DNA from: Nymphaea colorata
Taxonomy: Eukaryota; Streptophyta; Magnoliopsida; Nymphaeales; Nymphaeaceae
NCBI RefSeq assembly: GCF_008831285.2
Contig: NC_045151.1
Coordinates: 367,544-431,543 of the forward strand
Direction: 5' to 3'
DNA: 64,000 nt
Each line of letters begins with the position of its first letter. Position 1 is the first letter of the stretch. Under the pieces are notes generated by a model, which saw nothing but the letters and a program-made list of their open reading frames with translations, did no database searches and was not told the origin of the DNA. The translations under genes and the position numbers were made by a program. Shown piece by piece: positions 1-64,000 of this stretch.

Positions 1-27
1 AATATGTTTTTTCTTGTTCTCTTGCAG

Positions 28-463
28 GTGACTATGCTGGTGAAATGGAAGTTGAACAACTTGTCAAGGACACGGAGAAGTATGCACTTGCGAGTCATCT
101 CCTATGGGGTTTATGGGGAATCATCTCGGTAATGCAACTTATTTCGGACTGATAAATTCTGTGTTTGTTGTTCATATATGTGGTAACTGGAACTGGGTTT
201 GTCGTGTCTTAAATTGTTAATACTGATTTTATAAGGTGGGCATGTGGTGAAGCCTTCTTGTGGTCGACAGCTTATTAATTTGTACTGCAGATTGTTTTCT
301 ATAAATTCTTTTCCATGTATATAAGCTAATTTTTATGGTGGACCCTCTCTATCTGCAGGAACATGTAAATGATATAGACTTCGACTATCTGCAGTATGCG
401 AAGCAAAGGTTCAAGCAGTACTGGCTGAGCAAACCAGCTGCTTTGGGTTGTTCATGTCCTTGA
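28..463 (+). CDS. Choline/ethanolamine kinase, C-terminal two exons (5' part outside window)
   Basis: Two exons, 28-128 and 359-463, join in phase across a GT-AG intron and encode the last 67 residues, ending at TGA 461-463. The stretch reads from [20 protein letters not shown] through [13 protein letters not shown], then after the intron [18 protein letters not shown]. The LWGLWGIIS and [11 protein letters not shown] blocks are typical of the C-terminus of plant choline kinases. The family phosphorylates choline (and often ethanolamine) with ATP, the first step of the CDP-choline route to phosphatidylcholine in the cytosol. The catalytic HxD and DFE parts lie upstream of the window, so choline and ethanolamine preference cannot be judged here. 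The next gene, THG1, runs towards it. Confidence 0.85.
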
Positions 464-2361
464 TCTGCTTATAGATCTGCTTGTCAATATTGTGTAAATG
501 TAAGAATGATTTTGATCTTGTCATTGAAATGAGAACTCTTGAGGGCTTCTCTTTCTACTGCTGTTCTTGAGCTCCTCTGGGCGGGTTTTCATTTCACATG
601 TTGACGATGATTCATATAAAAAGCCATATAATTCTGTCGCCAGAATGTTTTTCTTCTTCTATCAAGTTTTGTTGCTTAAACTGAAAAAATAGCGGTTTGA
701 TGGAGTAATAAATGCAAGGAAAAGAAAATTTTGAAAATGCATGGCTGCTTTGTCACGCTCCCAATTCAAAAGGCTTTTAAGCCGTCTTCATCCTTATGGT
801 CAATCAGAAAGGTTTCAGGACTTCCTCTCTGTCAATATGTTCAGTCATCTCTTGCATTGGTGAAAATCCATTATTTTACCTCTTAAAACGGATTTAACGA
901 ACACATTAATTTTTTGATTAGTTGCAAGAAACTCAAATAGTTCTGAAAACCCTCTTAAAGATGGGCCTAATATATAACAGTTAGCAATAAAAACAAAGAA
1001 AACACTTACCTGATTTACATGCAATTACAAAACACCCATTTGATTTAGATACGCTTAAACATGCTGACGAAAACTAGCACTGTGTATATTATGGGGAATT
1101 TCATGTCCTTTGAGGCTCACGCCTTATGGCTCTACTTGCTAGAATCACATCCAGCTTATGCTACAGTGCAACTGTGGAGTCCACTAGGGGCATTCCGTGT
1201 CATAAAATGAAAACGAGTGTACCTTCCCAAAGGGAAGGAAGGAGTTCAACAGTTTTGAGTTTCGCCAAGTGCCATCACTAGTGGGAGGTTTCCTTTGGCC
1301 CGAACCTAAACAAAGAATTGTTAAAACCCTGACCACATAACTCCCCACCACCTGTGAATCCATGGAGTTGCCGGAGCTCAGGTTGGCCTTTTTTTTTTTT
1401 TTTTTTTTTTTGCATAGGAATTTTCAAGACTAGCATGTAGGTTTTATGCTACCGGGCAAGCAACAAAGTTGGACCGCTAATGGCGTTTCCATTGACAAGA
1501 TAACTATTGGCAAGAACTGCAGTCATGGCTCAACGGTACCATAGAAAAAATCAGGCTAAGTAGTGGAAGGGATGGAACATAACCCAAGGTGTTTATCTGA
1601 ATATTTCCATAATCCCTCTTACCAACCCCGATTTCCGATTGTAGAATTTGAACTCAAGCTATCTCTTGCAAGCAGACGCTTTAAGCATCTGTTGTGCTTC
1701 ATAGTAGCGTATTTGTGAACCTAAAAACGGTTAACCAGCTCTTATAAGCTGAGTCGACCCGGTCAAATACTGCAGATCTTTCGCTGACCACGGCTGAAAC
1801 AGGAAAATACAGGAAAACTCGCCTAATTCTGATTCTTTATAGTATTTTTTTCAGAAAACACTGAAGCAGGTGAAAATATTATCAGCAAAGAAAACATTAA
1901 TGACATTCAACTTTGTTAATCGTTGAAATAGATGGTGTCTGGAGAATGGAAATTTGTTAGCATTATAGGATTTTAGGAATAAAGCTTACACTCCTAGATG
2001 GCAAAGACATCATTAGCTGTTTGGAAATTATTTCAACGTTCAGTAAACCAAGAAACTCAATTACGAGAAGTACAGGGCTTACAAATATTAAGAGAAAACC
2101 ACAATCACGATTAACTTGTGAACTCAGTCAATAAACATTAAACAGCAGAAGCATACTGTGATGGAAATACATGAATTCCATAGCGCCTGGTACTATGTCT
2201 GACATAGCAAGCACGCAAGGACAAGTATCACGAACACGAGAAAGTACACGTAAGCGGAAAGGTCACATAATGTGTCGGGAAATTGCTCAGTATCAGGAAT
2301 ATTATGCCAGCCGTAACTATTAACGGTGCAAAAAGAACTTCCCACCACACAAATCAAGGGC
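464..2361. other. Intergenic region between convergent choline kinase and THG1
   Basis: No supported gene. It holds the 3' untranslated ends of the two convergent genes. A poly-T run of about 23 bases lies at 1389-1411, after a moderately GC-rich stretch (about 1120-1390) that looks like a decayed repeat. The poly-T could be the poly-A tail of a retroposed insert on the minus strand, but I saw no clear target duplication. Confidence 0.5.
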
Positions 2362-5300
2362 TCATTTATCTAAGAGAATTGTTGGGTGTTCATTCCAAAA
2401 CTCTGGTCCAATGATATCACAGTGATCCAAGACCACCTTTTTGCGAGGTCTTCTAATAGGAGTGCCCGCTTCGTTGTATTTCACAATTTCATCCACCTGC
2501 AATTCATTCAGACATGGTTACAATGCAGCTTGTCCACGAAGACATCATATATATTGGATGCATCTCTTCAAACAAAACGATTTGACAAGACCGAAGCCCA
2601 ATGACTCAAGTCTCTAACGGACGTATTCATTCTTCTTCTTGGCTGTTCTTTACCACTCTTGTGAATGCATATGCTTATTCTCATGCAATTCTCAAAGAAG
2701 CAGGGTTTGGCAGATTCGTTTTTTACCGCTTTTTTCTAGCAAATGACCTCCATGGACACACACACATACACACATAGAGGTAAAAAATATGAACATGTAC
2801 CATAAAAGCCGATAAAATAAAAGTGTAGCTAATCAGTAACTCTATTAAGGGAAATCCAAAGGGTGCATGAAATATAATTTGTCCACATCAAAGATCAACA
2901 GAGATTTCACCCCATGGACAAGTCTAAGATGGTTTTTCTTCCATCAGAATTTCCCAATATGAAATAAAGCACAGCAACCAAAAGTATTCTTCAGACGTAC
3001 TTGTTTGCATACAAGCCCAGATATAGTTCGTCTATTTCATTCTTCATCAACTTAGGGACAAACTGAGGACTATTCTTGAGACAAAACTTATGCTTATTGA
3101 GTAAAACACATGCTCCTGTACGGCTAAAAACATCAAAATTATTGATGAGGAAGAAAGGCTAACCATTTCCCTGTAAATGCAAGATCCTTTCCTGAAAATA
3201 GCAGGTATCATGTTGTAGTTGATCCCAAACTTCTCGTAAAGCAGCTCATTTTTTTCTGATGTTTGAGTGCCCTGATGAATCAAACCACATGTAAGTGCCA
3301 CTGATAACGTTAAACTGAAACAGTAAAAAATATCATAAGCAGGAATACAAAAGATAAAACCAAAACTGAAAAGAAGGCCACAGAAATTTTTCCATGAATA
3401 TATACATATAAAGCGATGCACTGGTAACCACCCTTGCAGAAACTTTGTTGAAACACATTGGCACCCCAGATATAACTTAGTACCCACTGAAGAGATGATT
3501 TTCATCATAATAGGTAACCTTACATTGGGTTTGCCATGAAACAGAAAAATGGTACAACTAAGACCACGGAGACAGATTGGCCTATAATGGTAAGTCAGCA
3601 GTGGTTATAATGTCAAAAATGGTTTCACATTAACTCACATGGATAGGCAGTGCATCCATCTCAGTAAAGGCCAAGAACTTCCAATATCAGCACCCATGCA
3701 ACTTAGTTTTGAGGATTTCACCAGGGAAATGGGCAAACAAGATGAAACTTTAAGCAGGAAAGTGGAACTGCAACAACTAAATGAGCTGCCAATTAGTCCT
3801 GAATGACACTATACAGTATAGTGAAACAACCAGCTACTCTTTCCACCACTTCTGCTTCACAAGGGTCGTCACCAATAGCAATTATGGCCGGATGTAAAAT
3901 TTTTCAAAAGAGAGAACCATATCAATTAAACTGTGGAAAATTGGGTCAGTGTTGACAAAGTGATGAAAGAGAATTCCCTCTCGATGAGAATTAGAAGGAA
4001 CTGCAGCATCTTTCTGTCAATAGTTTGGAAGTCAAACAGCAGTTGAGTGTCCAATTTTTTATAGTAAACCAAGTATTCCAGCACACGCTTTTAATATAAA
4101 TCCTATAAAATAAACTTCCAATTTATAAGTTCCATGTTGTAAGAATTGTGTCATAAAGCCTCAATTATCAATTGGCACTTGTGACATTCATATCATAGTG
4201 AGATGATGCATGAATAAAAGAAATAGGAAGGCAAAGCAGAGATCATAATTTGTTGCATCCACATGAAGCGTCATATTCAAGAAAAAACATTGAAATCCTT
4301 AAAAGATTGAAAAGGGATCCTGAACCACCTTTAAGATATCCTGTGCTTCTCTTTTGCTTTTACCAGAATCAACAAGCATCCAGAAACAGGTATTATATTG
4401 ATTGTTTATATGACCTACAAAAACCAAGAAAAGTGTACTGCAATTAATATTCCATGAGCATATCCTAACTGAGATTTTGGAAAATTTATAAGTTCAAAGC
4501 CTGCAATAGAGAAATGTAATTTACATCAGTTTCACTAGCTGAGGGATGAAATGGCAACAAACAGTGCATAAGCTTGTTAACTGCCATGGACCTAAGATGC
4601 TTGGATCTACATCAAGCATAGGCAAATACTAACAATGACCTTCTCAATGACTGTTTTAGGGGTGTAAAACAAGCTGGCATAGTGAAATGTCACACATAGT
4701 TCCAACTCTGATTCCCACATTGTGCCTCCTCATATAGAAGTAATATTTTAACTCCAGATGCTTGGATCTACATCAAGCATAGGCAAATACTAACAATGAC
4801 CTTTTAATGGCTGTTTTAGGGGTGTAAAACAAGCTGGCATAGTGAAATGTCACACATAGTTCCAACTCTGATTCTCACATTGTGCCTCCTCATATAGAAG
4901 TAATATTTTAACTCCACAAATTGACCAAATCCAATTGCCTAATGCCGCATCCACATGACACAGAAGCTGGATGTTTCCCGTAAGTAAAGAAAACAACTTA
5001 AACATACCATTTCTCCTTAAGCTAACCTGGGCACTAAAATCTATAGGAACTAAACCCAAGACCCCTTAGAGAACATAGTGGGAGCTATGATATTGATAAA
5101 CATTTATATACATTTTATCAATATCTATAAGCACCATTACCTACTGGTGGTAAAATGCTTCATTCAACCCTATGGTGGTAAAATGCTTCATTCAACCATA
5201 TGGATGTGATCAGCTCCATCTCTAATAGGTTTAAGCATGCACAGTGAATCATAAATTCAAATATGCATGTGAAAAATCAAAGGCTCTCAACTGCTACAAA

Positions 5301-8300
5301 ATATGGAGGTGCAGCAAAGCTGGTCCAGAAAATCATGCCAGGCTCAATTCTAACATATAAAGACAGCAAACGAATCCAGTTAAATATGACCTAAAAGTTA
5401 ATTTTCCCTTCGCAGCGTTACACTAAAGCAAGTCAAGGATGTATAACCTTAAGCTATGGTGGTACACTAGAACAACAGCTGAGCATCAAACTAACAGCCA
5501 CCTTGTTGGTTGGAGAAGGAAGCTTCATAGGTTCCAAATCATACCCCTCCTGCATTGTGTATTTGCTAAATATTATTATGGGCTTGAGCGTAGTCAAGTT
5601 AGACCAAGCAATTTGTTTTCGACATCAACATCCATGTAACCAAAAAAGGTTAGTCAGTGACCAAGCAGAAGACACCCTAAAATCCTGGGCCAGACTGGTT
5701 GGAACCAGTCAGTCTGAAACAGTCGAAGTTCATGTCCCAAAAAAGGAATATATAGATGGCAAAAAAACAATAGCTGAACTGCCTACAATAACTAAAGAGT
5801 ATAATCTTTGATGGTTGATCCGTATAATAAAAAATCCATCCATATAAAACAGAAATCCAAATGTTGCTCATTATTACAAGTAATACACGGAAATATCTTA
5901 CAGTACATCTACACAAATATTTAGGTCAATGTATATTCACTATGAAGCAAAGTGCTTCAAGCACAATGGATGAACAGAATATATTTCGGCTACAAGGTAA
6001 CTTGTGCAACAGCAAACAGCTACAATAGAATGTGTTATGCACGAAAAGTACCAATGACATGGATGAATAAACTATATATACAAGTAACTTAAAACCTTAT
6101 GTTGTACCATTTTCTACGTCTTGCATAACTCTGGACAGGTTGACTGATCCATGTGTTTCGGGTAGTGGAGAATGACTTTTGAATTGCCAGACTTCACCAT
6201 CTATGCAGGATTTCCTATAATGAAAAAGAACTATAATTGGCCCCAACTTTCTGAACTAACAGAAACTATTAATACATTGAAACAGTAAGATCTAAGAGTA
6301 GATATCATATTTTCACCTATGTTTAATATATCTATATATTAGGTTGGGATGACTTGAAAGTTTGAAACTGCAAAATCTCAACTATATTGTACATAGAATT
6401 GAGTATAGCAAATATTTAATCATTTTACTCCATGACAAAAATGAAGCACATGTTCCTAATTGGTGTCATCATAAACTTCCAAAGGATTAGACTGGAACAA
6501 GTACTACTATATGCATATATTATTCTCATTAGCTATCCCAATTTCTTGGTTACAATGCTGAAGAGAATTCTCAAAAAAGCAGCACAAATTCTCAAAAAAA
6601 CAGCAAATGGATCCTATAGTTCTCAAAACAAAATAGAAAATTGAGTACAGCTCATCATTGCAAAGCATAATACACTGCAGAAAGGAAATTTTTATAATGT
6701 GCATAACAACTCAAAATAATTGTCTGAAAGATCATATATTGCAATTTCACTTACAATCGACTTGCCGCCAAGAAAGATAATCTCGAAGAATTTCTTGCGA
6801 TGGATAACATATGACTCGCCCATCAAAATAAGGTGTGCACTGCAATGACTTCTCTGGGAAATAGTCTTTCCATTTCATTACATAAGTGGAAGAGAAGAAT
6901 GAAACACTGAGTGACAAAATTTTGCTGCATTTTTATATTTGGACCATGTAAACTAAATGCACAATGAGTCAAACATTCTAATAAATCATTAAAACAGAGA
7001 CAAATTATTTCAGAAATAACCTGCTTCGCCTTTCATAAAACTTAGATGACTTCTTCAACACGAAACTGGAAAAACAAAAAATAGAGGCACTTCAGCAATC
7101 CACTAAATACTTATTTGATCAAATGTGTTTTTGTTCAATAGAATCTATAAGATTCACAAAGACCATTAATTCATGATAACAGGAAAAGAACAAGCTCTAG
7201 CCTTCAAGTAATTTCCTCAACATAAACATGGAGGATAGCAAAAGTCACCTGTATTCATCACTAACACCATAAGCAAATACAATGTCTGGAAACTGTTCGA
7301 ACATTGCAAGGGCACATGAATTCATCAACTTCAAGGCATTCTCATCATTAGGTTTCTCAAACTCATGGACATCAGAGAACCTTAAAAAAGAAAAAGAACA
7401 CACAAAACACCATTTATATAAGCAAACAAGCAACATTTATACAGCGATGGAGCACTGCAATAGAAAAGCATGGATGGTATAAACTTGAACGTCTCAATGT
7501 TGGAAGCAAATAGCATAAAGGACAATGATTTAAAAAAGGAAAATGAAACATGCTCTAACATCACTGTCTTAATTTTAACTTACTTTTATTGTTTGACATT
7601 TTTATCTAAAATGGTTTAGGACTGTCATTTCAAATCTGCACCAGATGCTTTAGGCTGAAAAATGTATATATGCACATAGACAATATGCATTGTCATTTCC
7701 CCATATCCTAATCTCTAAGATTTTCCTTCTCATACCAAGTATATTTGTTTCATTTCCCTCATAAATACCATAGTATACGGCCACCCAGATATTAAGTGGA
7801 TGCAATCTAATTAAATCGCTTGTGACCTGAAAGATATGCAAATTCCTTCAACCTAAAGAAAGCTCACCACCATTATCTACCTTTGGAAGCCATAAAATAC
7901 AAATGCTACAAAAATAGACTGCAAAGATATCTGAGATTGTGATGCATGAGGAAGACAAAAGGTTTTCCTTTTAAGGACAAGTATAAGCTCCTAATTGAAA
8001 AGAAGTCTGCTTTCATGAGCAGAGGAGAAATACACATCTCAAATTTACTCTCCAGGAGAAAAATGGAGTATCTTGATGCCAACATGTTAAACATCAACAA
8101 GATGGTGGGCTTTCAAAATGTTGAAAGCATCTTCATGTCGTTCTTCTTTGACAAAACAAACTCTTGAACTCATGTTTCGAAAATCCTATTCCTCTCAGAC
8201 ATCGATTAATTTAAAGTTTAAACTTTTTATTTGTAGTATGGGATTGGATTGAAAAGCAGACAACCAAAGCTACTGGAAGTCAGGGGGTGCCACAGGTATT

Positions 8301-8568
8301 CCTCAAGCGCTAAGGTTAAGTATGATTACTTCTATCAATATCCAAGCAATATAATCATATTAAGACGACAGCTAGATAATATTTAAATTCTTTTGACTAG
8401 AAACCATGATTTAGAAGGAATTTTCTATTAATTATGACAAAAAAGAATGATTTTTGGTTGTAACCTATGGAAATGACAGCCATCTATTCTGATAACGATC
8501 CATGTTGATGGCAACAATGCGTCATGGGCTTCAAATGATTTCACGTACTCATATCTGCTATTTGCCAT
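2362..8568 (-). CDS. THG1: tRNA-His guanylyltransferase (Thg1), complete, seven coding exons
   Basis: Exons on the minus strand are 8568-8465, 7380-7249, 7065-7021, 6924-6755, 4414-4329, 3271-3164 and 2496-2362; all junctions are GT-AG and phases agree, giving 259 residues. Thg1 adds a G at position -1 of tRNA-His by 3'-5' polymerisation, the identity mark for histidyl-tRNA synthetase. The metal-binding residues are visible: Asp29 in VIRIDG, and Asp76-Glu77 in YGVSDEYS. The HINNQYNT block is at 152-159, followed by GTQTSEKNELL and the C-terminal HCDIIGPEFWNEHP block. The ATG at 8568 is chosen because an in-frame TGA precedes it in the same exon and it begins the MANSRYEYVKSFE block expected at the N-terminus. 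Length fits a single-domain enzyme; as I recall, the Arabidopsis protein ICARUS1 carries two such domains. Residue 166 is Asp (LVDSGKSK), where relatives usually have Lys. Confidence 0.93.
4595..4915. repeat. Tandem duplication, two copies of a 161-bp unit in a THG1 intron
   Basis: Copy 1 is 4595-4755 and copy 2 is 4756-4915. They differ by only a few substitutions and a small indel (CTTCTCAATGAC against CTTTTAATGGC). The duplication lies in the 2.3-kb intron between exons 5 and 4 of the minus-strand gene. Low divergence implies a fairly recent event. Confidence 0.9.
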
Positions 8569-9358
8569 TGAAATGATGAGGTCTTCCTTGTCACCTTCTG
8601 ATACAACAGCAGCTGATAGAAATATTCAGCTGACTTGTCTAACTGATATCTAAAAACATAAGAACAAAAAGTTAATAAATATCTTAGAAACTTTGTAATA
8701 ATAACTGTGATCAAAACCAAGGAAAACACAAGAAACTAGGAAATTGATTAGGAAAATGCATCACTGTCCACTTATGTGGTTTAAATATTGGATAAAGAAT
8801 CACCCAGAAATGAATTGAAAACACAACGAAATGAATGGGCATACAAGAACAAGTGGAGGTTCAGAGCTGTTCCCACATGTTAAGTTGCAAGGTTTGAATA
8901 GTTTCACTTAGCATGGTAGGCACTCAAGGAGCAAGGTTATGGTTTGCTGGAGTTGACTCTCAATCTGAAGGGCCTTGACCAAGTCTGGAAGGCAGTGGAA
9001 TCAAGTTTGCATAACAAGCACATATACAGAATATATATTTATACTGTCAGTCACTCCCTCTCTACCGATATATCTATCTACCTATCTACTAACATAGATA
9101 ACCATTCCAAGTACATATCCATCAAAAGCATGTCAACTCTAATCTGCATCAACCTACAAGAAAGCATATACATTCATCTCGACGCCTGCCTCTTGCATCC
9201 GCAAGAAATTCTCAAGGGCGTCTCTGCTACAACGTCCACTGATGACCAAACCCCTGAGCAGAGAAGTCCAAGGAAAGACGCTCCTCGCCTACAATTTGGA
9301 GAACACCAAAGTCTTCCTCATGACAGAACCCACTAGCAGCATACCTCTCACGGGCGAG

Positions 9359-9408
<50 letters not shown>

Positions 9409-9540
9409 CTCGTACCGGAGATGCGGAGAGGAAGAGGAGGAGGAACGCAGGAATGGCTGCGTCGAGCTGCTGAGGTGGATCGAGGAGCCGCTGCCTGAGA
9501 CGTGCCTAAGAGGAGAGAGGCAGACGCTTCAGTCAGAGGG
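8569..9540 (-). other. THG1 5' leader: untranslated exon, 759-bp intron, start of second exon
   Basis: On the minus strand a GC-rich leader ends at 9409 with a good donor (GAG then GTAAGC at 9408-9403). The intron ends with TTTTTAG at 8650, and untranslated bases 8649-8569 lead into the ATG. An in-frame stop just upstream of the ATG shows that this part is not coding. The 5' limit of the leader (about 9540) is a guess from base composition. The donor is followed at once by a long CT repeat. Confidence 0.6.
9361..9403. repeat. (GA)n microsatellite next to the THG1 leader donor site
   Basis: About 21 GA units. On the minus strand this is a (CT)n run beginning within the first intron of THG1, only a few bases after the 5' splice site. 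Confidence 0.9.
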
Positions 9541-10322
9541 GAGGGTCCGGCAAGTTACCACTGTGAGTTTCACCGGAATTAAATGCATTTCGGGCGAAAC
9601 CTTTTTCTTCGTTTGATGAAGGTGTGGCAAAATGGTCCATTGCGGTGAAATCTCCCACTGCACGGTATTTATCCACGCAATCAAACTTTACCTAAGGAAG
9701 ACCGATTCGTAATGCTGTCATTTAAGCTAGTCAGTATCTCACATCTAACACCCTCATCTGATTTAAAATGTATGATATTTTATATATAAATTAAGATCTA
9801 AGAAAATTAAATGGTGGTTCTAACTTTTTAAAATCACCAAGCTATCTAATCAAGACTTCATCATTGTACAAGTAAAATAATATAAACTAATATTGGGTGA
9901 CAAAAATACTTATTATTTTTTTTTCTCTCAATCTTTTGTTTGCTTTATATGGATGGCAGTTCTACTTACATAATTGGGTGATTCACTCACTATATATCAT
10001 TCTAATTTAATCCTATAGTGCACACTTTTGATACAGTCTCAGAAATAAATAAAAAAAAAACTATCATGCTACTTAAAAAGAAAAGATACAAAGACATACG
10101 ACTTGATGCTTGTGAGAAAGAGGGTGGACAATGTGGACAATGAGCAGCAGGTCGCTGAAGAATTCGGTTTCGCAAATGCATTTCGGAACAACTTCTTCCA
10201 CGTTGGATAGACAAATTCTTTTTTCAGCAAAACAGAAAAACCTTTCCCGAAATCGGAATTGCCACATCAAACGGGTACTTGCTTAAACCTTTATAGATTG
10301 ATATTGAGCCGAATCAACAGAA

Positions 10323-10393
10323 GCACCAGTGGTCTAGTGGTAGAATAGTACCCTGCCACGGTACAGACCCGGGTTCGATTCCCGGCTGGTGCA
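10323..10393 (+). tRNA. tRNA-Gly(GCC): tRNA-Gly (anticodon GCC)
   Basis: A 71-base cloverleaf. The acceptor stem pairs GCACCAG with CTGGTGC and the discriminator is A. The D arm is GTGGTCTAGTGGTAGAAT, and the anticodon loop CTGCCAC carries GCC at 10355-10357. The T arm has GGTTCGATTCC, which matches the internal B box; the A box is also intact. There is no intron and no genomic CCA. The match to the common plant nuclear tRNA-Gly(GCC) looks full, so it is probably functional. Confidence 0.96.
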
Positions 10394-10979
10394 ATTCAAT
10401 TTTTACTTTGTGCTCCTATTTCCTTTTCTTTCTGTCTATCGATATATCCGTGATCTGGGCCTCTCGTTTAAAGATTTATGCCAGACCAGCCGTGGACGCA
10501 TATCGAAAATTGATATCTGGTATTTACTTCATAAACATATCATGTATTTGCAAAAGTGATACTCCTTTTAAGCTTTCTTAAACAATATACACTGCCATGT
10601 TAGCATTTTTATAATTTTTCTCTTTTAGTACCAATCTGGAGTTGATTGGGTCCGGGTCTCATTTTAGATTACTTGCTTAAATCTGCAAATTACATTACAT
10701 GGCCCTGAGAACCAGCCAATAATTGGATTCAAGTTGGCTCAAATTCTTTGAGTGGAAACTACATATTGAGATTAATCCTAAGATTGAGTACTGGACATAA
10801 TCACACAATGCTTCCCAAAACAAGATCATAGTGTCATTAGAACAAGTGTTTAAGGAACACAATTTCTTGGATTAAGGGATATAGTGTAGCTGGTCATAGT
10901 AAGGGTATGTAAAAAGGCAAGTTTTCAGTTCAATTCTATAGGTGTTATATTGTGCTATAAATGGTGGGGCATGATACAT

Positions 10980-11114
10980 AAGTTCAAGGGTGTGCAGTGC
11001 TACCGTCATTGATGCAATGCGACCCATGACCAGACAAAAGGAGGTAGGTCTCTAGTTCAATTTTTGGTGCAGTGCTGCCACTATTGGTGCAATGCAACCC
11101 ATGACCAGGCAAAA
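10980..11114 (+). repeat. Direct repeat, two copies about 75 bp apart
   Basis: Two copies begin at about 10980 and 11053, each with AGTTCAA followed by TGCAGTGCT and later CCCATGACCAG. The second copy is followed by a GGGCC-rich stretch (11121-11140) typical of small decayed elements. Confidence 0.7.
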
Positions 11115-13263
11115 CGGGTTGGGGGCCTTTGGGCCCCTTTTTCATGAGGTGGGAAAGTAAACTTGGGAATGACCAATTGAGTTGCACTTGCTAAATATAC
11201 ACAAATATACACATAATGCAATATCTTATATGTGTAGCGAACCAACATCAATGGGTTAAAGCAAGTAAGCAACCTGCTTGTGGACAAGCCAGGTTTGGCT
11301 CAATGTTCATAAGACAGGTCTGAGCCCAGTTCAATACTATCAAGGTTGACTTGAATTTGAACTGGACCATAGCCGAACTCGGACCTCGGGTCATGTGCAA
11401 TGCTAGCTATGGATTCCTCAATGCAAAAACCTCAGACCTTGGCTGCAACTCTACTCCAGACTCTCCGCGACGAGCCTGCTTGCCATGGAAGACAACTCAT
11501 AAGAAATGGCTCTTGTAACCACCCATATGTGAATCCAAGCATAGCCAAATCATCAGCCACACTGAATCTGAAGCTGAAGGCATTCTCTTGGGTCAAGTCA
11601 GACATCAGACAGACATGTTAGTCTAGGATTATAATGGAAGCTGTATGTTGGGTCAGGCTGAATCTAAAAGCTTAGGCGCCCTTACTTCATCAAACTCACT
11701 TAAGCCCTTTGAAACATAAGATTGGGGATGTCAATGAATTGAATTCAGATCCTGACTGAAATACTTCAGAAATGTTCGAACATGAAAACAATAATCAATA
11801 TCCGATTAAGAAATCAGATCCGATTTGATTTATTAAACATCTGGTCGGTCCAATTAAGATCTGGTTGCAAATAAATATTTCATTGAATTCAGATTTGGAA
11901 AGTTTCAAGTTAAGATCCAATACCTGACACGACTTGCAATATCCATGTATTTTGAAAGCTGCTTCTTAACATATCACAATGCAGTTCAGATTTGATTGTG
12001 TATTTAAAAGTTATATTTGGCTTCATATGTGAAAATTAGATTGAATTTTGATTGTGAATTTTAAAATTGGACTTGGATATGGTACAAGCTTTTATTTATT
12101 CATTATTTGGCTCCTAATTCTAATCCAAATAGGTGAACAATCGAGAGAATATATAGAGTAAAGAGTGAATCCAATTCGAATATAGTCCATTGACTTCCCT
12201 ACCTAAGATTGAATCCATTTTCCGTATCCATAAACAAGCAAAGACATTATGTGATGTACTCATCACTTGGGCATGTCAGTTTCGCCCTTTTCGTGGCTCC
12301 TTGCCCATGTCAACAAGAGCAGACTTCCCGATTTGGAGGATGACTTTGGTGCCATCGAGCAAGGTAAAGTTGGTGTTTGATTGGGTTAATGATATATTGC
12401 CTCAGATACCCCAGGCAATCAAACATGGAAAAAAAAATGGCTGATTTTTTTTCACGTTGAGATCCAACATCTCACATTAATGCATGCATGAGCAGAGCCT
12501 TTTGATCACCTGGAAAACCCAGTAGAAAGACCAGATGGTTTTCTAACAAACTCATGGAAATCATCTCAAGAATATGGCACAGATGGTTCATAGGTTTTCA
12601 CGGCAAAGTTTTTCTTGATTGTTGATTCAGAAGTTTGTTTTTTCAGGAAAACCTTCAGAATTCAAAAATTTTGACAAACTAGTTTCGAAAAGTTAAGATT
12701 TTTTAAATATTTTTTTCTCACAGAAACTTCGATTAACATCCAAAATTTATTTAAGTAATATGTTTAAAATGTTATTAATTAAGAAAATGGAAAACATATA
12801 CCCGACAAGGTGATAATTTCATTTTAGCATTCTTTTTCAAAATATTGCAATTTCTTCACTTCATTCAGTTTTCTAGTAGTCTTTTCGCACAAGAATGCTA
12901 GCTTATGTGGCAATGTTTCAGATATCACATAAGAATGTTGATGCAGAGAAATTGTATCATCGACACTTGAAGAATTTGTAGGCAGAGCTGGACTGACTCA
13001 GGTGACTCCAGTACGTATTCACGTGTGACATGCATGCCTAGACGTAGCACTTGTTTATGCCTGCATGCTTGCACAGGAACAAAAGCTAGTAAAGAACTTC
13101 CATCATGTATTACCAGAAAATAAACGGATAAACTATACAAAACATTTTTCGCTACTCAAATCATTGCCGACATGGACTTACGATTTACTGCACAAATATT
13201 AAAGTCATTGCGTTCTATTCCATTCTCATGAGAGACAAGAATGGAGTTACTGTTAAGATTATC

Positions 13264-16200
13264 TCATTCCCTTGAAAATATCAGCGCTTGTAGGTTCTTG
13301 AGAATCGCATCCATCACGGCAGGCGAATGTCTGGTACCTGAAAGTGGCAAGTGCTTTGTTGTTTCAGCTCGATCAAAGTAAAACGCACCTGACGTCAATT
13401 TTTCTTTTGGCTGCAAAGCTAACCACAGAATTGTGTCTGCCCCCTGCTCTATAGTTCTGAGGTTACCAGATAATCTGAATGTTTGCACCTTGTAATCAGA
13501 TGGAGTTCTCATAGAAAAGTTTTCAGGAAAAATCATCAGGTGTAGAGAGATCAAATGAATGAAAAGACTTTCACCTTTTGGAGAGACCCGGTAAGCTCTT
13601 TGCAACACCAGGTGTTTCGGACCAACCTGGATGCATCGAATAGAAGCCAATGCCTTTGTGGCTGTACAACTCCGCCCATTTTTCCGTCAATGCAACCTGA
13701 GATAAAAAGTAATGGAACAAATTTCAACAGGTATTGCCTAATACTAGTGAATGGCTACCCAGGAAATTTCTCTTAAAATCCAAGAACCTTCTGCTTCCTT
13801 TTCCCTTGTCCTCTTTTTCCGATTTACAATCAGGGTAGAAGACGTGACTGAGTTAAGTTGTTCTGGCTACTCCACCTTGTCAATCTTATTAAATGTCTTG
13901 ATCACATGCTTTATCAAATAGAAATATAACAGGAAAGAAAGAAGACTTGTTTATTTATATAAAGTACCAGTGATGGCAAAAAAAGTTAATGGAAAATATG
14001 ATCTTATGAAAAGACAAATTTGCTTGCGACCTAAGAATGGGAAACTGTGAATGTAATGCAATCTGTATCACATCAACACAACTGGGTTGCAGGCCCACAA
14101 AACTAGGATAATTGGAATAAGTTAAATATAGTAGTGAGGTTATGCATTATCCTTTTAATTTCCTGTTCTGCCTGTTCAAGTACATGTAGTTCAGCTACGC
14201 TCATTTAGGTTGTCTTTTTTGACTTGGATACTTTGCTGCCTTTTCACGTTATTCATCCCCCAACAGCTACGCTCATTCAACCAAGGATACTAAACTTCAA
14301 CCTTCAGATGTTTCTATTGCAATTCAAGCTTCATAATCCTAATCCAAGAATCAGAAAATAAGCACATAGAGGCATGCAAAGAGTAGGTTTTCTACACAAT
14401 AGAATAGCATAAACACATCCACCAGTTTTCATGTAGGAAAAGATACAAGGATGTTTAATGGATCCATTGATAATGCATTTTAGGGAGCACAACTATCGCA
14501 GTCCATGTAATGGCTCGATCCTAAACAGACCCAACAGCCAGGTAAGGAAGATTCTGATCAAGGTTAATAAGACACTATTTTCATGTATTAATTTGTCTTC
14601 AAACATGATATTTCAGATAATTTCTCAAGCAGCTCTGCAGTCATGAACTGTAAGCCACTTATTTTTGCCATATCAAACCTAAATCTTAAAGCACAGAAAA
14701 CAAATCATGTAAACACAAACATTTGATGTTCTGATACATGTGAAAAAGAGTGCATACCACTATAGATGTCATGGTTTGTAGTTTGTACACACACACACAC
14801 ATGAGAAGGAGGAGGAGGAGGAGAATGAGAGAGAAACTAGCAAAAACGCCTGACAGTGATGCTACATTGTTCAATGTTTTCTAGAAATATTTATTCACCT
14901 GAATTCGCTTGTTTCGTGCATACTGCACAGTCCCATCAAACTTAGGTTCACTGAACTGCAACAAGACAAATTCAGTCAGCATCCATTACTAAGCTCTGAA
15001 AATTTCAGACATTGACAAGCAAGCGAATAAAATAATTCCAAACATGAGACAGCCAACAACAAAACATTTGGAAATCTGAAGACTGAAACTTGACCGAAAC
15101 TTGACCGAGCACATAACATCTGAGAAAATAATGAAGATGTGCCTAAACATTAAGATGCAGACTACTCCGACCTGGAAGTTTCTAAATTCATTAACATAAG
15201 CTAAATGGAGCGTCTAGACCAACCAAGCATAAGCATATAGGAATCTGGAGCAAATGCGCTGTCCCTTTTAGTGGCCATGAAAAGGGAGTTCCTTTCTTAT
15301 TGGGATTGAAGTTTCAATAATCTGACCTGCCTCTCCTATAGCAAGTTGACGTCATTTTTTAGATCAAATTATAGATAAGTTGAAAAATTCCTTGACTAGC
15401 TGCACTTGGACACATGGAGGACACACCAAGTTAATGTAGAGAATCTGCACTAGTTTGAATTCCTCCATCTCATTATCTGGATTTGTTTGGAGGAAAAATA
15501 ATGGAGCATATGAAAGCGTTACTTTTACCAACATGAATAAACGGTAGCCAAAAAGTTTAATAGTTTATTGTAAAATTATAAAAAAAATAGAGAGAAAGAA
15601 ACTAAAATGCAGACATGTATACAAGTTCGTTGTTTTTTTCTAGGGTATAAATGTGCAGCTGGGGACTTATTTACCTAATGTACTACCTGTAAGTTATCTG
15701 TTAAATCTTGTGTGTACATTCCACCTGAGGAAACTGTTATAACTCGTGCATCAGGTGCTGCTTGCTCCAACAGTGGCAAAAACAGTTGTGTCATAGCATA
15801 AGTTGCTACAACATTTACTGCGAAGTTGAGCTCCAATCTAAGAAAAGAAAAAATTTCAGCTGAGATGAGCACAACGGTATCAAGGACTACTTGACATGCA
15901 AAGCAGCTTAAAACTATTAGCGTTCATCATGTGAAAAACATAATAATTAACTTACCCATCTGCAGTAGTAACACGGTGGTGCTCAAGCAATCCGGCGTTA
16001 TTAACCTGAGGTGAAAGGTACTTCACTATGACTTTAAATTTGTATTAAGAGGACCATAAATAACTATTCAAGGAAACAGTTTGTAAAAATTCCACATAGT
16101 AACAGCATAGACTACAACATCCATCTACAAATAGGTGATTTATTTCGTGACAATTTTGTTGTCATCCCTGAGTCATGATAGGTGGTGACCAGTGCAAACC

Positions 16201-16980
16201 AAGTTTGCATTTTCTGTCCTTTTGTAACCTTCTGAAATATACAACAGAAACATGATATTCTTGCGTAATAACTATAATGAGCATAAATGAATCAAGCATT
16301 ACAGAGGTGCTATACCAAGACATGAAGTGGTCGTTCAGATGAAGAAAATCTGGATGTAAATGACTTGATTTCGCTCGTGGAGGAAAGGTCACAAATCTGC
16401 CAATACAAGATTTTAAACGTGGAAATGAGCATTCTTTAGAAAAAATTTATGAAGCAGCCTGCCTAAAGCAGACACAATCATGACCAATGGCATTAAGCTT
16501 TCAAATATCAACTGTCGTTTATTTTCTTTCCACACCAGTCTGCTGATGTGTTTGAAAATATTCTAAAAATAAGTGTTTTTTTTTTATTCATTTGATGCCA
16601 CAAATTGAAGGAGATGATGACAAAGAGATGCAGGAAGTCTGAAAAGCCATATACCTCAAGGTGTACATTAGGATTACCCGTCTTTGTCTTAATTTCAGAC
16701 AATGCAGCTTCTCCCTTCTCTTTATTACGGCAAACCATGTATACAGTTGCGCCACTGAAAAGCTTGTGAGGAACACATGGTCAGGAGTAGTCTATAAAAA
16801 AATATTAGGCAACCTACCAATGGTCCAAGAAGACAAGAATTAAATATTTCAGCCATTACATTTTATTTAAATGTTAATATGAAGGAAAAATAAAAAAACT
16901 TATGCCCCAGAAAGCATCATTTCACAAATACAAAGGAAGAAAGAAGACATATGCATGCATATATGTATTCATGTGCATAG

Positions 16981-17017
<37 letters not shown>

Positions 17018-20000
17018 TGGTGATGACAGTAAAATACAAACTACTCACCGTGATGCAAGACCCTCTGCAGTTGCATAGCCAATTCCAGAGTTTGCTCCAG
17101 TGACCATGCAATTTTTTCCTGTCATCTGGATTTCCATGTCTTCTGCTTTAAATCGCTTGGCATTGTCCCTAAAGATGCAAAGCAAGCATGAGAAATCACA
17201 GAGCAGCTACATGTTTTCGAAAAGTTAATTGGAGTAAAGGTCGTGCCAGTAGATCAAAGGGGGACTTCACTGATTCACATTGTGGAGTCCTAAGTGACAG
17301 GTATGCAGACCATTTCTCTAATGTTTTTATCCTTTTATTTCCCTTGCTTCATTTATGTTTATGTTTAATATCATTGAGATGTGCATGAACCATCTAAGAG
17401 CTTCATGTTTAACTTTGTTGTTTTCAAATTATTCCCAAATGTTGTTTGGCACTCATACTGTTATTGACTGTAGTATTGTCAACTTCAACATGCTTCACGT
17501 TCTGTTTTTATGACAATGATCTTCAAAATGTTGCCTTCCTACCCTTTCACATATTCACCATTTAGACTTTTCTTTCTCTTTCCTCCTGTCCAGGACTTGC
17601 CCTTTATACCTTGCTAGTGGCCACAACGAAGCAGACAGTTTTGCTAGTCTTACTGCTAAAACTACATTAGGAGAGCTTTAATATTTTTCTGTGCATGTCA
17701 CATGTCTGTTAGATAATCCAGGGGAAGAACCAGAGAAGGCCAGGACCCTGGCTCCCCACCCATCTCCTGAAATTTTATAGAGAGTAAAAGATCTCTGTTC
17801 TCCCAACCCCTTCTGGAATCTTGACAGAAATAATAATTTCCCCCTGCATAAAGTTTATGTGCACCCATACAAGTCATAAAGTTACCATTGCGTTATATGT
17901 CCATAGAAGATTATTGATCAGTAAATTTTCTTCATACTCCTGTAATACATTAAATTCAAAAAGCTTTGGTATATATGTGCCTTGCCTTCAAAAGGCTAAG
18001 CGAGTTGCCTGGGCTTATTCCTAAATCAGTGTTATGGTGAAACCATTATAAGAAATATCACTCTGCTTTCTATCACCGAGGTTTTACTTGGGTATTAATC
18101 AAAAAGCTTTTTTGAGAAGAAAAAAACATAAGGGACTTAAATATATCTATATCTATATACACACACACACACAAAAAAAAAAATTATGATTTGAGTTTTA
18201 TAATATTTTTCTTAGAGAAAATCAAGGCAATTAATAAAATATTACAAGAAACCTCCAAAAAATTAAAAATTATTAAAAATTCTAACAAACGAAAAAACAT
18301 GAAAATTTTCATTTGGTATTTTTTTTTTCCAAAATATTTTTCATATTTTTCAGTTTTCCTTCATTTCCTGTTTTCAACAGTTTAAAGAAACCATATCTGT
18401 AACAATTGTTAGACTTACATGTGCATCCAATAGAGACGAAAATGGAAGATACCTAGACAGCAATAAACTTAAAGCACCAAACATGTCATCCGTGTCAGGC
18501 TACTGCCTATTGGTCAGCAGTATTTAAGGACAACAGTTTATAATTCCACGAACTAATAAAATCATAAAAATAAGAAACTACACCTGAGGAAGTCTTCCTC
18601 AAAACTGCCAATAGTTACAGGCAGTGTTGTACGTATCGTACGATACGTATCATCGCGTTTCAAAAATGCGATACGCTACACTACATGTATCGTATATTTA
18701 CGATACAGGCACTGTATCGTACGGTACGATTACGTACGTCACGATATAGGTATGATACAGTTACGATACGTTAATTTTTACTGATTTTTTTAGATTTTTT
18801 TCTATATTTTTTTTAAATACGATATAGTTCGATACGTTACGATATAGCGTATCTTAAAGCCAGACCGATACGGCTTACGATACGCTTTTTACAACAACTT
18901 ACAGACATTTAAGCCTTACTCGACTCAAAAGATGATTAAACCCAGTTTCCTCTGCTAGGAATCAGGTCAATGCAATCAGGTGGATAGGTGAATAGCACCA
19001 AGATGCCAACAAAGCTGGCGGCTATTACAGTAATTCTAAATTTGAACAAAAAAATAATCTTAGTCGAGCTTTAGCTTTCGAAAAGAATATACCATGGAAC
19101 CACCATATCAGAAGCACACAACATAAAATTTGTTGAATCACTCACAGTTTTGGGTTTCTCCGCTTATTGTGCCAAATGGATGCGCTTGCATAAATAAATC
19201 ATGCAAATTGTTAGACAAATTAATTAATTAAATATATAGCACGATGTTCATCAACGAAGCCCATCTTCATATTTTTCACAGCTGCCAATGATCAGAATTT
19301 GTGAAATATGATGAACTTCAAATTTCATTATTCATCATCACCTCTTAGCAAAATCCCTCATGATTTCTCTGAAACTGTCATACAGGACATCCATCCATGT
19401 TGGTTCAAGGATGAAAGGTTTTAGTTACTTACCAAACTCAGCAATTTAATACCATGGTCAAACTGTCCAGTATTATGGAAATTCGAACTTTAATGCCCCA
19501 TAACAGTTTAACCAATCATGATTCCAGAAAAAGCAACCATGATTGTGTTTTTTTTTTTGTGAAAGCTTCATGGTGACAATAATGCAACAAAAATTTCAGC
19601 AGTACGTCAAGGGACTAAAGTAGAACACTAATGCTGGGGTTTTTACTCAATGACTCGGATGCTAATAACAGATTCAGGTACTAACATCATTGACGACGAA
19701 CATCTTGCACTGAGCTAATTAGCTCTAAGAAGACACCTGCACTGTCATAGGAAAGGTTGAAAAAATAACCATGTGATGTAGTTTTTAATCATCATCAGCG
19801 AGACTCAGAAGATACCCACAGCTTCAGTACGAACCTTTTAACAGCTTCCAACTTCCCACCAAACATACACATACCATAAATATCGACTACCGTAGGCTAC
19901 ATACAAGATAAAATGTTCCAGGGAAATAATCAAACAGAGGAATTTAACATGAGTAACTTCAATAAACAATTTATATATATATATATAAAGTGAGCAAATG

Positions 20001-20366
20001 GAGATAAATTCATCTCCAAACCCCAAAACTTCTATAAATTTTGTACAATATTATCCAGGAAAAAACATGCATATCGTTACCAGAATGAAAAAAGGTATTA
20101 CTAATAATGGGGAATAATCCACATTCAACAAACAAACTGATTAAATTGAAAGGGAGCAAGAACCGCACTCGAATCCAGATTTTGTGAAACGTAAAAATCC
20201 GTAGAGACCAAAAGCAGCTGTCCTGAATCCCTGAACACCAAAAAAAAGATTTTTATAGTATTGTTCGTCGTACACATATACAGACAAAGATAAGATTAAG
20301 GGGAGCTGTAAATAGGGCCAACCAAAGGCAGAGAGATGAACATAAAGGGACCTTCTGAAGAAACAT
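13264..20366 (-). CDS. DHRS12: Short-chain dehydrogenase/reductase, DHRS12-like, complete, ten exons
   Basis: Minus-strand exons are 20366-20352, 20230-20169, 17168-17049, 16754-16655, 16396-16316, 16005-15956, 15837-15687, 14955-14899, 13696-13575 and 13474-13264. All phases close, giving 322 residues. The NAD(P)-binding motif TGANSGIG is at 49-56, NNAG at 128-131, the catalytic serine region ITVSSGG near 176-182, and YARNK (YxxxK) at 205-209. MHPGWSETPG and DTILWLALQPKEKL are family blocks, and the protein ends FSRE. The N-terminal 25 residues (MFLQK plus GFRTAAFGLYGFLRFTKSGF) fit the DHRS12 subgroup and may be membrane-associating. The substrate is unknown; the family reduces or oxidises carbonyls or hydroxyls with NAD(P)H. 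The first coding exon is only 15 bases and its donor (AAG then GTCCCT) is weak, so the start is the least certain part. The acceptor of the last exon is set at 13474 by phase, not at an AG slightly upstream. Confidence 0.9.
16981..17011. repeat. (GA)n microsatellite in a dehydrogenase intron
   Basis: About 13 GA units, 40 bases beyond the donor of the exon ending at 17049. Confidence 0.85.
18624..18898. mobile_element. Small inverted-repeat element with CGATAC/GTATCG word arrays
   Basis: A 275-bp insert in the 3-kb dehydrogenase intron. Its ends are GTGTTGTA on the left and TACAACAAC on the right, imperfect inverted repeats. It is flanked by TTACAGGCA (18615-18623) and TTACAGACA (18899-18907), a 9-bp target duplication with one mismatch. 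Both arms consist largely of repeated CGATAC/GTATCG words on either strand around a T-rich centre. A 9-bp duplication suggests Mutator-like mobilisation. No coding capacity. Confidence 0.75.
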
Positions 20367-20579
20367 TGTAGAGGGTGGGGCTGGGAAGGGAGAAATCGAG
20401 ATAGTGGTCGGTGCTTGGCGGCTGCCGTCGAGGAAGACTTGCCGGTGCTTCTGCCAATCCAACGAGCATGGCCGTCAGATATGTATAAAAGTAGGGAACT
20501 CACCCTTTGCCGTCCTGTGCAGTTGAAAACAGTGTGTGGTTCGAAAGCTGTCCACGCCATCCATTAGATGCATTTGACG

Positions 20580-21860
20580 GCAATGTAACGGCTAAACCGG
20601 CAATGCCTCTAAACAAGACTTCCCGCCATCCTGTCTCCTGCTGCTCGCTAGTATTCATTCTCAGCTAATATTCTTCAGTGTTCGAGTGTAATTAGTATGA
20701 GACGTTAGTACCAAAGTTATTGGAAATAACAAAAATAAAGAAAGCTGTGGGGAGGATGAGGAAAGACGAACGGTTTAGTGATAACCTGTCAGCAACCTAT
20801 CTTTTATTATATAGTTAAATCTTAACCTGGAGAATCTCTTGTCTCAAAGATTATAAGATAGCATTTGATAGTTTCATATTTTTGATTAATTTTGATTAAA
20901 GACTACATAAGAATGTGTGTTTTGGGATTCTTAAATTTGAACCAAAATGTTAATGTTGTATATTAAAAATCATAGATTTAAGGTCGGATGAAGGCGATTG
21001 ATCTTAAATTTATAGATCTGGATTTCAGATCATCGCGGATCACAAATATAGAGTGAAACAAACACAATCTAAAAGATTTGAGATTCACATTGTATGGTCC
21101 AATGTTTCCCTGTATTAATTTTTGTGTGTGTTGCAAACCAGTTATCACCAATTTCATATCCCTTCTGATCTAAGATCCCTAAGAAATCAAATGCAACATA
21201 AGGTATCCTTGTAGGTTTACATCAAAAATGTTTTTTCATAAGTAATCATTAAAAAAAAAACAAACAAATAAAATGTCGCCGAAAGTTGTATAAATAATTG
21301 CTCTAGTTTTAAAATTTGACGAATAAACGCTTAGTTTTGTACAAAAAATTATCAGAAAACCGCTGTCGTCTACTGACATGGAACAATATATTTTGCTATT
21401 AAAAAAACTTCCTGCGAGAAACTACTCATCATTTTTTTTTAAAAAAAAGAAGAAGGGAGTTTTCAAGATGGTTGTTTTCGTTATTTTACGTCAAATATTA
21501 GTATTTTCTTTTACTGTACAGGTTTTTGATAAAAATTGAATATTTGTTTATTAACTGTTACAAGTTCAAAGCCGGCTGTAGCGTGAAACTCGAGCTCGGA
21601 CCCAGTCCAAAACTCCACGCTCGGTCCGGGCCCAACAAATTAAAACCCGAGCCCAGGATTGGCTCGACCCGGTTAAAATAAAAAATATATTTAAATATAA
21701 ATATATATTATTATTCAAATCAAAATAAGATTTAAAAAAAATATCAACCCGAATTGAGTCAGGCCAAACCTATTTCTTCGAGTTTGAATCTAGGCTTGAT
21801 CGAATCGAGTACCCGATGCGATGGTCGGGTTTGAACACTTTCCTTATTTGAGGAAAAAAA
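20580..21860. other. Intergenic region between the divergent dehydrogenase and glycosyltransferase genes
   Basis: About 1.7 kb separates the two start codons. It probably holds both promoters. No ORF with a recognisable product was seen. The part at 21580-21835 is a decayed GC-word element. Confidence 0.5.
21580..21835. mobile_element. Decayed small element with GAGCCC/CCCGG words and AT-rich core
   Basis: GC-rich arms (ACCCGAGCCCAGGATTGG, GGTCGGGTTTGAAC and similar) flank an AT-rich core of about 80 bp. The plan matches the better preserved copy at 25305-25601, which has the same GAGCCCAG-TTGGC-CCCGGTTAAAAT series. No target duplication could be assigned. Confidence 0.5.
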
Positions 21861-21868
21861 TATAAAGG
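21861..21868 (+). promoter_or_regulatory. Possible TATA box for the glycosyltransferase gene
   Basis: TATAAAGG lies 184 bases upstream of the ATG at 22045 on the coding strand. Distance and sequence fit a plant core promoter. No transcript data support it. Confidence 0.4.
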
Positions 21869-22044
21869 CGAGTTCGTTTTCTTGATGGAGTGTTTTCTCT
21901 CCCCTTCTAACAGGCAGAAGTCAAGAGGACCGACATCTTTAAAATCACCGATATGAAAAACAATCGCCGATAATTGTGGCTGAGTTGAAACTAAATGCAA
22001 CCTACTGGCGCCAAAAAGGTGGAAGGGAGGAGGAAGCGAGGAGG

Positions 22045-25000
22045 ATGCAGGAGGAAGAGAGGGGGAAGCGGAAAAGACGAAGAGCTCCACTAGGTCATGA
22101 TCAAGATGGGAGGCCTCGGGCGGTTTTCATGGCATTTGGAACTAAGGGGGACGTTCTGCCTGTGGCGGTAAGCCTCCTTTCTATCGCAAAAATTCGTTCT
22201 CTCTCGCGCCTGTCCGATTCTCAGTTTCGAGAAATAATTCTAGGTACAATTTCTTTTAATTCCATGATCACAAGAGTTTGTAACCCAGTCTTGAAATGTC
22301 TTATGCTGATCCGAGTACTCCTTTTTGGATTGTTAATTGCTGGATATCAAGTCGATGGCAGTGGAGGCACCGTTATTTTCTCATACCTGTTGATCAGATA
22401 GCCGTTATTCTTTTTGCCCATTTGTTGGTTGGTGCTGCCAATTTGGCTTGCTTAGAAGTTTTTACGGCGGTGGATAATCGTCAATAAATGGGAATGCTGC
22501 CAGCATGCATTGTAGAAGTAGAATTTCCTTATGTGAATCTGGAATTGGTTGCATCCGGTGTTGTGTTGGAGCCGTACCGGCACAGCATCGGCACCCGTGT
22601 CGCGTCAACGCGGGTGCGGCAGCTGTTTAGGCACACCCGTGTGACAGAGGTGCGAAGTGGATGAGTTTTATATACTATTTTAGTCGAGAGCTACTGAATA
22701 GAATGACATGGTTTGCAAAATAGTAGGTGTGAAGAAGAAATGGAGTTAAATCGTATCATAGCATGAAGAAGGTAACAAACTTCTAGACGTGAGGTTTCTC
22801 ATATAGGGATTGTGGCGGGGCAGAATGTATGGTTGCTATGGCCTGATGACGGTAGAAAAGTGTTTAAGATCCTATATTTGGTCTGTGGCGTTGATGTGCT
22901 TCATGAAAGGAGCGTCAACAGTTCAGATAGAAATGGTTGGATTTTTACATGGGACTGCGGGTTCTGCAAGTTTGTACGTACTTTTTTGGGAGGAGCGCTC
23001 GTAGTTATCAGGAAAACTTACAGGTTTGAATAGTTCCACAGAATACTCCCCTGGTCTAAGTTGTATAAAACTTTACCTGCTCTTTTGTTTTAACTGGAAA
23101 ATGTTAGAACCTTCTGTTCTGTGCATTGATGGAAGGTGGGTTGCCAGTTATTGAAGCCGATCACCCTAAAAGTATTGTTGTCAAGTGCGTAAACCATGAT
23201 TCAAATTTCAAAAAAAATTGTATCTGTATGTATATATATGTATATATATATGGCTAAGACCCTAAACCTAATAAGAGTGTGCTTATTTGTGCAGAGTCAT
23301 GTACAAAAACATCAATGAAATTTTACCTGTTGTGTAAAAGAATAGGAGGTTAATGACAAGAGGAAATGATCTTACTCAATAAAAAACCAAATTCATTATG
23401 CTTGCGTGCATGCACAAATATCTACATGCATATAAAGGTATTTACTCTTGTGTATATATGATATTCGTATTTTTTTGCTTTTGTAAATTTTTTGGTTTTT
23501 GGAATTTTTTTTTTCTGTGGTTTGTTCACTGCTAAAATGGAAAAGGAGTAGCAGTTGGCTATACCGACTGGATAGCCTTTCTCCTTGATGCACATAATAG
23601 GGGATGGCTCCCATTTGTAGGTTATGCTTTCAGTCATATCTCTGTGAAATGATATGTTTTTTTTTTTTCTTAGTTGCTTATGTACATTAATACTTGTCAA
23701 TCTTGTGTCTTTTTAGTTATAAGGTCATTATAGTATATATTGGATTTTTGGGGACTTAATCTTGCATTTTTAGCATAGGGGAATCATGCCTGTCGGATGA
23801 ATGATAGAAGACTTGACTTTTTCCCATTTTAATTTTTTGGCATGCCTTTTAGCTCGTGCAGAGGGAACCATTGTGCTCTGAGATTAAGAAAGGGAGAATT
23901 TCGGATCAGTTGGATCAGGTCATTGATAGCCACAAATATCATGATATTTTTAAAAATATGGTGATATTAACGAGAAAAACAAAGAAAACGACAAAACTGG
24001 GAAAATACGCCATATATTGAAAAAAACATTAAAATGAATTTATCACGATTTTAACGCGATTTGTTCATTTATTTTTTGTTTCATTTTCTGTTTTTATTTT
24101 TTTTCAACTTGTGTTTCATTGTTTTATTTCCTCTTGTTTTAGGTATTTAACTTGACCTCTTAAATGCAATACAATACTTATTAGTTTTTCATTTCTTGTA
24201 TTTTTACCTAACATTTTGTTTTTTTATTTTAAAAAAAACTCTTAAGATTTTCCCTAAAAGAACAGCTTTGCCGATAAATACCTGAGAAAAACCTCGCCAT
24301 TAGAAACCTGAGAACGATATTTGTGGCTATGGGCCATTCACACAAGCAAGCTGGCCGGGAGATTTGCTGTCGTGAACCCAAAAGCCCAAAGGCTCATGGA
24401 CTTGACAAGACACCTGTAGTCTAATTATTTGTGCAGTTTAACAAACATGTATGATGTAACTAAGGAAGAGAATATGAAAAAGTTACAACTGCAGAAATTT
24501 TTTTATATCAAACCAAATGGTTATATGCTACATCACAAGAAGGTTTACAAACTTCTACAGGTGGTCAAAGGAACATTGGAGATGGCATAATAGTGGTAGA
24601 AGAAGAGACACTTTAGAAGAGGTTCTAGCTGAGGGAAATAGGTAAAATGAGGTATGCTTCAAGGTACGTAAGTTCCAGACAGAGCCAGTGCAATGGAAAT
24701 TCTTCTTATTGATGTATGGAACTATGAAATATAAGAATCTAATCTTGATTGGGACCCTAGATGAATTGGAATCTCAACTGATGTGAGTGAGTAATGTAGT
24801 GTTAGTTCCTATGTCACATAGGTACGAGTGCGGGTGCGGGTACGGATTATTTTTAAAAAACTTGGGTGCGGGGGTACGGCCGTATACATACATGCACATA
24901 CATATATAGAAGTTAAAATGAAGAAAAAAGAGGGAAGTGGGACAATAAAATGAGGGTTTCAAAAATTTTAACGTTAAAATGGTTTAAGAAGTTAAAATGT

Positions 25001-28000
25001 AAAAATCGTTAACATTAAAATTGGACAAATTTGGACTCAGTCAACATTGACCGAGTTTGAAAAAGGTCAAAAATGACCTTGGGTGCGTTGACCGCACCCG
25101 ATACGGTCAACGCAGTCTAGGGCCGTACTCGTGTCCTACCCGTACCGTGCGGGTACTCCTCCCATGTGATAGAGCTTAGTTCTAGTCAGTTGAGTGGCAG
25201 TTACTAATCTTTAGCCCAAGAAGAGGCAATTTGACAAAGTAAAATGTGGTAAGGTACTAATCGGTCAGTATCAAAGCGGTAGCAAAAGTAGATTAGTTTT
25301 AAATAGGTATGGGCATTGGGCCAGCCCGGCCCGGCCCAGCCAGATAAGAGTCAGGCTCGGCCCGCCCGATGCCCGAAACCCGAGCCCAGACTTGGCCCGG
25401 TTAAAATTTTTTTTTAAATAGAAAATAAAAATTTTTGAATATAAAAATACATTTTTAATAATGTAATATATATAATTATTAAATAAAAATAATATAAAAA
25501 AAGTAGGCCGAATAAGGCCCCGTCGGGCCCACCTGGGCTGGTTTGTTCTGGCTCGGGCCCAGCTGGGCCGGGTACCGGGTACCCAAGCCCGAGGCCCATG
25601 CTTAGTTTTAAATGAACTAATAGCCTGGGTTTCGACTACTTGCGAATGGAGTAAAAGCAGTTCATTGTGGTTGGTGAGGACCAAAGAGGAGCTATCAGAA
25701 TGAGGAAACAAGCTGGTTATGCTAGAGGAAGGAAGGAAAAAGTTCCTGCTACAACTCAGAACAAACGAAAAATTACTCATCCTTATGCTAGGGGAAGGTG
25801 TTTTAATAAAAACTCCCTCTTCTTCATGAATGAACGACTTTTCTGAACCAAGTCATCTTAGCCACTTGAAAATGGAAAAAATAAAAGGATGGTGTTTTCT
25901 GTTCTCAAAAGTTTTGGCTGAAAGATTTATCCCCACAATTTGAAAGAAAGTGGGAAAGCTTACTCTTTTTCTTTTGCCTGCAATAGTACGTGACTTCTTC
26001 CAAATCTTGGACCTTATCAAGTTCTATTTAGCAACTTATCTATATGACTTCATAGGAAAAAAAAAAGAAACATGTGTTCTTTACTCTTATGCAGGGGCCT
26101 TGTGTATAGAAAAGCCTGAACTTTTGGTTTGATGTATTAATGTAGATATTGGAGGAGATCTGAATGATGAGAAATTTACTTCCTGTTTTGTTTTCTCTTG
26201 TTGTTTGTCCATTTCTTTCTTTGCAATACAAACTAACCACAGATCATCTGCTCTTGTTGCACAGGAATGTGTACTAGGTAAAGGTTGGTAAAGGGTTTTT
26301 TTTTTTTATGATAAAAGAATTCAATCATTGTGTGAAGTGGAAAAAAAAATGTTGTTATTCTGGTGCTGTACCAGAAAAGTTGCATGGACAATTTACTATC
26401 ATACTGTCTCTATTGCTTATCTTCTTTTTTTACCATTTAGTTTTTGGCAGTTAGCTAGTTAATTCTGTTTAGCTCTTTGAGAACTTGTTGGTTTTATTCA
26501 CTAGAGATAACTATCTTTCTTGCTAGGGATGATGATATGTTACTCAAACCATTCACTTATCAGGTGTTAAGGGCCATCAAATTAGGTCAGCAGGTTTTGC
26601 TCAAAAATTTGTTTCACTGAACATCCACATGAACATGGCCAGTTTTTTATGTCTGGTGCTGCTGATTATTGTGGACATTGATTACTTACCGAGCACTACG
26701 CAGCATATGCACTCATTAGTGCCTCTTCTTTATGTATTCTACCATCTAATGGCACCTTTGTCAACCCTATGCAACTCAATTGGACCATGTAATGTATAAT
26801 TAGTATAAGAGTGCTATTGTCATATTGTCTACTTGCTGTCATATCCTTGTGTACAAAAAATGATGGTGTTGTTCTTTCTGTTTTACTAGTTTCAGTACCG
26901 AGTTTGCTGCTTTTGGTTATGAAATTCTGTCAAATGTCAATGCATTGCACATAAATGGCCATCAAGTGGTTAAAGAGAACTCTGTAGTAGCACCCTTACC
27001 CTCAATTCCTCATGGTTAAAGAGCACTTTGTTTAGCATGCTTAAATTCAATCAGCCACATGTTTGATAGTTTTCTCTTCTTCAAATGGATTTACTCCATT
27101 TGACTTGTAAAATAATGCTTGTACTTTTTTCAGGCCATTGCTGCTGCTCTTGCTAGAAATTTGGAGAACTATCATGTTTTTTTAATTACTCATACAACCC
27201 ATGAGGTATGAGCTGCAATATTGCTTTCAATTGACAATTAAGGCTTATACAGTTTTTTTTTGGTTTGTCCATTAGGACAGTAGTTTCTTATTAATGGTTT
27301 GATAATCTTACAGTATCTGAGCATGCACATGTTAGCAGAAAAAGTTTCCTTTGTTCCCATATCAACACCACCTGTCCTTTCAATGCAGGAACATGATGAT
27401 GGTTAGTTTGCAACCTCTTCTTCAAGCTTTTTCCCTTGAAACTTAGTTATGAATTGAATAAACATAAAACCTTGTGTTTATTCTTGCCTATAAAAAACGA
27501 TATGACCTTAAAAACTCTTAACCATTTTAATGATCTAAATGTGGTTTGATACAGATGATTTATCTTTCTCTTCCCGGAAGGTGGCCATTGATGAGAGACA
27601 CAAATTGGAATGCCTTTCTGCAGTAGAGAGTGTGTTTGAAGAAAGCTCATATTTGACTGGAGATTTTATTGCAATGAACTTCTTTGCTTTGGTAGTAACC
27701 CACCTAGTTTATGTTTCTAGCTGCCATATACGTTCGTACAATATGTTATTCTACCTTAGAATTTCCTTCATATATGAAACTATTCTGATTGCATAGCCAT
27801 TCAGGAAGGCTGGCATCTTGCTGAACTATTTCGGGTTCCTTGTGTTGTTACTGCACCTTATGTTGTTCCATACAGGTGTGTACTGTTTCAAGCTCAAGTT
27901 TTTAGTACCTATAACTTGTCTTTCTACTGCAGATTGATACTTGGTATTTTTCTTTATATTCTCCTTTTGGAGTCTATAGTTGCTCCTTTTCATGTTTGAG

Positions 28001-31000
28001 GAAAATCAATGATTTGTAAGCACTTCATGTGATACGGGGATGGGAAAGCCTATTTAGTTTAGAATGAGGGAATACATGGTATCAGATTCAGAGGTAACAA
28101 TGCATAAAAAGATGGCTGTAAGAAGTCAACCTGGACAGGTTACTGTTCATGGATTATTGCGTGAAATATGAGCAGTGAATGCTAAGCTGTAGTACACAAA
28201 TACTGATAAAGTTAAGAGAACTAATCTTTGATTAACCTCGAAAGAATCCCTAACTCCTCTTTATATAGACTAGAGGAGAGGGAAAAGTTACAAGAAAGTC
28301 ATTAAAAAGAAACATTATTACACAAGTGCCCTCTCAAGCCTAATACTGAATATAAACACGTCTTAACAAATACTATGATGTCTTTGTTTTCCTCTCAAAT
28401 AGAGGTGACACTGGTCATATATAAGATGTGTTATAACTTACATATAATGCAGTGGGAAACGTAAAATGTGTTTGAATAGCATGACAAATGCAAGAATGCT
28501 GAAATATTTCCACCCACATACCTTGCTTTCCTGATTTACCGTTCACCTGCAGTCTGCACATGTAGTGTGCAAATTTACCATCTAGTCTTTATTGTGTAAC
28601 ATTGAAATTCTAATGCAAATAAAAGATTCTGCAAAGCCTACTTTACATACGTTTTGAAAATGGTTTGTGACTTAACTTCACGTTTGTATATGTAGAAAGA
28701 TGATACTGTGCAAATTCTATCTGTTCCTGGGCTTTCAAAATTTAATTTCTTTAACCCTTTTTGCATGATTTTGGTGTTACGATGGTCACTGGTGCAAAGA
28801 CTTGTTTCCCTCTTATTTGTCTATAATACAAATCATTAATTTGAAATTCAAACAGTTTGGAGGTCTAAGGGCTACTCCATCAAGCAAGTTAATAATCAGC
28901 AATGTGAACTACTTAGGTTAGTGATTTTAATGCGACAATTTTAGAAGAGGATGAAACGTAGTTGAAGAATTCTTCTTGAGAATGTTTTCTACTGGTTGTT
29001 CTCGGAGACATTTATGACTTTTCTTTCCCCTTGGGAGGCCTAGCATAGATAGAGAAAGAAAAAAAGGAAAGAATTTCTCCTCAGATGTTTTCTGTTCAAG
29101 GTTCTGTTAGGGTGGTGAATTGACAAACACAGGAGATTTCTTCTAGGGCTTGTTAATGATGACATTGCACAAAATTCAGATTCCCATCCATGCTTCTGTG
29201 GTGAAGAGGCTTTCCTTTTTATGGTACCAAACAGTCTACTACATTAAGGCTGCATACCGTTGGTTTCCTTTCCAGAACTGAAGGCTTCTGAGATCCCTTT
29301 ATGACAAGTAAGGATCTCAGAATCTCAGATCACCATGGTTGGGCCATGGAGCCATGAACCTCACCAATTTGGAACCTATGATGCTCATTTTGAGTTATGG
29401 ATTCAATGTTTACAAAATCGTGGGTTTGGCATATGTCTTACGAGTTATGCCTTATTTGGCAATGACCAAACCAGTTCCATGAGTTACGAATTCATGCTAT
29501 CAAATGCTTCTTCACTGTCTTTAGCATGACGTCAGTGTTCCTTTATGCGTATTGTTTTCTGATGTAGCATGCCTTCATCATACGAGAGCCGATTTGAAAA
29601 TGATTTTCCACTTCTATTTAGATGCCTCCAAGATGCTCCGCCAGGCAAGGTAATTGAGTCAAGTTATCACTTTGAGCAATTTACTCTTATTGCAATCATG
29701 AGGTTTTCCATTTTACTAACTGTGGCATTTTTATTTCCCTGCACAAGTTACTATTTAATTGAGAAGTATTCTTACAGTGGGAAACAACATTATACTTGGG
29801 ATGTCAAAATTCTTAGAGGCACAAGAAAATCTGCTAGTATTTCGTGAAATGAAAATTAAATGCAAGCATGGGTATCATCAATGCGGCTCTGTTCTGCAAT
29901 TCATCAGCAGAATTTTATTGATTCTAGAATTCCCAGGAAACTTATTCTTGACTCATGCATGGTCGTACTTCCCAAGGATAACCATGGAAGGATATGTTAA
30001 AGATTGTACGATTTGGATCGGGTCAACCAGACCCGACCCATCTTCTCCACACGCCCAATCATAATGGGTGGTGGCATACTTGTATTTTTTAACATTGTTT
30101 TGTGTATTTTATTGTATACCAAATCAGTATATAATGATATCAAGAGGCAGACGTTAGTGCTCGCTTTCTTCTCTCTCTCTCTCTCTCTCTCTCTTGTACG
30201 TGCAACCCGTTCCTCTTTTTGCCTGAGATTGACTTTAGACAAAGCTGTCATTAAAATCTGCTGCACATCAGGAGAAATGTTCGATGCTGCAAACGTGTTC
30301 AATACAGTTGACCCTGCTGCCTTATTGTCACACCTGACCTGGTTTCCCTTGTTTTGAGGATTATGCCAACATTCTGACTTCACATCTCCTTTCTTATTGC
30401 AATAGAAACAAGTAGGTATTCTTCGTGGTACATTTGTCTGTGCATTTGTATTAGGTGTAGGAAGAATACTTTTCCCCATCCCTACCTTTGAGTTCCAAAC
30501 TCTTGGACAACTACCATGCAAATTATGGGCTCCAGTGACCAACACATTGTGACTGCCAGAATGCACTAATTCTTGTCGCTGCACATGAGTCGCTTCATGT
30601 TGAATCAATTTCGCTTTCAGATCTTCAAAAGAGGCAAGAACATGCAATGCTTCTAAAGCAGTGCAAAAAACATCAAATTCAGACCCCAATCCACTCAAAG
30701 CCTGTTGTACCTTGTCCTTGTCGCTGGCTGGGTGTCAGATGATTGCAAGTTGATCGCTGACATTTTTTATTTCATGTATGTACTCCCAAGACTGAACGTG
30801 TTCCGCGCTTGATATCTTGAAATTGCCTATTGAATTGTAGAAATCTGGTTTCTGATATTTGAGAATATGTGGTAGCGAGAACATTCCACAACTCAAGTGC
30901 TTAAAAATCATCATCAACACCCACTAGAACTTCCTCTGATAGTGTAGAGGTGATATAGGCAACAAGAGATTGATCATGTGCCATCTACGTCTCATATTCA

Positions 31001-34000
31001 GGATTGACTTCTGCAACGGTTTCTTGAACTTGCACTGCAGCATTCTTCACCTCTCGCATGACCCACTCAGGTGGCGCAGGTGTAGTGCCATTGAGATGTC
31101 CATAGAGACGATGACTCTTGATGAACGGAACTATTTGACGTTTCCATGTTGGTATGGTTTAGCTTTTGTGAGATGAGTTGAGAGAGGAAATTGGACGACA
31201 ATATGTTGGAATTCCGGTTGTGATCCATACTTGTAGCAATCAGAAAGTTGGAGATTAGGGCAGAAAGTTGGAGATTAAGACCCACGACAGAGATTAGGGC
31301 AGAAATTTGGGAATTAGGGCAGAAAGTTGAGGATGAAATTTGGGGATTAGGGTAGAAAGTTGGGGATTAGGGCACACGGCAGAGATTAGGGCAGACGCGA
31401 GGGATTAGGACAGAAATTTGGGGATTAAGACAGGAAACAAAAGATTAGGGTAGAAATCATAGATTCTTACCAAACATTCTCAATGGCAAAACCTTGCTCT
31501 GATACCATGTAAGATTTTGATATCTAATGTCAAACCACCGGATGAAGTTAGGTGCAAGAGGAGAAGAAGAGGAGCGGGCTTCACGTACAAGAGAGAGAGA
31601 GAGAGAGAGAAGAAAGAGAGCAGCAACCCTAACGTCTACCTCTTGATATCATTATATATTGATTTGGTATACAATAAAATACACAAAACAATGTTAAAAA
31701 ATACAAGTATGCCACCGCCCATTATGATTGGGCATGTGGAGAAGATGGGTCGGGTCTGGTTGACCCGATCCAAATCGTACAACCTTTAACAGGATATACA
31801 TTATACATTAGTAACTCCATAAAATGTTTTGATCAGGAAAATAGGTTTGAGGCAGGTCTAATATTGTTGTTTATATTGTGTCTCTCCATCATAAGATCTT
31901 CTATCAAATCTATTATCTTCTCATTGTATTTAATCTTGCAGAGGGGAGAGCAAGAGATTTAAAATAGCAGTTTTTGCATTTTCCTGGTTATGTGGTTATA
32001 CGTTGCCATGCTTGTCCCAGACTGTATTTTGTAGAAATAGGTAGTTATAATCTCTATCCATCTTGTAGGTTTCATGACAAAGAGTTAAGGGATGAAACAC
32101 ATGCTCTATGCACTTTAAAGGGCTGTTCCTTTCTTATTTGCATGTCAACATGATTTAGCCTTCCAAACTACCTTTTGCCAGTGGTTGACCTGTTCCAAAC
32201 TTACTAGTTTGCCTTGGTGCTGTGGCAGAAAACATTACTGCAATAGGTTTAACTGCTTCCTATTTAGATGCTGAGTAGAAGGATGATATGCCAAAGGATC
32301 AGATGCATGACGTTATCATTGCAAGTTTCAATTCCATTTTCATACTTGGTTGTTCTTTACTTTGTTACCCATATATTTGGACTTAAGTATTTCTTGGCTT
32401 TACTTCTTCACTGTGTTGGCATGCTGTGCTGAAGGCCAACTCTTCCAGATGCAAAATATGGTTCGTGTATATCAGGGTGCTAGTGAGATCCAAAAACAGA
32501 GAATATACAAATCTTGAAGTGCCTCAGTTGGTTCATGTAGCTTTGTTACCAATTTGATGCTAAATTTGTTGCATACTTCAAACAAGTGCTGCTGTTTATG
32601 CTATTAAAATGAACTATGATAATAGTACAGATAATTAAATTAATTTTTGAAAAAGAAAAAGAGACAATAGCTAATAATCAATTCCTCAGCCAAAGGAAAG
32701 GCTCAAGTATTTTTAGAGGTTAAAAATCCTAAGCAAATCACAGGTCCAAGTTAGATTCTGTATCCCACTAAATCCAAATTGAATTTCAAAATCTCAATAT
32801 ATACTGTAAACGTTTTGAACAAAATGCAATCTGGAAGACTGGAACTAAATGGATGTTGCACCCAGAACATGTTGCTTTTTATTTGGCAGATATTTGGCAA
32901 GTAATGCATGTATATATACAGTATAGACGTGTATGTTGTATATATTTTTTGTTTGCTTAGAAGATGTCTGTGATTCAGTCGTCACAGATGTTTGACTTAT
33001 GAATAGGTTAGCTGGAAAGATGTGACCCACTGGATGTGGCCACTTTTTACAGAAAATTGGGGATCTTGGAGGAGCCAGTGTTTGAGGCTTAGTGCTTGTC
33101 CTTTAACGGTCAGTGTCTCCATCAAATCAAGTTAAAGTTATTTTTATTGAAGGCAGCTGCTCTTTGTGTAATAATTTACATCCCATCTCATATTATATCT
33201 CGTTCAAGCATAAGCATGTCATGACTAAAGGGGTTCTGTAGCAAGTCATGGGGTGGTATAATGGAATGCAGGATCCTGTTACTGGCCTTCCAATGCTGCA
33301 TGATTGGCCGCAGTCTCCATTGCTTCTGTAAGGTTCCTTTGCCTTTGCCTTGAATGCATTTATTGGAGAATATAAAATGATTCGTTCTGTGTGTCGGTGA
33401 ATGAATTCTGTGTATTAAATAAATTAAGTGCCCTATAAAAGGGTTTTGTGAAGTTTTGAATGAGTCTTGATGGAGTTTTCAACTTCTGGAGAAGGCTTTA
33501 ATAATCAGTCCAATTTTTATTCCTTTTTTGTGTAAGATTGCTTACAAGTTACAATGTCTCTTTTCAATTCGATGTTGTTTCCAGCAGATTACATTAAATT
33601 ATTAAATGTTTCTATTATTCAGTAAAATGCTTAGTGAGATTATTAACTGCAACTTGCATATACTTGAAATGCTAGATATGAGTCCTCTTTCCCTTTGCAT
33701 TGATGTTCATGAAGATCAACCTAAGAATTATGATCTTCATTCCTCAAAACAGATAAAAGGAACAAGAGAAAACAAATATAACTTTTTTTCTGTATCCATT
33801 TGTCTGTGTAGTGTGCATGCCTCCATTCAAAGTTTAATTGGTCTCAGAAATGGTGTTTTACTTGGTCCAGGAGGCTTCTGTACCGTTGATCCAATCCCCA
33901 TCATCAAAAAGTTTTGACAGCAAAAGGTTGGGATGGTATATCTTTTGCAGGTGGAAATGCCAGTAATATTGTCTCAAATAAGCACTATTTATGAGAATGA

Positions 34001-37000
34001 TTAACTGGCTATAAAACAATGTGGCATCTGCTTTAACCATTTTTATTGGGATAGTACTCAAATTTGCATTTCATGCTGAGAAGGTGCTAATCCTAGTGTC
34101 TCAAGTACTCCGCTTACTGAGATATAGTATGTTTGTACAATGTATGTATTCCTTTATCTCCATGCTGGTCAAATGCCAGGAAGTTTCTTAGTGGTATCAT
34201 TTTTGACGACCAGCTTAATTTTTATACTGCATTTGGGGTTCTTTTGATATTCAACATGTCAGAAACTATCAAGAATTTCTCTTTCTAGGTTTCCACACAT
34301 TCCTTTTATCGAATTTTGGTAAAAGTTTCACATTAAATTTCCCAAAAGTTTGACCAATGCCTGCTTTACAATGTGACAGATATGGATTCAGCAGGGAAAT
34401 TGTGGAGTGCCCTGGTAATTTTTTCCTTCTTTTTTCTGGCTTGCACAAAGGAACTGAATTTGGTTGCATATGCTTCCAGGATCTGATTTCTTTTGTTTTT
34501 GTTTTTTGGGGTACTTTTTTTTTTAATGAAAAGGTTGCTGCCTAGGGATTCTGATTCATTTGAACTAATCCCTTCTATATGAAAACTTTCATTCTGACAT
34601 AATTTTTCAGTTCAAGCTACCTCCTTAGCTCTGAGAATTTCAAGTGCTTCACCTTTTTATATATTCAATAATTCAATATTTAGCAACTAATGAAGACAAA
34701 AGTACAGCCAATTATAAAAATTCCGATTATTAAAGGATTCACACAATAATTATCCATGAGCTCTTAGCAAAGCCGGAGGAACATACCATGACAGCTACTT
34801 TTGAAGAGCCCAACCATCTGATTTTTTTATGTTAATTAATGGTATTGGATAATTGAGGCAATTTAGTTGGTCATTTTCTTCTTTATGGCAGCCAAAAACA
34901 AAAGAGAATTTCGTAAAGGGGGAAGCTAGTGTTTGGATGTTCTCTCAGACAATCTGATGGCTTACATCAAATTTTACTTTCTCCTGGGACCCTTAATGCA
35001 GATGAACTTGAATTCACTTCCTCTTTGCAAATCAGGATCATTTTCACAGTTGTTTAGCTTCTTTCCTCATCACATTATTTCTAAATAGGGGCTTATTTTG
35101 ACATTTAAACTCCTTTGTTGTTTTTATTATGATTGATGCCACTTGGACTACAATTTATGGTTGGACCAGTTGCTTGCCTTTAAAGCCTCAAGTTTCTTCT
35201 CCCTCAAGAGACAAAGCTTTCTCTTCCTTTCTTCAAAAGAAGAGAACAGCATCATTCTCTTAAATCAAACATTTATACATTGTTTAATAGTTATGATATC
35301 CCAAGTATGCGAGGAAAGAGTTGAGAATAGTCTTACATGAGTTTATACACACTTGTCTGCCATACTATCAGCTCTCCTGGTTTCTGGTTTTTTGGGCCAT
35401 GAACCAAAGTTGGCCCTAGGGTAGTTTGGATCCGATAGACGAGGGCAAAGTTAGTTTTGGACTGAGCTCGCCAAGTTCATCTCAACCGGGGGTACCACAT
35501 GCGTAGACGTGTGTGCCAACCTCATATGTGTGTGTGGACTTGAGAATAGTCCTGTATTGAGGATTTTTCAAAATCTTCAGGGTTTTAAACAGTATTGTCA
35601 ACTGTAGGGCAGTAGATGTGCAGGTCACATTTGTCTAGTTAGTTTTATGAGAAACATATGGGTTGGAGTTCATTCAACATTTCCTTGTATATATTTATCA
35701 TCATCCGCTATAAATGTTTAAACTAGAACAAAGAATGTCTTATCACCTGATTCAACTTTACATTAGTTGAGCCTGCCGCTTATCAGCTGCTGTCATTAAA
35801 TGGGAATTGGTCATCTGCTTGAATTTTCTACATTGGATGAGCTTGTGGAAGGGCAAAGATGAGCTAGTTAAAATTTCCCTTTCCCATCTTTGATGTAGAA
35901 TTGAGGAATTATTGACTGCACCATAGGTTTTAGGACCATAGGCAATAAGCTGTGGATGGTTCATGAGTTTGATTAAAAGGCTGCAAGATGAAGAAGATTT
36001 GTGTCTGAATACCAGGGTATGCATCCTTCACCATTAGGACAAAGGAATGGGGTTAGGGTTTTGGTTTAGGGAGCAGCCAGAATAAAGCATCATAAGCATA
36101 AGCCTCATAGGTCACCAATTCCAACACATCCAAAAAAGTTGGTTCCTTCTCTTTTTGTTTGAAAAAAAGTCATTGCTTACTATTTTTAATTCACTGTGGT
36201 ATGAGTTTTATTTATTAGTGGCCTTTGCAACTCTTTTGTTTCTGTTCTTTCATCACAGACTACTGGCCATCAAGTGTTCATGATTGTGGGCTTTGGTTTC
36301 CACCTTTGAAGTGGGAATTTTCATGCACCAACTGTGGACAAAGTGCAGCCAGATTCCCTTCAGAAGAATCTGCTATGAATCTTAAGCTATGCATGAACCA
36401 TAGTGCTCTGCAGAACTTTCTTGAGGAAAAATCAGGAACCTGCTCACCAATATTTATAGGATTGAGTTCAATAGGAAGGTACTTCTTTTCCACTTATTTA
36501 TTGATAACATTTTTTGTTGCTTTTACCAGCCTAGCATTCTTTGCATTGGGAAGTAATACATTCTGTCTTTGTCATGGCACAAGTCAGCTTTATTGTTGTC
36601 AGTGGAACATTAGTCAATTTTATTGTCTTTTGAGCAAGATTCAAGAAAGTAGCCATCTATGGGGTGAGCCTTTTAAATATGCAATGAAGCATAAAAGTCA
36701 AATGATAAAAGACTACGGTTGCTACTATATGATGCATCAAGTTATTCATAATAAACAACATATGTAGGTGGCAGATTGACAGCTTCAGAGGAGTGTGGTT
36801 TTGAACTTGAATGGAGCAGGTCAAAGTCCAACAAGGCTAGACACAGACTTCACCAGAAGACCGTTTCATTGTGTTAAAGTTTTGTCAAAATTTATCTGCC
36901 AAAGTTTCCTGTTGTCCTCATGAAAAGACTTATAGCTTTGCCATGATGATATCCTTGGATGGTTGTTTTTCAAGTTTGTCCTTGTTAGAATTGAAATAGT

Positions 37001-39020
37001 GTGGCCTTAGTTTGTAGCGAAAGTAGTCACAAAAAACGCCGTTATTTAAAAAAAAACGCGTATTATACGTTAAAAACGTCTTTACCGTATAAAACGGGAA
37101 TAAAACGTGTTTTTTTCAAAAAAACGTTTAAAAATAAAAGACGCGTATAAAACGCATTTTATACGCGTCTTCCACGTTTTTTAAGACACATGTTTTTAAA
37201 AGAAATGGCACGCGTGTAATATTTGTAAAAGAATTGGTTTTTTTTTAACTTGGATGCTCCTTTTAATGGCAAAAACATCTTTTTAAAGGATGGCATGCGT
37301 TTAATATTTGTAAACGAATTGGTTTTTTTTAACTTGGACGCTCCTTTTAATGGCAAAAACATCTTTTTAAAGATGGCACACATGTAATATTTGTAAACGA
37401 ATTGGTTTTTTGAAACTTGGATGCTCCTTTTAATGGCAAAAACGTGTTTTTAAAAGAGAAAGGGGCTTATTAACTTCCCCCATCCTCTCCTTCGTTTTTC
37501 CCTTTTTAATTTTCCCTTTTCCCGCCTCTTGCTGGAGTTCACTTGCGAGGGGAAGGGGAAGAGTTTATTAACTTTAAACTTTATTTTCAATTTAAATTTT
37601 ATTTTCAAATTTTAAGTTGGCAAATTGTTTCAGACGTGTACCTAAAAATTGTTGCTTATCTAGCTATTTTCCAATGTTTTTTTTAATTTCTCATTTATTT
37701 TATTTTTATATAATTGTTAGGATTATTTATTTATTTTTAAAAAATTTACCGACTTTTTCCCGTTTTATTCCCGAGATTTTTTTCCTTGCCGTATTATACC
37801 CGTTTTTTTCCTCACCGTATTATACCCGTTAATGTCTTATGTGACAATGGTTTGTACCTTGAATGCCACTACCTCCACTGACTTTTCTCCTACCTAGTGA
37901 TGTATCCGTGCATTATGTTCTCCATTAGGTATATAACTTTATTTGATTTATTTGGTAAATATAAGGCAAATCTTCTGAAGTTTGATTATCAGCCAAATAT
38001 TTTTTTTTGGTTTGTGTAAAAAGTTGCAAATGACCCATTCGTTCTCTTGTTTTTTCGTTCCTTTTTGATATGCAAGCTAGGTCTAGGTAAGATCCTTACT
38101 AGATTTTGTTAACAAAGATACATTCTGGATACTGAATCTACTTGAAGCTTCAAGCCTGTCCCCCTAGACAGGTAGATGGAGCTCTTATTGGCGTAGCCAT
38201 TCATTTTTTTTCATCTTTACCCATCAATGCATCTGGAGGTTTATATGTTCCCTGTATGAGCATGCTGTTAGTTTTCCCTGTAACCTTGTGCCTATTTTCT
38301 TGATACGCCTGAGTTCTTTCTATAACTTCTCTTTTTTATCTTATGTTAATTGTGTTTTGAGTCTGTGCTTGTTTCATTGTTCCTAAACTTAATAATGTGG
38401 AGACTGTTTGTGGCTTATTTTCTGTTTTCTATGAATACAGAAACTGCACCTGAAAACAGACAGCAGTTAACTACATCATTTAAGAAGAAAAAGATTTTTT
38501 TCCTTGATATTATCATATATTTTAGAAAAATGGCATCAATTGTCAGCAATAATGATGAATGGTAATAATATAACAATACACCTATGACAATGAAAAAAAT
38601 TGTTCCTGATAACTTCTCTTTGGATCCAAAACACATCTGGTCAGTTAAAGTTGCATGAGGGGCATACTGACATGTGGATTGGACTGTCCAGTTTGCTTGT
38701 TGATATGTTTGTCATGTGGTGCTTGAATGTGTTAACTGGAGTTGGAACTTTGTTTTCTAAATTTAAAATTCAAGCATGAATTTTTTCTTCTTTAGCTGTC
38801 TACTTTTGCTCTTTATTGCTACCTTTTCAATTGCAAAATCATTTCCCTTTTATTGCTTCGGTCTATTTGATTTTTAGTTTAACAAGTTCCTGCATTCTGG
38901 CTGTGCGGTTCATGCCTACGGGTTGCTCTTCATCTATGTCACATAGGTATGGGTACGGGTACTGGTGCGGGTACGGGTACGGATCACTTTAAAAAAACTT
39001 GGGTGCGGGGGTACGGCCGT

Positions 39021-39082
<62 letters not shown>

Positions 39083-42000
39083 AAAAATATATATTCAGAC
39101 CGGTATAACATGTTCACACACATATATATATATAAGATCCAACTCGTTTGGTGCTCTTATCTAAAAATATATCTGAGATCTGGTTTTTAGACAATGATGC
39201 TCGAGTTTTAGGCCAAGATTGGATCTATTGCTAAAATCTGAAGTTGCCTTAATATGACTTCATTTAGATAGCATGCTCCGATCTGTTCTGTGTTTGTGAG
39301 TCCGACTCTTATTAGATCCAGAACTTGATCCATTAAAATCTGAGTTCTAATTACTTATATCCAAAGACCCATTTGGGGGTGGCAGGCAAAAGACCCGAAT
39401 CCCTCTTGAAAACCCTAACTCTTCCCTCCCTTTCCCTCTTTCTTTTTCGAAGACTAGCAGCAGCAGACCGGCGGCAGCAAGATGCCCTAGCTCTTCCCTT
39501 CCTTTCCCTCTTTCTTTCTTGGAGAGTAACAGTGGCAGACCGGCCGCGGCAAGATGCCCTAGCTCTTCCCTCCCTTTCCCTCTTTCTTTTTCGAAGAGTA
39601 GCAGCGGCAGACCGGCGGCGGCAAGATGGGGCGAGTGATGGAAAACAACGACGATGGAAGGCTCAGCCAAGAAAAGCACCGTCTGTCGGCCACGCACGAC
39701 CACCGTGTTTCAGAAACTCGACAGAAATGGAGAAAACGATGAAAAAAAAGCTAATACCGTCGCCGGACGCCACTTGCCTTCGCCGTCGCCTGCCGTTCGT
39801 CGGGTGAAGATGGAAGTGGAACGACAGAAATGAAACGTAAAAGGTAGGGTTCGAACAAATTAACATTAAGTTCATTCTTTAAAAGTTAAAATGGAAAAAA
39901 CGTTTTAATTAAAATCGGACAACTATAGACTTGGTCAACTTTGACCGAGTCTGAAAACGGTAAAAAATGACCGTGGGTGCGTTGACCGCACCCGGTACGG
40001 TCAACGCCGCATTCCCCCGTACCCACGAACGTACCCGTACCGGTACCGGTGTCGTACCGGTACCGTGCGGGTACTCCTCCTTAAGAGGAGTACCCGTGTG
40101 ACATAGCTCTTCATACTATTATCTGTTGTTCTAATCTTAGAAACACTAATTTCATTTGTCATTATCCTGTTCCTATTCTGTAGCAATTTGTGACTGAATT
40201 TAATGCTTTTGTTATAGAGAATATTTTCATTTACTCTAATTTTCACTTTTCATTTGAAGCCTTGTGCAGGATGGGCTTTATGAGAAAACCAGAAGCATTT
40301 CTTTCGGTCCTTAAGGTCGTTTTAGAGAATACAGACCACCGGGTGATCCTTTTCTCTGCTGGTTATGAGCCACTAAATAACATTATCAGAAGGGTCCACC
40401 GAGAATCTTCGAAGTATGAGGCAAAGCAGAAATATCTGATTGAAGATGGCATTCTACTTTTTGATGATAAACTCTTCTGTTTTTCTGGGTAACTAGACAT
40501 TTTTTACTTATTATGTAATTTCTTTTCAGTTGGCTAGTCTTACTTTATGCTCCTATTTTGCTTTCTTAGTTCTATACCATACAAGTGGGTCTTCTCAAGG
40601 TGCTCCATTGCCGTACATCATGGTGGCAGGTGCATCCATTTATTCTTTCAGAGTGCATCAAAATTTTGGATGCTGAAACTACTATTCAACATTCTAAAAT
40701 CTTATTGCTGCATTGTGTTGTTTTTCATGTATAGCGGATCAACAGCTGCAGCACTATCGACGGGCATACCACAGGTTGGTAATGGTTAACATATATATTA
40801 ATTTTTTCGCTTTCCTGATCTAACTATGACTTTTATAATGGTTCCTAAGAGACTGTTTAATGCTCTTATATAAGGGCATGTTTGATGGACTGCTTCAGTG
40901 GATTAAGCACAAGAGAAATCATCCTGGATAACTTCCCCCTCTTACTGCTAAAGTGTATGGATTTCTGAAGTTTTAGTTGGACCTGTAGATGTCCAACTGA
41001 AAATCAACAATGATTTCTTCAGGGTGCAAGCTGCCCTGAAGAACATTTTGGCATCAAACACACCATATGTTTTTTTGTTTTCTTTCCTTTCTTTTTTCTG
41101 GTTAACTTTGGAAACTGCTCCAGTGCTGCGTTAGGTAGACATTTGATTTAGTTCTGCTCCTGTGCTGACATGACTGATATAAAAGAGCACACTGTATATG
41201 GTAAAAAAGTGTTAGATCCACTGAGACAGTGTTATAGACATCCAAAATTAGAGTTGGTCAAATTAAAGCAAGCAGTAACACACAAAGACACACATATCTT
41301 ACTAATTAGTGAGGGTAGTTATCAAGGAGTTCATGAGTTAAGCATTTCATAAAAAAATGTCATCATTAAGTGCATTGCCGTAATTTGTTAGCATAAAGTA
41401 TCTTCACCCTCCAAATGGTTTGTCTATCATTTCTCTCTTTTCTTGGTGGGTATTTAAAGTGACGTTTCAGCATTCTATGTCTCACATTTTTGAGAGATAT
41501 CATCTTCCATTGGTATAATTAATTAATTTGAACAGTTATAGGGTTTTCCATAAATTGATCATCTAAATTGGATGTAGATATTGTGCATGTCCTGGCTGAT
41601 GTTACACCTACAAAACCATTAACTTGCTCTCATTTCCTGGGTCCAGATTCTATATTAAAAGAGAAAAAAGAGTACCAGATATTAGTTATGGCTTATGAGA
41701 GTGCTTTTTTTAAAAAAATCAGCAAAAAGCTCCTTCCTTGCTTTCAGCTAAAATTACTTATTAATGCCCTCAAAAGGCATCATGTATCTTCACCCACATT
41801 ATCCATGTTTTCAAAATCCTGGTAAGAGGATTTTCTAGAAGGATAAGAAACAACTAGTTTTCTCATGCTTTATTAGAAGCAATTGATTCTGCAATAGAAA
41901 TCTTGAATTGGCTAGGTACTAACATATGTTATAAACTTATAATAACTTTGACAGTTGATGTTTTTTCTCTTATGAAACCTTAAAAGAAATTTCCAAGTTA

Positions 42001-42808
42001 CCGAGAGAATGCCTTTTAGTCGCTTCTTTCATCTTGCTTTGCATTTGTTCATAAATTTCTTGCTTCATGGCTTTGCCTTTATTAACCCCACAGTCCTGCA
42101 CCAAATCAGAAATGTGAAGTCTGACTTTTGGTTTCAAAGAAATATGCATCCAACAAGTGCATTTAATATTTGGTAAGCGACATTTTCCAGAATGTCTTTA
42201 TTCTGAGCCAGTGATAGACGTAAGACCTTGATTCCTTATATTATCCGGTAACTGATGCTAATCTATAAAGGAAAAATGCTCTGTATTATAGGACAAAAAA
42301 AGAGACTCAGGCAACTTATTCCTCCAAGGTACATTAAAGGCCAGAAAGAATGTGTTGCCTGGGAGGTCAAGGTTTGCTTTGGAAAATATGGAAAGTGGGA
42401 AACCTGAACTTTCAGAGGTCTGATGATCATATGCAGCATTCACATACTTTGTATTTCTTCTCAGATAGATGATGGCAGTGAGAAATGCAACAACATATGT
42501 TGTATAACCGTATAAAATGAATTATATAATGCAGATTAATTTTCAAAAATGACTACTGATTATAGCATCTTCAATGTGAGATATGTGCATGCCTTGGGAG
42601 AGGAATATGAGTAGACATTCATGCATTCTGTTAGTTTTATAATCTCAACACATGGACATAGGGCGTAAGTGTAATATATGTAGGCTTAAGTCTAGCATTG
42701 GTAACTTCTTTTCTTTCCTATTTCTTTCTTCTTCTTTATCTTGTTCGTTAGCCTACCTAGTCTCTTGAAGGGTCTTAAGTCACACGGTCTTGTCAAAACA
42801 ATTGTTGG

Positions 42809-42883
<75 letters not shown>

Positions 42884-44449
42884 CCTCTCTAAACCTACAC
42901 CCATGATTTGCTTGGAAATAAAACCACATTCGCTCCCTTTACCTATGTGGCAAAGGGAACTTTGTTCATCATTTTAGAGCTGCTTATACAGTGAAGGATC
43001 ATGTTTGTCATTGATCATTAATGTTATTACAATCACAGATTTTGTGCCCCTTCATCCTAGATCAATTTTACTGGGCAGAAAGAATGTCCTGGCTTGGGGT
43101 TGCACCAGACCCATTATCGAGGAGCTTCTTGATTCCAGATGAAGATGATCATATCAGCATCAGTCAAGCTGCAAATGCATTGATCCAAGCTATAAGATCT
43201 GCATTGTCTGATGAAATCAAAACTCGTGCTTCAGAAGTTGCTCAAAAAATATCTAAGGAGGTATGGGGAAGAGAGCACAATCCCATTAAATTCAGGTGTT
43301 TTGAACACTTCTGGTGAATTTATTTTTTATTCAAGCTTGCTCCTATTTCTATTTAGTCTGCATTAGAAACATAGTTGTAGCTTAATGCAACCCTTCTTTT
43401 TCTTAGTAAGTTAGCATCTGCTACTGTAATAATTATTAACTATTAAGGAAATAAAGCTAAAGGAAGTTGGTGCGAGTAAAACACTGTTTAGGCATGCCAC
43501 AACTTGTTGCACCAAGTTTGACTATTATAGAAGGTACTATTTAGAGTAGGTATAACTCTCAGAAGTACATTCCTTGCATATACTAGAAGGAAAAGATCTG
43601 AGTGTTATCTATCGAAGTTTGGAAATTTCAGAACTTCCTTCTAAATTTCTAACTATATGTATAGATTAGGGAAATAGCTATATACCATACAGGGACCTAG
43701 ATAAGTATATCCAGCTTGATTCAGTGTTAGAACTTGAAAATCTGACCTATGTGCATCGGAATGGCCTGAGGTTTTATCTCTGATGATCTAAATCCTGCTC
43801 AAATTATTCTATGCACCGGTATGAACATGCATAGAAAAATGGAATGGTGTGGATAATTGTCTTGTCTTCTATCACCAATTAACCAGTACTAGTTCCACAG
43901 AAATCTAAATTTGGTCCAACTAGATAGTTAGATTGCTAGGATGCAATATAATGATGGAAGAGACTCGAATAACTGGGAGATATTTGGTCCTCATAACCAA
44001 AAGGTTCAAAGGCATGCTTGAACAGTCCATGACTGCTTCCATGTACCATCCTTGTGCGTTTAATCTATGTCTTGTAACCATGCTTACAGATGCCAAAATG
44101 TTTCATCCATTTAGAGTCAAATTTAATCTTGTACGACTGTTACAAGTGTTGAGTCTTGTACTTGAGCATATATAAGTTTGGTGATACGTTATCAGAGTCT
44201 TTTTGCTTGATGTGTGGAATAGCTGGACTAGATGAAGTTTCTTGCATTTATGGCTTGATATTTATACCTTTCTAGTGGGATTCAGATTTTTTTTTTAATT
44301 GATTTTGTATTTCCAGTGGGCCAATTCCATGAATTCATGTTCTATTTCTTTGTGCATTCCCTGAGTGATTTAAATAAAATCTGCAGGATGGAATCGGAAA
44401 AGCTCTGAGAATTCTCAAAGAGTCTGGTATCTGTTTGGCTGCAAAGTAG
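22045..44449 (+). CDS. UDP-glycosyltransferase, sterol 3-beta-glucosyltransferase-like, complete, fifteen exons
   Basis: Exons: 22045-22167, 27134-27205, 27314-27401, 27555-27691, 27805-27875, 29568-29649, 33007-33108, 33272-33327, 34380-34414, 36259-36478, 40270-40488, 40570-40629, 40735-40774, 43039-43260 and 44387-44449. All are GT-AG and in phase, giving 529 residues. The N-terminus carries the GT28-type nucleotide-fold entry AVFMAFGTKGDVLPVAA. DVTHWMWPLFTENWGSW and DYWPSSV follow in the middle. The C-terminal donor-binding part has SIAVHHGGSGSTAAALSTG then DQFYWAERMSWLGVAP, the UDP-sugar signature of the sterol-glucosyltransferase group. The family moves a sugar, usually glucose, from a UDP-sugar to a lipid or sterol acceptor. 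This subgroup lacks a visible PH or GRAM domain, so the acceptor is unknown. A CTNCGQ...LCMNH cysteine cluster at about 273-297 is unexplained. The ATG at 22045 is the first in frame; more upstream codons are not ATG. The introns total nearly 21 kb and hold most of the mobile elements of the window. Confidence 0.92.
22555..22660. mobile_element. Short GC-rich word-array fragment in glycosyltransferase intron 1
   Basis: About 100 bases rich in CGGCAC, CCCGTGT and CGCGGGTG words. It ends in CACCCGTGTGACAGAG, which closely resembles the right end of the elements at 24809 and 38934 (CCCGTGTGACATAG). It is probably a short or decayed relative of that family. Confidence 0.45.
23926..24330. mobile_element. 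MITE-like element with perfect 15-bp terminal inverted repeats
   Basis: The left end ATAGCCACAAATATC and the right end GATATTTGTGGCTAT are perfect inverted repeats 405 bp apart. The interior is AT-rich without an ORF. Flanking 9-mers AGGTCATTG and GGGCCATTC match at 6 of 9, which may be a worn Mutator-type target duplication. It sits in intron 1 of the glycosyltransferase. Confidence 0.7.
24809..25174. mobile_element. Short member of the GTACGGGT word-array element family
   Basis: It begins CTATGTCACATAGGTACG and ends GTACTCCTCCCATGTGATAG. The left arm repeats GTGCGGGT/GTACGG, then AAAAACTTGGGTGCGGGGG. The right arm holds GGGTGCGTTGACCGCACCC and GTACCGTGCGGGTACTCC. These blocks recur in the same order at 38934-40106, so this is a shorter copy of the same element. 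TTAGTTC on the left and CTTAGTTC on the right may be the target duplication. Confidence 0.75.
25305..25601. mobile_element. Small element with GGCCC words and 12-bp target duplication
   Basis: A 297-bp insert with TTAGTTTTAAAT on both sides (25293-25304 and 25602-25613). It starts AGGTATGGGC and ends GGCCCATGC, short inverted ends. Both arms are dominated by GGCCC, GGGCC and CCGGG words, and the core is AT-rich. No ORF is credible. Other copies of the plan are at 21580-21835 and 53305-53525. Confidence 0.75.
30215..30920 (-). pseudogene. Copia gag remnant with altered zinc knuckle
   Basis: The minus-strand reading includes MSGLGSEFDVFCTALEAL and SFEDLKAKLIQHEATH, then a CFYCNKKGDVKSEC knuckle. 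The knuckle has Asp where Copia Gag normally has His, so it is probably not functional. A further piece at 30920-30735 is out of frame with the rest. This fits a broken Gag of a Ty1/copia element; protease, integrase and reverse transcriptase are missing. Confidence 0.75.
31240..31455 (-). repeat. Degenerate minisatellite inside the Copia-derived element
   Basis: About ten imperfect copies of an 18-22 bp unit around GATTAGGGCAGAAAGTTGGG lie between the primer-binding site and the gag remnant. Confidence 0.8.
37024..37847. mobile_element. Inverted-repeat element with CGTATAATACG words and internal tandem repeats
   Basis: The left end is TAGTCACAAAAAACG and the right end is ATGTGACAA, short inverted ends. 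The left arm repeats CGTATTATACG, CGTATAAAACG and AAAAACG; the right arm repeats CCGTATTATACCCGTT. TAGTTTGTA (37008-37016) and TGGTTTGTA (37848-37856) may be the target duplication, but seven extra bases lie between the left copy and the end, so the exact left limit is uncertain. The core holds a three-copy tandem repeat. Located in glycosyltransferase intron 10. Confidence 0.65.
37205..37455 (+). repeat. Three tandem copies of an about 84-bp unit
   Basis: Units start at ATGGCA at 37205, 37290 and 37373. Each contains TAATATTTGTAAACGAATTGG and ends in ATGCTCCTTTTAATGGC followed by AAAAAC. The copies are nested within the element at 37024-37847. Confidence 0.85.
38934..40106. mobile_element. 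Long member of the GTACGGGT word-array family, 8-bp target duplication
   Basis: Perfect 10-bp inverted ends, CTATGTCACA and TGTGACATAG, are flanked by CTCTTCAT on both sides (38926-38933 and 40107-40114). An 8-bp duplication suggests hAT; a ninth matching base leaves a 9-bp Mutator reading possible. The arms are arrays of GTACGGGT/GGTACCGG words and share ordered blocks with 24809-25174. The interior carries an AC/AT microsatellite (39019-39080), a 72-bp minisatellite and a GC-rich stretch open on both strands. No transposase was seen. It lies in glycosyltransferase intron 10, about 160 bp before exon 11. Confidence 0.85.
39413..39628 (+). repeat. Three tandem copies of a 72-bp unit (24 codons per unit)
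   Basis: Units begin at 39413, 39485 and 39557 and run from CCCTAGCTCTTCCCTCCCTT to GGCGGCAAGATG. Because 72 is a multiple of 3, long ORFs stay open on both strands. This explains the ORFs seen here without any real gene. Confidence 0.9.
42811..42881. repeat. (AT)n microsatellite, about 35 units
   Basis: An uninterrupted AT run in glycosyltransferase intron 13, between exons ending at 40774 and starting at 43039. It is likely to be length-variable and prone to assembly error. Confidence 0.95.
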
Positions 44450-45980
44450 AAAGCTGTTATTTGACCAAATGCAAGATTTTGAGTGATTTTTCCTTTGTAC
44501 TGTGAGGAAACTGACTCTACATTAGGGTTCCCTGTGCACTGTGAGGGAACTAACTCTACATGGCGGTTCCCTGGGTTATTCAATTTGTAATTTCACTTTG
44601 GAGGTGCCACTCGAGGAACTTTCCAAGGTTGTCTCTTTTCAATTGTTTTGTAACGTTCAGAGTGTCAGTTGCAGTTCTTGATCCGAGAAAAAATGTTCAA
44701 TCTGGTGCAATATAGTTTGAGCCAATTATGGGTCCGCAAACAGTGTCGTCTGCATAGTTGCTCGGTATTTATTGAGAACACGAGTATCCTATTTCAGTGC
44801 ACATATTAATTTTGGGGTTATGTGTTGGAAAGTGGTTCACTTTATTCTGTTTCTCTTATGTGATGTTCATAGCATGCCTTTTTGCTACTATTCCGAATGA
44901 TGTTAATGGTCAGTTAGAGCAGTTCAGAGTTGTTTTGTCCATGCAATTTGACTTCTTTCCCTGCTTCTATGTCTTCTTCGACTTGTTCTTTAGCATGGGA
45001 AAATAAATCTTCGGATTCAACTCTAATTCTTTGCTAGTGCAATTGCATCGTCATGGTGCTGTGAACCTTAGCTCTAGCAAGGATTGTTTCCGGGAATAGT
45101 CATTATCTGTACTTCTGAATTAATGAAGTAACATGCCTGCATGAATGCACATATTGAGAAACACGATGCAGGTGTACATGCATGTCTTTCATTTTGCATT
45201 TCCTGCCCTGTTGGCTAATTCTGCTTTAGTTTTGATTTCAGCCCTAACATCATTTTAATAAAGGCAGCAGAAAATGGCCTACTGATATGCAAGCCCGTGT
45301 TTGCATCTCTTAAAGGTTTATCTGGTCCTGCTGTGCTGTAGCTCCACCCGAACACTAATAGAGGCAAAGAACATGTGGAAGTGTCATAAGGACAGACGAG
45401 GACAACAAATTTTGTTCCTTAACAACCACCATCGCCATATTGCATTAACTGCACAATTAGAGGTCAAGGACATCGGTGCCTAACAAGGAAACATCCTTGG
45501 CATAATAAACTGTCGCTAATGTCCTTATAGCAAACTTTTTTTTAGTGTCTTTTAGTGTCAGATTTTTAATTTTTTAACCATCAGACAATTTCTGGGATTT
45601 AGCAAATTTGAATTGCCTGCAGAATGGACGCGTGCGCGTCTCTATAATTATAATATATATATATATTATAATGTGAACGACTATGAAAAATGTCGAATGC
45701 TGTTAAAATGTTATTAAAAGAACATGCCACCTTGATACAGATATGGTACACCTTATGACATTTTCCTCGCAACCTTTATTAGTCCATTGCTTTCCATTTT
45801 CCACGGACGAACTTTTTAGCTTAGTTTAATTGTCAAACTAAAATCGTAAGACATCACGCTACTCAAGGCCTTGTCGTTTTTTACGACTCACTGTAATGAC
45901 ATTGAAGAATTTATGAAAATTTGACAATGTTTAACAACTGTAGACGACTCTTATGACAGAAGTAGCGATCAAACTAAAGC

Positions 45981-46676
45981 TATGACGTTAAAGAGAAGAA
46001 CCAGTTACTATTTCGATATTGTGTGCACGCATGGGCTTCTTCTTCTGGCTACTGCGGGTTATGGCCCGATGTCGTGTGAAATAAAATGACCATTATGTCG
46101 GACTTGTTCTGATACAAGGCCGAAGCTGCGATACTCCCATGTTGAGCATGGGGACCTCCTGGGCTTTGACACGAACTTTATCCATTCTCAATAGCAAAGA
46201 TTTCTTATGCCTCGAAGAATTTTTTCTTCCCCCTGCCGCCAGAGTCCTCGGCCCCTCTTCAGTGTTAGTTAGAATGCATGTTCTTAGACTAGATGATTCT
46301 AGAGCACCCATGATCTTGTCCCATGAAACACGAAAAAAACTATGGATGTCGTTTCTAAATCCAATAACCACATGCTAGATAAGATTGCATCATATTTCTT
46401 AAAACAAAAGATGGTGTTCTTCAAATATATATTCCAATAACACTATGTTCTTATCAAAACCCTCGTTCAAGGGGCATCTTAATTATTACTTACAGTCATC
46501 TCTTCAAACCTGTTTCCTATGTGTATTTTGCTTAAATCTGTTCTATACAATTTTTTTTTTCAGGCTTTCGGTTTGCCCTTGTAGGAGCCAACAAAAAGCT
46601 GTAAAAATTTCTTCAAGGAAAGATTACCCTATGACTCTGTTGGGGCCATCAAACACCCTTTTAGAAAGTTCTGGGT
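45981..46676 (+). repeat. Dispersed repeat, copy A
   Basis: Shared blocks with 56305-57304 in the same order and orientation. Examples are GTGTGCACGCATGGGCTTCT, ACTTGTTCTGATACAAGGCC, AATCCAATAACCA and TTTCTTCAAGGAAA. Copy A is about 700 bp. The class is unknown; no LTR, inverted ends or protein domain is clear. Confidence 0.75.
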
Positions 46677-47040
46677 AAATGTAGCTTGGCTAGAAGAGAG
46701 AAAGGGTGGTGTATGGAATGAATGAAAGAGCGTGGAAGCCAAGGGCTGAGGCCAGTGAAGAATAACCGATCGAATTACTTCACCCGACAAGGATGCATGA
46801 ACATGGTTGGATGTCCTTCACACATTAAAACTACTTTCTGTTTTATTTTCTAGCCGAAGTCTACAAGTCAACTATAATTGTCAGACTAGGTCTTTATCTT
46901 TTGTTCTTGCTTTGCCTTTCTTTCCTTTCATTTGAAAATTGCTTCTTTTCTTTGGGGCTTGTTTAAATCCATAAATTAATTTGGTCAACTTGCACTCCAG
47001 TGAATTGAAAAAAAAATTACATTGAAAAAATTGAAAATTT

Positions 47041-47271
47041 TTAGTTGCGCAATGTATTATTTGGATTTAGGTTCAGTTTGGTCCCACCTGGATCCAGAGG
47101 TTGGATTGTTTGGTCCACCCTTGAAAAAATTTTTGGCTCCACCCATGTGCATAAGTGCTTCCCCCTCTCTTCCATATTTGGAAGGCAAGTCCATGTTCCA
47201 TATTTGGAAGGCAAGTCCATGTAAACATCTTCTTCTAGCTTCCCATTCAAAAATGCATTATAGACATCCAT
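47041..47271 (-). pseudogene. Fragment of Ty1/copia reverse transcriptase
   Basis: The minus-strand reading MDVYNAFLNGKLEEDVYMDL matches the start of the Copia reverse-transcriptase core (usually QMDVKNAFLNGxLEEEVYM). After this the frame loses similarity, with a 25-bp tandem duplication (TCCATATTTGGAAGGCAAG twice) at about 47171-47221. No other part of an element was identified. Confidence 0.7.
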
Positions 47272-49379
47272 TTAGTGCAATATCAATTCATATTTGACAA
47301 TTCATATTTGACAGCAATTGATGAGATCTATATTTATTTTGAATTGGCTTAGGTCACTATCTGTGTGTTTCCCAATATTAAATGATACCATTATTTACAA
47401 CATTAATGGCTCGATCAAAGATAAAAATCATTAATTTTTTATTTTTTTGAGAAAAAAGATAAAAATTCTGACCTTTCATTTGCTAATTCTACAAAATAAT
47501 ATTAAAAGAACTACAAAAAATTGAATATAATAAAAACAATTTTCAAGTTACTTGCAATGAATGTCCCATGTGTCATGCCGTGTGACCTCTATAATCTCAT
47601 ATCACTGACAACTCTAATTTGGTATTATAGCTTCTTGCCAAAAGGCTGAGTTGTATGAGCCTTTGTGCCACTAAAATGACAAGGCATCCATAAGTGCATG
47701 CTACATTAATCTTTTAATCATGAGATTATCATCAAATTAGTATCTCATGTGAAGAATTTAGGTTATCAGCCTTACAACCTACCTTTATAGGAGAGACTGG
47801 AATAGTTTATCATCATAAATCATACAATTAAAGCGACTAGTTAGATGCCCTTTACACAAAATTCCTCTACTTCACAGAAGCTCTTACACTTTCTTCATAC
47901 CCTTAAAGTTAGGGAAAGATATCTCACAATTAAAAACCTTCTCACAAAGCTTCCTCTCAATGCTTTCTTAGACTCACAAAATGTGTTTACAAGAGCCATA
48001 TTGATGGGAAGATTTTTACTAACGATCAGCTATTGAAGTGATTAATTATTTATTACCATCAAAGTAAAAAGTTGTGTTGCATGCTCACTTATCCTTGATA
48101 GGTAAATGGATGGTAAATCACAACTATTATCATATAAATTTCCCAACATAAAACCTAGTCATGCCCAACCTTCTATATTTTGTTAAAGCAACTCAAACAA
48201 GTCCCACCGAACCCTGCAATCGTTCCACATTTAGCTCCACAATGAAGCTTAATAATTCAAGCCACTTTAACACACGTCATGGCTTCAAAAAAGTTTCTTT
48301 TACATCTCAATCTAAGTGCTTGTCGATTCCACTCAAAACTGCCGGCGTAGACTGTGTTTCATTGTCAGTTTTAATTGACGCAACGAGGCATTCACAGTTT
48401 CAGTCTGAATTAGTTAGTTCATACTTACACATGCATGGCTTAATCTTTGAGACATGCATGTTTTTAATGGTCAGTAATCGATTCGATAGTACGACGAGTG
48501 AAAAGCATTTTCTTATTAGATCCCTAAGATAATAAATTTTCAAAGAGAATTACTATTTTTTCAACATCTGAGTCAAGCTTATTACTGGCAAATTAATCTT
48601 GCACCTTAGACCTGTACATACAGATTTTAACATACTAAATCGTGCAGGAGGCCTATACACAGATATTAGTTATATGCAGACTTCATGAGGACACAGCCCA
48701 CATTTGTTGTCACGAGTGTCCGTGAACAAAGGTATTTCAAAATATTCAGAAAGAGTAAGAGAGAGATGATTGCAAAAGCAGAGAGCGTGTTGCTGAAGGT
48801 GGTTACGTGCACGCACAGCTCCCCCGGTGCATCACTTGTGTTTTCCTGGCCTATTTGGAGTGAAGCTGGTTATATACGCTGATGAAATTTCATGCGCTAA
48901 TACCCATAATTAGATTTTTTTTTTTTGTAGGGACAAAAAAAAAAACATTTGAGAATTTGATAAAGGTTAACATAAAATTTTTTTTATATGAATGCTTTCA
49001 TTTCAACCAACTGATGCTTGAGCGGCTTTTACTTGTAAGGACGCTTTTACTGATGCTCTGTTTCATAAACAAACACGAGCAAGTTGGCTTTTAGAGATTG
49101 ACATTGATGGATCTATATTGGTTAGACGTAGAGACATTGGAATTTACGGAGTAAGCACTGTCGATCTTGAAATATTGTCAGAAAGGAAATTGACTTCACC
49201 TCCCTGCAGCGAGAGGATGGTCAATCTGCTTATGTACATTCTTGGTTGCTCGTTTCTCACCTTCTTCTTCCTACCAGAATATATATCTCTTCTGTTGTGA
49301 CTTTCAGGCAGGAAAACAGGGCAGCTTGCCCATTACTTGGAAGCCAAGGGTAATAATACTCTTCTTGTATTTCTTGTGA

Positions 49380-49381
<2 letters not shown>

Positions 49382-49427
<46 letters not shown>

Positions 49428-49432
49428 TGTGT
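49382..49432. repeat. Compound (CT)n(GT)n microsatellite
   Basis: A CT run followed directly by a GT run, beyond the 3' end of the receptor kinase. Confidence 0.9.
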
Positions 49433-49837
49433 GATTGCGTTCTGGTTTTCACTTGGTTATAGGTACTTGTTCATCTATGCAAACGAGTATCGAGTTTAAA
49501 TCAATGTCTACTGTTTCAAAGATTTCTCGAACATGAGTGCAGATAAAGAGAGAAAAAGCAAGGAGGAAAGTCGAAAAAACATAGTCCACATTTGATACAA
49601 TACGAGTTCCTTAGTGGGTAATTTAGCAAATGCACAACAACTTTCACTTTCCGGCTGAATATTAAGGTACTAGTGAGAGGGCGTTTATAAGGAACAACAA
49701 GAAGCTCTCGTCCAAATGAACCTTTTTCGGCACAGGTCCTATGCATATATAACACGGCTAAATTTTGTCTTATGAGAAATGGCAGGTATTCCATCCAAAT
49801 GACAGGCAGAATCCTTATTAATTTCGAGCGGCACCTT

Positions 49838-52800
49838 TTATCTTGGAGTAACTTCAGTATCTGTAATCCCATTCACTGAAGAAGTCTGTGATCTGCTGAA
49901 CCTATCTTTGGTTCTCTTGTTAGAAAATGCAGGTTCTGTGGGCACCGGAAGTGCCAGAGGTTCACCCTCAAGCATAAGAAGAACAGAAGACATAGTTGGT
50001 CTGCTTTCAGCATCTTCTTGAACACAGAGCAAGCCTATATGCAGATATTTTAATGGATCACGTGCTGGGCATGTGTCTTTTAACAATGGGTCCACGAATT
50101 CCAGTCCCATCCCTTGGCTCCACAAACTCCAAGCCTGTGTCCCAGTTTCATTTATTCAATGCATGAAATGTTAGCTCTGGCTTTGATCAAGTAGGATGAC
50201 TGAGAAAGGAAATTTCACCGCCCATTTGTTCAAAGAAAATTTGATAAAGTTATCCTATGCTAATTCTGGATCAAATAAGATTAAGTTTGAGAAAGCCAAA
50301 CAGAGGTTTGTTGAAGAATGAAACACATCACAGGGGCAGAATATAGAACCCTTTGCAATTCCATCATCTTGTGGGGTTGCCGTATAAAATCTGGATGCTG
50401 AAATCTTTTGCTTCGAAAAGATTGTCTTGATTTTAAAGGAAAGGTGCATATATGCTAACTAGAAGTTAAATATTGCAACATTCCAGGAATAAAGCGGGAG
50501 ATATGTAGCAAGAAACCAATGAGACTTACGTATCCAACCAGACTACGATTTTCTTGATGGGATTGATTAAACTCTCTGGTGAGTTGGCCGCTGATGATTT
50601 CCAAGAGTAAGACGCCAAAGCTGTAGACATCTGATTTAATGGAGAAGAGTCCATCCATAGCATATTCTGGAGCCATGTACCCGCTGTTTCAGGAACACAA
50701 AAAAATCATAATGATACAAGTGTTGGCTAGCAGTGAAGTGCACTAAATTGAAGTAGAATCGAATCGATGAGTTGCAAAGAAACATTGCTTGACAAAAAAT
50801 GGGCACGGCCTGATCTCACTAGGAAAAGTCTCCCACTTAATCTGAGAATATCCACTAAAATACAATCTAATTTAAGTTCATCTGTAAATGAGCGAGCAAA
50901 GTGAGCAATATTAAGAACTCTGATTCGAATGTATATTAAGAACTCATCATTAATTTGCAGATGAACTTAAAAATAATTCCTCTCTCCTTTTCTGGGGGAC
51001 AGCACAACGCATTAGAGCTCCCTCCGGAAAAGATGGAGAGTTTAATCTTATGGTGCCACAAACTTGAGGAAAATAAATAACGTCGCTCCCCCTTTCTGAG
51101 GGACGACAGAATACATAAGAATTCACTTAAACAAAGATTTCTGAAGCAAATTCCAACTCAAAGCAATTAGAAGAGCTAGCGTTTTGAATTAAGTACCGCC
51201 CTCAAATTCTGAAAGAGAAACTTCCAAATGATAAAAGAAGTCCTTATACTTACTATGTTCCAACAATTATTTTGGTGTTGACTTGAGTCTGACTGCCACT
51301 GAAGATCCTCGCCATCCCAAAATCTGAAATTTTGGGGTTCATCAGCTCATCCAGTAAAACGTTTGCTGCTTTAAGATCCCGGTGGATGATGCTGAGCCGG
51401 GAATCATGATGAAGATAAACCATGCCCCTGGCAGTTCCCCCCATAATATTGAGTCTCGTTTCCCAATCCAACGTAGCTCGTTTTTGTGGATCTGAACGTC
51501 ACCATAATAAACTTAGACAACCTCTAGAGAGAGAGAGAGAGAGAGAGAGATTCTGGTTCCGCCCATATTAACACATATGCATGCTTAGACATGAAGTCAT
51601 GCATGCATATGCACCTTCACCTGCCTGAGGGCTGAGGGAGAGAGAGTATGTCTTGATGTGCATGTAAACAGGTAAAATGGTATCATATGAAGAGCAACGA
51701 AGGGTACCACTTAGAAAAGTATCGACACTTTTGTTGGGTAGATACTCGTAAATGAGCAGCATTTCTTCCTTTTCTAGGCAGCAGCCCAAAAGCCTAACCA
51801 AGTTCTTGTGTTGAAGATTTCCTATCAATTTGACCTCATTCTTAAACTCCCTTACACCTTGTGCAGAATACTGAGAAAGCCTTTTCACTGCTATTTCTTG
51901 CCCACTGGGGAGAATGCCCTGGTAAGAAAAAAGCTCAAGTGTCTCAAGCATGCACGTCTATATGTCGAATTTGGACGCAATATTCAACTAAACTGTTCAA
52001 AAACAAATTGGATACAAAAAAAAAAAAATAATCAGACTTGGATTTAAAGAATGACATCCAATCAGATTCGGTTTCATTATACATAAATATCCAATCAGAT
52101 TCAAATTAGTTTTAAATAAATATCCTACATCCAATATCCTTACATTTTGCAAGTTAGCTAGATTTGTTTCAAAATTCGGATTTGTGAATTCAAATTTTGG
52201 ATTTAGATTGTGAAAGGATTTCAAATTTGGATGCATGACAATCTTCTGTTCGTATTGGAATCTGAATGTTTGAAGACCCAAAAAAAAAAAAGAAAAAGAA
52301 TATAGTTAAAAGCACATCTAATTCCTATTGGACCAGTGCACATCTCCATTTGGACCTATTGCACATTTGGTTCAGTAATAGATGTAATAATGAAAGCTTC
52401 AACTGAACATGATTTTGCTAATAAAAGGAGGCGAAAAACCATATGCATTTGAAAAGAACAAAAGGAAGATGGCACCGTCTGATTAAATACCTTGTAGACA
52501 GGACCAAATCCGCCTTGGCCAAGTTTGTTGGACTCGGAAAAGTTATCCGTGGCTGTTTGTACCGTTCTAAGTCTTACCATTGCCACTTCGTGGTTTGTCC
52601 CATTCTGGTTGGGGCCGTTAATGTCAAGCAAGGATGTCTCCCTTTCATATCTCACTTTCTCTATATATTAATCGTGCAAAGAATAAATTGTGTCATCTAA
52701 ATAAACATTTAGAACACCAATACATATAACCAAAAAACATAAAGGAAAGAGTTGGTGAGAGATAGGAAAAAGTAGAAATTGATTGAGAAAGAAAAATCAA

Positions 52801-53973
52801 TCCCAAACGTCAAATTGTTAGGATTTGAGCAATGATCAAATTGTTAAGACTTACAAAGTAAGAATGTAGTTATTTTTATGTAATGAATATGTAAGGTGGT
52901 ATACGAAGAAATTCAAACAAAAATTGTTGATGAAATGTTGGAAAAACTGCTTTCATTTAATAATATGCTTTTTTGTGTGGAAATTACACAATGGTAGAAA
53001 GGATACGGAGAAAGGAATCACAAGGCACGCTGGTGAGCAGACATGGAATGGATGCAAGGAATCACAAGGGAGTTTTGGACGTCGGTTTTTAATTTTTGCT
53101 GCTCAGATTAGTGGCAGGAAAATGTTTGATGTTGATTAAAGATGAAGTTTGGAGAGATGGAGGAATTCATCTATAGTAAATTTTACTCCAACGCTGGTGG
53201 CCACGAGACAAGTAAGCGAGCAGCAGACCTTGGGATATCAAACATGTGGTCTCGTCCATCTTTTGTACCACCGAATGGGGATCCTTTACCTTTGAAATAA
53301 GGCTGGACAATTGGCCCGGCTGCTGGTATAATTTTTTATTATTAATTTTTATATATTAATATAATATTTTATAGTAATTAATTATAATTATATATTATTT
53401 TATATTAAAAATATAGTTTTTAATTTAATCAAGCTGGGTCCGAGCTGAGTTTGGGCTCGGGTTGTGATGGTCGGCGGGGGCTGGTTCCAGGTTTCAGGTG
53501 TCAGGTCAACCCGCTTAGTTTCAAGAAGGATTAAAAACTAAGTTTTTATTGTATATATTCTGGCTTTTTTTTCTTTTTGAAATAAATGAGTGGGGGCCTA
53601 TTCCCCACACCTCTTAATAAGAGGTTGAAACTTTCAAAATTATGGGTCAAATTTTAGCATTTTCTTATTTTTTAAAAAATAAGAAATTATTAATTACTGA
53701 CATATGTGGTCGCTTTCTTCATTCATTGGTGTGGTAACTTTGACTTTTCAGAGTTGCCTACTGATCTAACTGTTACTGTTCTATCTAAGATGATAGATTG
53801 TTAAGAAAAAAAATAAAAAGTTAATGAGCATTTTTGTCATGTAATGGGTAATATTATTTTATGCATTTTTTTTTGTTTTTCTCTCCATCATTCATATACT
53901 TTAAATAGATAGATCTTGATTAAATGTCAAAGTAACTTTTAGATACCTAAAATTACCGTTCAATCATTCATTC

Positions 53974-54013
<40 letters not shown>

Positions 54014-55176
54014 ACAAATTCTCTTGTTACGGTAGTAGTACAAATTAAAAGACAAACAGCAGGTTGTTTAATTTACCCATGTGAGATTTCCTTGCTCGAA
54101 GGAAGCATAGGATACAAGCGACCAGTAGCACACCTCCAATGGGGACAATCATCGCAAGTATCTTCCAAAAGCCTATTCCACCCTTCCCTGCATTATTACG
54201 ATCGTAAAATAAAGGTTTCATCATTTGAAATTACTCCCATGAAGTCAAGATTATTGTTTATCAAGAATCACACTACACAGTGAAAAGAGGACGGTTAGGA
54301 GTCAGCACTCGAAGTATTACCCAGGGGTGAAGCAGGTAATGGTAATGGCGCAGGAGAGGCGGACCAGTTAGTTACCGGCGGCGTCAGCGTTGTTGCCGTT
54401 GAAAAATTCCCGAAGAAAGGGTAGATCTCATACCTTACAACACAACTTCCGGACAAAATTCTAGCACCCACGCGATCAGTGCAGCAACGTATGCCATCTA
54501 TGGAATTGTTCAAACACGAGCGACAGGATGCCGGGGACAGGTCTCCTGTGCACTCTACTAGCCCGTAGACCGTCAGGCTGTTTGCGTAGGGAGCGGCACC
54601 GGTGACGTACAACGGCGAAGACCCGCCGGTGGTAGCCGACGCGGTGAGGTTTCTGAGGAAGGACAGCAGAAACGGCTCGAACCGTGAGGGGCTAGAGATG
54701 GCGTTGGGGTTCTCCATTTCCTCTTGGATTTTGTCTGCTACCCCAAAGAAATTGTAAAACGAGTAGCGGATGAAGCAATCGTCACGCCAGAACATGGCAA
54801 CTTTGGAGTTGGTGCACACTTGGCGGAGCTGAGAAGCCGAAGACACTGCACAACTGCGGCATTCTTCGGCAGAGACATCTCTGTGACACTGCACCAGGCC
54901 GTATACTCTGTCCGGGTTGCTGCCCACCGTGGTATTGTAAAAGAACCCAGGAAGGGAAGTAACTTTGTCTACGAGCGAGGCCAAGAGGTCGTCGAGGTTT
55001 CGCCGGAAGATGCTGTTGGCGGTGTAGGTTAGCTGAGGGCTGGGGCACTTGTAGCTCTGCGCATCGGCAGCGTGGAAGCTGCTGAGAAGGAGGAGAAATA
55101 TAAGGAACTTGATGTCCGCAGTGACAAACATCTCGTAGGTGACGACGGCTGCAGTCTTCCTGGTCTTGGAAGCCAA
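49838..55176 (-). CDS. Cysteine-rich receptor-like protein kinase (DUF26 x2), complete, seven exons
   Basis: Minus-strand exons are 55176-54321, 54187-54077, 52660-52491, 51918-51708, 51491-51254, 50683-50530 and 50134-49838, all GT-AG and in phase, giving 678 residues. A signal peptide lies at about 16-40. Two gnk2/DUF26 domains follow, with the C-x8-C-x2-C motif at Cys97-106-109 and Cys209-218-221. A single membrane helix is at about 290-313. The Ser/Thr kinase has the glycine loop GQGGFG (370-375), AVK with Lys391, [12 protein letters not shown] with Asp488, DFG at 506-508, and [12 protein letters not shown]. All catalytic residues are present, so it should be active. CRKs act at the plasma membrane in stress, redox and immune signalling; the ligand is unknown. 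The seven-exon layout is the usual one for the family. The ATG at 55131 (Met16) would put the signal peptide at the very N-terminus and is an equally good start. Confidence 0.93.
51524..51551. repeat. (GA)n microsatellite just upstream of receptor-kinase exon 5
   Basis: On the gene's strand this is a (TC)n run ending in TAG, about 30 bases before the real acceptor at 51492. Confidence 0.9.
53305..53525. mobile_element. Small GC-word element with AT-rich core in receptor-kinase intron 2
   Basis: TTGGCCCGGCTGC on the left and GGGTCCGAGCTGAGTTTGGG with CTCGGGTTG on the right flank an AT-rich core of about 120 bp. The plan is that of the element at 25305-25601. The outer limits are approximate and no target duplication was assigned. 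Confidence 0.5.
53974..54008. repeat. (TA)n microsatellite in receptor-kinase intron 2
   Basis: About 17 TA units, close to the donor of exon 2. Confidence 0.9.
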
Positions 55177-58100
55177 AGAGTTTGTGCACCGATCAGAGGG
55201 TAACTGGTCTTGTTAGCTAAGAGAAGGGAAATCGTTGAAGTTACTGCTGCAATCAACTCTGCCTTGTATAATGTGTGAGTTGCTACCGATTGGAGTCATT
55301 ATTTTTCCCAACCTTCCATAACACGGCGAGTTAGTACGTTGACTCTGTATTTGGGGACCAGCTCGGAGTCTTTTGATGAATCCGTTCTTTCTCTCTTCTA
55401 CTCTTTTTGTCTTGAGTCTTTTTTTTGATTTTTTCATTCGAAGATAATCCACAAATTGATTGATTGGTACCTCACCCTTTTTTCAATAAGATACAGGATC
55501 GGTCATACTACACTACGTAGGTCCATCTTATTTCTTTTGGCGTCTTTTGAGTTTTGACCCAAATATACACTAAAGGAAAAAGAGAGAGTTTGGGATATTT
55601 CTGAAGTTTTTTTATGAAAAAATATCTACTTTACACTTTTTAACTTTTCATAATCCATTTTTATCTTTTTAAAATGTTTTTTTTTTTAACTTTTACTAGG
55701 GTATTTTGATCATTATATATACCTATGCATAATTTGTCGTGCAGGTATAACTCATTTCACTTTAAAAAAATAAGTGTTATGTACATAAACCTATAAACCT
55801 AGAATGTCAGCATGTGCATATCACTAGTTCTATGCTCCACCCAACCATTCAGGTTAAGGTTCGGGGTTGCCCCTTCCTTGCAAGTATGTAAGTGCTGCAT
55901 GATAACAAGCCAAACTTCGCCGCCTCAGCATCAAAAGTGCTGGCACGATTTGGCCAGATATAAAGGGTGGAGACCTGCAACCCCACGTAAAAAAATAAAA
56001 ATAAAAATTTATACGTAAAATTAAAAATATGCAACTTGTTCTATATAAAAATTTTAAAAAATATATATTTTGGCTCAAAATTTAAAAACTTTAATTCGGC
56101 CCGACCCTTCTCATTCTCATGAAAAATTTCATGGTCTATGAAATGGATAAGATCGGCCCCTCGACAGAAACCCCAGCTGCCGCCATTGAAATGTTGCCAT
56201 TTGAAGTCTGATTGCCTGTTTTCATCTAGAAGTTGCACCCATTCATTCAACTCAAGACCCAAGTGCAAACCCTTTTTTTGTTGAGGAAAAATCCACTGTA
56301 AATCTATGACGTTAAAAGGAAGAGCAAGTTACTATTTCGATCTTGTGTGCACGCATGGGCTTCTTCTTCTGGCTATTGCGAGTTATGGCCGGTTGTCGTA
56401 TGAAATAGAATGACTATTATGCTGGACTTGTTCTGATACAAGGCCGAAGCTGGAAGACTCCCATGCTGGGCATGGTGACCTCCTGGATTTTGACATGAGC
56501 TTGATCCATTCTCAATAGTAAAGGCATTTTTGATGCCTTGAAGAATTTTCGCTTCGTGTTGAAATTTACTCAAACCACGCGAGTGGTTATCAAACATGAG
56601 AGATCAAGTTGCTACCCGGGTGAATTGCGCAATAGTGTGGTCATTCAACTGGTGGAGCTCAGGGTGTTAGTATTTATAGTGGGAAGAGCGAAGATTGATG
56701 AGCCGACATCATAGAGAACATTTCATAAGGAGAACATTGTGTGTGTAGAATACATGTTCTTATAGGTGGTTCCGCTCCTAGAATGCAGAGCTGCTTCGAC
56801 ACCTCCTGGTTCTGTGGTACACCCTTCAACTTTAAAATACATGTTCTTAATGTTCTTAGAATAGATGATTCTATAACACCATATTCTTGTCCAATGAAAC
56901 ACGGTAAAAATTGTGAATGTTGTTTATAAATCCAATAACCAAATGTTAGATATACTTGCACCATATTTGCTAAAACAAAAAATGGAGTTCTTTGAATATG
57001 TATTCCAATAACATTACGCTCTTCTTATCAAAAACCCTCCTAAGGTTGTTCAAGGGGCAGCTTGACCATTACTCACAGTCATCTCTTTAAACTGGTTGTC
57101 GAAGGTCTTTTTTTTTTTTGGGGTTTTGGAGGGTTATGAAAGCACATCAAGTCATCTGCTTATATCTGTTTTATACATTTTTCTTTTTGGGCTTTTGGTT
57201 GGCTTTGCAGGAGTCCAACAATAAGCTGTGAAAATTTCTTCAAGGAAAAACCACCTTAAGAATCTTTTGGGGTCTTCAAACACCCTTTTTAGATAGTTCT
57301 GGCTGAATTGTGGTGGTTTTCAATTTCGGGCTTAATGTAGGGTTGAAAGTGGTCCAAATATGCTTTGAAGATTTTATCAATTTCTAGAGAACCAGTCCAA
57401 TAAATGGACTTCTAACTTACACATTCGCTGCTGGGAAACAACCCATTTGCAACCTAATTCATTCTGAGGATGTTGAATTCCCCAAGCCAGTATTCTCCAA
57501 CTTCACCTAAACAGGAGATTTTGTAGTGATACTTGGCTGTCCTGAGGACACTAATTCTGTGGCGCTACGTGCCTGTTCTTATGACATCGTGTGCATTTTG
57601 GATCTGCCCATGATGGGCAGGAGTCCAGACCCATTTAAGGAAAGACGAGTGGTTACAGTAAGTAATCGCCTTCATCCCACTCTAGGAACATGAACATACA
57701 AAAAGGAGCATGAAGAGACAAAAGAAAAGGGAAAGGGAGACGGAAAGAAGGGACCGAGATTGTCTACTGTGTTTTTCTCTTATGTACACTTCTCTAAATG
57801 AAAATTGGACTCTGGAAATCTGTTTCCCTGTTGAACCCTTGGATATGCAATCGATCTTGCAAATCCAATGGCGATAAATATCCATTCCTTTTCCTTCACA
57901 TTGTTTATTACATATTAATGCGCATCATAACTGAAAGATATTTATTGACAAATAAATAGAATCATTACATTATGGAGGGGTACTGACTGGACAAACCTAT
58001 CAACAGCATAAGAACTAAAATTCCAAGAAATTCCAATACAAAGAATCGAAAATCCATATCGTATCACCAGGCCTTAAGGTGAAAATCAAGAACTTGATGA

Positions 58101-59374
58101 AGTAACTCAATTAATACTCACAATTACATACATGTACATGTTGCCTCCAAACTTGAAACTTTCATCACGTTCAGCATGGAAGGAAAACTGCATCTCTAAT
58201 GCTGATGAATTTAGTAAGCCTCCTATGTACAATGCCTGGAGACCATCACGCTTGGAAGATTTGCTGAGTGGGGGAACATGCTCGGCACCGTACAAGGTGA
58301 TTTGATTAACAAGGGATTTACATGAAATCAGAAAATTACAAACACACAGAGGCCGTAGATTGACAACCACCAACCATTACAAGCCCCTTCAAGCAGAGAA
58401 TCCCACGAGTTAAAATATAAGAAATTTTAGCGTCCTTTTCTGGTAATGTCTTATTTATGCAGACCCTGCATTCACAGGCAACAAACTGTTAGAGGTTTGC
58501 AAGGTATAGGACCAATCAGGGTCAGGAACTGCACACATGTTTTCTACCATGTTGTTTATTTTTTTTACGAGCTCCATGCTTAACCATCTTGGGATCGTAA
58601 TCAGAGAGACAGTCACAAGATATAGACCATTTAGGATCCGGACAACTGCATGCATGCATCCTATCAGACCAAGTTGGTTATTTTCTATGTGCTCCATTTT
58701 TAACCACATCCGAATGGTAATCCAATTAAACAATCCAAGCAAATTGAAGCAGATTCTGATGACTGAACTCACTGTGGTGCAGATGAATGGAAGAGTCGAG
58801 AATAGGATATAAATGCTAAAACCCATGAGGAAAAAGAATGGGTCGATCAAAGTGATAATGATCAAATACTAAAAGCCTGAGCTTTCATCTGTTGTAGAAA
58901 AAGCATACCAGCAGGGCCAGCATGGGAATATACCATGTTCAATTCCAAAGTGGTTGATTATCTATGAGCCTGATGGAGCAGAAGCATGGAGAAACCTTTG
59001 TCTGGAGGTCAGCAGTAGAAACCAATGTGTGCCAGAATAGGAGGCAGTAACTTTTTAATTCAGAATTATCTGATTTGAATCTGTACGGCCTAGCTCTCCG
59101 GCTAACTTTAGCACTATTTGATTTGGGAACCAGGTCTGATTAGACAGGTAACCTAAAGAGTAAGTAGCTCGTGGAGGAAAAATACATGGTTGACAAATAT
59201 GGTGCGAGAGATGACCTGGGGAGTCAAAAGACCTAAATGACAGCAGCGGTTCAAGATCCCACTTAGTTATGGTTATTGAGATCAGAAATTAATCCAGTAC
59301 AGATCCACCTCATACTCGTTTATTGGAAAGTTGGATGTCATAAATGAGTTCATTAAATAAACAAAAGAACTTAC
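55177..59374. other. Region between receptor kinase and inositol phosphatase
   Basis: Bases after 55177 should include the receptor-kinase promoter and leader. The dispersed repeat copy B occupies 56305-57304. The part from about 57900 to 59374 may contain the 3' UTR or a final small exon of the phosphatase gene, but I could not place it. ORFs here have no recognisable domain. Confidence 0.45.
56305..57304 (+). repeat. Dispersed repeat, copy B
   Basis: Same orientation and block order as copy A at 45981-46676, but about 300 bp longer because of extra sequence near 56540-56740. The two copies lie on either side of the receptor-kinase gene. Confidence 0.75.
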
Positions 59375-62300
59375 TTCAAGAATTAGCTTCTGACTGAAGT
59401 CTGAATTAAACCCAAATTCTCCAAGAAATGGATTTTCATCAAGCTCAGCATCCGTTACTGAAAGGGCCCGCTGAAGCTTCTTGTGACAGAAAACTTCAAC
59501 GTCAGCTATGAAAGTGGCCACAATAGGGCGATGATCTGAAAGCTTCTTTTCAATTCTCCTATAACTTATTTGCTGGAGTCCCTTTCCAAATGCAAGAACA
59601 CGGTCACACCTGAATGGACACATATGAAGAATGTACAGAATCATGTCATTAGGTAAAAGTGCACGGTAGGAGTTTCTCAAGACAGAACTCACCATGCTGG
59701 TGTGCGCCTTCCAGATTTTGGCTCCTCGGGTGCATAATTTTCAGAATCAAGCTCATATTTGTATGTTGGTGGAAAATCTAGGCAACCCTCTTTCCACCCA
59801 TCAAAAGCACAACCTTTTCGCAGCTCCTTTATCAACTGCCATAATGTGGTGAACATTAGTCATCATTTAAGTTCCACCTTATTGCACATATATCTAAATT
59901 AACCGAGCAATATCCATATGTTGGACTTCGCTCACTTGGACTTGGCACACAGTTGTTTTAGAAGTTGACTTGCTGGACTAACTAAGAATCAAAGGTACGG
60001 AGCAACTGAACAGCCATAACTAATAACCATAGGAAAAGACGGTTGATGGAAAATAGTAACCAGATTTGCTGGAAGCAATGGGTTCTCATCATCAAATTAC
60101 AAGAGCAGGCAAGGTTACATAAGGAACTCTGTGCCAAGAAAAATTAAAAGGCCACCAAGTCAAGCAACTATTTTCTTCAAAGATAATAATACCCGAGTGA
60201 AATCAGCAAGTGCACAGATAGATACCTCATGACTAACAAAAGATGGTTGACTACAAGGTTTAAGGAAGAAGGATGTAACAAAAAAGCAATGGCCTTGAGG
60301 TTAACATACCTGGTCACTCTCAGCCAACATGGACCATTCCTTCTGGGAGATGAGTTCTCTGGTCCTCTCATAAGATAAATTGATTCGATAATTTAAATCA
60401 CCAAACCAAATAATCCTTCTGCAGAAGCAAAAAAGCACTAAGTGTGGTTTCACAATAAAAAAGTATATAAAAAGAATGGCTCTCGTCACAAAAACAAACT
60501 GGGAAAGGGCGGTTGCTTATAAATATTGGCTCGACAATAGGGTGACATGGGCAAATGATGACACTTAATGAACATCATCAAACAAAGGAAACTATGACCA
60601 CTAGAATCCTGATTTTATTGCTGATGCATCAGGGCTTCTCGCATATGGTACAGCATATTACGAATCTCCAAAGGCAATTTACACACCATGATACAGACAA
60701 GATCTAACTCCTAGATTTCACATGGCAACATCATGACTCTATGAGCTAACAAAATAAAAAACCTTGGATTACATTTTAAAAAGTCTTTGCACTTACTCAT
60801 GGTCAAAGATAGTTTTGGGAAGATCAATACTCCCAAGGTTGAATCGTGTTCTCCGGATGATTTCTTTCACATCAGCATTTCGCTTAAGTTCATCTCCATC
60901 CTTCTCACCAGATGTAAGATGAGAACAGATGAAGCAAAATAGAGTTTGATAGATAGACATGCTGACTGATACTGACCCCTGGAGAAGAATGAAAAGGTGA
61001 TGACAGAAAATCCCTCAATATGACATACATTGGAAAATATAAAATATAATTTTAAACATGGATTAAAAAATTATAAGAACAAAAAGAATTCCTCTAACTT
61101 GGTTATCTGATACCAGAAAACCATATGTTCTATTTCAGTTTATTCCCTAACTACATTTTATGAGCAGAACACTCACCTTGTTGCCGATGTAACCCATAAT
61201 GCCAACTCCAACAATGGAAACGTTCAAATTGTGGATGAACCTCCGAAGTTTTCTATGTACCCAAACTGACAGAAAAATTCCAACCATTTGCTTGCTGACA
61301 ATCCTCACGTATGTGGGCCTTCTGCTTCTGTATCTAAAAGATTCCAGTCTAGTTACTGGAGCTGGTTCTTCCTTTTCTATGCTGCTACGTGGTCCAAGTG
61401 AAGACAGACTCAAAGATTTTGGAGTTTTAAAGGAATTATATGCCCTGATAGAACTCTGTCTTTCAAAATCATGTACATCTAACAAGTCCAGAGGTTTCTC
61501 CGGCCAACTCAAACCTACTTTCTCTAAGCCACTATATGTTCTGGTTAATTTGTTCTGTTTTGGAGTATCAGAGGCATCAGATTCTATATTAGCATTATAT
61601 CGGCTCCAACTGAACTGATGTATGCGGTCCAATCTCTTCACTGTAGGTGAATGGGTGCTTTGTGGGTCTGTTCTAGTTTTTGTGGTACAGGCTGGGTCAT
61701 CATCTAACGTAGGTTCATTTGCACATGCCTGATGTTCATCACCATTCACAGAGAAATTCAAAGGATCCCCACACCTGTTTTCAGCTTCATCATGGCTATC
61801 ATCGTCACTTGATATTTCATCATAATTAGAATGAATTTCTTCTGAGGGCTGGAATCTTGATGGTGAAGGAGGATCACTATGACATTTAACCTTTGGTTTC
61901 GTAGTTTGGACCTTGTTTAGTGTTTTGCGAATGAGATGCTCCCATTTTGAAGCAGGACGGGTGTCTTCAGCACCAAGTACGTTTCCAGCATTTAATGGAA
62001 CAATCTCCTGAAGGCTGCAAATGTGAAGCATCTGTCAACTATAAAATGCAAAGTTCGAAGGTATCCCATACTTGCGGCCAAGATGGATTACCTTATCTTT
62101 AAGATCAAGCAATGTAACTAAAATACAGGGAAAAGATTCCAATTGGGTTATCTGATACACTATCATTCTGCAACTCGAGTCTGATTCCTGGGTTGACTAG
62201 CATGGGTCTGTTACTTCACCTACACCTACGCAACCCAGGCTCAAACTTGAGATTGATAAGGTATAATTCAGTTTCTTTGAAAGATGCCACTCATCAAAAT

Positions 62301-63142
62301 ATCATTATGCAAACATTCTGCATCCATGGGCACTGAGATTAAAGAATTACAAACATTCAGCCCAGAGAGAAAAAGAACAAAAAAGATGCAAGTAAATCAT
62401 TTCCTTTATAAAGTTGGAAACAATATGTACTTTTCACAGGAAAATATATATGAAACAACAGCCACCTACATGGAGAGAAAAGGCAAATACTTTAATATGC
62501 CCTGGCATAATGAAATATGTCTCCATGTCAACAGATAGATATAACAGAAGGGAAAGAAACATTCGATCAATCTTGATCTGAATGAAAACGTTTGGGACCT
62601 TCTGAACTTTCCTTGTGTGAGAGTAATGAAAAGTGATTTACTGGTCAATTACATGTATCGTATTAAATTTAAGTCTAAAACTAAAAACAACAACAGGATC
62701 GAATAAGAATCCCTCCTATTTTCTTGTGACCTAGAATTGGAAAGAAGGGCATAGAACGTAGCACAAAAGTCCATTCAAAACATAGTGATATATAATGTAA
62801 AATTACGGACAACCAAGGGAAAGGAAGCAAGGAGATAGATGAATCAAACGAATAAAAGTTTTCATCTCCAAAGCAGCATTGATGAAGGAGTTACCCAAGC
62901 ACATATAAATCAGCTGGTTCATCCATGTCTAGCCATTCATCGATGTCCAAGTCATCTGGTGGCATCTGGCCCCCAACATTCCATGTACTAACACAAACTC
63001 TGGACATAAGAAGATTCGAGCAGTTAGACAATAAACAAGAAACTATGAGCAGGTGAACAATTTATGAAGGAAAAAAAAGTGCCTTAGTTCCTTGGCATCT
63101 ATGTATTGCACGCGAAGTGTCTCAGAGTTGCGTCGTCTCATC
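59375..63142 (-). CDS. Type I inositol polyphosphate 5-phosphatase, partial (N-terminus and last exon not placed)
   Basis: Minus-strand exons are 63142-63083, 62999-62895, 62014-61177, 60978-60797, 60418-60310, 59835-59693 and 59609-59375; all phases agree. The catalytic IPPc domain is complete. It holds STWNVGGQMPPDDLDIDEWL, LQEIVPLNAGNVLG, HLTSGEKDGDELKRNADV, WFGDLNYRI, PPTYKYE, PAWCDRVLAFGKG and LSDHRPIVATF. These carry the Mg-binding and catalytic residues of the family. The enzyme removes the 5-phosphate from inositol phosphates or phosphoinositides and so dampens IP3/PIP2 signalling. A long acidic, serine-rich insert splits the domain between LGAED and MGYIGNK, as in the plant CVP2/5PTase1 group. 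Earlier N-terminal exons were not found within 63143-64000. After 59375 the frame can run on to a stop at 59282, but a strong donor (GAA then GTAAGT) suggests one more exon. The first intron shown uses a GC donor. Confidence 0.88.
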
Positions 63143-64000
63143 CTGCAAGTAAGAAATCCTGAGGTGGCAGGACCTGGAATTAAGAGAGATGGCTTACATA
63201 CATCAAAATGACAAAAGAAGAGGAGAGATAAAGAGAAGCAGAAAAATGAATACATCACATATTATACATTGACCTTTGTTAAAAAAAGAAAAAAGATGAA
63301 TGAATAATGTCAATCACATTGTGGACGACCATAAGGCTTTATGGTTGCTTCGATGAGGTTCCATAACCAGGTTTCCCATCTTATTATATTGAACGAAACC
63401 ACATATTATGAACTGCTCGTAGGAAGACGAGAAAAAAAAAAATTATACATTAACAATAGAAAGTGGAAAATAGGAAAACAGAGCTCATCATCCACAGATT
63501 CTATCTAAGGACGACTAGAAAGGGAAGCAAATTTACATAACATCAAGAGTCTCGTCCACGGTACGATTGACCACAAAAGCATTGCCGTTTGAGCCCTAAC
63601 AGTGTGCTTAGAAGACGAAACATGGAAGCATTTAATTGGCCCCAGGACATACCAAGCTGCATGTATTGGTCAAATGTAGACCTTCACAAACTCAGATTAA
63701 GGCGAATACAGTTCCTTTCCCATTTCCCACCGGCAATACTGTCAAATACAGATTTAATTTTGGCCCTTTAGATGGAAGTGCTGAAAGAATGTTTAAAGGG
63801 AAATGGTTTAACACTCAAGGGGAGAGCATTCGTCATCAGTTTCAATTTTCAAACGACCAACAGGCTTCAGAGTAGGAATGCAGCAACTTGCCCACCAAAA
63901 TTTCTATATGTTTTGTGAATTGAAATTCTAAATTTCTAATTCCGCATTATCTAACACAAGTAATAGAGAATGCTGAGGTCCTAAAGATATTGAGAAGCAC
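63143..64000. other. Upstream part of phosphatase gene, probably intron
   Basis: The exon starting at 63142 enters in mid-codon, so more coding sequence must lie upstream. I saw no exon with the N-terminal FWP-x-MKKWLN type motif of this family in 63143-64000. Short ORFs at 63589-63875 look spurious. Confidence 0.4.

Follow-up and report, generated by a model that had tools for sequence, protein, structure and literature searches.

A Copia derivative of Nymphaea colorata with an inverted second LTR and a U3 terminus at both outer ends

A stretch of 64,000 nucleotides from Nymphaea colorata (contig NC_045151.1, positions 367,544 to 431,543 of the forward strand), referred to here as the window, contains a Copia-like unit whose two terminal repeats face in opposite directions. 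Normal integration joins one U3 and one U5 end to the target, which raises the question of how a unit with a U3 end on each side came to lie within a clean target-site duplication. A first-pass annotation of the window had proposed that the unit was inserted as such and had put forward three origins, namely a strand switch during reverse transcription, self-integration followed by re-insertion, and the use of both ends by a DNA transposase. The anatomy of the unit was re-examined and these and other explanations were weighed.

Terminal repeats and target site

The unit extends from 29995 to 31791 and is bordered on each side by the pentamer GGATA. A complete LTR of 284 nt with TG..CA ends was located by BLAST and by inspection of the sequence at 31508-31791 on the minus strand, exactly where the first-pass annotation had placed it, with its U3 terminus facing outward at 31791. 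The opposite-orientation LTR start of about 228 bp that had been reported on the left side was also recovered: positions 29995-30220, read on the plus strand, correspond to LTR positions 1-228 with 92.6% identity over 229 columns of a gapped alignment (BLAST E value of 3.15e-93). The proposed start of this arm at 29995 was retained, but its right limit of 30222 was not, as homology stops at about 30220. Over 200 nt (29995-30194 and 31592-31791), the arms are 92% complementary without gaps, and they align locally with a score of 374, whereas none of 300 mononucleotide shuffles scored above 29, ruling out chance similarity. Both outer ends of the unit are U3 termini, as had been claimed, since LTR nucleotides 1-228 are repeated in reverse direction and the inverted copy starts precisely at the LTR terminus. 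The full LTR carries a TATA-like sequence, TATATAA, at position 134; hence, the inverted arm is expected to include U3 and the beginning of R but to lack the U5 end. The U3 and U5 termini of the LTR have TGT (TGT/ACA) in common as a terminal inverted repeat.

The two copies of GGATA, at 29990-29994 and 31792-31796, are identical and directly abut both ends of the unit, in agreement with the 5-bp target duplication described initially. The match between the flanks comprises five bases, the sixth being different. At the spacing of the unit, 5-bp matches occurred by chance at 119 of 61,900 window positions (0.19%), and pairs of 5-mers drawn at random matched in 0.14% of 200,000 draws. When the flanks beyond the LTR terminus were compared with one of them reverse-complemented, 17 of 60 ungapped positions agreed, a level that rules out an inverted duplication running into the flanking DNA.

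Differences between the two arms were unevenly distributed. In the first 160 nt, five sites differ, all by transitions and none by transversion (K2P distance of 0.032), as against 4 of the 27 sites in a block following the TC run (Fisher P = 0.026, for a block chosen after looking and with the indel-bearing stretch between the two parts left out). Because of this unevenness, the arms may come from different templates; the pattern could stem from the use of two templates, from two separate copies or from local instability of the region, and is, to some extent, evidence against a single-template origin. If both arms did come from one template, the insertion would be 1.2, 2.5 or 6.5 million years old at three plant substitution rates.

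No further copy of the LTR was detected by BLAST within the window, and a window scan with the first and last 18 LTR bases, allowing up to three mismatches, returned only the unit's own ends. The inverted arrangement likewise had no second copy within the window. A 21-base U3 pattern produced 0 matches in viral and prokaryotic contig collections, a result that has no bearing on rarity in plants.

Internal contents and the joint

Read along the minus strand, the unit follows the order of a normal element, with LTR, primer site, leader and gag, and then enters the inverted LTR at position ∼228. The primer site that had been noted beside the LTR was present as TGGTATCAGAGC at 31496-31507 on the minus strand, immediately after the LTR, and presumably fits the plant initiator tRNA-Met. 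The leader contains degenerate tandem repeats of about 19 to 39 nt (31241-31436, minus strand). These repeats have the core GATTAGGG, whose likeness to a telomere unit is superficial only.

A decayed copia-type gag occupies 30223-31158 on the minus strand. A Pfam match to Retrotran_gag_2 (PF14223) was obtained for one of the four pieces scanned, that at 30222-30734, with an E value of 2.7e-5 and a score of 24.1 bits against a curated cut-off of 27; the match spans only positions 120 to 170 of the 172 in the profile, i.e., the profile end, and the other three pieces had no match. The extension of gag to 31158 was made by position and by eye. Stop codons are present in the frame. Gag continues beyond a degenerate zinc knuckle, CFYCNKKGDVKSEC, which was recognized by eye and ends about 50 codons before the joint. 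The same piece gave a Pfam match to MAGUK_N_PEST with an E value of 0.064, below the cut-off for that family, and this match was taken as chance. No pol domain was matched by Pfam in the 4 element frames scanned, out of 36 element frames, and the fragment apparently ends within gag. Pattern searches with the gag piece gave no match in viral contigs and 36 matches in prokaryotic/viral genome contigs, none of which was a relative by tblastn in collections that could hardly show a plant one.

The internal joint between the inverted LTR arm and gag lies at 30218-30226; LTR homology stops at 30220, and the exact base is uncertain by a few bases. The joint carries a purine-rich sequence, AAAAAGAGG, on the minus strand. 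It corresponds to LTR position ∼228 of 284 and, hence, is situated inside the LTR and not at an LTR terminus.

Origin of the two U3 ends

The unit probably (at about 0.68) arose when a truncated, aberrantly made Copia cDNA carrying U3 at both of its ends was integrated in a single event. In favor of this reading are the U3 terminus found on either outer side and the presence of GGATA on both sides, for which the chance expectation is ∼0.2%, together with the normal order of parts on the gag side and the position of the joint inside the LTR, which is what a template switch predicts. Against it is the fact that a single copy was seen, and neither a parent element nor an empty site nor a relative turned up in the viral and prokaryotic collections, which could hardly contain one. 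Insertion of the unit as such, the core of the initial proposal, is probable and was the best-supported reading, given the exact terminus, the 5-bp duplication and flanks without inverted homology.

A strand switch during reverse transcription was the best fit among the three origins put forward. In such a switch, the growing plus strand would copy the LTR, the primer site and gag from the minus-strand template, leave this template within gag and continue on plus-strand strong-stop DNA from around LTR position 228. The strong-stop DNA would then be copied backwards, through R and U3, to its 5′ end, which is the exact U3 terminus; alternatively, end-to-end joining of two partial cDNAs would give an identical molecule. 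Integrase would subsequently insert both like ends at target positions separated by 5 bp. The outer end would be exact and U5 would be missing because copying would end at the 5′ end of the strong-stop DNA, and a switch of this type would produce a precise outer end and an arbitrary inner one, as observed. We infer the strand switch, with its inverted direction, the template of the switch and the acceptance of two U3 ends by the integrase. Palindromes and inverted circles are known from retroviruses.

A precedent for the use of two like ends is provided by the Rev-A retroviral integrase, for which concerted joining of two identical U5-type ends is reported (PMC3790719); in Table 2 of that paper, a 5-bp duplication is given for 26 colonies, alongside 13 half-site and 4 multiple half-site colonies. 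That precedent involves a retroviral integrase in vitro and U5 ends, whereas the present unit would involve a plant Copia integrase and U3 ends. No plant U3/U3 insertion was found in titles or abstract openings among the matches listed, in a search whose scope was literature outside subscription journals and which carries no claim that such insertions are unpublished.

The structure might also have arisen after insertion, although we consider this unlikely. A normal Copia element would have been inserted, and a template switch during replication or break repair would then have replaced its 3′ half with an inverted copy of the 5′ LTR before returning to the original flank via the TGT/ACA common to both LTR ends. 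This explanation retains some plausibility because of that common sequence: with TGT at both the U3 and the U5 termini, the return could hit the exact end and the duplication would be kept. Two switches are needed, however, the second of them no more than about 3 bp from the LTR terminus, where integration of an aberrant cDNA needs one, and no inverted flank sequence was carried along.

Fusion of two insertions of opposite orientation by a deletion between them is less probable still. Two different copies might show divergence of the kind seen between the arms (5 of 160 sites in U3, then 4 of 27 beyond the TC run), but the GGATA match would then be a matter of chance, at the frequencies of 0.19% for the unit's spacing and 0.14% for random pairs given above.

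Self-integration is a known fate of LTR-element cDNA, the usual products being circles. As an origin of this unit, with the product then inserted elsewhere, it was disfavored as improbable because the internal joint would then be expected at an LTR terminus, whereas it lies at LTR position ∼228 of 284, and a subsequent deletion there would be required. Mobilization of a foldback-type element by a DNA transposase acting on the inverted U3 arms would account for the long terminal inverted repeats and the target duplication but is equally improbable, given that the ends and the duplication are typical of Copia integrase, that no second copy was present within the window and that no transposase domain was detected in any of 12 scanned frames (4 of the element's 36 and 8 elsewhere in the window).

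Relation to known elements and other features of the window

The unit resembles plant Ty1/Copia LTR retrotransposons in its TG..CA LTR, adjoining primer site, copia-type Retrotran_gag_2 match (below the curated cut-off) and 5-bp duplication. It differs from them in that two direct LTRs are not present, the second LTR being partial and inverted, in having U3 at both outer ends, and in that only leader and gag were recognized, with no pol domain in the four frames scanned. The unit is a defective Copia derivative, neither a canonical member nor a new kind of element. It is a real and well-formed oddity, a variant of a known retrotransposon process, of which one old defective copy was seen.

As a retroelement with inverted terminal repeats, the unit is also similar to DIRS-type elements. 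Those elements rely on a tyrosine recombinase and are not known to generate a target duplication; the unit, in contrast, has the GGATA duplication, and no tyrosine recombinase was found in the four frames scanned of this truncated fragment. A further parallel is found in the Angela-like, Squiq and Opie complex insertions of Sabot and Schulman 2007 (PMC1950507), which combine an odd LTR arrangement with one clean 5-bp duplication and are read as single integrations of mis-made cDNA, template switching in reverse transcription being proposed for them. Unlike the present unit, these complexes have two core sequences separated by a third, internal LTR, an arrangement attributed to a switch between two RNAs. 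As the second LTR of the unit is inverted, a switch to opposite-sense DNA or end joining would be needed here.

If inserted as such, the unit is a natural record that a Copia integrase can carry out concerted joining of two identical ends, and it preserves a trace of errors by strand switching in plus-strand synthesis in plants. Its inverted arms may yield hairpin transcripts. A tentative extension, which we regard as doubtful, is that plant Copia integrase takes two-U3 cDNAs in vivo and that inverted switching gives rise recurrently to terminally inverted, hairpin-forming Copia derivatives, which LTR finders would miss because direct repeats are sought.

Elsewhere in the window, an open frame at 54298-55212 on the minus strand contains two Stress-antifung stretches (E value of 2.4e-38). 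Two further minus-strand segments match different parts of Exo_endo_phos2, that at 59285-59740 with an E value of 7.6e-5, below the curated cut-off, and that at 61150-62034 with an E value of 3.2e-8, above it; these are possibly exons of one inositol-phosphatase-like gene. A tRNA-Gly with the anticodon GCC is located at 10323-10393 on the plus strand.
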